A stretch of DNA of 64,000 bases. Source: Hydrogenophaga sp. BPS33 (GTDB taxonomy: Bacteria > Pseudomonadota > Gammaproteobacteria > Burkholderiales > Burkholderiaceae_C). The stretch lies in NCBI RefSeq assembly GCF_009859475.1, contig NZ_CP044549.1, forward strand, positions 3,286,001 through 3,350,000, in the 5' to 3' direction. The notes under the pieces are model-generated. The model searched no databases, was not told the origin of the DNA, and was given only the letters and a program-made list of their open reading frames with translations. Shown here in pieces: positions 1 to 64,000 of the stretch. The first letter of the stretch is position 1. Every line of letters begins with the position of its first letter. The translations under genes were made by a program, and so were the position numbers.

Positions 1-2
1 TC

Positions 3-2648
3 GTGGTGGGGGCATCCGCTCGGCCCGGCAGTGTGGGTGCGACGGTCTGGAGAAACCTGCGCAGCGGTCCGTTCAACGGGCCGGTATACGGCGTGAACCC
101 CCGTCACACCGAACTCGACGGTGTGCCCATTTTCGCCACGCTAGATCGCTTGCCCGCCGTCCCGGATCTCGCTCTGATCTGCACCCCGGCGTCCACCGTG
201 TCAGCGCTGGTCGGGCAACTGGGCCAACTGGGCACACGTGCGGCGGTGATCATCACGGCAGGATTGAGCGCAGAAGACAAGCGCGCGGCATTGAGCGCGG
301 CGCGCCCCTTCACGCTGCGGCTGCTGGGACCCAACTGCCTGGGCGTGCTGAGCCCCCACATCGGTCTCAACGCCAGCTTCGCGCACACGGACGCACTGGC
401 GGGCGACGTGGCCTTTGTGTCGCAGTCGGGTGCGCTCGTCACCGCCGTTCTGGACTGGACGCGAAGCCACGGTGTGGGACTCTCGCACCTGATCTCGCTG
501 GGTGACCATCTTGACGTGGACTTTGGCGATCTGCTGGACCACCTCGCCAGCGATGCCCGAACACGTTCGATCCTGCTCTATGTGGAGTCGATCGAATCGC
601 CGAGAAAGTTCATGTCCGCCGCGCGCGCGGCAGCGCGCAACAAGCCGGTGATCGTGGTCAAGGCCGGGCGCGCGGGCCATGGTGTGAAAGCGGCGGCGTC
701 CCACACCGGCGCGCTCGCGGGCTCCGACAAGGTGTACGACGCGGCCATCCGCCGTGCCGGGATGCTGCGCGTCGATACCCTGCAGGAGCTGTTCATCGCC
801 GCGGAAACCCTCTCGCGGTTTCGTGGCAATTCGTGCGCCACGCTCAGCATCATGACGAATGGCGGCGGGGCCGGTGTCATGGCGGCCGATGCGGCGGCCC
901 ACCAGGGTGTCGTGCTCAGCGAACCCGGCGCAGCCCTGATGGCACAGCTTGATGCCGTGTTGCCCGCCCATTGGTCGCGTGCCAATCCCATCGACATCAT
1001 CGGGGACGCTCCCATCGAACGCTACACGCAGACCCTCTCTGCGCTGTTGGCCGACGAGTCGGCCGGCGCCGTGCTGTTCCTGCATGCACCTACCGCCATC
1101 GTGCGCAGCGAGGACATCGCGCGCGCCTGTCTTCCGCTGGTGCGCGCGAACACCGATCGGGTGATGAGCGCCTGGCTCGGCGAGGACGCGGTGGCCCAAG
1201 CCCGCCGGCGTTTCCAGGAGGCTGGCGTGGCCGACTACGCCACGCCCGAAGAAGCGGTGCGCGCTTTCGCGATGTTGCAGACTTACCGGCGCAATCAGGC
1301 CACGTTGATGGAAATGCCCAGCGCGGGCCCCACGGTCACACCCGACCTGGCGGCGGTACAAGCCAGCCTGGACGCGGCCATGGCCCAGGGGCGCGAATGG
1401 CTGGACGAGCAGGACGTCCGGGCATTGCTGGCGGCATACGGCATCGCCACCGTGACCTCGGCGACAGTGGCAGCCACGCCGCAGGCGGCGGTGGAGGCGG
1501 CCCATCGCCTGGGTTACCCCGTGACGCTCAAGATCCTCTCGCCCGACATCACGCACAAATCGGATGTCGGCGGTGTGCGGCTCGGGCTGGACAGCGACGT
1601 CGCCTTGACCGACGCGGTCAACGCGATGCTGCAGGCGGTGCACGCCGCCCGGCCGCAGGCGCGCATCGACGGATTCACGCTGCAGACCATGGTGCGGCGC
1701 CCCCACGCACACGAATTGATCGTCGGCGCCAGCGTGGACCCCGTGTTCGGTCCTGTGCTGCTCTTCGGCCAGGGCGGCACGGCGGTGGAGGTCATCGACG
1801 ACACGGCCATGGCCCTGCCACCGCTGAACCGGGCATTGGCGCGAGAACTGGTCTCGCGCACCCGCGTGGCCAAACTGCTGGCAGGGTACCGCGACCGCCC
1901 GCCTGCGCAACTCGACGCCCTGTGCGACGTGCTGGTGGCCGTCTCCCGGATGCAGGCCGATCTGCCGGCGATGGCGGAGCTGGACATCAATCCGCTGTGG
2001 CTGGACGAAGACGGCGCGCTGGCGCTTGACGCGCGGGTGCGGCTGTCCCTGGCACCCGTGTCGGGTGCCTCGCGCTTTGCCATCCTGCCCTATCCGACAC
2101 AGTGGGTGCGCGAATGCCTCTGGGACGGGCGAAAGCTGCTGATTCGCCCGATCCGGCCAGAGGACGAGATGCAGCACCGGCGCTTTCTCGAATCCCTTGC
2201 CCCGGAAGACGTGCGCCTGCGCATCTTCTATTCGCGCCACGACCTCCCGCGCAGCGAGCTCGCGCGCCTCACTCAGATCGATTACGACCGCGAGATGGCC
2301 TTCGTGGCCGAGGCCGCTGACGAACAAGGCTCGCCTCAGACACTGGGCGTGGCGCGCGCCCTGAGCGATCCGGACGGCGTGGAGGCGGAGTTCGCCATCA
2401 TCGTGCGCTCCGACCTCAAAGGCCGCGGCCTGGGTACCCTCCTCTTCGAGCGGCTCATCGAACACGCAAGGCACCGGGGCACATGTCGCCTGGTTGGGTT
2501 CGTATTGCACGAGAACACCCGCATGCTCAGTCTGGCTCGCGCCATGGGCTTGCGGGCCGATCCTGGCGATGGGAGCGATCCGGGCACCGTCCGCATGGTC
2601 CTGGACATGAAGGACTGCCCTGCTGCGGCCCCCGCAGCGAGGGAGTAA
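3..2648 (+). CDS. ADP-forming acetate/acyl-CoA synthetase fused to GNAT acetyltransferase (5' partial)
   Basis: The N-terminus lies outside the window; the frame is open from base 3. Visible order: CoA-binding Rossmann domain (GASARPGSVG near the start), flavodoxin-like ligase domain, the phospho-histidine segment ASHTGALAG (His at about visible residue 234), an ATP-grasp domain (about 465-690, HKSDVGGVRLGL) and a C-terminal GNAT domain (about 715-870) with acetyl-CoA loop KGRGLGTLLF. The family interconverts acyl-CoA, ADP and phosphate with acid, CoA and ATP. GNAT fusions of this type (Pat-like) acetylate lysines such as that of acetyl-CoA synthetase. Which activity dominates cannot be told. 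It precedes a two-component system on the same strand, 105 bp away. Confidence 0.9.
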   Translation: MVGASARPGSVGATVWRNLRSGPFNGPVYGVNPRHTELDGVPIFATLDRLPAVPDLALICTPASTVSALVGQLGQLGTRAAVIITAGLSAEDKRAALSAARPFTLRLLGPNCLGVLSPHIGLNASFAHTDALAGDVAFVSQSGALVTAVLDWTRSHGVGLSHLISLGDHLDVDFGDLLDHLASDARTRSILLYVESIESPRKFMSAARAAARNKPVIVVKAGRAGHGVKAAASHTGALAGSDKVYDAAIRRAGMLRVDTLQELFIAAETLSRFRGNSCATLSIMTNGGGAGVMAADAAAHQGVVLSEPGAALMAQLDAVLPAHWSRANPIDIIGDAPIERYTQTLSALLADESAGAVLFLHAPTAIVRSEDIARACLPLVRANTDRVMSAWLGEDAVAQARRRFQEAGVADYATPEEAVRAFAMLQTYRRNQATLMEMPSAGPTVTPDLAAVQASLDAAMAQGREWLDEQDVRALLAAYGIATVTSATVAATPQAAVEAAHRLGYPVTLKILSPDITHKSDVGGVRLGLDSDVALTDAVNAMLQAVHAARPQARIDGFTLQTMVRRPHAHELIVGASVDPVFGPVLLFGQGGTAVEVIDDTAMALPPLNRALARELVSRTRVAKLLAGYRDRPPAQLDALCDVLVAVSRMQADLPAMAELDINPLWLDEDGALALDARVRLSLAPVSGASRFAILPYPTQWVRECLWDGRKLLIRPIRPEDEMQHRRFLESLAPEDVRLRIFYSRHDLPRSELARLTQIDYDREMAFVAEAADEQGSPQTLGVARALSDPDGVEAEFAIIVRSDLKGRGLGTLLFERLIEHARHRGTCRLVGFVLHENTRMLSLARAMGLRADPGDGSDPGTVRMVLDMKDCPAAAPAARE

Positions 2649-2753
2649 CCCCTGCGACGCAAAAAGCAAGCCTGGCGAAAGCTGGCCGTGCTACGCTTTC
2701 GGCCGATTTGGTGTTCACGGTCGGATTGGCGCAATTTTTTGTGTGTACCTCGC

Positions 2754-3467
2754 ATGAAATCAGCCCCTCATATCGCGGTGCTCGACGATGAAGTCGACAT
2801 CACACAGCTCTTGGCCAATTACCTGCCGAGCCACGGATTTCGCGTGTCGCAGGTTCATGACGGGGATGCCCTGATTCGGCTCATGGAGCACGATCCCGCC
2901 GATCTGGTGTTGCTAGACCTGGGCCTGCCCGGCGAGGACGGCTTTTCCATCGCGCGGCGCCTTCGGGGCCGCTGGCAGATCGGCCTCATCATCGTCACGG
3001 GCCGCGGCGATGCGGTCGACAAGGTCGTGGGCCTGGAAGTGGGTGCCGACGACTACGTGACCAAACCGTTTGACTTGCGCGAGCTGGTGGCACGCATCAA
3101 GGCCGTGCTGCGGCGGCTGCTCGCTCATCCGCTCACCCCGCCCGCGGGTTCCTCGCTGCAATTCGCCGGCTGGCGCCTGGACGTGCAAGCCCGCAGCCTG
3201 CGCAACCCACAGGGCACCGATGTGGCGCTCACCAGCGGCGAGTTCGAGTTGCTCAGCGCCTTCGCCCAACACCCGGGGCGCGTGTTGTCGCGCGACTTCC
3301 TGCTGGAACACACCCGAGGCCGGGAGGCAGCGCCGTTCGACCGCACGATTGACGTGCAGGTGGGACGGCTGCGAAGAAAGCTGCAGGCGCAGCAGGGTGG
3401 CACCGAGATCATCAAGTCCGTGCGCGGTGCCGGGTACATCCTGGTGCCTCCCGTCGCCCATGGCTGA
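2754..3467 (+). CDS. OmpR-family response regulator
   Basis: This 237-residue protein has an N-terminal receiver domain (acidic pocket DDE near residue 11, phospho-acceptor Asp55 in LLDLGLPG, Lys in TKPF) and a C-terminal winged-helix DNA-binding domain (TSGEFELLSAF, then DRTIDVQVGRLRRKL). The frame stays open upstream, but the ATG at 2754 begins directly at the receiver domain, so I chose it. Its last 8 bases overlap the start of the downstream hybrid kinase, so the two are probably translationally coupled partners. The input signal is unknown; the setting beside UspA and FNR-type genes suggests stress or oxygen control (inference). Confidence 0.92.
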   Translation: MKSAPHIAVLDDEVDITQLLANYLPSHGFRVSQVHDGDALIRLMEHDPADLVLLDLGLPGEDGFSIARRLRGRWQIGLIIVTGRGDAVDKVVGLEVGADDYVTKPFDLRELVARIKAVLRRLLAHPLTPPAGSSLQFAGWRLDVQARSLRNPQGTDVALTSGEFELLSAFAQHPGRVLSRDFLLEHTRGREAAPFDRTIDVQVGRLRRKLQAQQGGTEIIKSVRGAGYILVPPVAHG

Positions 3468-5529
3468 CGCTGACACGCAACCGCCGCCACCGGGCGACGA
3501 CACGGACGACGTCTTCAGGACGATCTTCCAGGCTTACCCCGATTCCTTGCTGGTGGTCGACAGCGCAGGCCTGATTGCCATGGCCAACGCCGCGGCAGCG
3601 ACGCTGCTGGGCTACACCGTCGATGAACTGGTAGGTTTGCCTGTGGACGCGCTCGTGCCGCAGAAGATCCGTTCGCGACACGCTTCCTACCGCAAGGTCT
3701 ACGGACAGGCCCCCACACCACGGCCGATGGGCCGCCGCATGGACCTGACGGCTCAGCGCAAGGACGGCACCGAGGTCATGGTGGAGATCGCGCTGAGTCC
3801 GCTGCAAAGCCATGGCCTACCTTTCGTGGTCGCGGCGATCCGCGACATCGGAGCCTATCCTCGCGTTCAGCAGGCCTTGCAACGCGCTCGCTACAGTGAG
3901 CATCTGGCTCAGTTGGGGCGCCTCGCCGTGGATACGCGAGACCTGCAGGTGATGCTGGAACACGTTCCCAGCATCATCACCACGGCGCTTCAGGTCGAGG
4001 TGGCCGCGGTCTGGCTGCTCGATGGCGAAGGGCAGGAGTTCGCCCTGGTCAGCGGCGTGGGGCTGCTGCCGGGAGAACACATCGGCACCCGCATGGCAAA
4101 CACCCCCGACACGCCCCTGGGATACACGGCATCCCGTGCGGAGCTGTTGGTCATCCCGGACTACCGCCATGAAACCCGTTTCATCGTGCCGCCGCTGTAC
4201 CTCGACAGTGGGCTGGCGAGCGCGCTGGCGGCGCCGCTGTCCGACCGAGGGCGCGTGATCGGCATGCTGTCTGTGCGCTCCAAGGAAGTGGATCGTTTTG
4301 GCGTTGAGGAACTGCGGTTCCTGGAATCACTCTCCAGCCTGCTGGCCACCAGCCTGCAGCGCGTGCAGTCGGAGGAAGCGCTCAGCCACTCGCAACGGAT
4401 GGAGAGCGTAGGTCAACTCACGGGCGGCATCGCGCACGACTTCAACAACCTGCTCACCGTCATCCAGGGCAATCTGCAAGTTCTGGAGGAGTCGCCGACG
4501 CTCGCTGACAACGGCCATGCCCGGCAACTGGTCGGCGCAGCCACCAGAGCCACCCGCCGGGGCGCCGAACTCACCGGCAAGCTGCTGGCGTTTTCCCGCC
4601 GCCAGGTGCTGCAACCCACCGCCGTCGACACCCATGCCCTCCTGCAGTCGCTCACGGGCATGCTGTTGCGCACGTTCGACCAGCGCATCCGCATCGAGGT
4701 CGACGCGGCACACGGTGTCGCGTCCGTGCTGGCGGATCCCGTGCAGCTGGAGTCGGCCTTGCTGAACATCGCCTTGAACGCGCGCGATGCCATGCCGGAG
4801 GGAGGCACGCTGCGCTTCCATGTCGACATGTGCAACGGATTGCCGTTGACACTTCGGGAGGGGCAAGGCACGACGTCCGGCGGCAGCTATGTGGCGATTT
4901 CGCTTTCAGACACGGGCACCGGCATGGCGGAGAGCGTCAAGGAACGCGCCTTCGAGCCATTTTTCACCACCAAGGAGGCCGGTCGTGGTACGGGGCTGGG
5001 TCTGAGCACCGTCTATGGCTTCGTCCACCAGTCCCGGGGAGCGATCACGATCGACAGCAGCCCGGGCCGTGGCACCACCGTCACGATCTACCTTCCCGCC
5101 GTGCGCGAGGCCCCTGCCGTGGCCAGCGAGGACGAGGTGGTCGAAGCGCTGCCTGTGGGACTTCGGGTCATGCTGGTCGAAGACGATACCGAAGTGCGCA
5201 AGGTCGTTCAGTTGTTTCTGGAGAGCCTCCAGTGCAAGGTGGTCACCGCCGCGACGGCCCGGCAGGCGCTGGCCATCATGAAAGCGGAACCGCTGCCCTT
5301 TGGCCTGCTGTTGAGCGACATCGCGCTGGGCGCCGGCATGCGCGGAACGCTTCTGGCCGCCGAGGCGCAAAAGCAGTTTCCGCACCTGGCCGTGCTGTTG
5401 ATGTCGGGCTTTCCCGTGAATCCGGTCGCTGCCGACGATGGGGACCAAATCCGCTGGGAGGTGCTTCGCAAGCCCTACACCCGGTCTGAACTGTCACGCG
5501 CGATGGCGCGCGCCCTCTCAAGCGCCTGA
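3460..5529 (+). CDS. PAS-GAF hybrid sensor histidine kinase with C-terminal receiver
   Basis: The product has 689 residues and no clear membrane segment, so it is probably cytoplasmic. Domain order: PAS (about 15-130), GAF (about 160-310), HisKA with His326 in GGIAHDFNNLL, HATPase (N box NIALNARDAMPEGG, G boxes DTGTGM and GTGLGLSTVYGFV), then a receiver domain with Asp620 in LLSDIALG. The ATG overlaps the last codons of the response regulator, which fixes the start. The PAS and GAF domains could sense a cytosolic ligand or redox state, but no haem- or flavin-binding residues can be assigned with confidence. The attached receiver suggests a phosphorelay or self-regulation. Confidence 0.92.
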   Translation: MADADTQPPPPGDDTDDVFRTIFQAYPDSLLVVDSAGLIAMANAAAATLLGYTVDELVGLPVDALVPQKIRSRHASYRKVYGQAPTPRPMGRRMDLTAQRKDGTEVMVEIALSPLQSHGLPFVVAAIRDIGAYPRVQQALQRARYSEHLAQLGRLAVDTRDLQVMLEHVPSIITTALQVEVAAVWLLDGEGQEFALVSGVGLLPGEHIGTRMANTPDTPLGYTASRAELLVIPDYRHETRFIVPPLYLDSGLASALAAPLSDRGRVIGMLSVRSKEVDRFGVEELRFLESLSSLLATSLQRVQSEEALSHSQRMESVGQLTGGIAHDFNNLLTVIQGNLQVLEESPTLADNGHARQLVGAATRATRRGAELTGKLLAFSRRQVLQPTAVDTHALLQSLTGMLLRTFDQRIRIEVDAAHGVASVLADPVQLESALLNIALNARDAMPEGGTLRFHVDMCNGLPLTLREGQGTTSGGSYVAISLSDTGTGMAESVKERAFEPFFTTKEAGRGTGLGLSTVYGFVHQSRGAITIDSSPGRGTTVTIYLPAVREAPAVASEDEVVEALPVGLRVMLVEDDTEVRKVVQLFLESLQCKVVTAATARQALAIMKAEPLPFGLLLSDIALGAGMRGTLLAAEAQKQFPHLAVLLMSGFPVNPVAADDGDQIRWEVLRKPYTRSELSRAMARALSSA

Positions 5530-5539
5530 GAAGGCCGGC

Positions 5540-6337
5540 TCACTGCATCGCGACGGGCACCGGGGAGAGGTGGCGTTGCACGAAGGCGGACAAGGCGCTG
5601 ACATCCGGAATCTGGACATCGCGGCGGCCCTGCGTGGCGAAGCCGATGACGTGGTCGCGCGCCAGGCGCGACAGTGCACGGCTGACCGACTCCAGCGTCA
5701 TGCCCAGGTGGTTGCCGATCTCCGCGCGGGTCATGCGCAGGGTGATCTGGTCGGTGCGGATGCCGCGCTCGGCCAGCGAGCCCGCCCAACACAGCAGGAA
5801 GTCGGCCACGCGTGCCACGGCGGGCAGTGTGCAGATCGACATCAATGCCCCCTGGTCGCGGGCAAGGGCCAGACTCATCGCGGCATGCATCGCGTGCAAA
5901 ACCGCCGGGCAGGACGCGCTCGCCTCCATCAAGGACTGGTACGGAATCACCCAGATCTCGCCCGTGTCCATGGCGATCGCGTCCGAGCCATGGTGTCCGT
6001 CTGCAATGCCGTCGAACCCGAGCCAGTCGCCACGGAAGTTCAGGCTGACCAACTGCTCGCGCCCGTCGGCCGCCAGGTTGACGATCTTGCACAGGCCCGA
6101 ATTCAGGATGTACAGGTGGACAAACCGCTCGCCAACACGGTAGATGACGTCTCCCGCGTGAACGACACGGCGCTGGGGGGCGAGCTGCTGCCCCAGCAGA
6201 CCCAGCATCTCCGATATCTGGCGGCCCGCCGCCAAGGGGGCCTGGGCGGGCGGCGGCGCTGCGTTGCTGCAGCCGCGCGCCAGCGGCGCGAATGGGGTGG
6301 GGTTCTTCGCTGGCAAAGCGCGCGCGATGGTGTGCAT
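5540..6337 (-). CDS. Crp/Fnr-family transcriptional regulator, FNR-type DNA reading head
   Basis: The product has 265 residues. A cyclic-nucleotide-fold sensor domain (GDVIYRVGERFVHLYIL, then FRGDWLGFDGIADG) is followed by a winged helix whose recognition helix ESVSRALSRL carries Glu216, Ser219 and Arg220, the FNR-type set that reads TTGA half-sites. The cysteines (Cys23 and scattered others) do not show the spaced N-terminal cluster of true FNR, so direct Fe-S oxygen sensing is unlikely; a Dnr- or FixK-like role is possible. AGGAG sits 5 bases before the chosen ATG. It lies downstream of the UspA gene on the same strand. FNR-type boxes occur at 7358, 7400 and 37663 and are candidate targets. 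Confidence 0.9.
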   Translation of the reverse strand: MHTIARALPAKNPTPFAPLARGCSNAAPPPAQAPLAAGRQISEMLGLLGQQLAPQRRVVHAGDVIYRVGERFVHLYILNSGLCKIVNLAADGREQLVSLNFRGDWLGFDGIADGHHGSDAIAMDTGEIWVIPYQSLMEASASCPAVLHAMHAAMSLALARDQGALMSICTLPAVARVADFLLCWAGSLAERGIRTDQITLRMTRAEIGNHLGMTLESVSRALSRLARDHVIGFATQGRRDVQIPDVSALSAFVQRHLSPVPVAMQ

Positions 6338-6480
6338 GGGAACTCCTGTCGTGTGTTCAAGAGGCAGGACTCCGATGCTAGGCACCGTCTGGAAACGCCG
6401 CGACAACGGACAGAATCGTTGCGTATCGCTCGGTGAACGATCGATGTCTCGTCTGTAACGGCGGGATCGGCCCTCGCGCG

Positions 6481-7302
6481 TCAGTGCGCCATCAGCACGG
6501 GCAGCGTCATGGTTTGCAGGATGGTGCGCGTCGCGCCGCCCAGAACCCACTCCCGCGCCCGGCTGTGACCGTAGCTGCCCATCACCAGCAGATCCGCGCC
6601 CAGATCCGCTGCCCTCGACAACAGGGCGTTGCCCATGTCGCGCTCCTCCGCCCCACCCGCGTGCAGGGTGGCGTGAACCTTTTGCGCGCCCAGATAGCGC
6701 TCGAGCGATCGCAGGGCGTCGTCAACGCCCTCCCCGTGCGCCACCACATGCACCTGAGCGGCGCGCTTCAACCACGGCATGGCGGCGGAGACGGCACGGG
6801 CAGCCTCCCGGGTCTCCTTCCATGCCACCAGCACCGTGCGGCCCACGGTTTCAACGCGGCCCGCGTAGGGCAGCACGAGTGCCGGGCGACCGCTCTGCAC
6901 GAGCACACTGGGTAAAAAGTCGGCGGGCACTTCACCGTCGGCAGGGTCGTCTTCGTGTCGCTGCCCCAGGATCAGCAGATCGGCGTAAAGCGCCCGCTGC
7001 GCAAAGCCCCATGGTCCGTCCGCCAATGGCTCGGCCCAATGGAGCCGTGGGGAACCCGCCGCCGCCTTGACGAAGGTGGCATGCGCGCGGTCCAGGCCTT
7101 CTTTGTCAAGAGCCAGCAACAGCTCCACGGCAGCCGCCGCGCCTTCCACCGCATAGGGATAGCGCGTCAAGGAGGTCAGCATGCAAGGCTGGGCAATGAC
7201 CTCGGCATCAAAATCTTCCGCCAATTGGCGGGCCACGGCGGTGCGAACGGCCGAATGTTCGGAACTGTCGATATGAAGCAGGATGGAGCGAAGGGCTTGC
7301 AT
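6481..7302 (-). CDS. Universal stress protein, tandem UspA-like
   Basis: The 273-residue length corresponds to two UspA-like halves. The N-terminal half begins with SILLHIDSSEHS. The C-terminal half ends with the nucleotide-binding-like signature LLVMGSYGHSRAREWVLGGA followed by TRTIL. UspA proteins bind ATP or accumulate under growth arrest and low oxygen; the partner here is unknown. AAGGAG lies 6 bases before the ATG. The upstream region, shared with the divergent gene at 7490, contains two FNR-type boxes, which suggests control by the neighbouring FNR-type regulator (inference). Confidence 0.9.
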   Translation of the reverse strand: MQALRSILLHIDSSEHSAVRTAVARQLAEDFDAEVIAQPCMLTSLTRYPYAVEGAAAAVELLLALDKEGLDRAHATFVKAAAGSPRLHWAEPLADGPWGFAQRALYADLLILGQRHEDDPADGEVPADFLPSVLVQSGRPALVLPYAGRVETVGRTVLVAWKETREAARAVSAAMPWLKRAAQVHVVAHGEGVDDALRSLERYLGAQKVHATLHAGGAEERDMGNALLSRAADLGADLLVMGSYGHSRAREWVLGGATRTILQTMTLPVLMAH

Positions 7303-7357
7303 GGAGAACTCCTTGATGGGATGCGAGGCAGGTTACGCCGCTGGCGCTTGCTGAGGC

Positions 7358-7371
7358 TTGCGCAACGTCAA
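7358..7371. promoter_or_regulatory. Candidate FNR/Dnr-type binding site 1
   Basis: TTGCGCAACGTCAA fits a 5-4-5 FNR-family dyad (consensus TTGAT-N4-ATCAA, with GTCAA right halves common). It lies between the divergent UspA gene and the gene at 7490. The left half deviates at two positions, so support comes mainly from repetition with site 2 and from the nearby FNR-type regulator. Confidence 0.5.
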
Positions 7372-7399
7372 GGTGCACGAACACCCTGTGCCGTCGGAC

Positions 7400-7413
7400 T
7401 TGCGTTACGTCAA
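7400..7413. promoter_or_regulatory. Candidate FNR/Dnr-type binding site 2
   Basis: TTGCGTTACGTCAA repeats the outer halves TTGCG and GTCAA of site 1 exactly, 42 bases away centre to centre (about four helical turns). It lies 77 bases before the ATG at 7490 and about 100 bases before the UspA start on the other strand, so it could serve either promoter. Confidence 0.5.
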
Positions 7414-7489
7414 ACCCCGTAGGGAGCGCGAGCTTTAAGGTCGGTCGTGCAGCCGTACACCTCCCACCACCCCGCGAACGGAGCAATCC

Positions 7490-7864
7490 ATGTCCTTCCG
7501 CCATGCCGTGATCTGGATGGATCACCACAGCGCCCATGTCATCGAATTCGACGCCGAGCACATGCAGGAGCGCCACCACCGGGCCCATGACCACCCCACC
7601 CGCCAACACCGCAGCCAGGTGCGCAGCGAGCACGAGTTCTTTGCCGAGGTCTGCGATGCCTTGGCCAGCATGGAGTCCATCCTGCTGACCGGCGCTCACA
7701 AGGTGCAGGCCGATTTCCACCACTTCATCGACAAACATCGGCCGGCACTGCTGCCCCGGATCAGCGGTTGGGAAGTCGTGAACCACCCCACCTCGGCACA
7801 GTTGGTGGCATTGGCACGGCATCGTCAGCACCAGGCCGCCATCGGCCTGGCGACCAGACCCTGA
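7490..7864 (+). CDS. Small eRF1-domain-like ('translational machinery') protein
   Basis: This 124-residue protein has the pattern of a small family often named translational machinery protein, related to eRF1 domain 3: HAVIWMDHHSAHVIEF at the start, SILLTGAHKVQADFHHFI in the middle, and a C-terminal WEVVNHPTSAQLVALAR. It is rich in His. Members often sit beside stress and FNR-type genes, but their biochemical role is not known to me. It is divergent from the UspA gene and shares a promoter region with FNR-type boxes. There is no signal peptide, so it is probably cytosolic. Confidence 0.7.
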   Translation: MSFRHAVIWMDHHSAHVIEFDAEHMQERHHRAHDHPTRQHRSQVRSEHEFFAEVCDALASMESILLTGAHKVQADFHHFIDKHRPALLPRISGWEVVNHPTSAQLVALARHRQHQAAIGLATRP

Positions 7865-7881
7865 CCGCGGCGAAGGCAGCC

Positions 7882-8393
7882 ATGATGCGCGCCATGGTGC
7901 TGACGCAATGCGGCCAGGCGTTGCGCCTGCAGGTGCGGCCGGTTCCGCAACCGGGTCCGACGGAAGTCCGTCTGCGTGTTCTGGCCTGCGCAGTGTGCCG
8001 AACCGATCTGCACATCGTCGACGCGGAACTGTCTGTGCCGCGCCTGCCCCTGGTTCCAGGCCACGAGATCGTCGGCATCGTCGAGGCGTTGGGCCGAGCC
8101 GTGAACACCCTTCGCGTGGCGCCTTGCGCTCGGTGCGCAAGGGTGGGCGCGTCGTGTGCGGCGGCATCCACATGAGCGACATCCCTGGCTTCCCGTACGC
8201 TTGGCTCTGGGAGGAGCGCCAGTTGCTGTCGGTGGCCAACCTCACGCGTGCGGACGCCATCGGGTTTCTGGCATTCGCCGCGGAGCATCCATTGCAGGTC
8301 GAGATCAGCCGGTATCCCCTGGAGCGAGCCAACGAGGCGCTGGACGACCTGCGGGCTGGCCGCGTGCAGGGCGCCGCGGTGCTCGAGCCGTGA
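7882..8393 (+). pseudogene. Zinc-dependent alcohol dehydrogenase remnant (internal deletion plus frameshift)
   Basis: The first roughly 79 codons encode a normal GroES-like N-terminus of a zinc alcohol dehydrogenase (CAVCRTDLHIVDAEL with the catalytic Cys, then VPGHEIVGIVEALG). Near 8118-8125 the sequence jumps, in another frame, to the family's C-terminus (RKGGRVVCGGIHMSDIPGF through PLERANEALDDLRAGRVQGA), which stops at 8393. Intact members have about 340 residues, so about 170 codons are missing, including the structural-zinc loop and most of the NAD-binding fold. No working enzyme can be made. Both ends are well preserved, which suggests a recent deletion. Confidence 0.85.
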
Positions 8394-8484
8394 GCAGCGG
8401 CAACAGGCTCGGCACGGTTTCGCTGGTGGACACCCGCCGCTCGCAGCGGCCCGACTGGTCACCACCACCGCGCTGAGTCGAAAC

Positions 8485-8783
8485 ATGAAAACCATCGGCC
8501 CATGGAGATTGCAGCGCGGCTTGAGAAAGCTCGGGCCGGGTCTCATCACTGGCGCGGCCGACGACGATCCCAGCGGCATCGCCACGTACTCCCAAGCCGG
8601 TGCCCAGTTCGGCTTGTCGATGCTCTGGACGGTGGTTTTCACACTCCCGCTACGCCGTGGCCGAGGCTGCCGGCTGGCCAGGGCTTCTATGCCGTGATCG
8701 GCGCGCGCGTGCGCCGCCTGGGCTGGGTCGCCACACTGGCGATGGCATTGACGGTGCTGGGCATGTTGGTGACCTCGGCTTAA
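8485..8783 (+). pseudogene. Nramp-family metal transporter remnant (internal deletions)
   Basis: It starts like an Nramp/MntH-type divalent metal transporter: LGPGLITGAADDDPSGIATY, which holds the metal-binding DPSG-type motif of helix 1, then LSMLWTVVFTLPL. The frame then breaks near 8635-8650. Pieces resembling a later helix (YAVAEAAGWP, then GFYAVIGA) and a C-terminus (RRLGWVATLAMALTVLGMLVTSA) follow in other frames, ending at 8783. Intact transporters have about 400-440 residues; fewer than 100 codons remain. It directly follows another internally deleted gene. Confidence 0.75.
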
Positions 8784-8834
8784 TCTGGCGCAAATTTTGG
8801 GCAAGCACCATCGCGGCTCCTCAGAGGAGTACCT

Positions 8835-9470
8835 ATGCCCATGGCATCGCCCAGCATGTCCGCAGACCCCCACTTGCCACCCCCGGTGGCCACCGCCCCC
8901 ACCTTGAGCATCTGCCGGGAGAACGATCCCGAGCGAGCACAGGTGGAGTCCTTCATCCGGGAGGTATACGCCCGCCGCTACGGTGCGCAGGTCCGCCACT
9001 TCGCCCCGGTGCTCGCGTTCCTGCGCGATGCCACGGGCATCGTCTCGGCTGCCGGGTATCGCCAGGCGCACCAATCGCCGTTGTTCCTCGAGCGCTATCT
9101 GGACGCGCCGGTGGAGACCCTGCTCGCTTCGGGCCATGGGGCTGCCCCCGCGCGCCAATCCATCGTCGAGGTGGGCCATCTGGCGGCCACACGCGCGGGC
9201 GAGGGGCAGCGCCTCATCCTGATGCTGAGCGTGCATCTGGCGCAGCAGGAATTTCAATGGGTCGTGAGCACCCTGACCCACGAGCTCAGGATGCTCTTCC
9301 TGCGCATCGGCGTCACCCCTTTGACCCTGGGCGTCGCCGATCCCGCGGCGTTGGGCGATGAAGCCGTGCATTGGGGCAGCTACTACGAACACAGCCCACT
9401 GGTCCTGGCCGGCCATCTGCCTCAGGCGATGCGACGTCTGTCGCTGCGCCATGGTGGGGGCGTGCAATGA
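8835..9470 (+). CDS. Thermostable-hemolysin family protein (possible acyltransferase fold)
   Basis: The 211-residue protein matches the thermostable hemolysin family first named in Vibrio: ENDPERAQVESFIREVYARR, then VEVGHLAATRAGEGQRL and a C-terminal TLTHELRMLFLRIGV. It has no signal peptide. The layout (N-terminal FIREVYxxRYGA helix, central EVGHLA strand) recalls LuxI/FeeM-like N-acyltransferases, so the hemolysin name may mislead (inference). AGAGGAG lies 5 bases before the ATG, marking a strong operon start. Its stop overlaps the start of the acyl-activating enzyme gene (ATGA), which points to a shared pathway. Confidence 0.8.
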   Translation: MPMASPSMSADPHLPPPVATAPTLSICRENDPERAQVESFIREVYARRYGAQVRHFAPVLAFLRDATGIVSAAGYRQAHQSPLFLERYLDAPVETLLASGHGAAPARQSIVEVGHLAATRAGEGQRLILMLSVHLAQQEFQWVVSTLTHELRMLFLRIGVTPLTLGVADPAALGDEAVHWGSYYEHSPLVLAGHLPQAMRRLSLRHGGGVQ

Positions 9471-10927
9471 CCACGGCGATGGAGAGTCCCGCCGTGCTGG
9501 ATGACGGCACCCGCACCTGGAGCGCCACCGAACTGGAATCGGCCGTCGCCACCTTCACCGCCGTGTTGCGAGCGCAGGACGTGAAGGTTCTGGCCACCTT
9601 GTTGGACAACTCGGTGGCATGGGTCGTGGTCGATCGAGCCGCCGAACGCGCCGGCGTCGTGCATGTGCCTCTGCCGGTGTTCTTTGTCCGGGACCAGATC
9701 ACCCACGCGCTGCAAGCGACGGGTGCCGACGCCATCCTGCTGCCCGCCACCGCGCCGTGGCCACAGGGCTCGCCATCGCCTTGCCACGTGGCCGGCGAAG
9801 CGCTGGCGCTGTGGCGCCTGCCAGGCCACCCGGTGCCCATGCCCGAAGGCACTGCCAAGATCACCTTCACCTCGGGCACGACCGGCATGCCCAAGGGGGT
9901 GTGCCTGCGCGCGTCGACCATCGACGGTGTGTCGCGCGGCGTGGTGCAAGCGTTGGCGCCGCTGGGGATCCAGCGCCACCTCTGCGTGCTGCCCTTCGCC
10001 GTGCTGCTGGAAAACATCGCTGGACTGAGCGCGTCGCTGAGGAACGGCACCACCTGCATCGTGGTGCCGCTGTGGCAAGTCGGGCTGACCGGTTCGTCGA
10101 GCTTTGATGTGGCCCAGTTCCATGCGGCGGTGTTGCGCCTTCGTCCCGACAGCCTGATTCTGTTGCCGCAGATGCTGCGCATGTGGGTCGGCTATCTCGC
10201 TGCCACGCGACAACGCGCATCCGCCGGACTCCAATTCGTCGCCGTGGGTGGAGCGTCCGTGGGCGCAGGGCTGGTGGCAGCGAGTCGCGCCTTGGGCATA
10301 CCGGCCTACGAAGGCTATGGCCTGTCCGAAGGTGCTTCCGTGCAGACCCTCAACCTGCCCGGGGCCGACCTGGCCGGGAGCGCGGGCGGGGCGCTGCCCC
10401 ACGCGCGCCTGCGCATCAGCGAAGAAGGCGAGGTGGAGGTGGCAGGCAGCCTGTTCGCGGGCTATCTGGGTGACCCCCGTCCCGTGCCCGAATGGTGGCC
10501 CACGGGCGACCTCGGCTCCATCGACGCGCAAGGCTTCCTGCAAGTGCACGGCCGGCGCAAGAACGTGCTTATCACTTCCTTTGGGCGCAATGTCTCCCCC
10601 GAGTGGGTGGAAGGCGCCTTGCAGGAGGCCGGCGTTGCCGTGGCGGTGGTGTTTGGCGACGACCAGCCCACGCTCAGCGCGGTGCTCTGGCCTGCGAATG
10701 CCCAGGTGTCCGATGCCGCGTTGCAGGCGGCGGTGGACACCGCCAATGCCGCCCTGCCCGACTACGCCCGTGTGCACCGTTGGGTGCGCGCCAGACGCGC
10801 CTTCGACACCGCATCCGGCATGGCCACGGCCAACGGGCGGCCGCTGCGTGCGGCCATCTTCCATGCCCATGCGGACGCGCTGGCCGATGTCCTTCCATCC
10901 CCCATTTCCACCACGGAGCCTTCATGA
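9467..10927 (+). CDS. AMP-binding (ANL superfamily) acyl-activating enzyme
   Basis: The product has 486 residues. The adenylation P-loop FTSGTTGMPKG (about 134-144), the A5-like YEGYGLSEGAS and the motif STGD-equivalent PTGDLGSID are present, so it should activate a carboxylic acid as acyl-AMP, probably a fatty acid. The A10 region near the C-terminus reads TANGRPLR, with Arg where the catalytic Lys of PTGK usually sits, so adenylation or thioester formation may be altered. Both ends are coupled by ATGA overlaps to the thermostable-hemolysin family gene and the diiron-oxidase-like gene, so its product is probably handed to them. Confidence 0.88.
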   Translation: MTTAMESPAVLDDGTRTWSATELESAVATFTAVLRAQDVKVLATLLDNSVAWVVVDRAAERAGVVHVPLPVFFVRDQITHALQATGADAILLPATAPWPQGSPSPCHVAGEALALWRLPGHPVPMPEGTAKITFTSGTTGMPKGVCLRASTIDGVSRGVVQALAPLGIQRHLCVLPFAVLLENIAGLSASLRNGTTCIVVPLWQVGLTGSSSFDVAQFHAAVLRLRPDSLILLPQMLRMWVGYLAATRQRASAGLQFVAVGGASVGAGLVAASRALGIPAYEGYGLSEGASVQTLNLPGADLAGSAGGALPHARLRISEEGEVEVAGSLFAGYLGDPRPVPEWWPTGDLGSIDAQGFLQVHGRRKNVLITSFGRNVSPEWVEGALQEAGVAVAVVFGDDQPTLSAVLWPANAQVSDAALQAAVDTANAALPDYARVHRWVRARRAFDTASGMATANGRPLRAAIFHAHADALADVLPSPISTTEPS

Positions 10928-11604
10928 GTTTTTACACACAACTGCTGGCGCAGACCGAGCTCGATCGCATGTCATTGCTCTCCACCCCCATCATCCAGGG
11001 CTGCCTGCGCGGCGAAGTTTCGCTGCCCAGCTACATCGCCTTTCTTCGCGAGGCCTACCACCATGTGCGCCACACCGTGCCGCTGATGCAGGCCTTTCGC
11101 GCGCGCATCCCCGCGGGACGCGAATGGCTCGCCCCGGCGCTGGACGAGTACATCGAGGAGGAGCAAGGCCACGATGAATGGATCCTGGACGACATCCGCG
11201 CCTGTGGCGACACCAGCGACGTGCGCAACAGCCGCCCCGGCATCGCCACCGAGGTGATGGTGGCCTACGCGTACGACACCATTGCGCGGGGCAACCCGTT
11301 GGCCTTCTTTGGCATGGTTCACGTGCTGGAGGGCACCAGCGTCTCGCTGGCGCTGCTGGCGGCCGACCAGATTCAGAAGCCACTGGCCCTGCCCGACGCC
11401 GCCTTCAGCTACCTGCGCTCGCATGGCACGCTGGACCAGGAACACGTCCAGCACTTTCAACTGCTGATGGACCGGATCACGGACCCGAAAGACCAGGCCG
11501 ACATCGTGCACGCCGCGCGCGTCTTCTTCCGTCTCTATGGGGATGTGTTCCGCGGCCTTCCGCTGCCGCAGGCGTCTGCCGTGGCCGAGGGGGTCGCGGC
11601 ATGA
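10924..11604 (+). CDS. Haem-oxygenase-like diiron enzyme (TenA/UndA-like)
   Basis: The 226-residue all-helical protein belongs to the TenA / iron-containing redox enzyme group. Candidate metal ligands are spaced like those of haem-oxygenase-like diiron oxidases: Glu43 and His50 in helix 1-2, Glu80 and His83 (EEEQGH), His133 and Glu136 (HVLEG), and Asp171, His174 and His177 (LDQEHVQH). The TenA thiaminase Cys is not evident. UndA in this superfamily converts fatty acids to terminal alkenes, while others oxidise amines or hydroxylate. Given the acyl-activating enzyme upstream and SDR downstream (both ATGA-coupled), oxidation of an acyl chain or acyl conjugate is the best guess. Confidence 0.8.
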   Translation: MSFYTQLLAQTELDRMSLLSTPIIQGCLRGEVSLPSYIAFLREAYHHVRHTVPLMQAFRARIPAGREWLAPALDEYIEEEQGHDEWILDDIRACGDTSDVRNSRPGIATEVMVAYAYDTIARGNPLAFFGMVHVLEGTSVSLALLAADQIQKPLALPDAAFSYLRSHGTLDQEHVQHFQLLMDRITDPKDQADIVHAARVFFRLYGDVFRGLPLPQASAVAEGVAA

Positions 11605-12437
11605 AGGCTTCGCAAGCACGTGTTGTGCTCACGGGAGCCAATGGCGGCATCGGACAGGCCGTTGCGGCTGCACTGGCACAGGCCGGTGCCTCCCTGCTGC
11701 TGACGGGCCGCTCGCCCGCGCGGCTGTCCGCCCAGGCGCGCGCACTCCAGCAACGCATGCCCAAGGTGCAGGTGGACTGGCACGAAGTGGACCTGCAGTA
11801 CCTGGACTCCATCGCATCGCTGGCGAAGCAGGCGGCCGACTGGCGGTGCAACGTGCTCATTCACGGCGCCGGCGTTGCGGAGTTCGGACGGTTCGACACC
11901 GCGACGCCCGATCGGATGTCGAGGATTCTCCACACCAACCTGCTCGCGCCCATGGTGCTCACGCAGGCTCTGCTGCCCCACCTGCGCAGCCAACCCCAGG
12001 CACAGGTCATCTGTATAGGTTCCGTCCTGGGCGCAATGGGCTTGCCCGGTTTCAGCGTCTATGGCGCCAGCAAGTTCGGCCTGCGCGGCTTTGCGCAGGC
12101 ACTGCGGCGCGAGCTGTCCGACACCTCGGTGCGCGTGCAATACCTGGGTCCGCGAAGCACCCGAACGGCCTTCAACTCGGCCGAAGTTGCCGACTACAAC
12201 CAGGCGACCGGGACGGCCATGGACACGCCCGAGGTGGTGGCGAAAGCGCTGCTGCGGATGCTCGAAGCCGGGACCGCCGAGCGCTTCCTCGGATTCCCGG
12301 AAAAGCTCGGCGTGCGCCTCAACGGTCTCATGCCCGGCCTGCTGGACGGCGCTTTCGAGAAGCACCGTGCCAGCCTGCCCAGCCGTTTGAAGACACCCAA
12401 CCCATCCATCCCAAAGGAAATGAAAAATGCGAATTGA
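11601..12437 (+). CDS. Short-chain dehydrogenase/reductase
   Basis: This 278-residue classical SDR has the cofactor motif TGANGGIG (about 11-18), the NAG-equivalent HGAGV and the active-site Tyr154-x3-Lys158 (VYGASKFG). Arg in TGRSP after strand 2 suggests NADPH preference. It has an extended C-terminus of about 40 residues. It overlaps the preceding diiron-enzyme gene by ATGA and the following TPR gene by 11 bases, so it is the probable reductive step of the same pathway. The substrate is unknown. Confidence 0.88.
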   Translation: MKASQARVVLTGANGGIGQAVAAALAQAGASLLLTGRSPARLSAQARALQQRMPKVQVDWHEVDLQYLDSIASLAKQAADWRCNVLIHGAGVAEFGRFDTATPDRMSRILHTNLLAPMVLTQALLPHLRSQPQAQVICIGSVLGAMGLPGFSVYGASKFGLRGFAQALRRELSDTSVRVQYLGPRSTRTAFNSAEVADYNQATGTAMDTPEVVAKALLRMLEAGTAERFLGFPEKLGVRLNGLMPGLLDGAFEKHRASLPSRLKTPNPSIPKEMKNAN

Positions 12438-13089
12438 CCGAAACACGTTTCTGCGCGCGGGTTGCGCCGCCTTTCTGGCCGCCTCAGGCGCCTTTCCCCT
12501 GATGGCGCTCGCCGCACCCGTGGATGACGCCGTGGCCGATCTGCAGCGCGACTGGGAGGTCATCCGCTACCAGACGGCTGCAGCCGAGCGCGAGAAGCGT
12601 TTCGAGGCGCTGGCGGCGAAGGCGCACAAGGTGAGCGAGTCGTTTCCCGGCCGCAGCGAGCCGCTGGTCTGGGAAGGCATCATCGTCAGTTCGTATGCCG
12701 GCGAAAAGGGTGGGCTCGGCGCCCTGGGCCTGGTCAAACAGGCCAAGGCACTGTATGAGGCCGCGATCCAGATCGACGGCAACGCGCTGGAAGGATCGGC
12801 CTACAACAGCCTGGGGGTTCTCTACTACAAGGTGCCGGGCTGGCCCATGGCCTTCGGCGACAAGGCCAAGGCGAGCGAGCTGCTGCAGAAGGCGCTGTCC
12901 ATCAACCCCAAAGGCATCGATCCCAACTTCTTCTACGGTGAGTACCTGATCGAAACCAGGCAGGCGGAGAAGGCGGCCGCCTACCTGGAGCGGGCACTGC
13001 AGGCACCGCCGCGCCCGGGGCGCCAGGTGGCGGACACGGGGCGCCGCGAGGAGGCCCGCCAGCTGCTCGACAAGATCAAGGAGAAGTGA
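12427..13089 (+). CDS. Exported TPR-repeat protein
   Basis: The 220-residue protein begins with a signal peptide (MRIDRNTFLRAGCAAF..., cleavage near ALA-AP at about residue 30). The rest is helical with tetratricopeptide-like repeats: LYEAAIQIDGNALEGSAYNS, LLQKALSINPKGIDPNFFYG and EKAAAYLERALQAPP. TPR proteins act as interaction scaffolds; this one would be periplasmic. It is the last gene of the 8835 operon, starting inside the SDR gene, and its 3' end overlaps the convergent sensor kinase gene by 14 bases. Confidence 0.8.
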   Translation: MRIDRNTFLRAGCAAFLAASGAFPLMALAAPVDDAVADLQRDWEVIRYQTAAAEREKRFEALAAKAHKVSESFPGRSEPLVWEGIIVSSYAGEKGGLGALGLVKQAKALYEAAIQIDGNALEGSAYNSLGVLYYKVPGWPMAFGDKAKASELLQKALSINPKGIDPNFFYGEYLIETRQAEKAAAYLERALQAPPRPGRQVADTGRREEARQLLDKIKEK

Positions 13090-14437
13090 TCTGCGCGAAG
13101 CGGACCGTGGCGCGCACCGCGTTGCCGTGCGCACCGGCGTCGTACACGATCTCCAACCCGTGCAGCGCTGCGATGCGCTGCGCGATCGACACCCCCAGCC
13201 CGCTGCCGCCCTCTTCCTGGCCCGGCGGCCGGTGGAAGCGCTGGCCCAAACCGGCCAGTTGCTCGTCAGACAAGGGACCACCCGCGTTCTCCACTTCGAT
13301 CTGCGTGCTGCCCATGCGCAGCAAGACGGTGCTGTCCGCTGGCGCGTAACGCGCGGCGTTGTCGACCAGGTTGCGTAACAGCACCGTCACCAAGTGGGTG
13401 CTGCCGATAAGCGGCAGGGCCGGCCTGTTGGTCTCGGGCCACTCGCAGGCGAGTTCGATGCGGCGGCGATCGGCCAGCTCCAGGCAATCGCTCATCACCT
13501 GCTCCACGATCGGCGGCCAGTCGATCTCCACGCTCAACAGATTGGCCGTGGCCGTTTCGGCGCGCGACAGCGCCAGCATCTGCGTCACCAGACGGTCCAT
13601 GCGCGTCAAGCCGGCATCCATCTGTTGCTGCGCCAGCCTGCGCTCTTCATCGCTCTTGGATCGCTTGACCACATCCCACTGCGCGCGCAGCACCGCCAGC
13701 GGCGTGCGCAGTTCATGCGCCGCATCGGCTGTGAACCGCCGCTCGCGCTTCAACAGGCTGTCAATGCGCTCGAACAGGCTGTTCATCGCAGCCAGCAAAG
13801 GCTTGAGCTCTGCTGGCGCGCGCGCATCGGGCACGGGTGCGAGATCGCCGCCGTCGCGGGTGTGGAGATTGCCGGTCAGTGCATGAATCGGGGCCAGCGC
13901 CCGGCGCACAGCCCAGGCCATGGCCACCAACAACAGGGGCAACACCAGGACCCAGGGCAGAACCTGGCTGGCGACGAGCGCAAAAACCACCTCGTCACGC
14001 TCGTACGCACCTTGGCCCACGGCAACCAGCCACTGGCCCGAGGTGGATTGAAGGTAGTAGACGCGCCACGGCTGGCCGGCCACCAGGTCATCCACAAAGC
14101 CGACCGCATTGGCACGAAACGGCAGGCCCCCGCCCTCGCGGTCCGACATGACGATCTTTCCCTCACGGTCCCACACCGCCACAGCCAGGTCGCGCACGTC
14201 GCCTTCACCACTGTCGGCTTGCCCGGCCTGCGGCAGCGGGGGCAGGCTCGGTTCGCCTTGTAGGGACAGCGCAGGCAGCATGGTCGCCTGGATCTGCCTG
14301 GCCAGCCGGATCAGCTCGGTGTCGTAGAGCTCATTGACTTCATGGCGCGAGCGGTTCACGGACATCCACACGGCGACCGCCCACACGAGGGGCGCGCAGA
14401 CCAGCAGGTAGAGCATCAGGCGCCGTTGAAGGCTCAT
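13076..14437 (-). CDS. Membrane sensor histidine kinase, QseC-like
   Basis: The product has 453 residues. There is one membrane segment at about 8-28, a periplasmic loop of about 130 residues and a second segment near 160-182, followed by HAMP-like sequence, HisKA with His241 in ADAAHELRTPLAVLR, and an HATPase with NLVDNAARYAP and GGSGLGVSIAQRIAALHG. The ATG overlaps the stop of the upstream regulator gene (ATGA), which fixes the start and the pairing. QseC/PmrB-type kinases sense envelope or metal signals; the ligand here is unknown. Confidence 0.92.
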   Translation of the reverse strand: MSLQRRLMLYLLVCAPLVWAVAVWMSVNRSRHEVNELYDTELIRLARQIQATMLPALSLQGEPSLPPLPQAGQADSGEGDVRDLAVAVWDREGKIVMSDREGGGLPFRANAVGFVDDLVAGQPWRVYYLQSTSGQWLVAVGQGAYERDEVVFALVASQVLPWVLVLPLLLVAMAWAVRRALAPIHALTGNLHTRDGGDLAPVPDARAPAELKPLLAAMNSLFERIDSLLKRERRFTADAAHELRTPLAVLRAQWDVVKRSKSDEERRLAQQQMDAGLTRMDRLVTQMLALSRAETATANLLSVEIDWPPIVEQVMSDCLELADRRRIELACEWPETNRPALPLIGSTHLVTVLLRNLVDNAARYAPADSTVLLRMGSTQIEVENAGGPLSDEQLAGLGQRFHRPPGQEEGGSGLGVSIAQRIAALHGLEIVYDAGAHGNAVRATVRFAQITSP

Positions 14438-15108
14438 GGGGCCACCTCTGCCGCACCCAGTGCATAGCCCACACCGCGCACGGTGCGGACGATGCCGGGA
14501 TCGATCTTGCGGCGCAGATGGTGGATATGGACCTCCAGTGAGTTGCTCTCGGGTTCGGTCTCGCTCCAGTCGTACAGTTTTTCCCGTAGCAGCGCCTTCG
14601 ACAGCACGCGCTGGGGATCGAGCATCAGAGCCTCGAGAAGCGCCAGCTCGCGGGCGGTAAGCTCCACACCCTGTCCCTTCCATCGCACCAGCTTGCTCGC
14701 CGGGTCGTATTCAAGCTCGCCGTGTCGCCAGGTGGGCTGTGCGCGGCCCGAAGCGCGGCGCAGCAAGGCGCGCAGGCGTGCGGCCAGTTCATCGATGGTG
14801 ATGGGCTTGAGCAGGTAGTCGTCCGCGCCGGAGTCCAGACCGGCGATGCGCTGGTCGATGCCATCGCGCGCGGTCAGCACGAGCACGGGCAACTGCACGC
14901 CGCGATCGCGCCAGCGGCGCAGCCAGTAAAGGCCATCGCCACCGGGCAGGCCCAGGTCCAGCACAAGGGCATCGTAGGGAGCGGCCACGAGCGCGCCATC
15001 GGCATCCTTGCCATTGGTGAACCAATCGGCGGCATGACCGAGCTGGCGCAGCCCCGCCGCCAGGGCCTGCCCCAGCAGCACATCGTCTTCCACGAACAGC
15101 ACTCGCAT
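14434..15108 (-). CDS. OmpR-family response regulator, QseB/PmrA-like
   Basis: This 224-residue regulator has an acidic pocket EDD (7-9), phospho-acceptor Asp51 in LVLDLGLPG, Lys in LLKPIT, and a C-terminal winged helix (ELTARELALLEALML, LEVHIHHLRRKIDPGIVRTV). It is the cognate partner of the kinase whose gene overlaps it by 4 bases. It may control the convergent 8835-13089 operon, but there is no direct evidence of that. Confidence 0.92.
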   Translation of the reverse strand: MRVLFVEDDVLLGQALAAGLRQLGHAADWFTNGKDADGALVAAPYDALVLDLGLPGGDGLYWLRRWRDRGVQLPVLVLTARDGIDQRIAGLDSGADDYLLKPITIDELAARLRALLRRASGRAQPTWRHGELEYDPASKLVRWKGQGVELTARELALLEALMLDPQRVLSKALLREKLYDWSETEPESNSLEVHIHHLRRKIDPGIVRTVRGVGYALGAAEVAP

Positions 15109-15153
15109 GAACGGTTCACTCCTGGTCCACGCAAGCGCGCAGATGGGGAGCCA

Positions 15154-15390
15154 TTATGAGGAGCAGACGCGCAGCAGCCCGCAGAACCATCGAGGCGCCT
15201 GCTGCGCCACCAACGCCAACGAGGGCGGCTCGCCCGTCAAGGCGAGATAGACCGCGCAGTCGACACCCAGAACGAGCAGCGCGGCCATTCCGATGGCCAC
15301 CACCGTGCTTGCAAACACCAGGCTGCGCCGCACGGGCAACGCCAGCCTCGTGCGCGGGTGCAATTTCCTACCGTGGGCGAGATCGTTCAT
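15154..15390 (-). CDS. Small single-pass membrane protein, unknown
   Basis: This 78-residue frame encodes a basic N-terminus (HGRKLHPRTR) followed by one hydrophobic segment at about 24-50 (VFASTVVAIGMAALLVLGVD...). It lies upstream of, and on the same strand as, the regulator and kinase pair, with 45 bases between them, so it may be co-transcribed. I do not recognise a family. It could be a small regulator of the sensor kinase, but that is only a guess from position. Confidence 0.5.
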   Translation of the reverse strand: MNDLAHGRKLHPRTRLALPVRRSLVFASTVVAIGMAALLVLGVDCAVYLALTGEPPSLALVAQQAPRWFCGLLRVCSS

Positions 15391-15564
15391 CGACAGGGAT
15401 CGTGGCAGGCGAAGATTGGCTCCACCTTAAGACGACTGGGAACGCCTGTCGTTCATGCGGTCAGTTGTCGAAGTCGCGCTCCAGGCTGGCCATGCGCCTG
15501 ACGCGATGAAGGTCATGGACGTCGAAGCGCAGCGCCTCCCGCGCCGGTAGGTTCGAGGGCGCGA

Positions 15565-15999
15565 TCAGGGATCGAGCGAGCTTTCGTTTGGGCGGATGGA
15601 GATGGCTGCCTGGCCTTCGCGCCCCTGGCGCGAGCGCTGCAGCAACAAGCCCACCAGCACCATGGCCGCCGCCGATCCGGAAAGGCCCGGCGACGCGAGC
15701 ACCAGGCTGGCAAGGCCATCCACCGCGGCCACGCTGACCTGCTGCGCATGGTCCACGAGTGCAACGATGTGCGCGCCCTGGACGTTGTTGATGTCTTCCA
15801 GCCGCACGCTCAGGTCCTGCCAGCCGCCGCGAAAACGGATCTTGGCGAAGATGCCATCGGCAATTGCCACGAGCGACAGCACGCCCAGGGGGCGCAGCAG
15901 TTGCTCCAGCATGTGTCCCCGGTCGCTCGGCAGTGCGGTTTCGTATACCTCGGCCACCAGCTCCGGGATCGCCCTCTCTTTCTCGGGCGTCGCGGTCAT
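15565..15999 (-). CDS. Unknown protein, second gene of a coupled pair
   Basis: The 144-residue product has an acidic N-terminus (ATPEKERAIPELVAEVYETA), a central region that looks globular (LEQLLRPLGVLSLVAIADGI, FRGGWQDLSVRLEDINNVQG) and a hydrophobic C-terminal helix (SAAAMVLVGLLLQRSRQGR) that may anchor it in a membrane. It starts by ATGA overlap inside the stop of the upstream 118-residue gene. I do not recognise the family. Downstream sequence at 15461-15560 has a coding-like tail in another frame (LPAREALRFDVHDLHRVRRM), so the gene may once have been longer. Confidence 0.6.
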   Translation of the reverse strand: MTATPEKERAIPELVAEVYETALPSDRGHMLEQLLRPLGVLSLVAIADGIFAKIRFRGGWQDLSVRLEDINNVQGAHIVALVDHAQQVSVAAVDGLASLVLASPGLSGSAAAMVLVGLLLQRSRQGREGQAAISIRPNESSLDP

Positions 16000-16352
16000 G
16001 AGGGCCTGACGTTCTGGGCCGTGATGGCGCGCATGTGCGCCAGCGCCGTTTCCAGCGCTTCTTCCGCGTGAACGAAATCGTTGTGCCGGGTGAACCAGGC
16101 CGCTTCGTCCAGCGCGAGCAGGGTTTCGGCGACACCGGCGGTGGACGTGGTGCGCAGTGCGCGACGCGCCTCGCGAATGGCCCACATGGCGTGGCTGTTG
16201 TGGCTGGTGTAGATGTCGACCTGCGCGCGCCGGACGTGTTCCATGGCCGCTGTCGAGAACTGCTCGGCGCTGGCTTCATGGAACGGGTGCGCGTAGGCGG
16301 TTGCCCCCACCATCGCGTCAACAAACATCAGAGTCGAGAGATCGTTTGACAT
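15996..16352 (-). CDS. Unknown alpha-helical protein, first gene of a coupled pair
   Basis: The 118-residue protein is predicted to be mostly helical (HEASAEQFSTAAMEHVRRAQ, WAIREARRALRTTS, HAEEALETALAHMRAI) and contains several His residues. The ATG at 16352 opens with MSNDLSTLMFVDAMVGA; an upstream in-frame ATG would add an unlikely Arg/His-rich extension. It lies 75 bases after a perfect 38-base palindrome. Helical bundles of this kind can bind metals or act as adaptors, but no family is recognised. Confidence 0.6.
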   Translation of the reverse strand: MSNDLSTLMFVDAMVGATAYAHPFHEASAEQFSTAAMEHVRRAQVDIYTSHNSHAMWAIREARRALRTTSTAGVAETLLALDEAAWFTRHNDFVHAEEALETALAHMRAITAQNVRPS

Positions 16353-16426
16353 ATGCCGCCTTCTTTGAAAGTGAGTTGGTGTGGGTGTCACTTTGATCCG
16401 CGCGTGGCGATTGGAGGTTGCAAATG

Positions 16427-16464
16427 AAGAAGCCGCAGATGACATATGTCATCTGCGGCTTCTT
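16427..16464. terminator. Perfect 38-base palindrome, probable transcription terminator
   Basis: Bases 16427-16445 (AAGAAGCCGCAGATGACAT) are the exact reverse complement of 16446-16464. On the minus strand the hairpin follows the 84-residue protein gene by 62 bases and ends in CTTCTTCATTT, a weak T tract, so it probably ends that transcript. The symmetry is longer and more perfect than usual, so a protein-binding site is an alternative. Confidence 0.6.
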
Positions 16465-16525
16465 GAGGCAACCGGGTGAGCCGCTCGTTTGCCGCGAGCG
16501 TGTGCTCCCCTGCCCTGCTTCGCTG

Positions 16526-16780
16526 TCAAGCCGCTGGCTTCGGAGCAGCCGGCATCGTCTTCTTGGTCGTGGACTTCTTGGCCACGTGCTTCTTGTGCGC
16601 AGGGGCCTTGGCCTTGTGCTTCTCAGCGGGCATCTTCTGCGCCATTGGTGCGGCGGCAGGCGCCGCAGCCGGGCTTGCCATCGGGGTGGCGGGCTTGGGC
16701 GATTCCATGGTGCTTTGCGCAAAAGCGCTGGCCCCCATGGCTGCGATCGCGGCGGTGATGAGGACGGTACGTAATTTCAT
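16526..16780 (-). CDS. Small exported Ala/Pro/Lys-rich protein
   Basis: The 84-residue protein has a clear signal peptide (MKLRTVLITAAIAAMGASAF, cleavage after AFA). The mature part is low-complexity: Pro-Ala repeats (ATPMASPAAAPAAAP) followed by a strongly basic stretch (EKHKAKAPAHKKHVAKKSTT). Such basic exported proteins are common in Burkholderiales, and some contribute to acid or osmotic stress tolerance; no specific function can be assigned. It has its own candidate promoter and a downstream palindromic terminator, so it is probably monocistronic. Confidence 0.7.
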   Translation of the reverse strand: MKLRTVLITAAIAAMGASAFAQSTMESPKPATPMASPAAAPAAAPMAQKMPAEKHKAKAPAHKKHVAKKSTTKKTMPAAPKPAA

Positions 16781-16807
16781 TCGAAGCTCCAGGTTCGCAG
16801 CGTTCTT

Positions 16808-16836
16808 GAATTGCGGTCGATGCTGCGTTTCGTCAA
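16808..16836 (-). promoter_or_regulatory. Candidate sigma-70 promoter for the 84-residue exported protein
   Basis: On the minus strand TTGACG (16836-16831) is followed after 17 bases by CAATTC (16813-16808). The -35 is good and the -10 is poor. The -10 element ends 27 bases before the start codon. Confidence 0.35.
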
Positions 16837-16958
16837 CCACGGCCCCAATGCTGCGTGCCCCCGCTGCGTCCCTGGTTTCAATCCACCCGCCTGCACATTT
16901 CACTTGCAACGGGTGGTGCGCGGCCCAACCCCGCCGCCGAGGCGAACCGCGTCCGGCG

Positions 16959-17690
16959 TCAGAACAGCGTTTCCACGTCGCTGGACAGCAGGTACCCGGC
17001 GCCCCGCTCGGTGAGGATCAAGGTGGGGTTGGTCGGGTTCGGCTCGATCTTCAGGCGCAGGCGGCGGATCTGCACATCAATCGTGCGGTCGTACACCTCG
17101 GCTTCGTGCAGGCGCGACATTGACAGCAACTGATCGCGGCTCAACACCCGCCGTGCCGCCCGGCACAGCGCGTTCAGCAAGCTGAATTCGCCGTTGGACA
17201 ACTCCACCGATTCGCCGGCCGGCGACGTGAGGCGGCGGGTGCGCAGGTTCAGCTCCCAACCCGAGAAACGGTAGGCTCGGCGGGTGTTGTCGCGCTCGGG
17301 CAGCGTGGCTTGCACCTGGTAGCGGCGCAGCACCGCGCGCACGCGGGCGAGCAGCTCGCGCGGGCTGAACGGTTTGGTGACGTAGTCGTCGGCGCCCAGT
17401 TCCAGGCCCATGACGCGATCGGCCTCTTCGCTGCGGCCCGTCAGCAGCACGATCGGCACCGTGGCCCGCTCGCGCAGCAAGCGCGCCAGCTGCATGCCGT
17501 CCTCGCCCGGCAATTTGAGGTCCAGCAGCACGAGGTCGATGGCTTCCTTGTCGAACAGGGCAAACATGTCCTTGCCCGAGCGACCGGCGCTCACGCGCAT
17601 GTCGTTCTTGCCCAGGTACTCGACCACAAGATCGCACACGTCGTCGTCGTCGTCGATCACGAGAATGTGGGGAACGTTGGTGGTGTTCAT
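16959..17690 (-). CDS. OmpR-family response regulator
   Basis: This 243-residue regulator has an unusually acidic N-terminal pocket (IDDDDD, 12-17), phospho-acceptor Asp57 in LLDLKLPG, Lys in TKPF, and a winged-helix domain (ELSNGEFSLLNALC, DRTIDVQIRRLRLKIEPNP, GAGYLL). The frame is open upstream but the ATG at 17690 gives the canonical N-terminus. It is divergent from a hybrid histidine kinase gene, with 56 bases between the starts; the two probably form a signalling pair under a shared promoter region. Confidence 0.92.
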   Translation of the reverse strand: MNTTNVPHILVIDDDDDVCDLVVEYLGKNDMRVSAGRSGKDMFALFDKEAIDLVLLDLKLPGEDGMQLARLLRERATVPIVLLTGRSEEADRVMGLELGADDYVTKPFSPRELLARVRAVLRRYQVQATLPERDNTRRAYRFSGWELNLRTRRLTSPAGESVELSNGEFSLLNALCRAARRVLSRDQLLSMSRLHEAEVYDRTIDVQIRRLRLKIEPNPTNPTLILTERGAGYLLSSDVETLF

Positions 17691-17746
17691 CGCGTCGTGC
17701 TCAATGGGAGTCGGGCGAGCCACCCGGCCGCAGCGGATGGTAGCGC

Positions 17747-19876
17747 ATGGCACTGCAGCCGCCGCGCTGCAGCGCATACTCGACCACCTTGTGCAAAGGT
17801 GCTTTGTTGAACCCTTTGAATTCCGACACCTCTTCCCGCCCGTTGGCCGCCTGGCTGCCGTGGCTGTTTGCATTGGCGCTGTGGTTGCTGCTGGTGGCCG
17901 TGACCGCGTTGTCGCTGTGGCAATTGCACCGCACCGCACTGGACAGCCAGCGGCGGGAAATGGCGTTGCTGTCGCTCGCCCTCACCGACGAACTCGACAG
18001 AGGCCTGCGTGGGGCCGAAGAGGGTTTGCAGGCGCTGGGCACGGAACTCGGCAGTCGCCAATCGCCCGCCACGGGCGGCGACACCGTGCAGGCGCTGCGC
18101 ACGCGCGAAGCCCTGATGCCGATGGTGAGCGCGCTCTGGTTGCTGGGCCACGACCGGGCGCTGATCGCCTCGTCCGAAGCATCCCCCGTGCCCGACCTGC
18201 AGACCTTTGTGCCGCGCCTGGAAACGCTGGCTCCTGGGGCCACGGCCCTGAGCCGGCCGTTCGCGCAGGCTGACAGCCCGAACAAGCTGGTGGCGCTGGC
18301 GTTTCGCGTGGGTGCCCTGCGCGAGCACCCGGGCGGCTGGATCATCGCCGCCATTCCCGCCAACAACCTGCTGGGCGCATTCGGTGTGGCGCTGCCCGCG
18401 TCGGACGCGCGCATGGCGATCTTTCGCCGCGACGGCGAGCGTCTGGCCGCCGTCAACGTGGGCCATCTCAGCGCCGACGAAGCCGCGCAGGCCAAACGGC
18501 ACCGCGCCGGCATCCTGCGCTTCAGCGATGGCACCGACAACCTGGTGGACTCGCACCGGGTCCCGCGCTACGGTCTTGATGTGGTGTTGTCGCGCGAACT
18601 CGGGGCCGTGCTCGAAGGCTGGCGTGGCGCGCTGAAGCTGTCGGTCGGGGCGCTGGCGTTCCTGCTGGTGACGATGGCGGTGGCGGTGCACATCGTGACG
18701 CGCTCCGAACTCCAGCGCATGGCCGCACAGCAAGCCCTGCAGGTGCAGCTGGGCCGTACCAGCCGGCTGGAAGCGCTGGGCGCACTGGCCGGTGGCGTGT
18801 CGCACGACTTCAACAACGTGCTGGCCGGCATCGTGGGCTACGGCGAAATGGCGCAGGATGCCGCCCCAGTGGGCAGCGCCCAGGCTCGGCACCTCGACAA
18901 GGTGTTGCAGGCGGCCCAGCGTGGCAAGTTGCTGATCGAGCGCATCCTGTCATTCAGCCGGGGCGGCGCGCGCGCCTCGACCGTCTTCGAACTGGAGCCA
19001 GTGGTCGAAGAGGTGCTGACGCTGCTGACCGCGTCCCTGCGTCCCGGGGTGGTGCTGGAGCGTGTGCTGGGCGCCCCGGGCGCGAGGCTGCGCGGCGATG
19101 CCACCCAGGTCTTCGAAGCGGTCATGAACCTGTGCACCAACGCCATGCAGGCCATGCCCGAGGGGGGCATGCTCAGCGTTCAGCTGGAGCGCCGGCGGGT
19201 GAGCACGCCGCAGGTGCTGTCCCACTCGCCGCTGCCCGTCGGCGAGTATCTGGCGCTGAGCGTGAGCGACCAGGGCGATGGGATCACACCCGATGTCATG
19301 GAGCACCTGTTCGAGCCCTTCTTTTCGGCACGCACCACGCAGACGGGCACCGGCCTCGGGCTGGCAGTGGTGTTCGGGGTGGTGGCCGAGTTCGGCGGTG
19401 CCATCGACGTGGACAGCCGGCCTGGCGAGGGTGCGCGTTTCACCTTGTACCTGCCCGAGTGCACCGACGCGCTGCCCGGGGCGGCAGAAACGGTGACGGT
19501 CGTGCCCGAAGGCGCGGGTCAGCGCTTGCTGGTGGTCGACGACGAACCGGCGCTGCTGGCCATGGCCGAAGAATTGCTGAGCGGCCTGGGCTACGAGCCG
19601 GTGTGTTTTGCGGATGCCCGTGACGCCCTGCAGGCCATCACCGAAGCGCCCGACCGGTTCGCAGCGGTCGTCACCGACGAGATGATGCCGGGACTGAGCG
19701 GCACGGCGTTGGCGAGCGCCCTGCGCGAACAGGCCGTGCACCTGCCGGTGGTGCTGGTGAGTGGCTACGGCGGCGCCTTGCTGGCCCGGCGCGCCAGCGA
19801 CGCCGGCGTGACCCGCGTGCTCATGAAACCTCTGCGGCGCGACGAACTCGCGCACACCCTGGGCGAACTCCTCTGA
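17747..19876 (+). CDS. Membrane hybrid histidine kinase with receiver domain
   Basis: The product has 709 residues. One membrane helix at about 32-58 and another near 295-316 flank a periplasmic sensor domain of about 235 residues with no obvious cysteine pattern. HisKA His353 lies in GGVSHDFNNVLAGI; the HATPase has NLCTNAMQAMPEGG, SDQGDGI and GTGLGLAVVFGVV; the receiver has Asp644 in VVTDEMMPG and Lys in LMKPL. There is no DNA-binding output, so it probably passes phosphate to the divergent regulator. The start could be a little further downstream, since the first 25 residues look non-conserved. Confidence 0.9.
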   Translation: MALQPPRCSAYSTTLCKGALLNPLNSDTSSRPLAAWLPWLFALALWLLLVAVTALSLWQLHRTALDSQRREMALLSLALTDELDRGLRGAEEGLQALGTELGSRQSPATGGDTVQALRTREALMPMVSALWLLGHDRALIASSEASPVPDLQTFVPRLETLAPGATALSRPFAQADSPNKLVALAFRVGALREHPGGWIIAAIPANNLLGAFGVALPASDARMAIFRRDGERLAAVNVGHLSADEAAQAKRHRAGILRFSDGTDNLVDSHRVPRYGLDVVLSRELGAVLEGWRGALKLSVGALAFLLVTMAVAVHIVTRSELQRMAAQQALQVQLGRTSRLEALGALAGGVSHDFNNVLAGIVGYGEMAQDAAPVGSAQARHLDKVLQAAQRGKLLIERILSFSRGGARASTVFELEPVVEEVLTLLTASLRPGVVLERVLGAPGARLRGDATQVFEAVMNLCTNAMQAMPEGGMLSVQLERRRVSTPQVLSHSPLPVGEYLALSVSDQGDGITPDVMEHLFEPFFSARTTQTGTGLGLAVVFGVVAEFGGAIDVDSRPGEGARFTLYLPECTDALPGAAETVTVVPEGAGQRLLVVDDEPALLAMAEELLSGLGYEPVCFADARDALQAITEAPDRFAAVVTDEMMPGLSGTALASALREQAVHLPVVLVSGYGGALLARRASDAGVTRVLMKPLRRDELAHTLGELL

Positions 19877-19991
19877 GCGCAGAGGACGCGTGCCAGGCTG
19901 GCCCGGGCGTGGTTCGGCCTGTGTGACAGATGGCATACAGGTCCATCCCGTGCGACACATACCGCCACATCGGGCGCACCAAGATGTGTCC

Positions 19992-20363
19992 ATGCCGGAT
20001 AGCCAGTCCCCTGAGACCGTTATGTCACGCCTGTTGATCCACGCCTCGGTAAACGGTGACGGCGGCCGCGGGATGTTGGGCGCGCTGGTGCGCCGCGCGT
20101 GGGCCTGCGTGCGGCACACACCCGACAGTGGTGTGGCGACACTGGAGATCCACGACCTGCAAGGCCACCGCATGCTCACTTTGACGGACGCGAGCGCGTT
20201 GGTCGACATCGTTCTGCCCACCGGAACCTACCATGTCACCACGCAAGTCGGCGAGAAACGGCGCAGCTACACCGCCGCGCTGCAGCCCGGCACCACCACC
20301 GTCCTGTATCTGCAACCGCATGCCGCCGCGCGCATTCCCCACGCCGCGTCTCCGGCGCGATAG
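19992..20363 (+). CDS. Unknown small beta-rich protein
   Basis: The frame is open from 19890, but the region before 19992 is not protein-like. From the ATG at 19992 it gives 123 residues; an internal ATG at 20022 is also possible. The centre resembles a carboxypeptidase-regulatory or PEGA-like beta sandwich (VATLEIHDLQGHRMLTLTD, VDIVLPTGTYHVTTQVGEKR, LQPGTTTVLYL). No signal peptide is evident. The function is unknown; it stands alone between the hybrid kinase and the amino acid transporter operon. Confidence 0.55.
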   Translation: MPDSQSPETVMSRLLIHASVNGDGGRGMLGALVRRAWACVRHTPDSGVATLEIHDLQGHRMLTLTDASALVDIVLPTGTYHVTTQVGEKRRSYTAALQPGTTTVLYLQPHAAARIPHAASPAR

Positions 20364-20424
20364 TTGCTTTGTCCATCGGGGCAAATACGGGGCTGCTCCC
20401 GCCAAGTGACCCGAAGCCCAGAAC

Positions 20425-20430
20425 TACAAT
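20425..20430 (+). promoter_or_regulatory. Candidate -10 element of the amino acid ABC operon
   Basis: TACAAT lies 49 bases before the ATG of the substrate-binding protein gene. No convincing -35 is seen at the right distance, so this is weak. Confidence 0.3.
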
Positions 20431-20478
20431 GATTTCACCGCCCGTGCCGCCCCGGCACGCACATTCAAAGGTATATCG

Positions 20479-21324
20479 ATGAAGACACTGTTGCTGTCAT
20501 TGAGTCTGATTGGCGCCGCTGCCCTGGTGGGTTGCGGCAAAACCGAAACGCCCGCACCTGAAGCGGCTGCTCCGGCTACCGCACCGTCGGCCGCGCCGGC
20601 GCCTGCGCCAGCCGAATTGCCGGAGTTGAAGGTCGCCATCGACCCGACCTACGAGCCCTTCACCTACAAAACCGCCGACGGCAAGCCCACCGGCTTCGAC
20701 GTGGACATCGCCAACGCCCTGTGTACCGAAATCAAGCGCAAGTGCGTGTTCGTCGAACAGGTCTGGGACAGCATGATCCCCGGCCTGCAGGCCAAGAAGT
20801 ACGACGTCATCGTCAGCTCCATGTCGATCACCGAAGAGCGCCTGCAGGTCGTCGACTTCACGGACAAGTACTACTTCACGCCGAGCCGCATCGTTGTCAA
20901 GACCGGCACGCCGTATACCGATCCGGCCTCGCTCAAAGGCAAGAAGATCGGCGTGCTCAAGGGCAGCACGCAAGAGAAATACGCCATGGGTGAACTCAAG
21001 CCCGCTGGCGCCAGCATCGTGCCCTACGAAGCACAAGACCAGGTCTACCTCGACATCAAATCGGGCCGACTGGATGGCACTGTCGCCGATCAGGTCGAGG
21101 TCACGGGGGGCTTCCTGAGCAAGCCCGAAGGTGCGGGCTACGGCTTCGTCGGCCCGGTGCTCAACGAGCCCAAGTACTACGGCACCGGCGTGGGCGTGGC
21201 CCTGCGCAAGGGCGAAACGGCTCTCAAGGACGAGCTCAACGCCGGTATCAAGACCATCCGCTCCAACGGCGTCTACGACACCGTGGCCAAGAAGTACTTC
21301 GACTTCGACGTCTACGGCAACTGA
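20479..21324 (+). CDS. Polar amino acid ABC transporter, substrate-binding lipoprotein
   Basis: The product has 281 residues. A lipoprotein signal ends at LVGC (Cys19), followed by an Ala/Pro linker to about residue 48, then a type 2 periplasmic binding fold of the lysine/arginine/ornithine/histidine group: VAIDPTYEPFTYKTADGKPT, GFDVDIANALC, SSMSITEERLQVVDFTDKYY and a GSTQEKYA loop. It captures the ligand for the permeases encoded just downstream. The specificity (basic amino acids, opines or N-acyl derivatives) cannot be read from sequence alone, but the deacylase in the operon favours an acylated or basic amino acid. Confidence 0.92.
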   Translation: MKTLLLSLSLIGAAALVGCGKTETPAPEAAAPATAPSAAPAPAPAELPELKVAIDPTYEPFTYKTADGKPTGFDVDIANALCTEIKRKCVFVEQVWDSMIPGLQAKKYDVIVSSMSITEERLQVVDFTDKYYFTPSRIVVKTGTPYTDPASLKGKKIGVLKGSTQEKYAMGELKPAGASIVPYEAQDQVYLDIKSGRLDGTVADQVEVTGGFLSKPEGAGYGFVGPVLNEPKYYGTGVGVALRKGETALKDELNAGIKTIRSNGVYDTVAKKYFDFDVYGN

Positions 21325-21335
21325 GCCGTTGCGGT

Positions 21336-22022
21336 TTGTCCGGCTACTTCGTCTCGATCCTGCAAGGCGCCCTCCTGACGGTGGGCGTTTCACTGGCCGC
21401 CCTCGTGGTGGCCATTTTGTTGGGCCTGCTGGGCGCGGTGGCCAAGCTCTCCGGTCGACCGCTCCTGGTGGTTCCGGCCACGGTCTACACCACGCTGGTG
21501 CGCGGTGTGCCCGAACTGGTGCTGATGCTGCTGATCTTCTATGGCGGCACCATCGGGCTCAACCACTTGCTGGCTGCATTGGGCAGCAAGTCCTCGGTGG
21601 ACATCAATCCCTTTCTGGCGGGCACGCTCACCATCGGCTTCATCTACGGCGCCTACATGACCGAGACGTTTCGCGGCGCCATTCTCTCGATCCCCAAAGG
21701 GCAGATGGAGGCCGCCTGGGCCTTCGGCATGGGGCCGGTGCGCACCTTCCTGCGCATCACGGCCCCCCAGATGGTGCGCTACGCCCTGCCCGGCTTCACC
21801 AACAACTGGCTGGTGTTGATCAAGGCCACGGCCCTGGTCAGCCTCATCGGCTTGAAGGAGATGACCTACCTGTCGAAACAGGCCAGCGCGGCCACCCGCG
21901 AACCGTTCACGTTCTTCCTCTTCGCGGCGGCGCTGTTCCTGGTCTATACCTCGGTGTCCCTCTGGGCTCTGCGCCGGCTCGAGCGGCGTTTCAGCCTGGG
22001 CGTGAAGCGCGCCCAAACCTGA
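21336..22022 (+). CDS. Amino acid ABC transporter permease, HisQ-like
   Basis: The 228-residue membrane protein has about five helices and the EAA loop EAAWAFGMGPVRTFLRITAP. The best start is a TTG at 21336, which gives the expected N-terminus SGYFVSILQGALLTVGVSLA; no in-frame ATG fits, and no strong ribosome site is seen. It lies 11 bases after the binding protein gene, so translation may depend on coupling. It pairs with the HisM-like permease to form the channel. Confidence 0.9.
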   Translation: MSGYFVSILQGALLTVGVSLAALVVAILLGLLGAVAKLSGRPLLVVPATVYTTLVRGVPELVLMLLIFYGGTIGLNHLLAALGSKSSVDINPFLAGTLTIGFIYGAYMTETFRGAILSIPKGQMEAAWAFGMGPVRTFLRITAPQMVRYALPGFTNNWLVLIKATALVSLIGLKEMTYLSKQASAATREPFTFFLFAAALFLVYTSVSLWALRRLERRFSLGVKRAQT

Positions 22023-22032
22023 GCAGCAAGCC

Positions 22033-22746
22033 ATGCGCTGGGACGTCATCTTCCAATCCAAGCACCTGGCCATGTATGGCGAGGGTCTGATCACGACCCT
22101 GTGGTTGCTGCTGTCTTCGTTGGGCGTGGGGGCGGTACTGGCCCTGTTGTTCGCACTCGCGCTCACGAGTTCGATCGCGCCCTTGCGCTGGATCGTCGGT
22201 GCCTACACCTATGTGATCCGTGGCACACCGCTGCTCATTCAGCTCTATCTCATCTATTACGGCCTGGGCCAGCTGGAATGGATCCAGGCGCGATGGGATG
22301 AAGTCTGGCCGTGGACGCACTTCAAGGAGCCCTTCTTCTGCGCCCTGCTCGCCTTCAGTCTGAACACGGCCGGCTACACCGCTGAAATGCTGGCCGGCGC
22401 GATCCGCGAAACCCCGGCCGGCGAAATCGAAGCGGCACAGGCCATGGGCATGGGCCGCGCGCAGGCCATGCGCCGCATCGTGCTGCCCAGCGCCCTGCGC
22501 CGCACGCTGCCCGCCTACAGCAACGAAGTGGTGATGATGCTGCACGCCACCAGCCTGGCCAGCACGGTGCCCGCGATGTTGGACGTGACGGCCGCCGCCA
22601 GCCGCATCTACTCCGACTTCTACCTGCCTTTCGAGGCCTACATCTTCGCGGCAGCCATCTACCTCACCATCACCTTCACCCTGGTGGGCATGTTCAAGCT
22701 CGCCGAGCGCCGCTTCCTGGCCCATCTGGCGCCGCGAGCGCACTGA
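22033..22746 (+). CDS. Amino acid ABC transporter permease, HisM-like
   Basis: The 237-residue permease has several membrane helices, the His/Glu/Gln family signature TYVIRGTPLLIQLYLIYYGL and the EAA loop EAAQAMGMGRAQAMRRIVLP. It is the heterodimer partner of the upstream HisQ-like protein, 10 bases away. The next gene in the operon is the deacylase. Confidence 0.92.
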   Translation: MRWDVIFQSKHLAMYGEGLITTLWLLLSSLGVGAVLALLFALALTSSIAPLRWIVGAYTYVIRGTPLLIQLYLIYYGLGQLEWIQARWDEVWPWTHFKEPFFCALLAFSLNTAGYTAEMLAGAIRETPAGEIEAAQAMGMGRAQAMRRIVLPSALRRTLPAYSNEVVMMLHATSLASTVPAMLDVTAAASRIYSDFYLPFEAYIFAAAIYLTITFTLVGMFKLAERRFLAHLAPRAH

Positions 22747-22773
22747 AAACCCCGGACAGCCCGTGTTCGCCCC

Positions 22774-23913
22774 ATGCAACGCCTCGAATACCCCCTGCTG
22801 AGTGCCAGTCTGGGCCACCAGAAGACCCTGGTCGGCTTTCGGTATGGCACGCCGGGCGCGCGTCCCAAGGCCTACATCCAGGCGAGCCTGCATGCCGAGG
22901 AACTGCCCGGCATGTTGGTCGCCCACCACCTGCGGCAATCCCTTGAGGCCGCGGAAACGGCCGGGCGCCTGCGGGGCGAAGTGATCCTGGTGCCCGTCGC
23001 CAACCCCATCGGCTTGAGCCAGCGGCTGCTTCACCGGCCTGCGGGGCGCTTCGAGTTCGGGTCGGCCGAGAACTTCAACCGCCACTACCCCGACATGGCC
23101 GCCGCGGTGCTGGCCGATGCCCAACCGCTGATGGGCGCGAATGCCGAGGCCAATGTGGCCACGGTACGCCGTCTCGTCGGCCAATGGCTCGCGCGCTGGC
23201 AGCCCACGAGCGAACTCGAGAGCCAGCGGCGCCAATTGCTGCTGCTGTCACACGATGCCGACCTGGTGCTGGACCTTCACTGCGACATGGACGCGGTGAT
23301 GCACCTCTACAGCGAAGAGGCGTGCTGGCCGGCGTTCGAACCCCTGGCGCGGCTGCTGGGCTGCCAGGCGGTGCTGCTGGCGCACGAGTCGGGCGGTGGT
23401 CCCTTTGATGAACGCCTGTCGGGCTTGTGGTGGCAGCTCGCTGCTGCCTTGAAATCGGCCGGTGTGAACGCGCCATTGCCTCAGGCTTGCGCCAGCACCA
23501 CCGTGGAACTGCGCGGCGAAGGTGACGTGTCGCACGACCTGGCCAGGCAGGATGCGCAGGCCATCGTCGCGTTTCTCGAGCACGCGGGCGCCCTCGCCTC
23601 TACCGCGCCGATGCACTTGCCGCCCATGGCCTGCCAGCCCACGCCCTTGGCCGGTTCTCAAACGCTGCATGCGCCTGTTCCCGGCGTCCTGGTTTTCCTG
23701 GCCCGACCGGGTGACACGCTTGGGGCCGGCGACGTGGTGGCCGAAGTCATCGACCCGACGGCTGCTGGCCAGGCCCGCGTGCACGAGGTGCGTGCCGAAG
23801 TGGCCGGTGTGTTCTATGCCAGCGTGCGCGAGCGCTACGTGGTGGCAGGCGGTGAAATCGGCAAAATCGCCGGCGCCACGCCGTTTCGCTCGGGCAATCT
23901 GCTGGGCGCATGA
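22774..23913 (+). CDS. AstE/aspartoacylase-like zinc deacylase (M14 fold)
   Basis: The product has 379 residues. The zinc site is visible as His40-x2-Glu43 (SLHAEELPG) and His169 (LDLHCDMD), with the conserved ENFNRHYPD segment. A biotinyl/lipoyl-like C-terminal domain follows from about residue 285 ([28 protein letters not shown]). The family hydrolyses amide bonds of N-acyl amino acids such as N-succinylglutamate or N-acetylaspartate. Its place between the permease genes and the ATPase gene suggests that the importer brings in an N-acylated or amide-linked amino acid that this enzyme cleaves in the cytosol (inference). Confidence 0.88.
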
Positions 23914-23944
23914 GTTTCCCTTTTTCTTCCGGGCATCCCAGAAC

Positions 23945-24745
23945 ATGACCACCGAATCCAATGCCACCCGAACGCCCGGTCGTCCCTTGCTGGAAGTCCA
24001 GGACATCCACAAACGCTTCGGCGCGAACGAAGTGCTCAAGGGCGTGTCGCTGCAGGCGCGCGCGGGCGACGTGATCAGCCTGATCGGCAGTTCCGGCTCG
24101 GGCAAGAGCACGCTCTTGCGTTGCATCAACCTGCTGGAGAACCCCAACAGCGGCCGCATCGTCCTGGGCGGCGAGGAGTTGCAACTCAAGCCCGACCGGC
24201 ATGGCGAGCTGCGGGCGGTCAACGCGGCGCAGTTGCAGCGCTTGCGCACCAAGCTGGCCATGGTGTTCCAGCACTTCAACCTGTGGGCCCACATGACGGT
24301 GCTGCAGAACGTCATCGAAGCGCCCGTTCACGTGCTTGGCATCCCGAAGGACAAGGCCGTGGAGACCGCGCGCCGTTATCTGGAGCGCGTGGGTTTGCGC
24401 GGTGTGGAGGACCGCTACCCCTCGCACATGAGCGGCGGCCAGCAGCAGCGCGTGGCGATTGCGCGGGCGTTGGCGGTGGAGCCGGACGTGATGCTGTTCG
24501 ACGAGCCCACCAGCGCGCTCGACCCGGAGCTGGTGGGCGAGGTGCTGCGCGTCATGAAGCTGCTGGCCGAAGAAGGCCGCACCATGGTGGTGGTGACGCA
24601 CGAAATGGGCTTCGCGCGCGAGGTGTCGTCGCACCTCATCTTCCTGCACCAGGGCTGCATCGAGGAGCAAGGCGTCCCGCGTGAGGTGCTGGCACACCCC
24701 AAGAGCGAACGTCTGGCGCAGTTCCTCTCGGGCAACCTCAAGTAA
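23945..24745 (+). CDS. Amino acid ABC transporter ATP-binding protein, HisP-like
   Basis: This 266-residue ATPase has Walker [11 protein letters not shown]-loop [12 protein letters not shown], signature [16 protein letters not shown], Walker [15 protein letters not shown] and the switch His in VVTHEMGFA. The length and the insert before the Q-loop match HisP/ArgT-type ATPases. It is the last gene of the importer operon; the penicillin-acylase family gene converges on it 25 bases away. Confidence 0.93.
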
Positions 24746-24770
24746 CAGGTCCGCTCAGCCTCTCCGCCTT

Positions 24771-27275
24771 TCAGGGGCGCAGCTCCAGCGTCGATCGCCA
24801 TTGCTGCGGCTTCATGCTCAGGGTGCGGTACTGCACCTCGACCCAGCTGTCGGCCATGTCGCGGTAGCGGCCGGAAAACACATTGCCGCTCTGCCCCGTC
24901 TGGTAAATGAAGCGCGAGTTGTCCATGTCGGCCAGGTCGTACACCGCGCGCAGGCTGGCGGCGTGGCGGTTGGCGTATGGAGCGCCGGCCTTGTCCAGAT
25001 GGTATTGCCCCACGTTCACCGTGAACGGATCGCCGCCCGTGGGCCGGCGCACTTCGAAGAACCTGGCCAGGGGCTTCACGTTGCTGAAAGGGCGGTGGAT
25101 CGAAATCGCGGGGTGCGCCCTTCCCCAGCGCCAGTTCGCCACATCATCGCCCTGCTCGGCTTGCAAGCGCTTGAGCGCATCCGTCAGTGCCTGGCCGCTG
25201 GCCACCGAACAACCGGCAGCGCCGCACCAGCTCGCATCGTTGCGCTCCAGAATGCCTTCGACCGCGCTGCGGAACAGGCGCTTGCCGTACAGGCCGGCAA
25301 AACGCTGCTGCCCCACGCGTTCACCAATCACGCGGCGGGTGAAGCTGTCCACCCAGGCGGTGTAGATCAGCGGCGCGGCCGCGTCGGCCCGCATCTCCCC
25401 CTTGAAGTCGCGCAACGCCGCCTGGGCAGCCGGAGCCAGCGGGTGGTCCGAGACGGCTTTTTGCAGGAACGGCAGCAAGCGCATGGTGGCCGCCGAATAC
25501 ACGTCGGCATGCAGGGCCTGGAAGGACTCCAGAGAATGCTTCGGCGTTTGTTCCAGCAAGGCTTCGATGCGCTCCTGGCGGTACGGAGCAACCCAGTCCT
25601 GCGTGAGGAAGTGCGGGTAGTCGGCCGCGTGGATGCGCTGATTGGCGGTGGCAATCCAGCCACGGGCGCCATCGTCTTGCGGTGTGTCTTCGTAGGGCAA
25701 CCAACCCGTCCAGTCGTAGCGCGTGTCCCAGCCGGGCGAAGGCGCGATGCCGCGGATGTCGTTCTCTGGCGTGCGCACCGGCACCCGGCCTGCCGCCTTG
25801 AAGGCGATACGCCCTGTCCGGTCGGCCATCACGATGCTCTGCATCGGGGAGTTGAAGTCGCGAAATGCGTTCAGAAGCTCGTCGACCGACTGCGCCTGGT
25901 TCGCCACCAAGGTGGCCACGACGTTGCTGTTGTCCGTGTCCAGTGCGGTCCAGCGCAGGGACAGCACGTAGCGGCTGGTGTCCAGCACGCGGCCGTGGCT
26001 GGCTTGCGCATCGCTGAGCACCGGCCCGTGGCGCGTGCTGCGCACCATGTGGCTCACATCGGGCTTGCCTTTGACGCGGATGGTTTCCATGCGCATGCCG
26101 AAGTTGGCCCAGGCAGGTTCACTGCCCGTGGATGGCACGCGGTACTGCGCCGGGTTGGCCGGGTTGATCTGCTCCAGGTAGAGGTCCTGCACGTCCGGCC
26201 CCGTGTTCGTGAAGCCCCAGGCCACCTGCTCGGTGCGCCCCAGCACCACGAAGGGCGTGCCGGGCAGCGTCGCGCCGATCACGTCCATGCCCTTGACGCC
26301 GTCGGCCGCCGGCGCCTGGAGGCGCGCGAAGTACCAGATGGCCGGCGCGCTCAGGCCCAGGTGCGGGTCGTTGGCCAGCAACGGCATGCCCGAAACCGTG
26401 CGCGAACCGTTGACCACCCAGTTGTTCGAACCCTTGCCCTCGTTGTCGCCCAGACCGTCGGCCCAGCGCTGCAGGTCCGCGCCGATCTGTTCGCGCACGG
26501 ACGCCAGCAGGCCTGACGCCTCGGCCGCGGCCGGCGTGGCGGATATCTTGACCGGCGTATTCCGGTACACACCGAGATCGCGGTACAGCTTGGCCAGGTC
26601 GGCCGTGGCGGCAGGCCGTTCCCCGGGGTAAGGCGGAAACAGCTCCCACAGGGCCTGGGTGTCCAGCGTTTCCAACGTGCTCAGCCGGGCGAACTCGTTG
26701 CCCCAGTTGCCGCCGAGGTCGAGCGCCATCATGAGCGACCAGCCTACGCTGTCCAGCGGATCCCAATAACGGCCGGCCAAAGCCTCTTCTTTCGGATCGA
26801 TGCCCAGCAGCAGAAACTCCGGCGACAGCGCCTGCTCGGTGTGGGCAAAGAAGGCGTTCACCCCGTCGCTGTAGGCCTGCAGGGCGTCTTTCGATTCGGT
26901 GGGCAGCATGTCGAACTGCCGGCGAGACGCCTCGCGGATACCCAGCGTGCGCATCAGCTTGTCGGTCTCCAGCGTGGCCTCGCCCAGCACCTCGGACAAG
27001 GTGCCGCGCATGACGCGCCGGTTGAACTCCAGTTGCCAGCCGCGCTCCTGCGCATGCACGTAGCCGATGGCCATCCAGGCGTCGTGCGGGCGGCTGGCCA
27101 GCACATGGGTGACGTCGCTGGCATCGCGCTGCACCTTGACGCTTGCCGAGAGGCCGGCCAGGTGGAGGGAGCCATCCATCTTGGGCAAGGAACGCAAGGC
27201 GTAGAAAGCCAGCAGCGCAGCACCGGCCACGAGCAAGACCATAAAAAGGCCGAGGAGTCGCTTGATCCAACGCAC
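24771..27275 (-). CDS. Penicillin acylase family protein (Ntn hydrolase)
   Basis: The 834-residue precursor has an N-terminal membrane/signal segment (about 5-28, RLLGLFMVLLVAGAALLAFY). The N-terminal nucleophile is Ser283 in GKGSNNWVVNG, where autocleavage would free the beta chain. The alpha-chain part shows GYVHAQERGWQLEFNRR; the beta part has the family's LLANDPHLGLSAPAIWYFARL and ATLPGTPFVVLGRTEQVAWG. Family members hydrolyse amides such as penicillins or acyl-homoserine lactones (PvdQ, QuiP) in the periplasm. The substrate here is unknown; AHL acylase activity is an option. Confidence 0.92.
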   Translation of the reverse strand: MRWIKRLLGLFMVLLVAGAALLAFYALRSLPKMDGSLHLAGLSASVKVQRDASDVTHVLASRPHDAWMAIGYVHAQERGWQLEFNRRVMRGTLSEVLGEATLETDKLMRTLGIREASRRQFDMLPTESKDALQAYSDGVNAFFAHTEQALSPEFLLLGIDPKEEALAGRYWDPLDSVGWSLMMALDLGGNWGNEFARLSTLETLDTQALWELFPPYPGERPAATADLAKLYRDLGVYRNTPVKISATPAAAEASGLLASVREQIGADLQRWADGLGDNEGKGSNNWVVNGSRTVSGMPLLANDPHLGLSAPAIWYFARLQAPAADGVKGMDVIGATLPGTPFVVLGRTEQVAWGFTNTGPDVQDLYLEQINPANPAQYRVPSTGSEPAWANFGMRMETIRVKGKPDVSHMVRSTRHGPVLSDAQASHGRVLDTSRYVLSLRWTALDTDNSNVVATLVANQAQSVDELLNAFRDFNSPMQSIVMADRTGRIAFKAAGRVPVRTPENDIRGIAPSPGWDTRYDWTGWLPYEDTPQDDGARGWIATANQRIHAADYPHFLTQDWVAPYRQERIEALLEQTPKHSLESFQALHADVYSAATMRLLPFLQKAVSDHPLAPAAQAALRDFKGEMRADAAAPLIYTAWVDSFTRRVIGERVGQQRFAGLYGKRLFRSAVEGILERNDASWCGAAGCSVASGQALTDALKRLQAEQGDDVANWRWGRAHPAISIHRPFSNVKPLARFFEVRRPTGGDPFTVNVGQYHLDKAGAPYANRHAASLRAVYDLADMDNSRFIYQTGQSGNVFSGRYRDMADSWVEVQYRTLSMKPQQWRSTLELRP

Positions 27276-27341
27276 GGGTGTCTCCGAAAAAGCGTGTCGA
27301 ACAATGCAGCGCCCATCGCGGCGCCACGGCGGCCGCGCCGC

Positions 27342-28286
27342 TTACTTGCGCGCGCCGCCCGGCCCCAACGCCAGGTTCCCCTCGATGAGCTTGAACCTCA
27401 CGGTGGGTGCGCTGAAATCGCTGAACGGCGCACCCATGGCGATCTCGCCGTCGCTGTGCAACAGGCATTCCTGCCGGCGCAGCGCGATCACATGATCGCC
27501 GCCCACAAAGCGCACCCAGGTGCCATAGCTGCTGATGTCTTCGAGCACATAGTTGCCCGAGCGGATGTCGATCGAAACATGCAACCGCGACACACGCGGA
27601 TCGCTGACCACGAAATCGGCCTCGGGCACGCGCCCGATCTTCATGGGCAGATCGGTCAGGCTGAACGGCTGGAGGCTGTCCAGCCAACCCAGTTCAATGC
27701 CCCCGAAGACGGCATCCTTGGTCGGGACCAAGGCCTGCAGATCGGCTGGCAAGGTGAGGAACTCCGACAACATTTCGGGCTGCCATTCGATGCGGAATAC
27801 CTCGCAAGGCTCCACCCGGCCCTTGATGCGCATGGGGCCCAGGCTGCGGCTGCGCACGTTGTGGCGCGGCCCCAGTTTGCGGATCACGGTGTCGGTGGCC
27901 ATGATCTGCTCAGGGCCCGCCAGATCGCTCAGCCGCGAAGCCACGTTGACCGCGTCGCCGAAACAATCACCATCGACCACCACGACCTGGCCACGCGCCA
28001 TGCCGATCTGCATCATGAGTTTGAGACGGTCCGGCCACTGCAGAAGGCGCTTGGCATGCTCCTGCTGGATCTGGACCATGGCGTCCACCGCTTCGTGGTT
28101 GTTGGCGAACGACATCAGCACGCCATCGCCCAGCATCTTCACCACCGTCCCCCCACCTTGAGCACCCATGGAGCCGATCCATTGGGTCAATTTGGTGACC
28201 GCCTTGGTGGCACGGTCGTTACCCAGTGTTTCAAACACCGAGACGCTACCGGTCAAATCCACAAATGCAATGGTCAGTTCTGCCAT
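27342..28286 (-). CDS. Class III nucleotidyl cyclase with C-terminal FHA domain
   Basis: The product has 314 residues. A class III cyclase catalytic domain fills residues 1-165, with both metal Asp residues (Asp10 in FVDLTGS and Asp54 in KMLGDGVLM) and the transition-state Asn-Arg pair in DAVNVASRL, so it should be active. An FHA domain follows (about 225-300: MKIGRVPEADFVVSDPRVSR, LHVSIDIRSG, LEDISSYGTWVRF) and could bind phosphothreonine. There is no membrane segment. The arrangement suggests cyclic nucleotide synthesis governed by a Ser/Thr kinase (inference); no such kinase is in the window. Confidence 0.9.
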   Translation of the reverse strand: MAELTIAFVDLTGSVSVFETLGNDRATKAVTKLTQWIGSMGAQGGGTVVKMLGDGVLMSFANNHEAVDAMVQIQQEHAKRLLQWPDRLKLMMQIGMARGQVVVVDGDCFGDAVNVASRLSDLAGPEQIMATDTVIRKLGPRHNVRSRSLGPMRIKGRVEPCEVFRIEWQPEMLSEFLTLPADLQALVPTKDAVFGGIELGWLDSLQPFSLTDLPMKIGRVPEADFVVSDPRVSRLHVSIDIRSGNYVLEDISSYGTWVRFVGGDHVIALRRQECLLHSDGEIAMGAPFSDFSAPTVRFKLIEGNLALGPGGARK

Positions 28287-28551
28287 AAGACGCTAGGAAT
28301 AACCGCTGGATTACAACACACCGCCCCCCGGTATCCGACCCGGCTGCCCCGACCACGCACGGCCTGGGGCCGTCGGTATGCACAAAAGTGTATTAATGTA
28401 CTAAAAACATTAGAAACAAACTCAGAAGTCGGCGCTAAGCACCTGATTTATTTGTTGTTTTTTGCTTTGATACAGGTGTTTGAGATTGCAAGTTTGTGCA
28501 AGCTCGCCGTATCCTGTGGCCCATTGCAGCCATTTCATTTGCTCCACCTCC
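28287..28551. other. Intergenic region with an AT-rich core
   Basis: About 265 bases lie between the divergent cyclase-FHA gene and the 110-residue gene. The stretch from about 28375 to 28500 is strikingly AT-rich (GTATTAATGTACTAAAAACA, then TTTATTTGTTGTTTTTTGC) against a very GC-rich surrounding. It probably holds promoters for both sides. I see no gene in it. Confidence 0.6.
28486..28515 (+). promoter_or_regulatory. Candidate sigma-70 promoter for the 110-residue gene
   Basis: TTGCAA (28486-28491) is followed after 18 bases by TATCCT (28510-28515), inside the AT-rich intergenic stretch and 36 bases before the ATG at 28552. Confidence 0.4.
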
Positions 28552-28884
28552 ATGCGCTGGTTCAAGCCCGGTATTCGCAACAGCATTTCGGCCCTTCTGG
28601 GGCCGGACGCGCGCAGAGATTCGCTCGAATCGCTGGAGCCGGTGCGTGAAGCCATGCTGGCCTTGCTCGGCGAGGACGGCGCCCGCGCCCATCCTGAACT
28701 TTCCCGCAAGCTGCGGTATGTGCGCGACGCGCACAGCCTGTGGTACGCGCGCGCCGAAATGGTCGCGGTGCTGAGCGAATTGCATGGCGAGGCGCTGGCG
28801 GTGCACCGGGTGCAAAGCCTGTCGCCCGCGTTTCAAGGCCTCCTGCCCAAGAGCCTGATGAACGCCAGCCTGCAGCGCCGCTAG
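28552..28884 (+). CDS. Conserved-type hypothetical protein, 110 residues
   Basis: The protein begins MRWFKPGIRNSISALLGPDA and is mostly helical and charged (LEPVREAMLALLGEDG, ELSRKLRYVRDAHSLWYARA, EMVAVLSELHGEALAVHRVQ). There is no signal peptide or membrane helix. Its good coding character and an upstream AT-rich promoter region support a real gene. I do not recognise the family. It converges on the S66 peptidase gene, with 3 bases between the stops. Confidence 0.7.
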   Translation: MRWFKPGIRNSISALLGPDARRDSLESLEPVREAMLALLGEDGARAHPELSRKLRYVRDAHSLWYARAEMVAVLSELHGEALAVHRVQSLSPAFQGLLPKSLMNASLQRR

Positions 28885-28887
28885 GTC

Positions 28888-29880
28888 TTATCCCCAGAAA
28901 ATCAGGGCATCGCGCCCGTCCACCAGCAGATCCACCTGGCGCCCCACCGGCAGCAGCACCTTGGTCGGCACATGGCCAAACGGCAAGCCGGTGAAGACCG
29001 GCGTTTTCGTGCGCGTGCGCAGCCAATCGATCACCGTCTGCAGCTTGAAGCCACGGTCGTAACCAGGCACCAGCTTGAAGCGGTTGAACGAGCCCAGCAG
29101 CACGGCCTTCTGACGACCGATGACGCCGGCGTTGAGCAATTGCGTGAGCTGCCGTTCGATCCGGTACGGGTGTTCGTTGGCATCCTCCAGAAACAGGATA
29201 CCGCCCTCCACCTGCGGCAGGTGCGGCGTGCCGATGAGTGCGCAGATCACGTTGAGATTGCCGCCCCACAGCGTGGCGCCGTTGAGCTTGAGGCGGTAAG
29301 GTTTGTCACCCTTGCCCGGATAGGCTTTGGCGTCCGATGCGGGCAATGTCCAGCCCGCGCCTTCGCCATGGCCGAGCAGCAGATCGTCGAAACAAGCCTC
29401 CATGATCTCGTCCGTGGCCTGCGCGCCAAAGTCCTCGCCCAGCGCGGGCCCGGCCCAGGTGATGGCGCCGGTCTTGGCCATCAACGCCATCTGCAGGGCG
29501 GTGAAATCGCTCAGGCCCACGAACTGGGTGCCTCGCTCGATCGCTTTGGTGATGGCCTTGAACGGCAGCTCGCCCACGATGCGCGTGAGGCCGTAACCGC
29601 CACGCGTGATCAGCGCGACATCGGCGCCGCTGGCAGCGGCGCGGCCGATCGCAGCCAGGCGCGTGGCGTCGTCGCCGGCGAAGCGCATATGGCTGCTGAG
29701 CGCGCTCTCATCGATTTCCACCTCATGGCCCAGCGCCTTGAGCCGCGCCACGCCACGGCGAAACGCGGCCTTGTCGCGCACCGCGCTGGAGGGGGAATAG
29801 AGGTAGATGTGGCGCGGGCCGTGGCGATGACTGTGGTCATGACCGCAAGTGGGACTGCAAACGTGATCGTCGTGGCGCAT
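28888..29880 (-). CDS. LD-carboxypeptidase (S66 family)
   Basis: The product has 330 residues. A His-rich leader (HDDHVCSPTCGHDHSHRHG) precedes the S66 fold. The family's nucleophile motif GGYGxS reads TRGGYGLTRIV here, with Thr in place of Ser; the catalytic Glu (ILFLEDANEHPYRIER) and His (LPFGHVPTKVLLP) are present. Family members cut the terminal D-Ala from L,D-linked murein tetrapeptides during peptidoglycan recycling, or hydrolyse microcin. The Thr replacement could lower or change activity. No export signal is seen, so it is probably cytosolic. Confidence 0.88.
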   Translation of the reverse strand: MRHDDHVCSPTCGHDHSHRHGPRHIYLYSPSSAVRDKAAFRRGVARLKALGHEVEIDESALSSHMRFAGDDATRLAAIGRAAASGADVALITRGGYGLTRIVGELPFKAITKAIERGTQFVGLSDFTALQMALMAKTGAITWAGPALGEDFGAQATDEIMEACFDDLLLGHGEGAGWTLPASDAKAYPGKGDKPYRLKLNGATLWGGNLNVICALIGTPHLPQVEGGILFLEDANEHPYRIERQLTQLLNAGVIGRQKAVLLGSFNRFKLVPGYDRGFKLQTVIDWLRTRTKTPVFTGLPFGHVPTKVLLPVGRQVDLLVDGRDALIFWG

Positions 29881-29906
29881 GACAAGGAGGCGGGCAAAGG
29901 GTGGGA

Positions 29907-33954
<4,048 letters not shown>

Positions 33955-34008
33955 AGCGCGGCCGCAGGCCGTCGGAACTTTCCCGTCGCCGCGCATCCCC
34001 AATCCGGC

Positions 34009-35178
34009 ATGAACTCCGCCGACCGTCAGTGGGAACTCGACGCCCTGCGCGGCCTGATGCTTGTGCTGATGACCCTCACGCACCTGCCCACCCGCCTGGC
34101 CGACCCCCTGGGCCAGCCACTGGGGTTCGTCTCCGCGGCCGAAGGCTTCGTGCTGCTCTCGGCGTACATGGCGGGTCGGGTGTACACGGCCAAGGCCGAT
34201 CGCCAAGGCCCCGAGGCGATGAAAAATGCCTTCTTCAACCGGGCGCTCAAACTCTATGCCTGCCAGCTCGCGTTGCTGGTCTTCGCCTTCACCGTCATCG
34301 CCGGCCTGGGCTTGGCGCTGAGCGAAGTGGCCATCACCGATTTGTTGAGCTTCTTCCTGGAGCGCCCGGTGGTGGCGGCCCTCAGCGCGGGCCTGTTGCT
34401 GTACAGCCCGGCGCTGCTGGACATCCTGCCCATCTATATCGTGTTCATGCTGCTCAGCCCATTGGTATTGCTGCACGGCATGGAGCACGGTTGGCGAACG
34501 GTGATGGCGCTGAGCCTGCTGTTGTGGGTCGGCGCGCAGTTCGGGCTGGGGCCTGCCGTCAACCGTTGGGCCATGGGCTGGTTCGACATGCCCGTGCGCT
34601 ACCAGGACATGGGCGCGTTCGAGATATTCGCCTGGCAATTCCTTTGGGTGCTGGGCTTGTGGATGGGCTTCACCCACAGCCAGCCAGGCCACGCGCCAAC
34701 GTCCTTCCCGCGCTGGATGGTCGGCGCGGCCATGGCCTTGGCGATCGTGGGTTTTCTGTGGCGGCACACCGCAGGCCAGACGCCCATGCCCGACGGCTCT
34801 GCGGTCAACCTCATGTTCGACAAATGGCATCTGGGACCGTTGCGGCTCATCAACCTGCTTGCGCTCCTGGTGCTGGTGATGCACTTCGCGCCCTGGCTCC
34901 AGCGGCACCTGCCACGCTGGCGCGTGCTGGAGACGCTGGGCAAGGCGGCCTTGCCGGTGTTCTGCGCCCATCTGGTGGCGGCGCTGCTGGCGCTGGCGGT
35001 GTTCGGGCCGGCCCGCCCGGAGCGGCCTTGGTCGGTGGACCTGCTGGTGCTTTTTGTCGCCTTCTATGCGCTGTGGATCACCGCGCGCCTGTCTTTGGCC
35101 GCCGACCGCCGCGCGGATCGGCAGCGGGCAAGCAAGGTCCCGGCGGCAGATCTCAGCTCTTCAGGTGCAGCGCGATGA
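34009..35178 (+). CDS. OpgC-like membrane acyltransferase, copy 2
   Basis: This 389-residue paralogue of the upstream gene shares the N-terminal QWELDALRGLMLVLMTLTHL and GFVSAAEGFVLLSAYMAGRV segments, the LDILPIYIVFMLLSPLVLL core and a similar C-terminus, but has diverged clearly elsewhere. It has about 10 membrane helices. It could acylate the same glycan at another position or with another acyl group. Its 3' end overlaps the convergent SGNH hydrolase gene by 26 bases. Confidence 0.85.
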   Translation: MNSADRQWELDALRGLMLVLMTLTHLPTRLADPLGQPLGFVSAAEGFVLLSAYMAGRVYTAKADRQGPEAMKNAFFNRALKLYACQLALLVFAFTVIAGLGLALSEVAITDLLSFFLERPVVAALSAGLLLYSPALLDILPIYIVFMLLSPLVLLHGMEHGWRTVMALSLLLWVGAQFGLGPAVNRWAMGWFDMPVRYQDMGAFEIFAWQFLWVLGLWMGFTHSQPGHAPTSFPRWMVGAAMALAIVGFLWRHTAGQTPMPDGSAVNLMFDKWHLGPLRLINLLALLVLVMHFAPWLQRHLPRWRVLETLGKAALPVFCAHLVAALLALAVFGPARPERPWSVDLLVLFVAFYALWITARLSLAADRRADRQRASKVPAADLSSSGAAR

Positions 35179-35932
35179 TGCGCTGCCAAAGGGCGTAACC
35201 TTCCGTGTTGAGGTGCAGGCGATCACCGAGAAACAGCTCCGGGCGCGCCTGGCCTTGGGCATCGACCATGGACGAATACACGTCGATGAAATCGAGCTGG
35301 GGTTCGACTTGGCTGTACGCCTTGACCATCGCGTTGGTTTCGCGCACCGCGGCGAGCATGCCGGCGCGCGACGGGCTGGGCTTGATGGACACAAAGGCGA
35401 TGCGTGCCTGAGGCAGCTCGGCCTTGACCGATTGCACGAAGTCCGCGAAACGCTGCGTTACCGCCCAAGGCGACACCCCCTCGGCCAGATCGTTTTCGCC
35501 CGCGTACACCACCACCAACCGGGGCTTGTAGGGCAACACCAGGCGGTGGACCAGCTTCACGCAATCGATCAGTTGGGAGCCGCCGAAGCCGCGCTTGATC
35601 ACCACCGGCTGGTCGGCGAAGCTCGTCTCCAGGTTGTTCCACATGCGGATGGAAGAGCTGCCGACGAACACGACGCCGCCCGATTGGGGCGCTTGCTTCA
35701 GGTCGGCGGCGGCGAAGGCTTCCATGCTGGCCGTCCAGCGCGGATCGATCGCCGCCAGTTGCTGCGAGCCATCCGGCACGGCCGGTACCACGGAAAGCAT
35801 CGCGTTCGGCTTGAGCGGTTCGGCTTGAGCGCCTTGCAATAGACCCGCGCCCAGCACGCAGGTCAGGACCGCATTTCTCAGGGGAGCCGCCAGGCGTGAA
35901 CGACGGGAAATGGTGTGTGGCAAGGCGAACAT
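35153..35932 (-). CDS. Exported SGNH/GDSL hydrolase
   Basis: The 259-residue precursor has a signal peptide (positive HTISRRSRLAAPLRN, hydrophobic core, AQA-EP cleavage near residue 38). The SGNH blocks are present: nucleophile Ser in VFVGSSSIRMW, Gly in RGFGGSQL, Asn in YAGENDLAEG and the Asp-His pair in GDRLHLNTEG. It is a periplasmic esterase or deacylase. Since it sits directly against two OpgC-like acyltransferase genes, removal of acyl groups from the same glycan is a reasonable guess. Confidence 0.87.
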   Translation of the reverse strand: MFALPHTISRRSRLAAPLRNAVLTCVLGAGLLQGAQAEPLKPNAMLSVVPAVPDGSQQLAAIDPRWTASMEAFAAADLKQAPQSGGVVFVGSSSIRMWNNLETSFADQPVVIKRGFGGSQLIDCVKLVHRLVLPYKPRLVVVYAGENDLAEGVSPWAVTQRFADFVQSVKAELPQARIAFVSIKPSPSRAGMLAAVRETNAMVKAYSQVEPQLDFIDVYSSMVDAQGQARPELFLGDRLHLNTEGYALWQRIIALHLKS

Positions 35933-36033
35933 GGAAAGTTTTGAGGCGCTGAATGGACCCGGCTCTGGCGCAAAAAGTTCAGATCGCAGCAGTGTAAGCA
36001 AGCGTGTTTTTCCCGTCCATGGCGAGGTTGGTA

Positions 36034-36660
36034 TCAGGCAACACCGCCGGCCATGCCGAGCTGGCGCATCCATCCCGCGAGCGCACGCTCATCGGCATTG
36101 CCGGCTTCGTAGGCGGCCAACAGGGCGGTGTGGGATTCCGGCCGGTGCTGGTTGAGCTTCACCTTGCACTGCAGCTCGGTGACGCGCAGTTCAAACGCCA
36201 CGATGCCCTGCGCCATCTTGCGCTGGTAGTCGCCATCCAGGGCCCGCCACTGGTCCGCGTAGGCCGGGTCGTGGTCGTGGATCAGGTGCTTGAGCAGCCG
36301 GTCCTTGTCGTCAAAATGCTCCAGGATGCGCGCCTGCACCGTCGCGTGCACCGCGAGGTAGTTCCAGGTCGGCACGCGCACCAGATCGGGGTAGACGCGC
36401 GGCGTCATGTAGGCATGCGGGCCGAGAAACGTCACGAGGGCACGGGGACGGGCCTGCAGATAGCGCCCGTGTGGATTGGGCTTGGCGCAGTGGCCCAGCA
36501 GCGTCAGAGCGCCCTCTTCTTCCAGCAGGTGCAGTGGCAGCTGCGTCACGAACGGCAGGCCATCGTCATCGACCGAGATCAGGCTGGCGAAGGGGTGGCT
36601 TCGCATCAGCGACACGGCGATCGCGGGATCCTTGGCGGCGAACTGGGGTGGCAGGTACAT
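36034..36660 (-). CDS. PaiB-like FMN-binding protein / negative regulator
   Basis: The 208-residue protein opens with MYLPPQFAAKD and carries the PaiB pattern: MRSHPFASLISVDDDGLPFV, LTLLGHCAKPNPH, FLGPHAYMTPRVY, VPTWNYLAVHATVQARI and the C-terminal VTELQCKVKLNQHRPES. PaiB of Bacillus represses sporulation and degradative enzyme genes; the fold is a split-barrel flavin-binding domain. Members in proteobacteria are mostly uncharacterised. The ATG at 36660 is preferred over a longer frame to 36678. Confidence 0.9.
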   Translation of the reverse strand: MYLPPQFAAKDPAIAVSLMRSHPFASLISVDDDGLPFVTQLPLHLLEEEGALTLLGHCAKPNPHGRYLQARPRALVTFLGPHAYMTPRVYPDLVRVPTWNYLAVHATVQARILEHFDDKDRLLKHLIHDHDPAYADQWRALDGDYQRKMAQGIVAFELRVTELQCKVKLNQHRPESHTALLAAYEAGNADERALAGWMRQLGMAGGVA

Positions 36661-36693
36661 GCCGCCATCATCCCGCATCCGAGGGGTTCGGGC

Positions 36694-37587
36694 TCAGGCG
36701 CCGTTGGGCACCACCAACACGTCGTTCTCGGCGATTTCGAGCATGCGTTGCGCCACGCTGCCCAGCAACAGGCCGAGCACCCCGCCGCGCTGCTTCGTGC
36801 CCATCACCACCAGGTCGGCCGGGTGTTCCTGACCGTGGGCATTGAGCAGCAGGCCGGGATCCCCGTGTTCCAGCCAGGTCTGCAGGCGCGCGTGCGTGCT
36901 CTCGGGCAGCGCGCAAGACTGGATGAAGGCTTCGGCTTCGCGCTGCGCCTGCGCCAGCCCATCGGCGCGCACCTTGGTCTGGTCCACACCGCCGATGGCC
37001 GGGTAAGGGTTGTCGAAGGCATGGAACAAGGTGATGTCGGCGTCGGGAAACAGGTCGTTGGCCACCCGCTGCAAGGTGTGGCGCGAGGCCGGCGAGAAGT
37101 CGCTGGCCACGACTACCTGCCGGTACGGCGCGCGGGCCCTGTTGCGCACCACCAGCAAGGGCACAGGCGAGCGGCGCACGAGCGCGTCCACGGTCGATCC
37201 CAATACCACACGGCTCAAGGCCCCGTTGCGCGCCACGCCGATGACGATGAGGCCGCAGCCTTCGGCGGTGGCCACGGTGAGCACCGTGTCGGTCACCGCG
37301 CCCTGCTCCACCATGGGCACCAGCGTGAGGCCTTCGGCCTGCTCCACGTCGGCGCGCAAGTGGCGTTCGGCGCGCACCATGCGCATGCGGTCACCGCCTA
37401 TCTGCCCCGTGGCACGCGCCAGCACCGAGGTGGCGGCTTCGGCAGGTTCGCTCTCCACGACGGTGAGCGCGACCAGGCGAGCTTGCCATTGGCGCGCGAT
37501 CCACACGGCGCGGTCGAGCGCGCGGTCGCTGCGGCTGCCGAGGTCGGTGGCGAGCAGGATATGGCGGGGCGTGGCGGATGGATTCAA
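36694..37587 (-). CDS. Universal stress protein, tandem UspA (TTG start)
   Basis: This 297-residue protein has two UspA domains: the first has RHILLATDLGSRSDRALDRA and LIVIGVARNGALSRVVLGST, the second has RQVVVASDFSPASRHTLQRV and LVVMGTKQRGGVLGLLLGSV. The start is set by AAGGAG at 37600-37595, 7 bases before a TTG at 37587; the frame runs on upstream to an ATG at 37719, but that extension is not UspA-like. An FNR-type box lies about 76-90 bases upstream, which matches the low-oxygen control seen for other UspA genes. Confidence 0.9.
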   Translation of the reverse strand: MNPSATPRHILLATDLGSRSDRALDRAVWIARQWQARLVALTVVESEPAEAATSVLARATGQIGGDRMRMVRAERHLRADVEQAEGLTLVPMVEQGAVTDTVLTVATAEGCGLIVIGVARNGALSRVVLGSTVDALVRRSPVPLLVVRNRARAPYRQVVVASDFSPASRHTLQRVANDLFPDADITLFHAFDNPYPAIGGVDQTKVRADGLAQAQREAEAFIQSCALPESTHARLQTWLEHGDPGLLLNAHGQEHPADLVVMGTKQRGGVLGLLLGSVAQRMLEIAENDVLVVPNGA

Positions 37588-37594
37588 GCGAAGG

Positions 37595-37600
37595 CTCCTT
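37595..37600 (-). promoter_or_regulatory. Ribosome binding site that decides the UspA TTG start
   Basis: On the minus strand AAGGAG sits 7 bases before TTG-AAT-CCA. It supports the non-ATG start over the distant upstream ATG. Confidence 0.75.
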
Positions 37601-37662
37601 TCTGCCGTTGCGGCACAGGCGTCGACCTTAACCGCTGCGGCGCGCCGGGGCCACCGCAGCCT

Positions 37663-37676
37663 TTGAGCGGGATCAA
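37663..37676. promoter_or_regulatory. Candidate FNR box upstream of the second UspA gene
   Basis: TTGAG-CGGG-ATCAA differs from the FNR consensus TTGAT-N4-ATCAA at one position. It lies between the divergent UspA gene (start 37587) and the membrane protein gene at 37740, and matches the recognition-helix type of the regulator at 5540-6337. Confidence 0.65.
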
Positions 37677-37739
37677 GTATCCCGAAAGCGGGCATGGGGT
37701 CTGCCCATCGAGCGGGCAAGCTGCGATGATGGGACCACC

Positions 37740-38306
37740 ATGAACGCGCTCTTCAACCACCCCGCCATGCAAAGCCTGGTGCTGCCACCGCTGATGACGT
37801 GGCTCGCGGTCTGGCTGCTGCGCCGCGCAGCGGGTCCGCGCTGGGCACCGCTGGGCGCGGCCCTGGGCCTGCTGGCGGCACTGGCGTTGCTGCCGGGTTT
37901 CGACTGGCCGGCCTTGTCGCGCGTGCAGAAACTGCCCTGGGCCGTGCTCGGCGCAACGTTGGTGTCGGCGACCTGGCTGGCCTTGGCATCGGCCCCGGTC
38001 GGCAGCCGCCTGCGGGGTGTGGTCCTGTCGGCCTTGCTGACCGTGGCTGCACTGGGGCTTGCCGCCATGGGCGCGCTCGGTGGTTCCTTGCTGCTGGCGC
38101 AACTGGCGCTGATGGTGGCGGCCACCACGGCGGCGCTGGGTCTGTGGGTCTGGTGGCGCCCCGCATCGGGTTTGCGCGTCCCGCTCGCGGCCTTGCTGCC
38201 GGGCTTGGTGGCGGCGCTGCTTATCGCATCGTCCCTGTTCGGCGCACCTGGGAGCACCAGCGCGAGCGGCGAGGACGACGTTTACTACTCCCCGCAATGG
38301 AAATGA
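37740..38306 (+). CDS. Unknown polytopic membrane protein
   Basis: The 188-residue protein has about six hydrophobic helices (LPPLMTWLAVWLLRRAAG, LGAALGLLAALALLPG, VVLSALLTVAALGLAAMGAL and others) and a short polar tail (SGEDDVYYSPQWK). No family is recognised. It ends 9 bases before the RibD-like reductase gene, so the two are probably co-transcribed, and it starts 64 bases after an FNR-type box. Confidence 0.7.
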   Translation: MNALFNHPAMQSLVLPPLMTWLAVWLLRRAAGPRWAPLGAALGLLAALALLPGFDWPALSRVQKLPWAVLGATLVSATWLALASAPVGSRLRGVVLSALLTVAALGLAAMGALGGSLLLAQLALMVAATTAALGLWVWWRPASGLRVPLAALLPGLVAALLIASSLFGAPGSTSASGEDDVYYSPQWK

Positions 38307-38315
38307 GGTAACGGC

Positions 38316-39269
38316 ATGCCGATGGTGGTTCAGGAATGCGATGTGACGACGCTGGCGCCCAACGCCCCCAGCACCCCGCCTACCGTCGTGACCGATATTC
38401 CGCCCGACTGGCATGAGCTCTGGTCCCAAGTGCTGCAGGCGGCTGCGACCGCCAGCACGACCCGCCTGTTGAGCCATGCCAGCGGACGCGGCTGGGTTCT
38501 GTCGGGCCGGTGCAGCGAGCGCAGCGCAGCCTTGTTCGGCCTGTACAAACCCGTGCTCGATGCCCGCACGGCGCGCCGCCACGCGCCCTTGTCGATGCCC
38601 TGGGTGGTGGCGCAGATGGGGCAAAGCCTCGATGGTTTCGTGGCCACCTCGACGGGAGACTCCTACTACGTCAACGGCCCGCATGGGCTGCTGCACCTGC
38701 ACCGCCTGCGCGCTCTGTGCGACGCGGTGATCGTGGGCGCGGGCACGGTGGCAATCGACAATCCGCAACTCACCACGCGGCGTGTGCCCGGGCCACAACC
38801 GGTGCGGGTCGTGATGGACCCTTCGGCGCGGCTCGACGGGCAGTCCCGCGTGTTCCACGATGGCCAGGCACCCAGCCTCTGGCTCTGCGACACGCGCCAC
38901 GCAGCGCTGGCCCGTCGGCGCCTGGGCGCGTCAGCGCCCCACACCACCGAGGTGCTCGCGGTGGACGGCTTGCTCGACGGCACCGGCACCTGCCGGCCGG
39001 AGCGTGCCGTGGCTGCGCTCGGCCTGCGCGGGTTCTCGCTGCTCTTCGTGGAGGGCGGCGGCACGACCGTGTCGCGCTTCTTCAGGGCGGGCGTCATCGA
39101 CCGCCTGCACCTGGTCATCGCCCCGGTGCTGATCGGCAACGGCCGCCGCGGTCTGCAGGTGCCGGCGCACGAAGTCATGGCCGATTGCCCGCGTCCACGC
39201 GCACGCACCCTGGCCCTGGGCGAAGACATGTTGTGGGACCTGGCGCTGCGCCCGGGCGAGCTTCAGTGA
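38316..39269 (+). CDS. RibD-like pyrimidine reductase family protein
   Basis: The product has 317 residues. An N-terminal extension of about 90 residues (WHELWSQVLQAAA...) precedes a RibD C-terminal / dihydrofolate-reductase-like domain: VVAQMGQSLDGFVATSTGDS, AVIVGAGTVAIDNPQLTTRR, and the NADPH loop LLFVEGGGTTVSRFF followed by LVIAPVLIGNGRRGL. RibD-type domains reduce the ribosyl of a pyrimidine intermediate in flavin or deazaflavin synthesis. There is no deaminase domain, and no other riboflavin genes are nearby. Its 3' end overlaps that of the convergent methyltransferase by 7 bases; the neighbouring PTPS-like gene suggests a pterin-type pathway (inference). Confidence 0.88.
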   Translation: MPMVVQECDVTTLAPNAPSTPPTVVTDIPPDWHELWSQVLQAAATASTTRLLSHASGRGWVLSGRCSERSAALFGLYKPVLDARTARRHAPLSMPWVVAQMGQSLDGFVATSTGDSYYVNGPHGLLHLHRLRALCDAVIVGAGTVAIDNPQLTTRRVPGPQPVRVVMDPSARLDGQSRVFHDGQAPSLWLCDTRHAALARRRLGASAPHTTEVLAVDGLLDGTGTCRPERAVAALGLRGFSLLFVEGGGTTVSRFFRAGVIDRLHLVIAPVLIGNGRRGLQVPAHEVMADCPRPRARTLALGEDMLWDLALRPGELQ

Positions 39270-40108
39270 GGCGGCAGCGCGAGCAGGTCCACATGGCCCA
39301 CGCGCAGACAGCTCGCGCCGACCACGGACGCTCTTCTTTCGCGCCAGGCCCGTAGCAACGCGCTGGACTGGGGCCCTTGCTCACACGCAGCGGCTGCCAT
39401 GCCGTCGACCAAGGCGCGCTGCAGGCCGACGGCGGGTGCGCCCGCGCGGCCATCGATCCACCAGTCGCTCGGTGCGGTGAACACGCGGTAGCCGGCGTCG
39501 CGCAGCGCACGCCGGCAGACGCCGATCGCGTCAGCGCCCAGCGCGGGGCCAAACCCCTTGTCTCGCCGTTGGTGGGCGCGGAACAGCCGGGCCACCGTGG
39601 CGTCGCCCGGTTCTGGGGGTGACCAGACATGGCGGCCATCGACATTGAGCGTGAACAACACGGTTGCGCGCGCCGCCGCGATGTGGGCCAGCGCCTGCCG
39701 CAGCCAGGCCAGGCCCACCAGATCGAGCAACGCCGAGGCCGTGACCAGATGGGCCGCGTGCCAGGGCAAGCGGTCGACGTGCTGCGCCAGATCGGTCCGC
39801 TGCCGCACCGTGCGGGCCTGAAAACCCGGGCCCGACAGGGCCGGCGGCAGGCGCTGCAACAGCGCGGCGTCGTGGTCGAGCATCAACCACTCTTGCTCGC
39901 CGCCCAGCACGGGCGCCAGCCAGCGCAGATTCGCGCCGGTGCCGCAGGCCAGATCGATCACGCGCCACGGCACACCCTGCGGCGGCCGAAGCGCGCTCAA
40001 GCGGGTCGGCAAGCGCAGGCGGCCCGCTGCGCCATTTCGAGCTGCCGCGTCGAAAGGCTCTCTTTGCCGCAGCCAATCGGCGCTGAAGCTGGCCTTGGGG
40101 TCTTTCAT
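39263..40108 (-). CDS. SAM-dependent methyltransferase, last gene of the pterin-like operon
   Basis: This 281-residue class I methyltransferase has motif I VIDLACGTGANLRWLAP (about 58-74), an acidic residue after strand 2 (WLMLDHDAALL) and ASALLDLVGLAWLRQAL in the motif IV region. The N-terminus carries FSADWLRQREPFDAAARN. It begins by ATGA overlap with the glycosyltransferase gene stop. The acceptor is unknown; position suggests it modifies the product of the upstream glycosyltransferase and oxidoreductase. Confidence 0.85.
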   Translation of the reverse strand: MKDPKASFSADWLRQREPFDAAARNGAAGRLRLPTRLSALRPPQGVPWRVIDLACGTGANLRWLAPVLGGEQEWLMLDHDAALLQRLPPALSGPGFQARTVRQRTDLAQHVDRLPWHAAHLVTASALLDLVGLAWLRQALAHIAAARATVLFTLNVDGRHVWSPPEPGDATVARLFRAHQRRDKGFGPALGADAIGVCRRALRDAGYRVFTAPSDWWIDGRAGAPAVGLQRALVDGMAAAACEQGPQSSALLRAWRERRASVVGASCLRVGHVDLLALPPH

Positions 40109-41157
40109 GCCACCCCCTCCAGCACGGCCGCGAAGCGCGCTGCCTGTTGCGGCCATGTGGGCAACTGCCGGGCCGCTGCGCGGGCGCCTTCGGCCAGGTG
40201 CGCGCGCAGTCCGGCGTCGGTGATCACGCGTGCCAATGCCGCTTGCAAGGACAGCGCATCGCCGGCGGGCACCAGCAGGCCAGCAGCGCGAGGCAAGGTG
40301 TGGGCCAACGCGCCGCCATCGGTGCAGACCACCACAAGGCCATGGGCGATCGCCTCGGCCACCACCATGCCGTAGCCCTCGTACAGCGACGGCAGCACGA
40401 AAACATCGGCCGCGGCGTAGTGGGCGTGCAGGGCCGCAGCGGGCAGTTCGCCGTGCCAGACCACGCGCTCGCCCAGGGGCGCGGCCTGGGCTTGCACGCG
40501 CGCGGCGGTGCCTGGCGCCCGCGCGGTGCTGCCTACGAGATGCAGCACCCACGGCAAATGCACCAGCCCGGCCAGCGCTTCCAGCAGCACGGCGTGCCCT
40601 TTGCGCGGTGTGAGCGTGGCCACGCAAAGCAACTGGACCGGGCCACCTTCGTGGCGTGGCGCATGGCTCGGCGACACCGCATCGGTGCCCGGCTCCACCA
40701 CCGCGATGCGGTCCAAACGAACCCCCATGGCCGCCACGTCGTCCACCGTGCTGCGGCTGGTCACCACGACGTGCCGCGCGAGTTGCAAGGCCTGTGATTC
40801 ACGGGCCTGCAAACGGGAGCGTTCGTGCGCGTCCAACCCTGTCTCCAGGTGCAGAGGGTGGTGCACCAGCGCCACCCAGCGCAACCGTTGGGCATGAGGC
40901 TGCACCTGTTGCGCCAGGCCACCAAAGGCCAGGCCATCGGCGACCACCAGGGCGCCATCGGGCAAGGCCGCGATGCGGCCCGCCGCATGGGCGAGATCGG
41001 CGGCCTCTGCACGCGGCCAGCAGCCCTCGAGCGTGTGCACGTCCACCGTCCAGCCCGCCTCGCGCAAGGCCAGCACCAGCCGGCGGTCGTAGGTGTATCC
41101 ACCAGTTGGCGTGTTCCAGTCGCCCGGTATCAGGACATGGCAAGCCCGCTCGGCCAT
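40105..41157 (-). CDS. GT4-like glycosyltransferase
   Basis: The 350-residue GT-B enzyme has a glycine-rich N-terminal loop (HVLIPGDWNTPTGGYTYDRR), LLCVATLTPRKGHAVLLEAL at the domain junction and the donor-site E-x7-E pattern in PSLYEGYGMVVAEAIAHG. There is no membrane helix. It transfers a sugar from a nucleotide donor; acceptor and sugar are unknown. It starts 4 bases after the PTPS-like gene and overlaps the methyltransferase gene, so it is firmly part of this operon. Confidence 0.88.
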   Translation of the reverse strand: MAERACHVLIPGDWNTPTGGYTYDRRLVLALREAGWTVDVHTLEGCWPRAEAADLAHAAGRIAALPDGALVVADGLAFGGLAQQVQPHAQRLRWVALVHHPLHLETGLDAHERSRLQARESQALQLARHVVVTSRSTVDDVAAMGVRLDRIAVVEPGTDAVSPSHAPRHEGGPVQLLCVATLTPRKGHAVLLEALAGLVHLPWVLHLVGSTARAPGTAARVQAQAAPLGERVVWHGELPAAALHAHYAAADVFVLPSLYEGYGMVVAEAIAHGLVVVCTDGGALAHTLPRAAGLLVPAGDALSLQAALARVITDAGLRAHLAEGARAAARQLPTWPQQAARFAAVLEGVA

Positions 41158-41161
41158 CGGT

Positions 41162-41596
41162 TCAGGCGCCCGTGTGCGCCGGTAGCGCACCCTCGTGGGC
41201 CGCCCACGCCACGTGCGATTCGTGCAGCGTGACACGCATCTGTTGCAGGCCACTGGCCGTGGCCGTGGGCGCGGCGTGCGGTCCCATCGCGCCGGCGGCG
41301 ATGCGCGCGGCGATCCGGTCGAAGATCGCCCGCGCCAGAAATTCGGTCGTGGTATTGCGGCCTCGGAACTCAGGCACCTCGTCCAGGTTGCGGAAGTTGA
41401 GCGCGGCCAGTTCGTCGCGCAGCACCTGTGTGGCCAGGCCGATGTCGACCACGATGCCATCGGGGTCGAGCGCCTCGCGGCGCAGCTCCAGATCGACCAC
41501 GTAGGTCGCGCCATGCAGGCGTTGCGCGGGGCCGAACACCGCGCCCTGGAAGCTGTGGGCAATCATGAAATGGTCTCTGACGTTGACGGCGTACAT
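41162..41596 (-). CDS. PTPS/QueD-like protein with altered zinc and catalytic residues
   Basis: The 144-residue protein has the 6-pyruvoyl/6-carboxytetrahydropterin synthase fold pattern: DHFMIAHSF with His14, [26 protein letters not shown] and [11 protein letters not shown]. In true members the second zinc motif is HGH preceded by a catalytic Cys four residues before it; here His28 remains but the second His is Ala30 and the Cys position is Ala24. So only two of three usual zinc His are seen and the Cys is missing. It may bind a pterin or dihydroneopterin-like ligand with different chemistry. Confidence 0.82.
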
Positions 41597-41603
41597 GGGG
41601 CTC

Positions 41604-42611
41604 TCAAGGTAGGGGTGGGTAATCGATGCGCTGGCACAGCGTCGCCGGTGCGCCAGAGCCGGCCAGGCGCTCCAGCACCTGCGGCAGTTCCGCGAACGGC
41701 GCGGTGTCGGTGATGAGACGGTCCAGCACCGGAGCGGTGAGCAGCGAAAGCGCCAGCTCCAGCCGCGTGCGGTGGCTCCAGCGCCCACGTTGCCGGGGCG
41801 CCACGTGGCCGACCTGCGAGCTCTTGAGCGTGAGCCGCTGCGAATGGAAGGCCTCGCCCAGCGGCACGCTGACGGCACGGCTGCCGTACCAGCTGAGTTC
41901 CAACACGGTGGCTTCGAATGCGGCCAGGTTCAGCGCGGTGGCCAGTCCGGCCGGCTGTCCGCTGGTGTGGATGACCAGATCGGCCGGCGTGCGCGCCTGT
42001 GCCGGCAGGGCGAAGTCCGCACCCAGCGCGGCGGCGATGCCGGCACGCGAAGGGTTGGTGTCCACCACCTGCACCGAGCCTTCGGGCAAGCGCGCGGCCA
42101 GCCAGGCCACCAGCAGACCCAGCGTGCCACCACCCACCACGGCAATGTGCTGACCGGGGCTGGGGTTGGCATCCCAAAGGGCGTTGATGGCGGTCTCCAT
42201 GTTCGCTGCCAGCACGGCGCGCGCGGCCGGCACGCCGTCGGGCAGCGGCACCACTGCGGTGGCCGGCACCTGGAACACGGTTTGGTGCGGGAACAGGCTG
42301 AACACGGTGCGCCCGAGCAGCTCGGGTTGCCCTGCCTCGACCACACCCACGTTCACGTAGCCATACTTCACCGCGCCGCCGAAGCTGCCGGCCTGGAACG
42401 GGCCGCGCATGCGCTCGAACTCGCTGGTGGGCACCTCGCCGCGAAACACCAGGCCTTCGGTGCCCCGGCTCACGGCGGTGTGCAGGGTGCGCACGCGGAC
42501 CTCGCCCTCGCCCAGGGCGGGCAGCGTTTCGGGGCGAATCTCGGCCCGGCCGGGCTCGACCACCCAACAGGCGTGGGCCAGCACTGCAGGGGCATCGTCG
42601 ACAAGGGTCAT
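41604..42611 (-). CDS. Zinc-type (MDR) dehydrogenase of the pterin-like operon
   Basis: This 335-residue medium-chain dehydrogenase/reductase has a GroES-like N-terminal half ([29 protein letters not shown]) and a Rossmann half with [19 protein letters not shown]. The catalytic-zinc Cys is replaced by Ser (AVSRGTE) and the structural-zinc cysteines are absent, as in bacteriochlorophyllide/threonine-dehydrogenase-like side branches of MDR. It is the first gene of the minus-strand operon, 7 bases before the PTPS-like gene, and is divergent from the phosphatidyltransferase gene. The substrate is unknown. Confidence 0.85.
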
Positions 42612-42699
42612 GAACGAAAGGATGAAAGTGGTGTCGGAGCAGAAGAGCGTGCATGATCGCCGAGAACCCGGGGTCCGACCACGCACGGATGCAAAACCG

Positions 42700-43491
42700 A
42701 TGAAAACCGCCCGCCCAGCTCCAGCTTCTCACGACGCCCTTGCGCAGGTCTTCGGCGCACTGCGGCGCGACGCGGCGCGTGAGCTCATCGCCATGGGTGC
42801 GCTGGTATTGGCGCTCGCGTGGTTCCTGAGCGACATGGCGGGCCTGGGCGTGGACTACCGCCTCAAGGCTTTGCTGTGTTTTGCGGCCGGTGCCGCGCTG
42901 GTCTGGCGTGGTCTGCCCCACCATCCGCACCCGCGCTTCGGCCCGGCCAACCGCGTGACGCTGGCGCGCCTGGCCCTGATGGCCCTGGTCGCGGCCCTGA
43001 TCGGCGAAGCCCTGCCCCGCCCGCCCCTGAGCGCCACCTCTCCCGCCGTGTGGTGGCTGGTGGTCGTGGCCACGGCCACGGCGCTGCTCGATGCGGTGGA
43101 CGGCGCACTGGCGCGCCGCACCGGGCTGTCCAGCGTCTTCGGTGCACGCTTCGACATGGAGACCGACGCCGCCTTCACCCTCGTGCTCTGCGCGCTGGTG
43201 CTGCAGGCTGGCCAGGCGGGGCCCTGGGTGCTCGCCTCGGGCCTGATGCGCTATACCTTCGTGGCCGCGGCCCGGCATTGGCCGTGGCTGAGCGCGCCGC
43301 TGGCGCCGAGCAAGCGCCGCCAGACGGTGTGCGTGGTCCAGATCACGGTGCTGATCGTGTGCCTGGGCCCGATCGTGCCGCCGTGGCTGGCCAGCGCGCT
43401 GGCAGCACTCGGCCTCGCCTTGTTGACCCTCTCGTTCGCCACCGACGTGCGAACCCTGGCGCGCCTGCGCCCCACTCCCCTGGAGGCCTGA
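42700..43491 (+). CDS. CDP-alcohol phosphatidyltransferase
   Basis: The 263-residue integral membrane protein has the complete family motif D-x2-DG-x2-AR-x8-G-x3-D-x3-D: Asp131, Asp134, Asp152 and Asp156. About six membrane helices are seen. The enzyme joins a CDP-activated alcohol (often CDP-diacylglycerol) to another alcohol in the inner membrane. The ATG at 42700 is preferred; the open frame upstream overlaps the divergent MDR gene. The YceI gene starts 2 bases after its stop. A role in making a special phospholipid or lipid carrier for the neighbouring glycosyltransferase is plausible. Confidence 0.9.
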   Translation: MKTARPAPASHDALAQVFGALRRDAARELIAMGALVLALAWFLSDMAGLGVDYRLKALLCFAAGAALVWRGLPHHPHPRFGPANRVTLARLALMALVAALIGEALPRPPLSATSPAVWWLVVVATATALLDAVDGALARRTGLSSVFGARFDMETDAAFTLVLCALVLQAGQAGPWVLASGLMRYTFVAAARHWPWLSAPLAPSKRRQTVCVVQITVLIVCLGPIVPPWLASALAALGLALLTLSFATDVRTLARLRPTPLEA

Positions 43492-43493
43492 CC

Positions 43494-44093
43494 ATGCGAA
43501 TGCCGTTTCTCTCTACCGCCGCCCTGTCGCTGCTACTCGCCACGGGCACCCCGGCCCAGGCGCAGGCCGCGCGCTACCAGCTCGATCCGGACCACATCAC
43601 GATCGGCTTTCTGGTCGACCACATCGGCTACGCCAAGGTGCTCGGCATGTTCCGCGCGGCACGCGGCAGCTACCGCTTCGACGAGGCGAGCGCCACGCTG
43701 TCCGAAGTGCGCATCGAGGTCGAGTCCGCCAGCGTCTTCACCAACCAGCGCAAGCGCGACGACCACCTGAAAGGCCCCGACTTTCTCAACAGCGGCGAAT
43801 TCCCGCGCATGGTCTTCACCGCCAGCGGTGCCAAGCGCACGGGCGAGCGCACGTTCGAGATCGCCGGCCAGCTCGAACTGTTGGGCAAATCCTTGCCGCT
43901 GACGCTGCAGGCCACCTGGAACAAGAGCGCCGAATCGCCCATGGGCGGCCCGCTGAGCAAGCCCTACACGATGGGCGTCTCCGCCCGTGGCAGCTTCAAA
44001 CGCAGCGCCTATGGCATGAACTACGCGGTGGCCAACGGCTGGGTGGGCGACGAGGTGCCGCTGATCATCGAGTTCGAAGCGGTCCGTCAATGA
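43494..44093 (+). CDS. Periplasmic YceI family protein
   Basis: This 199-residue precursor has a signal peptide (MRMPFLSTAALSLLLATG..., cleavage near AQA-AR at 25). The mature part is the YceI lipocalin-like barrel: YQLDPDHITIGFLVDHIGYA, FDEASATLSEVRIEVESAS, DDHLKGPDFLNSGEFPRMVF and the late RSAYGMNYAV. YceI proteins bind isoprenoid or other long lipids. Here it could carry a lipid product of the phosphatidyltransferase encoded just before it (inference). Confidence 0.9.
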   Translation: MRMPFLSTAALSLLLATGTPAQAQAARYQLDPDHITIGFLVDHIGYAKVLGMFRAARGSYRFDEASATLSEVRIEVESASVFTNQRKRDDHLKGPDFLNSGEFPRMVFTASGAKRTGERTFEIAGQLELLGKSLPLTLQATWNKSAESPMGGPLSKPYTMGVSARGSFKRSAYGMNYAVANGWVGDEVPLIIEFEAVRQ

Positions 44094-44103
44094 GCCGCTT
44101 CGT

Positions 44104-45792
44104 GTGAGCACAGCCCCGCCATCGGTGCTCGGCTGGCTGTGGCGCTTCACCCTGGCGTTCGGGGTGCTGAACACGCTGCTGACCTTCGAAAACCGCTGGC
44201 CGGGTTTTGGCGTGCACGTCATGCCGCGCCTGTCGTTCGAGCTGTGCGTGGGCGTGGCGCTGCTGCTGGCCTGGGTGGCGTGGCGGGGAGCGCTGTCCGC
44301 GCGCGGTGCGACGGTGGCGACCCTCGGCTTCGTCGTGCTCGTCGCCGTGCGTTACGCCGACGTGACCGCGCCCGCGGTCCTGGGCCGCCCCGTCAACCTG
44401 TTTTGGGATGGACGCCATGGCGCCGAATTGCTGCGCCTTGCCGCGCAATCGTCTTCCACCGAGCAGTTGACCCTGGGGACGATCGCGCTGGTGCTGGGCA
44501 CCTTGCTGCTGTTCTTCACAACGCGTGCGGCCATTGCCCTGCTGGCCCGGTGTCTCCGCTGGAAGCCACCGCGTCCCTGGCTGTTGACCGCCGTGACGGC
44601 TCTGGCCTTGAGCTTTGCCGCTTACGCACCCGATAGGCGAGACACGCGCTGGTTTTTTTCCCTGCCGCTCACGCCCACGTTGTGGCACCAGGCTCACTTG
44701 CTGGCGGGCGCGTGGTGGCCGGCACACCGCGAGGCGGCGCTTGGCCCTGGCCCGGCATTCGACGGTGATTTGTCCGGTCTGGTGGGCGCGCAGAGTCCGG
44801 CGGACGTGCTGCTGGTGTTCGCCGAGTCGTACGGAGCCGTGACCTTCGACCATCCGGATCAAGCCACCGCATTGGCCGCTGCCCGCGCGGCCCTGGACAA
44901 CGCCATCCACCTCAGCGGACGCACTGTGGTGACGGGGCGCGTCACCGCACCTACCTTCGGCGGCGCGTCGTGGTTGTCGCATGCGGCGTTGCTCGCGGGC
45001 GTGGACACCTCCCAACCCGCCGACCACGACCTGCTGCTCGCCAGCCAACGGCCTACCCTGGTGAGCCACTTCGCACGCCATGGCTACCGCACGGTGGGCT
45101 GGATGCCCGGCCTCAAACGACCTTGGCCCGAGGGTGCTTTCTATGGATTCGAGCGCCTCGCCGACGATGCGGGCATCGGCTATCGCGGCCCGGACTTCGG
45201 CTACTGGCGCATTCCCGATCAGGCCGCAATGGCGCTGCTGCATGCGCAGGAACTCGGGCCGCCTCGTTCGTCGGCACAGCCGCGCTTCGTCTTCTTTCCG
45301 ACCACCAGCACCCACGCCCCGTTCTACCCACTCGCGCCGATCGCACCGGACTGGTCGCGCCTGAGTGGGCCCGATGCCTACACCCAGGCGCAAGTCCAGT
45401 CGGCACTGGCCCAGCCACCCTCGCCACAGCAGACCATGGCGCGCTACATCGACAGCTTGCGCTACCAACATGCGTGGATGGCGGACTTCCTCCAACACCA
45501 CGCGTCGCCTTCCCTGGTGATGGTGGTGCTGGGTGACCACCAGCCGCCCGCGCTGGTCAGCGGACCCAAGGCATCGTGGGACGTGCCAGTGCATGTGATC
45601 AGCGACAACCGGGCCTTGCTGCAACGCTTGCTGGGCAGCGGGTTCGTGCCCGGTCTGGTGCCGCCTCCACACGCGCTGGGGCCCCTGCATGCCCTGACGC
45701 CCATTCTTCTCAAAGCGTTCGAAGCGCCGAGCGCGCACGAGTCGACGGGGGTCGAACACGTCTCCACCTCAAGCGCTTCTCCCGGCTCCTGA
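44104..45792 (+). CDS. LTA-synthase-like membrane sulfatase-family protein
   Basis: The product has 562 residues with a GTG start 11 bases after the YceI gene. About five membrane helices fill the first 180 residues; the rest is a periplasmic alkaline-phosphatase-fold domain: DVLLVFAESYGAV, nucleophile-region PTFGGASWLSHAALLAGV, FGYWRIPDQAAM, VFFPTTSTHAPFY and VMVVLGDHQPPA. Family members move phosphoglycerol or phosphoethanolamine onto glycans or lipid A. The nucleophile is probably the Ser of GGAS. It would act on envelope polymers with groups from a phospholipid, which fits the phosphatidyltransferase in the same gene set. Confidence 0.85.
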   Translation: MSTAPPSVLGWLWRFTLAFGVLNTLLTFENRWPGFGVHVMPRLSFELCVGVALLLAWVAWRGALSARGATVATLGFVVLVAVRYADVTAPAVLGRPVNLFWDGRHGAELLRLAAQSSSTEQLTLGTIALVLGTLLLFFTTRAAIALLARCLRWKPPRPWLLTAVTALALSFAAYAPDRRDTRWFFSLPLTPTLWHQAHLLAGAWWPAHREAALGPGPAFDGDLSGLVGAQSPADVLLVFAESYGAVTFDHPDQATALAAARAALDNAIHLSGRTVVTGRVTAPTFGGASWLSHAALLAGVDTSQPADHDLLLASQRPTLVSHFARHGYRTVGWMPGLKRPWPEGAFYGFERLADDAGIGYRGPDFGYWRIPDQAAMALLHAQELGPPRSSAQPRFVFFPTTSTHAPFYPLAPIAPDWSRLSGPDAYTQAQVQSALAQPPSPQQTMARYIDSLRYQHAWMADFLQHHASPSLVMVVLGDHQPPALVSGPKASWDVPVHVISDNRALLQRLLGSGFVPGLVPPPHALGPLHALTPILLKAFEAPSAHESTGVEHVSTSSASPGS

Positions 45793-46569
45793 GCGCGCGT
45801 CGAGCCAGGCGTGCACGTCGCCCGAGGGCGCGTCGGCTGGCAGGTCGCGCAGCCACTGGCACATCGCGTGGGCAGAGCCGCCGTCGGAATCGAGCAAGCG
45901 CAGCCGTTCGCCGATGGACACCGCGTAGCGATAGCGGCCGGGGCCGGCCAGCCACTCCAGCCGGTCGATGCATCCGAGGGCGACATCGCGCACGGCGGGC
46001 AGGAACTCGAAGGACAACGCCGGCAGTGGCTGGCTCAAACCCCGCAGCACCTCCAGTTCGAAGCCCTCCACATCGATCTTCACGAAATCGGGAGTGCCGT
46101 AATGGGCGATCAACATGTCCAAGGTGCCGACCGCGACCAACGGCCCCTCGTGCCAGCGCACCCTCTGGAAGGACGGGGCGGCACCCGCGCGCCGCACGAA
46201 GTCGGTCGACAAAGTCGCCACCGTCGGCGTGCGCGGACTCGCCATCAAGCGCGCGTGTCCAGGCGCGCTGGCGAGCGCCTGGGGCAGCACGACCACCTGC
46301 ACATCGTCACCGAAACGGCGCTGCAGCAGGCGCACGAAATCCGCCTGGGGCTCCAGCGCGACCACGCGGGCGCCGAGCGCCCGAAACGCCGCCACACGAT
46401 TCCCTGCATGCGCTCCAACGTCAAACGCCAAACCACTTGCAGGCACAAAGCGCCGGTAGAAGCGCCGCAGTTGCGCGCCGCGCCAGGGGATGGCGCGGTA
46501 CACAAGCCAGGAGCGCAAGAGACCAAGTTGTCGGTCGCAGCGCAATCGAAGGGAGGAACCTCGGGACAT
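45769..46569 (-). CDS. FkbM-family methyltransferase
   Basis: The 266-residue protein has motif I LAFDVGAHAGNRVAAFRALG, acidic motif VVALEPQADFVRLLQRRFG and the FkbM-specific VKIDVEGFELEVLRGL. FkbM-type enzymes are O-methyltransferases acting on polyketides or sugars. The ATG at 46569 is preferred to one ten codons further up. It converges on the sulfatase-family gene with a 24-base overlap, so it could modify the same glycan. Confidence 0.88.
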   Translation of the reverse strand: MSRGSSLRLRCDRQLGLLRSWLVYRAIPWRGAQLRRFYRRFVPASGLAFDVGAHAGNRVAAFRALGARVVALEPQADFVRLLQRRFGDDVQVVVLPQALASAPGHARLMASPRTPTVATLSTDFVRRAGAAPSFQRVRWHEGPLVAVGTLDMLIAHYGTPDFVKIDVEGFELEVLRGLSQPLPALSFEFLPAVRDVALGCIDRLEWLAGPGRYRYAVSIGERLRLLDSDGGSAHAMCQWLRDLPADAPSGDVHAWLDARSGAGRSA

Positions 46570-46687
46570 CACGCTATTGTGCGAGGGGGAAACCGCCATC
46601 GGAGGTCATAGGAACTGCCGTGCAGGCGTTGTTACGCATTTGCCATTCAGTGTGCCGCAGACCCGGTCCACCCAGTGGAGGCCTCCC

Positions 46688-47029
46688 ATGACCTTGAATA
46701 TCAAACCGTCGTTGCCTTCGGTCACCTCGACCCCATCCACCCCCTCCAGCGCACCCGACGCGCCGAAGGCCTCCACCTTGGAGGTGGCGAAAGCGGTGGC
46801 CACCTTCCGGCAAATTGAAGTCCAGGAAGAGGCGCTCGTCCAGCAGATCAACCAAGGCGACCTGTGGCGCCTTGAACTTAAGCGCATCTGTCGGACACTG
46901 GCGGGCGACCTGAGCAATTACTCCCGGACAGATGTTGAAGAGATGGCAAAAGAGGCTCTCAACATCGAATCCAAACTCGAGGCATTGAACAACCCGGAGA
47001 GGGCCCGGACCGACGGCCCAAGATTTTGA
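46688..47029 (+). CDS. Unknown helical protein, 113 residues
   Basis: The first 25 residues are a Ser/Thr/Pro-rich tail (TPSTPSSAPDAP); the rest is predicted coiled coil (EVAKAVATFRQIEVQEEALV, DVEEMAKEALNIESKLEALN). The codons are somewhat less GC-biased than those of the neighbours. No signal peptide or family is recognised. A second small coiled-coil gene follows 21 bases downstream, so they form a small operon. A flexible start with a helical core would suit a secretion-linked or structural protein, but nothing proves that. Confidence 0.55.
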   Translation: MTLNIKPSLPSVTSTPSTPSSAPDAPKASTLEVAKAVATFRQIEVQEEALVQQINQGDLWRLELKRICRTLAGDLSNYSRTDVEEMAKEALNIESKLEALNNPERARTDGPRF

Positions 47030-47050
47030 CCAAAAGACAGGAACTTCACC

Positions 47051-47359
47051 ATGAACCAAGAACTTGCCGATCCGAAAGACGTCGCCGCTTGCCTGGAAAA
47101 GGTACGCACCACGCTGGGCCAATTGGACGAACTGCAGGACAGCTTGAAGCGGCGCGCCGCCACCCTGTCCGCCAACGCCGAAGAGATCACCGGCCAGCTG
47201 CGTTCTGTCGGCATCGACACACCCGAGGCGATCGAAAAGATCTATGAGTCGTTGGACGACGATGTCAAGGCGTCGGTGCGCTCTGTGGCGAGCTTTTCTC
47301 CAACGCTTTCCCCTAGCGGTTCGACACCCAAATCCAGGCACATGGGGCGCATGGTTTAA
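47051..47359 (+). CDS. Unknown coiled-coil protein, 102 residues
   Basis: The protein is strongly helical at the start (VAACLEKVRTTLGQLDELQD, SLKRRAATLSANAEEITGQL) and ends in a polar, probably unstructured tail (SPTLSPSGSTPKSRHMG). It pairs with the upstream 113-residue gene. No function is recognised. Confidence 0.55.
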   Translation: MNQELADPKDVAACLEKVRTTLGQLDELQDSLKRRAATLSANAEEITGQLRSVGIDTPEAIEKIYESLDDDVKASVRSVASFSPTLSPSGSTPKSRHMGRMV

Positions 47360-47371
47360 GCGACGAACCAT

Positions 47372-47392
47372 CGCAAGCGATTCCCGCTTGCG
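47372..47392. terminator. Hairpin between convergent genes
   Basis: CGCAAGCG and CGCTTGCG pair perfectly over 8 bases with a 5-base loop, 12 bases after the plus-strand gene and 33 bases after the guaA stop on the other strand. It lacks a T tract on either side, so termination strength is uncertain. Confidence 0.5.
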
Positions 47393-47425
47393 TTGGCGCG
47401 CAGGCTCACCTCAGGCGTTCGTTCC

Positions 47426-49042
47426 TCATTCCCACTCAATAGTGGCCGGTGGCTTGCTGCTGACGTCGTAGGTCACGCGGTTGATGCCGCGCACCTCGTT
47501 GATGATGCGACCGCTGACCTTCTTGAGCAGCGCGTACGGCAACTCAGCCCAATCGGCCGTCATGAAGTCGCTGGTTTGCACTGCGCGCAGGGCCACCACG
47601 TAGTCGTAGGTGCGACCGTCGCCCATCACGCCCACGCTCTTGACAGGAAGGAACACGGTGAAGGCCTGGCTGGTGAGGTCGTACCAGGTCTTGCCGCTGT
47701 GCGGGTCTACCGTGGAGCGCAGTTCCTCGATGAAGATCGCGTCGGCACGGCGCAGAAGATCGGCATATTCTTTTCTCACCTCGCCCAGAATGCGCACGCC
47801 CAGACCCGGACCAGGGAACGGATGGCGGTAAACCATGTCATGCGGCAAGCCCAGCGCCACACCCAGTTCGCGCACCTCGTCCTTGAACAGATCGCGCAGC
47901 GGTTCGAGCAGTTTCAAGCCCAACTGCTCCGGCAAACCGCCCACATTGTGGTGGCTCTTGATCGTGACGGCCTTTTTGCTTTTGGCACCACCAGACTCGA
48001 TCACATCGGGATAAATTGTTCCCTGTGCCAACCACTTGGCACCTTTTGTTGATGCACCACTTGAAGTCAGTTTGGCGGCTTCGGCCTTGAAGACTTCGAC
48101 AAATTCGCGGCCGATGATCTTGCGCTTGGCCTCCGGATCGCTGACGCCGGACAGGTGACCCAGGAACTGATCGGCCGCGTCCACGCGGATCACCTTGGCG
48201 TGCAGCTTGCCGACGAACATGTCCATCACCATGTCGCCCTCGTTCAGGCGCAGCAGGCCATGGTCGACGAACACACAGGTCAGCTGGTCGCCAATGGCGC
48301 GGTGGATCAGGGCTGCGGCCACGGACGAATCGACGCCGCCCGACAAACCCAGAATGACCTCTTCGTCGCCCACCTGTTCGCGGATCTTCTCGACTGCTTC
48401 GGCAATATGGTCGCGCATCACCCAGTCAGGGTCGGTGTCGCAGATCTCGAGCACGAAGCGCTCCAACAGCGCCCTGCCCTGCACCGTGTGCGTGACCTCG
48501 GGGTGGAACTGCACCGCGTAGAAGCGGCGCTCTTCATCGGCCATGCCGGCGATGGGGCATGAATCGGTGCTGGCCATGAGCTTGAACCCCGGGGGCAGCT
48601 CGGTGACTTTGTCGCCGTGGCTCATCCAGACCTTGAGCATGCCGTGGCCTTGCGGCGTGGTGAAGTCGGCGATGTTCTTGAGCAACGCGGTGTGCCCACG
48701 CGCTCGCACCTCGGCGTAACCGAACTCGCGCGTGTGCGAGCCTTCCACCTTGCCCCCCAGTTGTTGCGCCATGGTCTGCATGCCGTAGCAGATGCCGAGG
48801 ACGGGCACGCCGAGCTCGTAGACCGCGTCAGGCGCCTTGTCGTCCACCTCGTACACGCTGGCGTGGCTGCCCGAGAGGATCACGCCCTTGAGCTGACCAT
48901 CGGCGGCGAATTCGCGCACCCATTCGCTGCTGACGTCACAGGGATGTACTTCGCAGTACACGTGTGCCTCGCGCACGCGGCGCGCGATCAGTTGGGTGAC
49001 CTGGGAACCGAAATCGAGAATGAGGATTTTCTGGTGCTGCAT
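47426..49042 (-). CDS. guaA: GMP synthase (glutamine-hydrolysing)
   Basis: The product has 538 residues. An N-terminal class I glutamine amidotransferase has Cys85 (GICYGMQ) and the His/Glu pair (QFHPEVTHT); an ATP pyrophosphatase domain has the P-loop [13 protein letters not shown]; a C-terminal dimerisation domain carries [14 protein letters not shown] and ends [17 protein letters not shown]. It turns XMP into GMP using glutamine and ATP. It follows guaB on the same strand after a 70-base gap that contains a terminator-like hairpin, so guaA may be expressed by read-through or from its own promoter. Confidence 0.97.
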
Positions 49043-49070
49043 GGCGGGTTGGATCGTCGCGTCAGGGAAA

Positions 49071-49097
49071 AGAAAAAGGCCGTCTCGCGGACGGCCT
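49071..49097 (-). terminator. Terminator after guaB
   Basis: On the minus strand AGGCCGTC and GACGGCCT form an 8-base stem with a 5-base loop, followed by TTTTTCT. It lies between guaB and guaA and may tune guaA expression. Confidence 0.8.
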
Positions 49098-49112
49098 GTG
49101 GGGTGGACCTGA

Positions 49113-50621
<1,509 letters not shown>

Positions 50622-50743
50622 CTAGGACAAACCCGCGCCGGGGTTGCCGTGCCCACAACCGCCCATGTGCCCAAATCGACCGCTCCCGCGCTTCTTCGGC
50701 CCACGCGCCATGGCCCATGCAGGCCCCTCGCTACACTCGCCGA

Positions 50744-51301
50744 ATGCTTCAAAAAACCACCTTTTCCCCGTTGTGGCGCGCCCTCGCGTTGACCGGGCTG
50801 TTGCTGACGTCCAGCGTGTCGGCTCTCGCGCAATGGCAATGGGTGGACGACGGTGGTCGCAAAGTCTTCAGCGACACCGCGCCGCCCGCCAGCGTGCCCG
50901 AGCGGAACATTCTCAAACGCCCCAATGGCGCCCCCGCCGCGCCTCGCGTGGCCGCCCCTGCGGCACAGGACGACAAGGCCGCGTCCAACCCGACCCCGCA
51001 GGCGCCCACCGTCGACAAGGAACTCGAGGCCCGCAAGAAGCAGGCCGAACAGGCTGAAGAGGCCAAGCAGAAGGCCGAGGAGCAGCGCGTGGCCAAGGCC
51101 CGCAGCGACAACTGCGAGCGCGCCCGTAAAGCCAAGGCCGCTATCGATTCCGGCGTGCGTCTAGCCACCACCAACGCCAAGGGTGAGCGCGAGATCATGG
51201 ACGACAAGGCGCGTGCCGCCGAGTCTCGGCGTCTCGACGAGATCGTGCGCAGCGACTGCGGCCCCATGCCCAGGCCCACGGCTCAGTCGGCGGTTCAGTA
51301 A
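50744..51301 (+). CDS. Exported DUF4124-domain protein
   Basis: This 185-residue protein has a signal peptide (WRALALTGLLLTSSVSALA, cleavage before QWQW). A DUF4124 domain follows directly (WQWVDDGGRKVFSDTAPPAS), then an Ala/Pro linker and a charged coiled coil (ELEARKKQAEQAEEAKQKAE) with two Cys near the C-terminus. The domain is common in betaproteobacteria and its function is not known. It is divergent from guaB and converges on the rnfH gene with a 7-base overlap. Confidence 0.82.
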   Translation: MLQKTTFSPLWRALALTGLLLTSSVSALAQWQWVDDGGRKVFSDTAPPASVPERNILKRPNGAPAAPRVAAPAAQDDKAASNPTPQAPTVDKELEARKKQAEQAEEAKQKAEEQRVAKARSDNCERARKAKAAIDSGVRLATTNAKGEREIMDDKARAAESRRLDEIVRSDCGPMPRPTAQSAVQ

Positions 51302-51624
51302 CCTGCTTTGGAGCCCGGGCGCCGCCGGGCGAACAAGCCTGTGGAGCGCGCGCCCTGTCCCGCAAAGCGCTCGCGACGTGCCACTTTGGGGTCCACCCGC
51401 AGACCGCGCACCACTTCCACGCGATCACCCTCTTTCAGCACACGATCCCACGCGGCCTTGCGGCCCCAGATGCCTGCCGTCAGCGCTTCTGTTTCGATTT
51501 CGGGAAAGCGCTGCAACCACCCTGCGAGCTCCAGCGCGCCGCGCAAGGTGCATCCTTCGCGCACCGTCAATGCGACTTCATGCACCGCGCGCGGTGCCAG
51601 GGCGTAGAGAAGAACAATCTTCAT
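51295..51624 (-). CDS. rnfH: RnfH family ubiquitin-like protein
   Basis: The 109-residue protein has a beta-grasp start (KIVLLYALAPRAVHEVALTV) and the RnfH pattern FPEIETEALTAGIWGRKAAW, then LKEGDRVEVVRGLRVDPKVARRERFA. RnfH has no established function; the name comes from rnf clusters. It lies 11 bases after ratA, the usual partner in proteobacteria. Confidence 0.92.
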   Translation of the reverse strand: MKIVLLYALAPRAVHEVALTVREGCTLRGALELAGWLQRFPEIETEALTAGIWGRKAAWDRVLKEGDRVEVVRGLRVDPKVARRERFAGQGARSTGLFARRRPGSKAGY

Positions 51625-51635
51625 GGCCGCGCCGA

Positions 51636-52082
51636 TCAGTTCGTGCCATAGACCTGATCGGCCCGCTTCACGAAGGCGTCCATCAGGCTGCCGGCGATCT
51701 TGTCGAACACGGGCCCGATCAGTGCCGCCAAGGTGCCACTGGAAAAGCCATAGCTCAGCTGAAACTCGACTTTGCAGGCCCGCTGCGCGCCATCGCCCAA
51801 GGGGGTGAACGACCAGACGCCATCAAGGGCGGAGAAGGGTCCGTCGACCAGCTTCATGAGCACTTTGCGGTCGGACTCATGGGTGTTGCGGGTCGTGAAG
51901 GTCTGGCGCAAACCGCTGATGGAGATGCCCACCCGGGCCACGACACCATCGTTCAATCGCTCCAGGACCTCACCGTGATCGCACCAGGGAAGAAACTGCG
52001 GGTAGCGCTCGATGTCGGTGACCAGCGCAAACATTTCGTGTGCGCTGTGCCACAGCAGGACGGACTTGTGAATGGTTTTCAT
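51636..52082 (-). CDS. ratA: RatA / Coq10-like START-domain protein
   Basis: This 148-residue protein of the START/Coq10 group has [36 protein letters not shown] and [21 protein letters not shown]. coli RatA was reported to block 70S ribosome assembly; homologues bind ubiquinone, so the cellular role is debated. It is divergent from smpB across 49 bases, the classic ratA-rnfH / smpB arrangement. Confidence 0.92.
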
Positions 52083-52131
52083 ACAATCCAGCCCATTGTA
52101 TTGGCCTCAAACGGCCTCACCTTGCCCCTTC

Positions 52132-52629
52132 ATGGCCACCAAAAGCAGCAAAGAATCCTCCGCGAAAACCGGCACCGACAGCCGCATTGCCGACAACAAG
52201 AAAGCCCTCTTCAACTACGCCATTGAAGAGCGCTTCGAGGCCGGCATGGTGCTGGACGGCTGGGAGGTCAAGGCCTTGCGCGAAGGCAAGGTGCAACTCA
52301 CCGATGGCTACGTGGTGATCCGTGACGGTGAGATGTTCCTCATCGGCTGTCAGATCAACCCTTTGCACACGGCGTCTTCCCACGTCAGCCCGGATGCCGT
52401 TCGCACCAAGAAGCTGTTGCTGCACAAAGAGCAGATTCGCCGCCTCATTGGCAAGGTCGAGCAGAAGGGCTACACCCTGGTGCCGCTGAACCTGCATTGG
52501 AAGGGCCGCAACGTGAAATGCGAGATCGCGCTCGGCAAGGGCAAGGCCGAGCACGACAAGCGCAACACCATCAAGGACCGCGAAGGCCAGCGCGAAGTGG
52601 ATCGCGCCATGAAGTCGCGCAACCGGTGA
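52132..52629 (+). CDS. smpB: SsrA-binding protein SmpB
   Basis: The 165-residue protein has the SmpB core: [60 protein letters not shown], and the basic C-terminal tail [20 protein letters not shown]. It binds tmRNA and brings it to stalled ribosomes. I see no ssrA gene in the window. A terminator hairpin overlaps its last codons. Confidence 0.97.
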
Positions 52630-52638
52630 TGCGGTTTT
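52621..52638 (+). terminator. Terminator of smpB
   Basis: AACCG and CGGTT pair around a 6-base loop and run into eight T residues. The stem begins inside the smpB coding sequence and includes the stop codon in the loop. Confidence 0.75.
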
Positions 52639-52647
52639 TTTTGCGCT

Positions 52648-53754
52648 TCACCCGAGCTGTTTGAGCGGGTGCGAATCCGCCGACCAAGGGCTCTCGAAGA
52701 ACGCGTCGACCTGCGCGGGCGTCACGTCTTCGATGCGGGCGGGGTTCCACTTCGGCGCATGGTCCTTGTCCACCGCGAGTGCGCGGATGCCCTCTACCGT
52801 CTCGCTGGCCGCACCGGGGCGCAGGTGGAAACAGCGGTGCACCATGTCGCGTTCCATGCGCAGGTCGTCGGCCAGCCCCATGCTGCGTGCCCTGCGGATC
52901 TGCGCCAGCACGACATGCAGCATCAAGGGCGAGCGTTGGCGCAGCGTGGCAGCCGTCTGGCGCGCCCATTCGCTGTCGGTACTTTCCAGCGCGGTCACGA
53001 TCTGCGGCACATCGGGTAGCCCGAACACGCGGTCCACCTCCTTCACGGGCCATGGCGGTGGCGTGACCACGGTGCTCAGGTGGCTCGCACACCAGCGCTC
53101 GACCGCCGCGCCGTTCTCGAAGGGCGTCTTTTCGAGCGACGCCCACAGGCCGGGCAAGCGGCCCGAGTCGATGTAACCGTCCGCCAAACCCGCGGCCATG
53201 GCCTCTTGGCCGCCAAGGACAAGACCGGTCAGCGCGAGGTATTCGCCCAGGTGCCCGCGGCAGCGGCTGAGAAAGTAGCCGCCCCCCACGTCCGGGAACA
53301 AACCGATGTTCGTCTCGGGCATCGCAAGCTTGCTGCGCTCGGTCACGACGCGCAGACTCGCGCCCTGGCTGATACCCATGCCGCCTCCCATGACGATGCC
53401 GTCCATGAGCGCAATGTAGGGCTTGGGGTAGGTGTGGATCAGGTGGTTGAGCGCGTATTCCTCGGTGAAGAAATCCTCGAGTTCGGGGTTGCCGGCCAGC
53501 GCAGCCTGGTGGAAGAAACGAATGTCGCCGCCCGCGCAGAAGGCCCCGAAGGGCCCTTCCTTGCCCATGCCGCGCACGACCACGGCGAGGACCGCCGCGT
53601 CGTCCTTCCAGTCGAGCAGCGCGCGGGTGATGTCGCGGATCATGCTCAACGACAGCGCGTTGAGCGCCTTCGCACGGTTGAGCGTGATGCAGCCCACGCG
53701 CCCGCGGACTTCGGCGATCACAGGGTTGTCGGTGGATGCGGTGGCGTTCATCAT
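52648..53754 (-). CDS. Enoyl-CoA hydratase/isomerase family, 3-hydroxyisobutyryl-CoA hydrolase type
   Basis: The 368-residue crotonase-fold protein has the HIBCH length and motifs: GAFCAGGDIRFFHQAAL (oxyanion region), LMDGIVMGGGMGISQGASLR and catalytic Glu and Asp in MPETNIGLFPDVGGGYFLSR. HIBCH releases free 3-hydroxyisobutyrate from its CoA ester in valine breakdown; related enzymes act on other CoA esters. Two adjacent ATG codons (53754 and 53751) are possible; GGA lies 4 and 7 bases upstream. No other valine-pathway gene is nearby. Confidence 0.88.
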   Translation of the reverse strand: MMNATASTDNPVIAEVRGRVGCITLNRAKALNALSLSMIRDITRALLDWKDDAAVLAVVVRGMGKEGPFGAFCAGGDIRFFHQAALAGNPELEDFFTEEYALNHLIHTYPKPYIALMDGIVMGGGMGISQGASLRVVTERSKLAMPETNIGLFPDVGGGYFLSRCRGHLGEYLALTGLVLGGQEAMAAGLADGYIDSGRLPGLWASLEKTPFENGAAVERWCASHLSTVVTPPPWPVKEVDRVFGLPDVPQIVTALESTDSEWARQTAATLRQRSPLMLHVVLAQIRRARSMGLADDLRMERDMVHRCFHLRPGAASETVEGIRALAVDKDHAPKWNPARIEDVTPAQVDAFFESPWSADSHPLKQLG

Positions 53755-53779
53755 TTTTCCAATGCAATGCAACAGTGGG

Positions 53780-54787
53780 TCAGGGCAGTTGTTTGTCGAG
53801 GGTCTGCAGCCGCGGCGTGCCCATGCGCGAGCGCCAGCCCAGCAGTTCGTTGATCATGAGCGCGCCGATGACCAACGAGCCACCGAGGAGCACTTCGCGC
53901 CCGGGGGCCTCGCCCGCGCCGAGCCACACCAGCAGAATGCCGAAGATCACTTCCAGCAAGGCCAGCAGCGAGACTTCGGGTGCCTTGAGGGAGCGCGCAC
54001 AGACCACCGCCAGCGCACATGGGGTCGCCAGTTGCACCGCACCCAGCAAGGCCAGCCAGGCGATGTCGGTGCCGGAAGCCTGGAACGGCAGCGCCAGGGG
54101 CAAGGTCACCAGGGACGACAGCACACCGCCCAGCAGCACCGAAGGCACGAGGTCGATCTTTTCACCCTGGGTCTGGCCGCGCTGCATCACGGTCCAGTTG
54201 ACTGCGCTGGCAATGGGCACGCAAAGTGCCACCAGCGACCCGATGACGAGACCACCTGATTCGGTGGTCGGGTCCGAGAAGGCGTGCAGGAACTGACTTC
54301 CGTACATGTAGACGATGCCAACACCCGCAGCCACGATGGCGACCCACGTGCGCAGGGCCAGTCGATGACCAACGACCGCGCGGGCCACCAGCGCGGTGAA
54401 TAACGGCCCCACCGCCATGATGATGAGCACGTTGGCCACGGTCGTGAACGTCAACGCGAGCATGAAAGCCGTGAACATGACGCTCCAGCACACGCCCGAG
54501 ATCCAGAAGACTTTGGAGTGCGCCAGCACACCCCAATGCCGCTCCAACGGGGTTTGCTTGGGATCGTCTGCGATGACCCCGCAAGCCCTGTCCGACGTGC
54601 GCCACAACGGCAAAATGACCAGCAGCGAGAGCGCGGTGAACGCGCTGCGCCAGAAGGTCACTTCGAAGCGGGCGGCCGACTCCAGCTGGCGCGTCACCAC
54701 CCCGGCGATGGACCACATCAGCGTCACGGCGATCATCATGAACACCGCCTGGGTGTGCGTGAGTCGGTTCAGAAGGCGAAACGGCAT
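53780..54787 (-). CDS. EamA/DMT-family transporter
   Basis: The 335-residue membrane protein has about ten helices in two EamA repeats: TQAVFMMIAVTLMWSIAGVV, FTTVANVLIIMAVGPLFTAL, WVAIVAAGVGIVYMYG, and the second half ending LLALLEVIFGILLVWLGAGE. Members export metabolites or amino acids; the substrate is unknown. It lies 25 bases upstream of the hydratase/hydrolase gene on the same strand and may be co-transcribed with it. Confidence 0.9.
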   Translation of the reverse strand: MPFRLLNRLTHTQAVFMMIAVTLMWSIAGVVTRQLESAARFEVTFWRSAFTALSLLVILPLWRTSDRACGVIADDPKQTPLERHWGVLAHSKVFWISGVCWSVMFTAFMLALTFTTVANVLIIMAVGPLFTALVARAVVGHRLALRTWVAIVAAGVGIVYMYGSQFLHAFSDPTTESGGLVIGSLVALCVPIASAVNWTVMQRGQTQGEKIDLVPSVLLGGVLSSLVTLPLALPFQASGTDIAWLALLGAVQLATPCALAVVCARSLKAPEVSLLALLEVIFGILLVWLGAGEAPGREVLLGGSLVIGALMINELLGWRSRMGTPRLQTLDKQLP

Positions 54788-54797
54788 GGCTGCAACG

Positions 54798-54830
54798 TAA
54801 AAAAGGCCGCGTTCCGGAGAACGGCGGCCT
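54798..54830 (-). terminator. Terminator of the rimP-typA operon
   Basis: On the minus strand AGGCCGC pairs with GCGGCCT, extended by an inner GTTC/GAAC stem around CGGA, then runs into TTTTTT. It follows the typA stop by 12 bases. Confidence 0.82.
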
Positions 54831-54841
54831 GTGCGGGTGGG

Positions 54842-56668
54842 TCAAGCGTCGCGGCTGGCGCGCTTGCGCTCGTGCTCCTTCAGGTGGCGCTTGCGAAGGC
54901 GCACGCTCTTGGGCGTGATTTCGACCAGTTCGTCGTCCTCGATGAATTCCACGCCGTACTCCAACGTGAGGTCGATGGGCGGTGTGATCTTGATCGCATC
55001 TTCCTTGCCACTGACGCGGAAGTTGGTGAGCTGCTTGGTGCGCGTGGCGTTCACCACGAGGTCGTTGTCGCGGCTGTGGATGCCGACGATCATGCCTTCG
55101 TACACCGGGTCGTTGGCCCTTACGAACATGCGGCCACGGTCGTCGAGCTTGCCCAGGGCGTAAGTGAAGATTTCACCGTCGTCCATGGAGATCAGCACGC
55201 CGTTCTTGCGCCCGCCAATGTCGCCACGGTGCGGTTCGTAGCAATCGAAGATGTTGGCGATAAGGCCCGAACCGCGCGTCAGGTTCAGGAATTCGTTGGT
55301 GAAGCCAATCAGGCCACGGGCCGGAATGCGGTACTCCAGGCGCACACGGCCACGTCCGTCCGACTCCATGTTCACCAGCTCGCCCTTGCGCTCACCCAGG
55401 GCCTGCATCACGCCGCCCTGGTGGCTTTCTTCGATGTCGGCGGTCACCAGCTCGATAGGTTCGTGCTTGACGCCGTCCACGTCGCGGAACACCACACGCG
55501 GCTTGGAAACGGCCATCTCGTAGCCCTCGCGGCGCATGTTCTCCAACAGGATGGTCAGGTGCAATTCGCCCCGGCCCATCACCTCGAAGATGCCCTCTTC
55601 ATCGGTCTCGTTCACGCGCAGCGCCACGTTGTGCTGCAGTTCCTTCTGCAGTCGATCCCAGAGCTGGCGGCTGGTCACGAACTTGCCTTCACGGCCCGCC
55701 AGTGGCGAGGTGTTCACGCAAAAGTTCATGGTCAGCGTGGGTTCGTCCACGCGCAGCATGGGCAGGGGCGCCGGGTTGGCAGGGTCGGTCACGGTCACCC
55801 CGATGCCGATGCCCTCGATGCCGTTGATCAGCACGATGTCGCCGGGGCCGGCCACCGGGGTCTGCACGCGGTCCAGGCCTTGGAAGGTCAGCACCTGGTT
55901 GACGCGGCCCTTGATGGCCTTGCCGTCCGGACCTTCCATCACGAGCACGTCTTGCATGGGCTTGAGGGTGCCCTGGCTGATGCGTCCCACGCCGATACGA
56001 CCCACGAACGTGGAGAAGTCGAGCGCGGAGATCTGCAGTTGCAGAGGCGCAGCGGGGTCACCGGAGTTGGCCGGCACGTGCTTGAGGATGGTGTCGAACA
56101 GGGCCGACATGTCAGGGCCCCATTGTTCGCCCGGAGCGCCCTCTTCCAGCGAGGTCCAGCCGTTGATGCCTGAGGCGTAGACCACGGGGAAATCGAGTTG
56201 TTCGTCGGTTGCGCCCAGTTTGTCGAACAAATCGAAGGCGGCATTCACCACCTTCTGGGGGTTGGCACCGGGCTTGTCGACCTTGTTGACCACCAGGATG
56301 GGACGCAGGCCCAGGGCCAAGGCTTTCTTCGTCACGAAGCGCGTCTGGGGCATGGGGCCTTCCTGCGCATCGATCAGCAGCACCACGCTGTCCACCATGG
56401 ACAGCGCGCGCTCCACTTCACCACCGAAGTCCGCGTGGCCCGGGGTGTCGACGATGTTGATGTGCGTGCCTTGCCAGCTCACGGCGCAGTTCTTGGCCAG
56501 GATGGTGATGCCGCGCTCGCGCTCGATCGCGTTGTTGTCCATCACGGTGTCAACCACCTTCTCGTGGTCGGCAAAGGTGCCCGACTGGCGCAGCAGTTGG
56601 TCAACCATGGTGGTCTTGCCATGGTCGACGTGGGCAATGATGGCGATGTTGCGGATTTGTTTGCTCAT
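54842..56668 (-). CDS. typA: Ribosome-associated GTPase TypA/BipA
   Basis: The product has 608 residues with translation-factor G motifs [22 protein letters not shown] and [11 protein letters not shown]-like domains III and V, and the TypA-specific C-terminal domain ([40 protein letters not shown]). It acts on the 50S subunit in ribosome assembly under cold or stress. It overlaps truB by 4 bases and ends the rimP-nusA-infB-rbfA-truB operon before a strong terminator. Confidence 0.97.
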
Positions 56669-57657
56669 GATGCGAGTTCCGGTGAGGTTTCCAGGATTTG
56701 CTGTATTTCGGTGGGGCTCAGCAGCCGCCCCGGGATGAGTTCACCTGCCACGGTGCGCGCGCTGCCGAGCAGCACGGGCGGCGATGCGGGTGGGTCGTGG
56801 GCGCCGTGCGGGACCGGGCCAAACACCGCCACGCGCGCGCTGTCCGCCCAATCGCCGCAGCGTCGCATGCCGCTGAGAAACCGCCCGGCATCGTCGGCAC
56901 CGAGCGTGACAGCGTCGTGACCGTCCAGCAGTGCCTGCACGGGCAACAACCGTTCGATGCGATCGTTTTCACCCAGGGCTTCGAGCGCGTCGAGGGTGAT
57001 GCATTGCGACACCTCGAACGGGCCGGTGGCGGTACGGCGCAGCATGGAGAGATGGCCGCCGCAACCCAGGGCTTCGCCGATGTCCTCGCCCAGCGTGCGG
57101 ATGTAGGTCCCCTTGCTGCAACGCACCCGAAGCCGCACATGCGGCGCGTCGCCCTGCAATTGCAGGTCGAGCAACTCCAGTTCGTGGATGACGACGTTGC
57201 GCGCCTCGCGCTCCACCGTTTCACCCTCGCGCGCATATTCGTAGAGCGCCTTGCCGTCCTTCTTCAAGGCGCTGTGCATGGGCGGCACCTGGGCGATCGG
57301 ACCCGTGAAGCGGTCGAGCACCTCGACCACCTGGCCCACACTGCAATTCACAGGGCGGGTTTCAAGGACATCGCCTTCGGCATCGGCGGTGCGGGTCTTC
57401 ACCCCCAGGCGGACGGTGGTTTCGTAGGTCTTGTTCGCATCCAGGTGCAACTGGCTGAACTTCGTGGCCGCGCCAAAACACAGCGGCAGCACGCCGGTGG
57501 CCAGCGGATCGAGCGTGCCGGTGTGGCCCGCCTTCTCCGCGCGCAGCAACCACTTGGCCTTCTGCAGGGCCTGGTTGCTGGAGAGTCCCAGCGGCTTGTC
57601 GAGCAACAACACCCCATGCACAGGGCGCCGTTGCACCCGTGTGCGTGGCGCGTGCAT
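56665..57657 (-). CDS. truB: tRNA pseudouridine(55) synthase
   Basis: The 330-residue protein has the TruB signature [20 protein letters not shown] and catalytic Asp in [14 protein letters not shown], then [20 protein letters not shown]. It makes pseudouridine 55 in the T-loop of tRNAs. The ATG at 57657 is used; it comes 2 bases after the rbfA stop. Confidence 0.96.
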
Positions 57658-57659
57658 CT

Positions 57660-58034
57660 TCAACCCTCGTCTTTGGAGCGTGAAGCGACGGCCTTGGAAA
57701 TCAAGGCATTCATGTCGGCCGCACGCTCGGTGGTGCGGTCGAACACGAAGTGCAAGGTCGGCACCGTGTGGATGTGCAGACGCTTGAAAAGGCCGTTGCG
57801 CAGGAAGCCGGCTGCGGCGTTGAGGCCCTCCCGGGCCTCATCGGGATTGCCGGTGAGCAGGCTGAAGAACACCTTGGCGTGCGCGTAGTCGGGCGTCACC
57901 TCGACCGCGTTGATCGTCACCATGCCCACCCGCGGGTCCTTGAGCTCGCGCGCGATCAGCTCGGCCAGATCGCGCTGGATCTGGTCGGCCACGCGGAAAC
58001 CGCGGTTGGGGGTGGAAGACGCTTTGCGGGGCAT
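57660..58034 (-). CDS. rbfA: Ribosome-binding factor A
   Basis: This 124-residue KH-fold protein has the family start [40 protein letters not shown] and [18 protein letters not shown]. It binds the 30S subunit late in 16S processing. It starts 6 bases after infB. Confidence 0.96.
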
Positions 58035-58040
58035 GGTGGG

Positions 58041-60905
58041 TTACAGCGTACGCGCCACTTCCTTGACCTCGAAGAATTCGAGCTGGTCGCCTTCCTTGAT
58101 GTCGTTGTAGTTCTTCAGCTTGATACCGCACTCGAAGCCTTCGCGGACTTCGCGCACGTCGTCCTTGAGGCGTTTGAGCGTGTCGATCTCGCCGGTGTAG
58201 ACCACGACGTTGTCGCGCAGCAGGCGGAAATGCGCGCTGCGCGTGACCATGCCCGAAGTGACCATACAACCCGCAACCGTACCGATCTTGGAGGCCACGA
58301 ACACGGTGCGGATCTCGGCCGCGCCAATCACTTCCTCGCGCTTCTCCGGCGCCAGCATGCCCGACATGGCCGCCTTCAACTCGTCCACCGCGTCGTAGAT
58401 GATGTTGTAGTAACGCAGGTCCACGTCGTTGCCTTCGGCCAGCTTGCGCGCGCCCACGTCGGCACGCACGTTGAAGCCGATGACCACGGCCTTCGAGGCA
58501 ATCGCCAGGTTGACGTCGGACTCGCTGATACCGCCCACGCCGGCAAACACCAACTGCACCTTGACTTCGTCGGTCGAGAGCTTGAGCAGCGACGCCGACA
58601 GTGCCTCCTGCGAACCTTGCACGTCGGCCTTGACGATGATCGGCAGCAGCTTGACTTCGCCCGCCGACATGTCGGAGAACATGTTCTCCAGCTTGGCGGC
58701 CTGTTGCTTGGCCAGCTTGGTGTTGCGGAATTTGCCCGCGCGGTAGGTGGCGATTTCGCGCGCACGGCGCTCGTCGGTCATCACCATGAAATCGTCGCCC
58801 GCCTGCGGCACTTCCGCCAGACCCTGGATTTCCACCGGAATCGATGGCCCAGCCGACTTGATCGTCTTGCCATTCTCGTCGAGCATGGCGCGCACGCGGC
58901 CCGAGGTCTGGCCGACCAGGATCACGTCGCCGGTCTTGAGCGTACCGCTTTGCACCAGCACGGTGGCCACCGAGCCGCGGCCCTTGTCCAGGCGCGCTTC
59001 GATCACCAGGCCCTTGGCCATGGCATCGACCGGCGCCTTGAGTTCGAGCACTTCGGCTTGCAGGAGCACCTGCTCCAACAAAGCGTCAATGCCCTCGCCG
59101 GTCTTGGCCGACACACCCACGAAGGGAATGTCGCCACCGAACTCTTCGGGCACGACTTCTTCGGCGACCAGCTCGGAGCGCACCTTCTCGATGTTGGTGC
59201 CCGGCTTGTCGATCTTGGTGATGGCCACGACCATCGGCACACCTGCCGCCTTCGCGTGCTTGATCGCTTCCTTGGTTTGCGGCATGACACCGTCATCGGC
59301 CGCGCACACCAGAATCACGATGTCGGTCGCCTGGGCGCCCCGCGCCCGCATGGCGGTGAACGCCTCGTGGCCCGGGGTGTCGAGGAAGGAGATCATGCCG
59401 CGTGGTGTCTCCACGTGGTAAGCCCCGATGTGCTGCGTGATGCCGCCGGCTTCGCCCGCAGCCACCTTCGCGCGGCGGATGTAGTCCAGCAGCGAGGTCT
59501 TGCCGTGGTCGACGTGCCCCATAACGGTGACCACCGGTGCGCGTGGCAAAGCTTCGGCGTCTGTTTGCGCCGCTTCTTCGTCGGTGAAGGCTTCCGGATC
59601 GTCCAGCGCTGCCACGACGGCCTTGTGTCCCAGTTCTTCCACCACGATCATGGCGGTGTCCTGGTCCAGCGGCTGGTTGATGGTGACCATCTGCCCCAGC
59701 TTCATCAATTGCTTGATGACCTCCGAGGACTTCAGGCTCATCTTGTGCGCGAGCTCGGCCACGGTGATCGTTTCGGGCACGTGCACCTCGATCGACTTGA
59801 ACTCGGTCGGCGCCACGAAGCTGCCCGAGCCCGAGTCGCGTGAATCGCGGTCATTGCGCCGGCCACGCGGGCCTCCGCGCCAGTTGGAACGTCCGGCCGT
59901 GGTGTCGCCACGGGTCTTGATTTCCTTCTTCTTGGCCGCGTCGTCCTTCCAGGTGGAGGACAGGTTTTCGGATTTGACTTCCTTCTTGCCTGCGGCACCC
60001 GCAGCGCCTGGCGCTGCCGTGGCCGCTTGTGGGGCCTTGCCGGGCGTGCCTGCTGGTTTGTGCAACGTGCCCTTGATGCCGGCCTTCGGATCGGCGCTGG
60101 GCTCGGGCTTCTTCGCCACCAAGGTTTTGGCAGGCGCGGACATCATCGCGCGGATGCTGGCGGCTTCGGCCTCGGCCTTGCGGCGGCGCTCGTTCAAGTC
60201 CTGTGCGCGCTGCTCTTCCTGGCGCTTGGCTTCCGCGGCCTTCTCGGCGGCCACGCGGGCTGCGGACTCGCGCTCCAGCGCGGCGGCCTTGGCTTCGGCT
60301 TCCTTGCTGGCCTTGAGCGCAGCCGTGTCGACCTCTGGCTGCGGCGCAGCGGCTTCACGGGCAGCCGCTTCCTCGGCCGCGCGTGCCTGCTCTGCCTTTT
60401 CCTTTTCCGCTTGAGCCTGGGCCTGACGGGCCTCTTCGGCCTCACGTGCCTTGCGCTTCTCGGTCAATTCTTCTTCCTGACGGCGCAGCAGCTCCGCCTG
60501 ACGACGGGCCGCCTCTTCGCGGCGCGCGAGTTCCTCGGCATCGATCAAGGGAGCCGCCGGCGCAGCGGCAGGCTCGGCAACCGTCTCGGGCACCGCCACG
60601 TCGTCGTCGCGCTTGATGAAGGTGCGCTTCTTGCGCACTTCCACCTGGATCGTGCGGGCGCGACCGGTCGCGTCGGCCTGCTTGATCTCGGAGGTCGACT
60701 TCTTGACGAGGGTGATCTTCTTGCGTTCACCGCCGGCAGTGCCATGGCTGGCCTTGAGGTGGCCGAGCAGCGACTGCTTGTCGGCATCGGTGACCGCGTC
60801 GGCCCCGGACGTCTTGGGCACACCGGCTGCGGAGAGTTGCTCCAGCAGGACGGTGGTGGGTTTGTTCAGCTCAGCAGCCAATTCGGCAACAGTGGTACTG
60901 GTCAT
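58041..60905 (-). CDS. infB: Translation initiation factor IF-2
   Basis: This 954-residue IF-2 has an IF2_N domain ([20 protein letters not shown]), a long Ala/Glu/Lys/Arg-rich region predicted as coiled coil (about 125-245), a second IF2_N-like domain near 380, then the GTPase core from about residue 455 ([38 protein letters not shown]) and C-terminal domains that bind fMet-tRNA. It places initiator tRNA on the 30S subunit. It lies 32 bases after nusA. Confidence 0.98.
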
Positions 60906-60937
60906 GGGTTCTTTCTCTCCGCGTGGGCCTCCGCTGG

Positions 60938-62437
60938 TCAGTTCGTGGACGGCGCTTCGTCACCGGTAAACCAGTGCGCGCGTGCCAACATGATCAGCGC
61001 CGTGGCCTCTTCAGGCGTCTGTCCGGTGATATCGGTGAGTTCGTCGGTGGCCAGATCGGCCAGCTCGTCTCGCGTATGGATGCCGCCTTCGGCCAGCTTG
61101 GCGATGAGCTCCGGCGTCAGACCTTCGAGGTGGCGCAGGTCCTGCGACACTTCCTCGACGCTTTCCTCGCGGGCGATTTCCATCGTCAGCAAAGCGTCCT
61201 TGGCGCGCGTGCGCAGCTCGTTGACGGTGTCTTCGTCGAACGACTCGATTTCGAGCATTTCCTGCAGGGGCACATAGGCCACTTCCTCGAGGCTGGTGAA
61301 ACCTTCCTCGATCAGGATGTCGGCGATTTCCTGGTCCACGTCCAGCTTGGCCATGAACACCTTGCGGATGCCATCGGCCTCTTCGGCCTGCTTCTGGGCC
61401 GACTCGTCGGCCGTCATGATGTTGATGCGCCAGCCAGTCAGCTCGGAGGCCAGCCGCACGTTCTGACCTCCGCGGCCGATCGCGATGGCGAGGTTTTCCT
61501 CGTCCACCACCACGTCCATGGCGTGGCGCTCTTCGTCCACCACGATGGAGACCACGTTGGCCGGCGCCAATGCGCCGATGACGAACTGGGCCGGATCTTC
61601 CGACCACAGCACGATGTCCACGCGCTCACCGGCCAGCTCGTTGGTCACACCGTTGACGCGCGAACCGCGCACGCCGACACAGGTGCCGATGGGATCGATG
61701 CGCTTGTCGTAGCTGTGCACGGCGATCTTGGCGCGCGAGCCAGGGTCTCGGGCACAGTTCTTGATCTCGAGCAGACCTTGCTCGATTTCGGGCACTTCCT
61801 GGCGGAAGAGCTCGATCATGAAAGCTGGCGCGGCGCGCGAGAGCAGGATGGGCGCGCCACGCAGCGTCAGGTCGACTTCCATGATCATGGCGCGCACCCG
61901 GTCGCCGGTGCGGAAGTTCTCCTTGGGGATCATCTCGCCGCGCTTGAGGCGCCCTTCCACGCGGCCACTCTCGACGATGAGGTCGCCCTTGTCCATGCGC
62001 TTGACGGTGCCCACGAAGACCTTGTCGCCGCGCGACATGAAGTCGTTGAGCAGCATTTCGCGCTCGGCATCCCGGATCTTCTGCAGGATCACCTGCTTGG
62101 CGGCCATGGCGCCGATGCGGCCGATGGGCACGCTCTCGACCGGCTTCTCGATGTAGTCGCCGGGCTCGAGGTCGGCGAGCTCGTCGCGCGCATCGCTGAG
62201 CATTTCCTCGGCATCGGGGTTCTGCAGACCGGCCTCGTCGGGCACCACCAGCCAGCGGCGGAAGGTTTCGTAGGCGCCGGTGTCGGGGTCCATGGCGACA
62301 CGGATGTCGACCTCGCCCTTGTAGAGTTTTTTGGTGGCCGAGGCCAACGCGAGTTCAACAGCGCCCAGCACGACGTCGCGCTCGACGTTCTTCTCGCGTG
62401 AAATCGCATCGATCAGCATCAACATTTCGCGGTTCAT
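60938..62437 (-). CDS. nusA: Transcription termination/antitermination factor NusA
   Basis: The 499-residue protein has an N-terminal RNA-polymerase-binding domain ([20 protein letters not shown]), an S1 domain near 135-200, two KH domains (about 230-345; [38 protein letters not shown]) and two acidic C-terminal repeats ([39 protein letters not shown]). It modulates pausing, termination and antitermination. It follows rimP by 51 bases. Confidence 0.98.
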
Positions 62438-62488
62438 TTCACTCGCCCACCTTTCCGAATAGCTTTTTCGTAGTCACAACGTTTTCTC

Positions 62489-63088
62489 TCATTCATCGCC
62501 CGGCGCGGCAGCCGCGCCAGGCGCCTGACGACCCTTGAAACTCACGATCGGCGCCAAGCGTGCCTGCTGGATGTCGGCCAGCGAAAAGACCATGGCCTGC
62601 AGCGGCACCGCAGCCCGCTTCTTGCTCACCCGCTGCCCTGGCTTGGGCTCGGGCGCGTCGCTCCACACCACTTGCCACTGAACGCCATCGGCGGCACGTT
62701 CGAGCGTGCCGCGAAACTTCTTGCGGTTGGCCGCCACATCGGAGCCGGTTGCACCGATCGGCGCCTTCAGCGTCAGGTCCACCACATGGCCTTCGAACCG
62801 CACATAGTCCAGCTCGCGCTTGAGCGGCCGGTCAATGCCGGGGGAGCCCACTTCAAGGCGTCGGTATTCCAAACCTTCCACTTCCAGCAGGTATTGCAAC
62901 TGCCGCGTGATCTGCTCGCAATCTTCCACCGTCACAAACCGTTCCGCCGGCCGCGGCTGGCCGGCTTCTGGTGCGCTCCAGGGCAAGTCGATCGTGACCC
63001 GCAGCAACCCGCCAGCGGAGCGTTCGAGCTCCACCAGGTCAAAACCCAGTCCGGTAACGGTTTGCTCTACGGTGTCTTGCCAAGCCAT
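62489..63088 (-). CDS. rimP: Ribosome maturation factor RimP
   Basis: The 199-residue protein has the RimP pattern VTGLGFDLVELERSAGGLLR, VTVEDCEQITRQLQYLLEVE and LEVGSPGIDRPLKRELDYVR. The C-terminus is longer than average, ending in an Ala/Pro tail. It helps mature the 30S subunit. It is the first gene of the nusA-infB-rbfA-truB-typA operon; a long upstream frame to 63331 is not RimP-like. Confidence 0.95.
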   Translation of the reverse strand: MAWQDTVEQTVTGLGFDLVELERSAGGLLRVTIDLPWSAPEAGQPRPAERFVTVEDCEQITRQLQYLLEVEGLEYRRLEVGSPGIDRPLKRELDYVRFEGHVVDLTLKAPIGATGSDVAANRKKFRGTLERAADGVQWQVVWSDAPEPKPGQRVSKKRAAVPLQAMVFSLADIQQARLAPIVSFKGRQAPGAAAAPGDE

Positions 63089-63154
63089 GCGGTGTGGTGT
63101 CTTGCCCAGGGTTTGCATTGCCCTGGGTCGTCCGCAGGGCGAAAATCGTTCGGC

Positions 63155-63188
63155 CAAAAAAAATGGGCCGGTGAGAACCCGCCCATTT
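63155..63188 (-). terminator. Terminator after the peptide ABC ATPase gene
   Basis: On the minus strand AAATGGGC and GCCCATTT form an 8-base stem and run into an uninterrupted T tract. It ends transcripts from the ABC ATPase gene before the rimP promoter region. Confidence 0.8.
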
Positions 63189-63239
63189 GGTCGTGAAGCA
63201 AGGATTGTAACCCTTTTACACGCCGCCTTCAAGGCTCGC

Positions 63240-64000
63240 TCAACCGGCGGCCTGGACCAGCGCCCGCGTATAGGGGTGCGTCGGGGCTTGCAGCACCTGT
63301 CGCACGGTACCGCTTTCGACCACATTGCCATCCTTCATGACCAGCACGTCGTGCGCCATGGCCTGGATCACGTCCACATCGTGGGTGATGAGCAGGTAGC
63401 TCAGCCCCCGTTCGCGTTGCAGTCGCTGCAACAAGGCCAACACCTGTTTCTGCACCGTCACGTCCAGGGCGCTGGTGGGCTCGTCCAGCACGAGCAACTC
63501 GGGACCGATGATGAGCGCACGCGCAATCGCCAGACGTTGGCGCTGGCCACCGGAGAATTCGTGCGGATAGCGTTGCAGCCAGTCGCCGCCGTGCGTCGGG
63601 TCTTCCACCAGGCCCACATCGGCAAGAGCGGCCACCACCCGCTCGCGCCGCTGCTGCGCCGAGAGCCCGGGTTGGTGCACCTCCAGGCCTTCCCCCACGA
63701 TCTGTTCGACCGTCATGCGGGGCGACAGAGAGGAAAACGGGTCCTGGAACACCACCTGGGCGCGCTGGCGCAAGGCTTTGTCTTTCTGACCACCATGCCA
63801 TGCCGTGCCGGCCAGTTGAAGCTGGCCCTGGTGCGGCAGAAGTCCCAGCACGGCAAGCGCCAAAGTGGACTTGCCCGAGCCGGATTCGCCGATCACGCCC
63901 AGGGTGCGCCCGGGTGCGACCGACATGTCCGCGCCCCGCACGGCCACGAATTCGCCCTTGCGGAACCAGCCTTTCAAACCCGGCAACTTCACCGGATAGG
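63240..64000 (-). CDS. Peptide-type ABC transporter ATP-binding protein (5' partial)
   Basis: About 250 residues are visible and the frame is open to the right edge. Walker [22 protein letters not shown]-loop VFQDPFSSLSPRMTVEQI, signature FSGGQRQRLAIARALI, Walker [13 protein letters not shown], switch His in LITHDVDVIQ and the C-terminal HPYTRALVQAA are those of the Dpp/Opp/Yej group. The sequence before LKGWFRKGEFVAVRGADM suggests the second half of a YejF-like double ATPase, so most of the gene may be outside. It powers import of oligopeptides or microcin-like substrates. Confidence 0.9.
   Translation of the reverse strand, partial: YPVKLPGLKGWFRKGEFVAVRGADMSVAPGRTLGVIGESGSGKSTLALAVLGLLPHQGQLQLAGTAWHGGQKDKALRQRAQVVFQDPFSSLSPRMTVEQIVGEGLEVHQPGLSAQQRRERVVAALADVGLVEDPTHGGDWLQRYPHEFSGGQRQRLAIARALIIGPELLVLDEPTSALDVTVQKQVLALLQRLQRERGLSYLLITHDVDVIQAMAHDVLVMKDGNVVESGTVRQVLQAPTHPYTRALVQAAG

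Follow-up and report, generated by a model that had tools for sequence, protein, structure and literature searches.

Cyanobacteria form a tetrahydrobiopterin glucoside by a pathway that depends on GTP cyclohydrolase I and on a catalytically active PTPS. In the early archaeal steps towards riboflavin and F420, a cyclohydrolase and a deformylase are followed by the reductase ArfC. To our knowledge, no function is known for SCO6650 of Streptomyces coelicolor, and the function of PTPS-IV has been open since its structure was solved. In Sinorhizobium, the creatininase-family protein BrbF strips the formyl group from the early pyrimidine intermediate of the pathway proposed below, as set out in the sections of PMC9478397 on this enzyme. 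That genes for RibA and RibD_C neighbour those of the PTPS-IV subfamily has been on record since 2017 (AGeNNT, section on this subfamily, PMC5445326; 561 sequences). A literature search retrieved no paper on the whole gene set described below. The statement of the original prediction that it knew of no such pathway calls for a qualification, in that this section already placed PTPS-IV beside RibA and RibD_C and that the 3d7j crystal structure was available.

The window, i.e. the whole stretch of 64,000 nucleotides from Hydrogenophaga sp. BPS33 that was analysed, carries the following genes:

38316..39269, plus strand: predicted RibD_C-type reductase paralogue without deaminase domain (PF01872, 129.3 bits)
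39263..40108, minus strand: class I SAM-dependent methyltransferase (MT) of a divergent family (PF13649, 25.3 bits, below the cut-off of 27)
40105..41157, minus strand: GT4-family glycosyltransferase (GT) (PF00534, 100 bits)
41162..41596, minus strand: PTPS-IV (COG0720 subfamily, motif FGPAQ), not QueD (PF01242, 81.9 bits)
41604..42611, minus strand: MDR-superfamily (zinc-ADH-like) oxidoreductase (PF00107, 26.3 bits, below the cut-off of 31.8; Rossmann motif GGGTLG)
42700..43491, plus strand: CDP-alcohol phosphotransferase, oriented divergently to the MDR gene and with an uncertain start codon (PF01066, 53.8 bits)
43494..44093, plus strand: YceI-family protein (PF04264, 122.4 bits)
44104..45792, plus strand: sulfatase/alkaline-phosphatase-superfamily protein (PF00884, 28.1 bits)
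45769..46599, minus strand: FkbM-family methyltransferase (TIGR01444, 73.5 bits)

Coordinates read from the window sequence agreed with the predicted packing of four minus-strand genes, with intergenic distances of 7 (MDR/PTPS), 4 (PTPS/GT) and -4 bases (GT/MT, an ATGA overlap), and with a RibD_C gene that converges on the MT gene, the two ends overlapping by 7 bases. No riboswitch, FMN or other, reached the gathering score at the cluster of the window or in seven relatives. The same scan gave a tRNA in L110 and, some 8 kb away from PTPS-IV, a cobalamin match in locus L195 (18260-18326).

Conservation was assessed in two locus sets, one comprising 80 relatives of the PTPS-like gene and the other 37 PTPS-IV loci from evenly drawn genomes, with one genome common to both (L113 = L171). 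Near the 80 relatives we detected GT in 80, MT in 79, MDR in 73 and RibD_C in 68 cases, and in the 37 loci HMMs detected MDR (37), GT (36), MT (33) and RibD_C (29). As a control, the same 13 HMMs were run on 20 stretches (20 kb each) drawn from 20 of these 37 genomes, without a single match. The co-location is not due to chance, and gene order and orientation are largely kept across several bacterial phyla. RibD_C lies on the strand opposite PTPS-IV in 69/69 and 28/29 of the loci that have it (exception L190; L232 is a further locus that breaks the rule). GT and MT form a single reading frame in ten loci (4/80 and 6/36), and distance correlations between the cluster proteins ranged from 0.78 to 0.86 (calculated over 92 loci, or over 68 where a pair included the CDP-alcohol enzyme). 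The largely kept order and orientation, together with the GT-MT fusions, support the assumption of the original prediction that the genes form one functional unit, and its concern that they might not co-occur in other genomes was not borne out. Incomplete loci were also observed: RibD_C was not found at 8/37 loci, some of which are truncated by the end of a contig, nor in the 9 kb on either side of PTPS-IV in Streptomyces fungicidicus; neither L182 nor L183 yielded an MT, and their GT was set apart; and on two Streptomyces plasmids PTPS-IV is present but the cluster is not. Across 398 evenly drawn genomes from the phylum of the window, PTPS-IV was detected in 27, among them the window's own genome, and the gene set is also present in Streptomyces plasmids and in MAGs that bear the label Acidobacteria (L092 and L099), suggesting that a GTP-derived product of the cluster is probably widespread.

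The PTPS-IV protein is set apart from QueD. Its motif F21 G22 P23 A24 Q25 is invariant in 39/39 alignment rows, and HGA takes the place of the QueD HGH (QueD motif CxxxHGH) in all 39. Compared with QueD chains, Cys27 is replaced by Ala24, His33 by Ala30, Asp70 by Asn67 and His71 by Phe68; the catalytic Cys, Asp and His of QueD and one zinc His are absent. His14, His28 and Glu126 are invariant in the 39 rows, and we take Glu126 to be the pterin-binding Glu of QueD, the QueD alignments used here ending before this residue. The protein scored 42.4 bits against the QueD model TIGR03367 (cut-off 89.25), and its predicted model lies 0.6 Å from SCO6650 (PDB 3d7j). No queuosine genes were seen beside PTPS-IV in the window, and the other PTPS-family (QueD-like) gene of the genome adjoins a QueE-like gene at C1:4257308 (read by eye). 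The PTPS-like gene is therefore not, as had been considered, an ordinary QueD in a queuosine context. Among 19 plasmid records with a match, 13 annotate the PTPS-IV gene as 6-carboxytetrahydropterin synthase, a queuosine enzyme; this annotation contrasts with the loss of the triad and one zinc ligand in the relatives examined, and PTPS-IV very likely does something other than this label implies.

In the RibD_C protein, the PF01872 match spans residues 95-278 and no second Pfam domain was found. The N-terminal ~90 residues are variable, nearly absent in L185, and showed no deaminase motif. The best PDB matches were 6p8c, a 2,5-diamino-6-ribosylamino-4(3H)-pyrimidinone 5'-phosphate reductase, and 2azn, a putative 5-amino-6-(5-phosphoribosylamino)uracil reductase, and the scores remained below the cut-offs of both curated models (TIGR01508, 85.4 of 186.45 bits; TIGR00326, 98.6 of 156.35 bits). 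Judged by its sequence, the protein is a divergent paralogue of the ribosylaminopyrimidinone phosphate reductases (RibD_C/ArfC). A full RibD is encoded elsewhere in the genome, within the riboflavin operon. As for the remaining enzymes, PF13649 is recognised in 29/30 relatives of the MT (E<=0.01), though the MT of the window falls below the cut-off, and no PDB relative of MT was found by profile at E<=0.01. In the MDR protein, Ser48 is invariant in 26/26 rows and lies roughly at the catalytic Cys of 4ilk, in a weakly aligned stretch (12.7 bits, one-residue gap).

The statement that no riboflavin genes are present holds for the window, but not for all relatives: 18/80 and 18/37 loci have a gene for GTP cyclohydrolase II in the neighbourhood of PTPS-IV. 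An intact GTP cyclohydrolase II was not seen in the window's own genome either. The zinc motif Cx10CxC was found in 35/35 cluster copies, in 2/2 Streptomyces copies and in L231, and the two copies scanned scored above the TIGR00505 cut-off; no FolE was detected among ten recurrent neighbour frames scanned with Pfam. Since relatives add GTP cyclohydrolase II, GTP-derived heterocycles do seem to be the substrates of the gene set, as predicted. The position of Tyr105 is occupied by Tyr in 35/35 copies of the two locus sets and in Rhizobium SL42, and by Met in 2/2 Streptomyces cluster copies. Met at this position presumably characterises SCO6655, an enzyme that keeps the formyl group; with Tyr in 35/35 copies, a formyl-keeping cyclohydrolase was ruled out as a general rule. 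A creatininase-family gene occurs at 15/80 and 8/37 loci, also beside Tyr-type GTP cyclohydrolase II. The window's genome encodes three creatininases; their membership of the cluster was rejected on the basis of the best-scoring one (C1:3640180), which lies among catabolic and transport genes, as read by eye.

We propose, with a probability of roughly 60%, that the cluster encodes one dedicated pathway in which a GTP-derived ring compound is processed stepwise. The gene unit with its conservation, the protein families and the active-site residues lost or retained are observed, whereas each substrate, each reaction and their order are what we infer from them. At the entry, GTP cyclohydrolase II would open GTP to 2,5-diamino-6-ribosylaminopyrimidinone 5'-phosphate; the gene for this enzyme adjoins PTPS-IV in roughly a quarter to half of the relatives, and in the others the enzyme would come from elsewhere. 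Where the cyclohydrolase leaves the formyl group in place, which is the prediction for two Streptomyces clusters, the creatininase-family protein would strip it. The RibD_C protein would then convert the ribosyl group by reduction into a ribityl side chain and, lacking a deaminase domain, would leave the 2-amino-4-oxo edge intact. PTPS-IV would bind this edge, probably via the conserved Glu126. Its reaction would differ from classical PTPS chemistry and is probably a condensation, an isomerisation or an aldol-type step that makes do without the usual zinc site. The MDR protein may oxidise or reduce a side-chain carbon, GT4 would attach a sugar and MT a methyl group, and attachment to a phospholipid by the CDP-alcohol phosphotransferase is conceivable. 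The pathway would start from a riboflavin-type intermediate of an early step, or from a pterin derived from it, and the product is probably a sugar-bearing, methylated GTP-derived compound, perhaps lipid-linked. Of the predicted pterin or pyrimidine glycoconjugate, the single unit and the GTP-derived heterocycle are thus supported; the product may be a pterin or a ribityl-aminopyrimidine, and may be secreted or membrane-linked. We know of no compound, activity or mutant for the cluster. Further observations were counted against the model: GTP cyclohydrolase II and creatininase genes are present at only the minority of loci given above, no intact GTP cyclohydrolase II was seen in the window's own genome, some loci are incomplete as described, two Streptomyces plasmids have PTPS-IV but no cluster, and a separate deformylation should be unneeded where creatininase stands beside a Tyr-type cyclohydrolase.

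A true pterin glycoside pathway as in cyanobacteria, which we regard as possible but unlikely, would have PTPS-IV close or rearrange the ring, in likeness to the T-fold GTP cyclohydrolase I after formate release, the reductase act on a pterin and GT make the glycoside. The missing triad and zinc ligand of PTPS-IV speak against it, as do the type of the nearby cyclohydrolase (II, whose product is a pyrimidine) and the closest solved RibD_C relatives, which act on riboflavin precursors. Less probable still is a phospholipid or glycolipid with a GTP-derived head group, whereby the CDP-alcohol enzyme would join ribityl phosphate to a lipid and an LPG-synthase-type membrane protein would move it. 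The cluster would then make a new class of cell-envelope lipid, with a 2-amino-4-oxo pyrimidine or pterin head on ribityl phosphate built by MDR, PTPS-IV, RibD_C, GT4 and MT. Members of the CDP-alcohol phosphotransferase family share the motif D-xx-DG-xx-AR-x8-G-xxx-D-xxx-D, which is intact in the window (DAVDGALARRTGLSSVFGARFDMETD). The gene is found at 53/80 and 22/37 loci and was not found near the other 27/80 and 15/37 PTPS-IV genes, some of which lie on short contigs; LPG_synthase_TM occurs at 10/80 and 12/37 loci. The best curated matches of the enzyme (pgsA, archaetidylinositol phosphate synthase and PI phosphate synthase, all far below cut-off) handle phosphorylated alcohols. Its recurrence beside the MDR gene, a place outside the interval of the original prediction, would fit a lipid link and proves nothing, and we know of no lipid with such a head group.

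Other neighbours are frequent as well, namely the sulfatase/alkaline-phosphatase-superfamily gene (37/80 and 13/37 loci) and the FkbM-family methyltransferase gene (22/80 and 11/37). The YceI-family gene (35/80 but 4/37) is frequent in near relatives only, and its membership of the cluster is doubtful. That envelope-type genes (sulfatase, YceI, OpgH-like) differ between groups of loci and that PTPS-IV genes without the cluster exist would agree with unrelated sets lying side by side, riboflavin or queuosine paralogues next to an envelope glycosylation operon; this is very improbable, and refuted for the MDR-PTPS-GT-MT core, given that these four genes stand together in most loci, with the RibD_C orientation kept, GT-MT fusions and empty controls. 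Archaeal F420 synthesis has early pyrimidine steps in common with the proposed route. A role of PTPS-IV in F420 synthesis, which would make the cluster a variant of that route, has been stated without data (White, unpublished, in PMC5041015), but is rejected for these bacteria as almost certainly wrong, being largely refuted by CofH, which exceeded the curated cut-off in 0/50 PTPS-IV genomes (>100 bits in 3/50: G817, G821 and G637) and had no match in the window's genome. G817 is a MAG labelled Acidimicrobiia.

If the product of the preferred dedicated pathway were identified, the role of PTPS-IV would be settled with it, and a new cofactor, pigment, signal or lipid might come to light. Set against known systems, the cluster has the FGPAQ motif, the PF01872 neighbour and, in some relatives, the PF00925 neighbour in common with the AGeNNT subfamily, whose section (PMC5445326) names no MDR, GT4, MT or CDP-alcohol partner and treats PF00925 as FolE2, whereas the cluster copies score as GTP cyclohydrolase II. 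The crystal structure of SCO6650 is close to the PTPS-IV model. Like the cyanobacterial tetrahydrobiopterin glucoside pathway, the cluster pairs a PTPS-family protein with a glycosyltransferase, but the PTPS triad and one zinc His are replaced and the cyclohydrolase is of type II. A cyclohydrolase followed by a deformylase on GTP, finally, is also found in the early archaeal riboflavin/F420 steps (GTP cyclohydrolase III, ArfB) and with bacterial BrbF, in the sections of PMC9478397 on these enzymes; in contrast to the archaeal route, deaminase, lumazine synthase and riboflavin synthase were not seen in the cluster, which carries genes for sugar and methyl transfer instead.

Four packed minus-strand genes and a RibD-like gene converging on them had been proposed to form, possibly, a single pterin or pyrimidine pathway. 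Reading the coordinates from the sequence gave the following arrangement:

38316-39269, + strand, RibD_C-type reductase
39263-40108, - strand, methyltransferase (MT)
40105-41157, - strand, GT4 glycosyltransferase (GT)
41162-41596, - strand, PTPS-like protein (PTPS-IV)
41604-42611, - strand, MDR oxidoreductase

The gaps of 7, 4 and -4 bases and the 7-base convergent overlap of the original prediction were exact to the base. Pfam and NCBIfam scans yielded clear family matches for the RibD_C, GT4 and PTPS proteins; the MT and MDR proteins stayed below the Pfam cut-offs, yet each is backed by a conserved family.

The gene set is one unit. The PTPS-like protein was searched against one genome per species; at least 592 stretches matched, with at least 540 relatives among them. 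The best 80 of these relatives formed a first locus set, which is biased to near relatives and contains several short contigs, so that its neighbour counts are lower bounds: GT 80/80, MT 79/80, MDR 73/80, RibD_C 68/80, CDP-alcohol phosphotransferase 53/80, sulfatase 37/80, YceI 35/80, FkbM 22/80, GTP cyclohydrolase II 18/80, creatininase 15/80, LPG_synthase_TM 10/80 and OpgH-like 6/80 (tblastn). Among evenly drawn genomes, PTPS-IV matched at 153 bits or more in 27/398 from the window's phylum (own genome included; next best score 59 bits) and at 195 bits or more in 11/297 from the phylum of G817, the genome holding locus L119 (G817 included; one more at 86 bits). A second set comprised 26 loci from the former phylum, leaving out the window, and 11 from the latter, leaving out G817 and keeping the 86-bit genome; one genome is common to both sets (L113 = L171). 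HMMs built from the 80 loci detected MDR in 37/37 loci, GT in 36/37, MT in 33/37, RibD_C in 29/37, the CDP-alcohol enzyme in 22/37, GTP cyclohydrolase II in 18/37, sulfatase in 13/37, OpgH-like and LPG_synthase_TM in 12/37 each, FkbM in 11/37, creatininase in 8/37 and YceI in 4/37, and gave no match in 20 control stretches (20 kb each) drawn from 20 genomes of this second set. OpgH/MdoH-like glucosyltransferase genes recurred near PTPS-IV at L230 (6079-7881, directly divergent from the MDR gene), L120 (16988-18958) and L086 (4405-6321).

Gene order is largely conserved: MDR, PTPS, GT and MT recur together in most loci and orientation is nearly fixed. Where present, RibD_C lay on the strand opposite PTPS-IV in 69/69 loci of the first set and 28/29 of the second, where L190 is the exception; a plasmid locus, L232, also deviates. 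The CDP-alcohol gene was divergent in 46/48 and 22/22 loci where it stood in the expected place. GT and MT were fused in one open frame in 4/80 loci and in 6/36 with a PTPS score of at least 100 bits. Pairwise divergences of the six proteins were correlated across 92 loci, or 68 where the CDP-alcohol enzyme was one of the pair, with coefficients of 0.78-0.86, values attainable by shared descent alone. The core is broken in some loci: the HMMs found no MT in L182 and L183, where GT is located elsewhere, and in L204, the 86-bit case, they detected just MDR and PTPS together with a weakly matching GT.

PTPS-IV also matched in 19 plasmid records, and five of the eight examined carried the core order MDR-PTPS-GT-MT (Rhizobium sp. 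SL42, Methylosinus trichosporium OB3b, Thiodictyon, Streptomyces fungicidicus and S. globisporus). RibD_C was present in four of these five and was not found in that of S. fungicidicus. The Arthrobacter StoSoilB13 plasmid showed MDR, PTPS and GT, and two Streptomyces plasmids (L233, L234) held PTPS-IV without the cluster. Genes for MBL-fold, cupin, sigma-70 and BTAD-regulator proteins lie near both of the latter, possibly a second PTPS-IV context in Streptomyces. A gene annotated as 'cytochrome b' adjoins RibD_C in L231 (12026-12565) and L232 (11528-12085; Rhizobium SL42 and Thiodictyon).

The cluster RibD_C protein, in which a Pfam scan found no deaminase domain and whose nearest solved relatives are reductases of the riboflavin precursor, is a paralogue, because the full RibD is encoded elsewhere in the genome, in a separate ribD-ribE-ribBX-ribH-nusB operon (read by eye). 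The GTP cyclohydrolase II of the relatives kept its zinc motif in 35/35 copies and has Tyr at the position of E. coli Tyr105. Two Streptomyces clusters have Met there, which, from the SCO6655 work, we take to mark the formyl-keeping type. Both contain a creatininase gene. BrbF, of the creatininase family, is described in PMC9478397 as deformylating the formyl-keeping enzyme's intermediate. Tyr-type enzymes are also neighboured by creatininase, e.g. in Halomonas, which speaks against a simple rule linking creatininase to the Met type. The sole GTP cyclohydrolase II-like domain found in the window's own genome lies outside the window (L228, G000:C1:4086000-4096000) and is of the ribBX type, with the zinc cysteines missing; in the same family, 53/60 genomes gave no TIGR00505 match over cut-off, one of them (G162) scoring 176 bits.

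A role in F420 synthesis, listed as unpublished for PTPS-IV in PMC5041015, was rejected for these bacteria: CofH had no match in the window's own genome and none over cut-off in 50 PTPS-IV genomes. At E<=0.001, 22 of the 50 gave some match (three above 100 bits, the rest below 36), as did 11/14 control genomes, 3 over cut-off. No riboswitch was found at the cluster. Elsewhere in the window, an nhaA-I RNA (RF03057; 31355-31411, + strand; 44.4 bits against a gathering threshold of 37) lies within the 5' part of reading frame 31002-32783, whose product looks like an NhaA-type antiporter by eye.

The MDR protein has a Rossmann motif and Ser where the catalytic zinc Cys is expected, invariant in 26 rows, a placement resting on a weak alignment; its nearest solved relatives include, as weak matches, polyol dehydrogenases. 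The closest matches of the GT4 protein are Tll1590 and glycosyltransferases for inositol lipids and inositol phosphates, a commonplace outcome for GT4, and the CDP-alcohol enzyme in the window has the full motif. Judged from sequence, these features would be consistent with a product that carries a sugar, a methyl group and a phosphorylated side chain and is perhaps attached to a lipid.

PTPS-IV, the PF00925 and PF01872 genes beside it and one structure are already on record, whereas no publication dealing with the MDR-PTPS-IV-GT-MT-RibD_C set turned up in a literature search, with subscription papers mostly outside its reach. We therefore regard the set as a probable variant on known GTP-heterocycle pathways.
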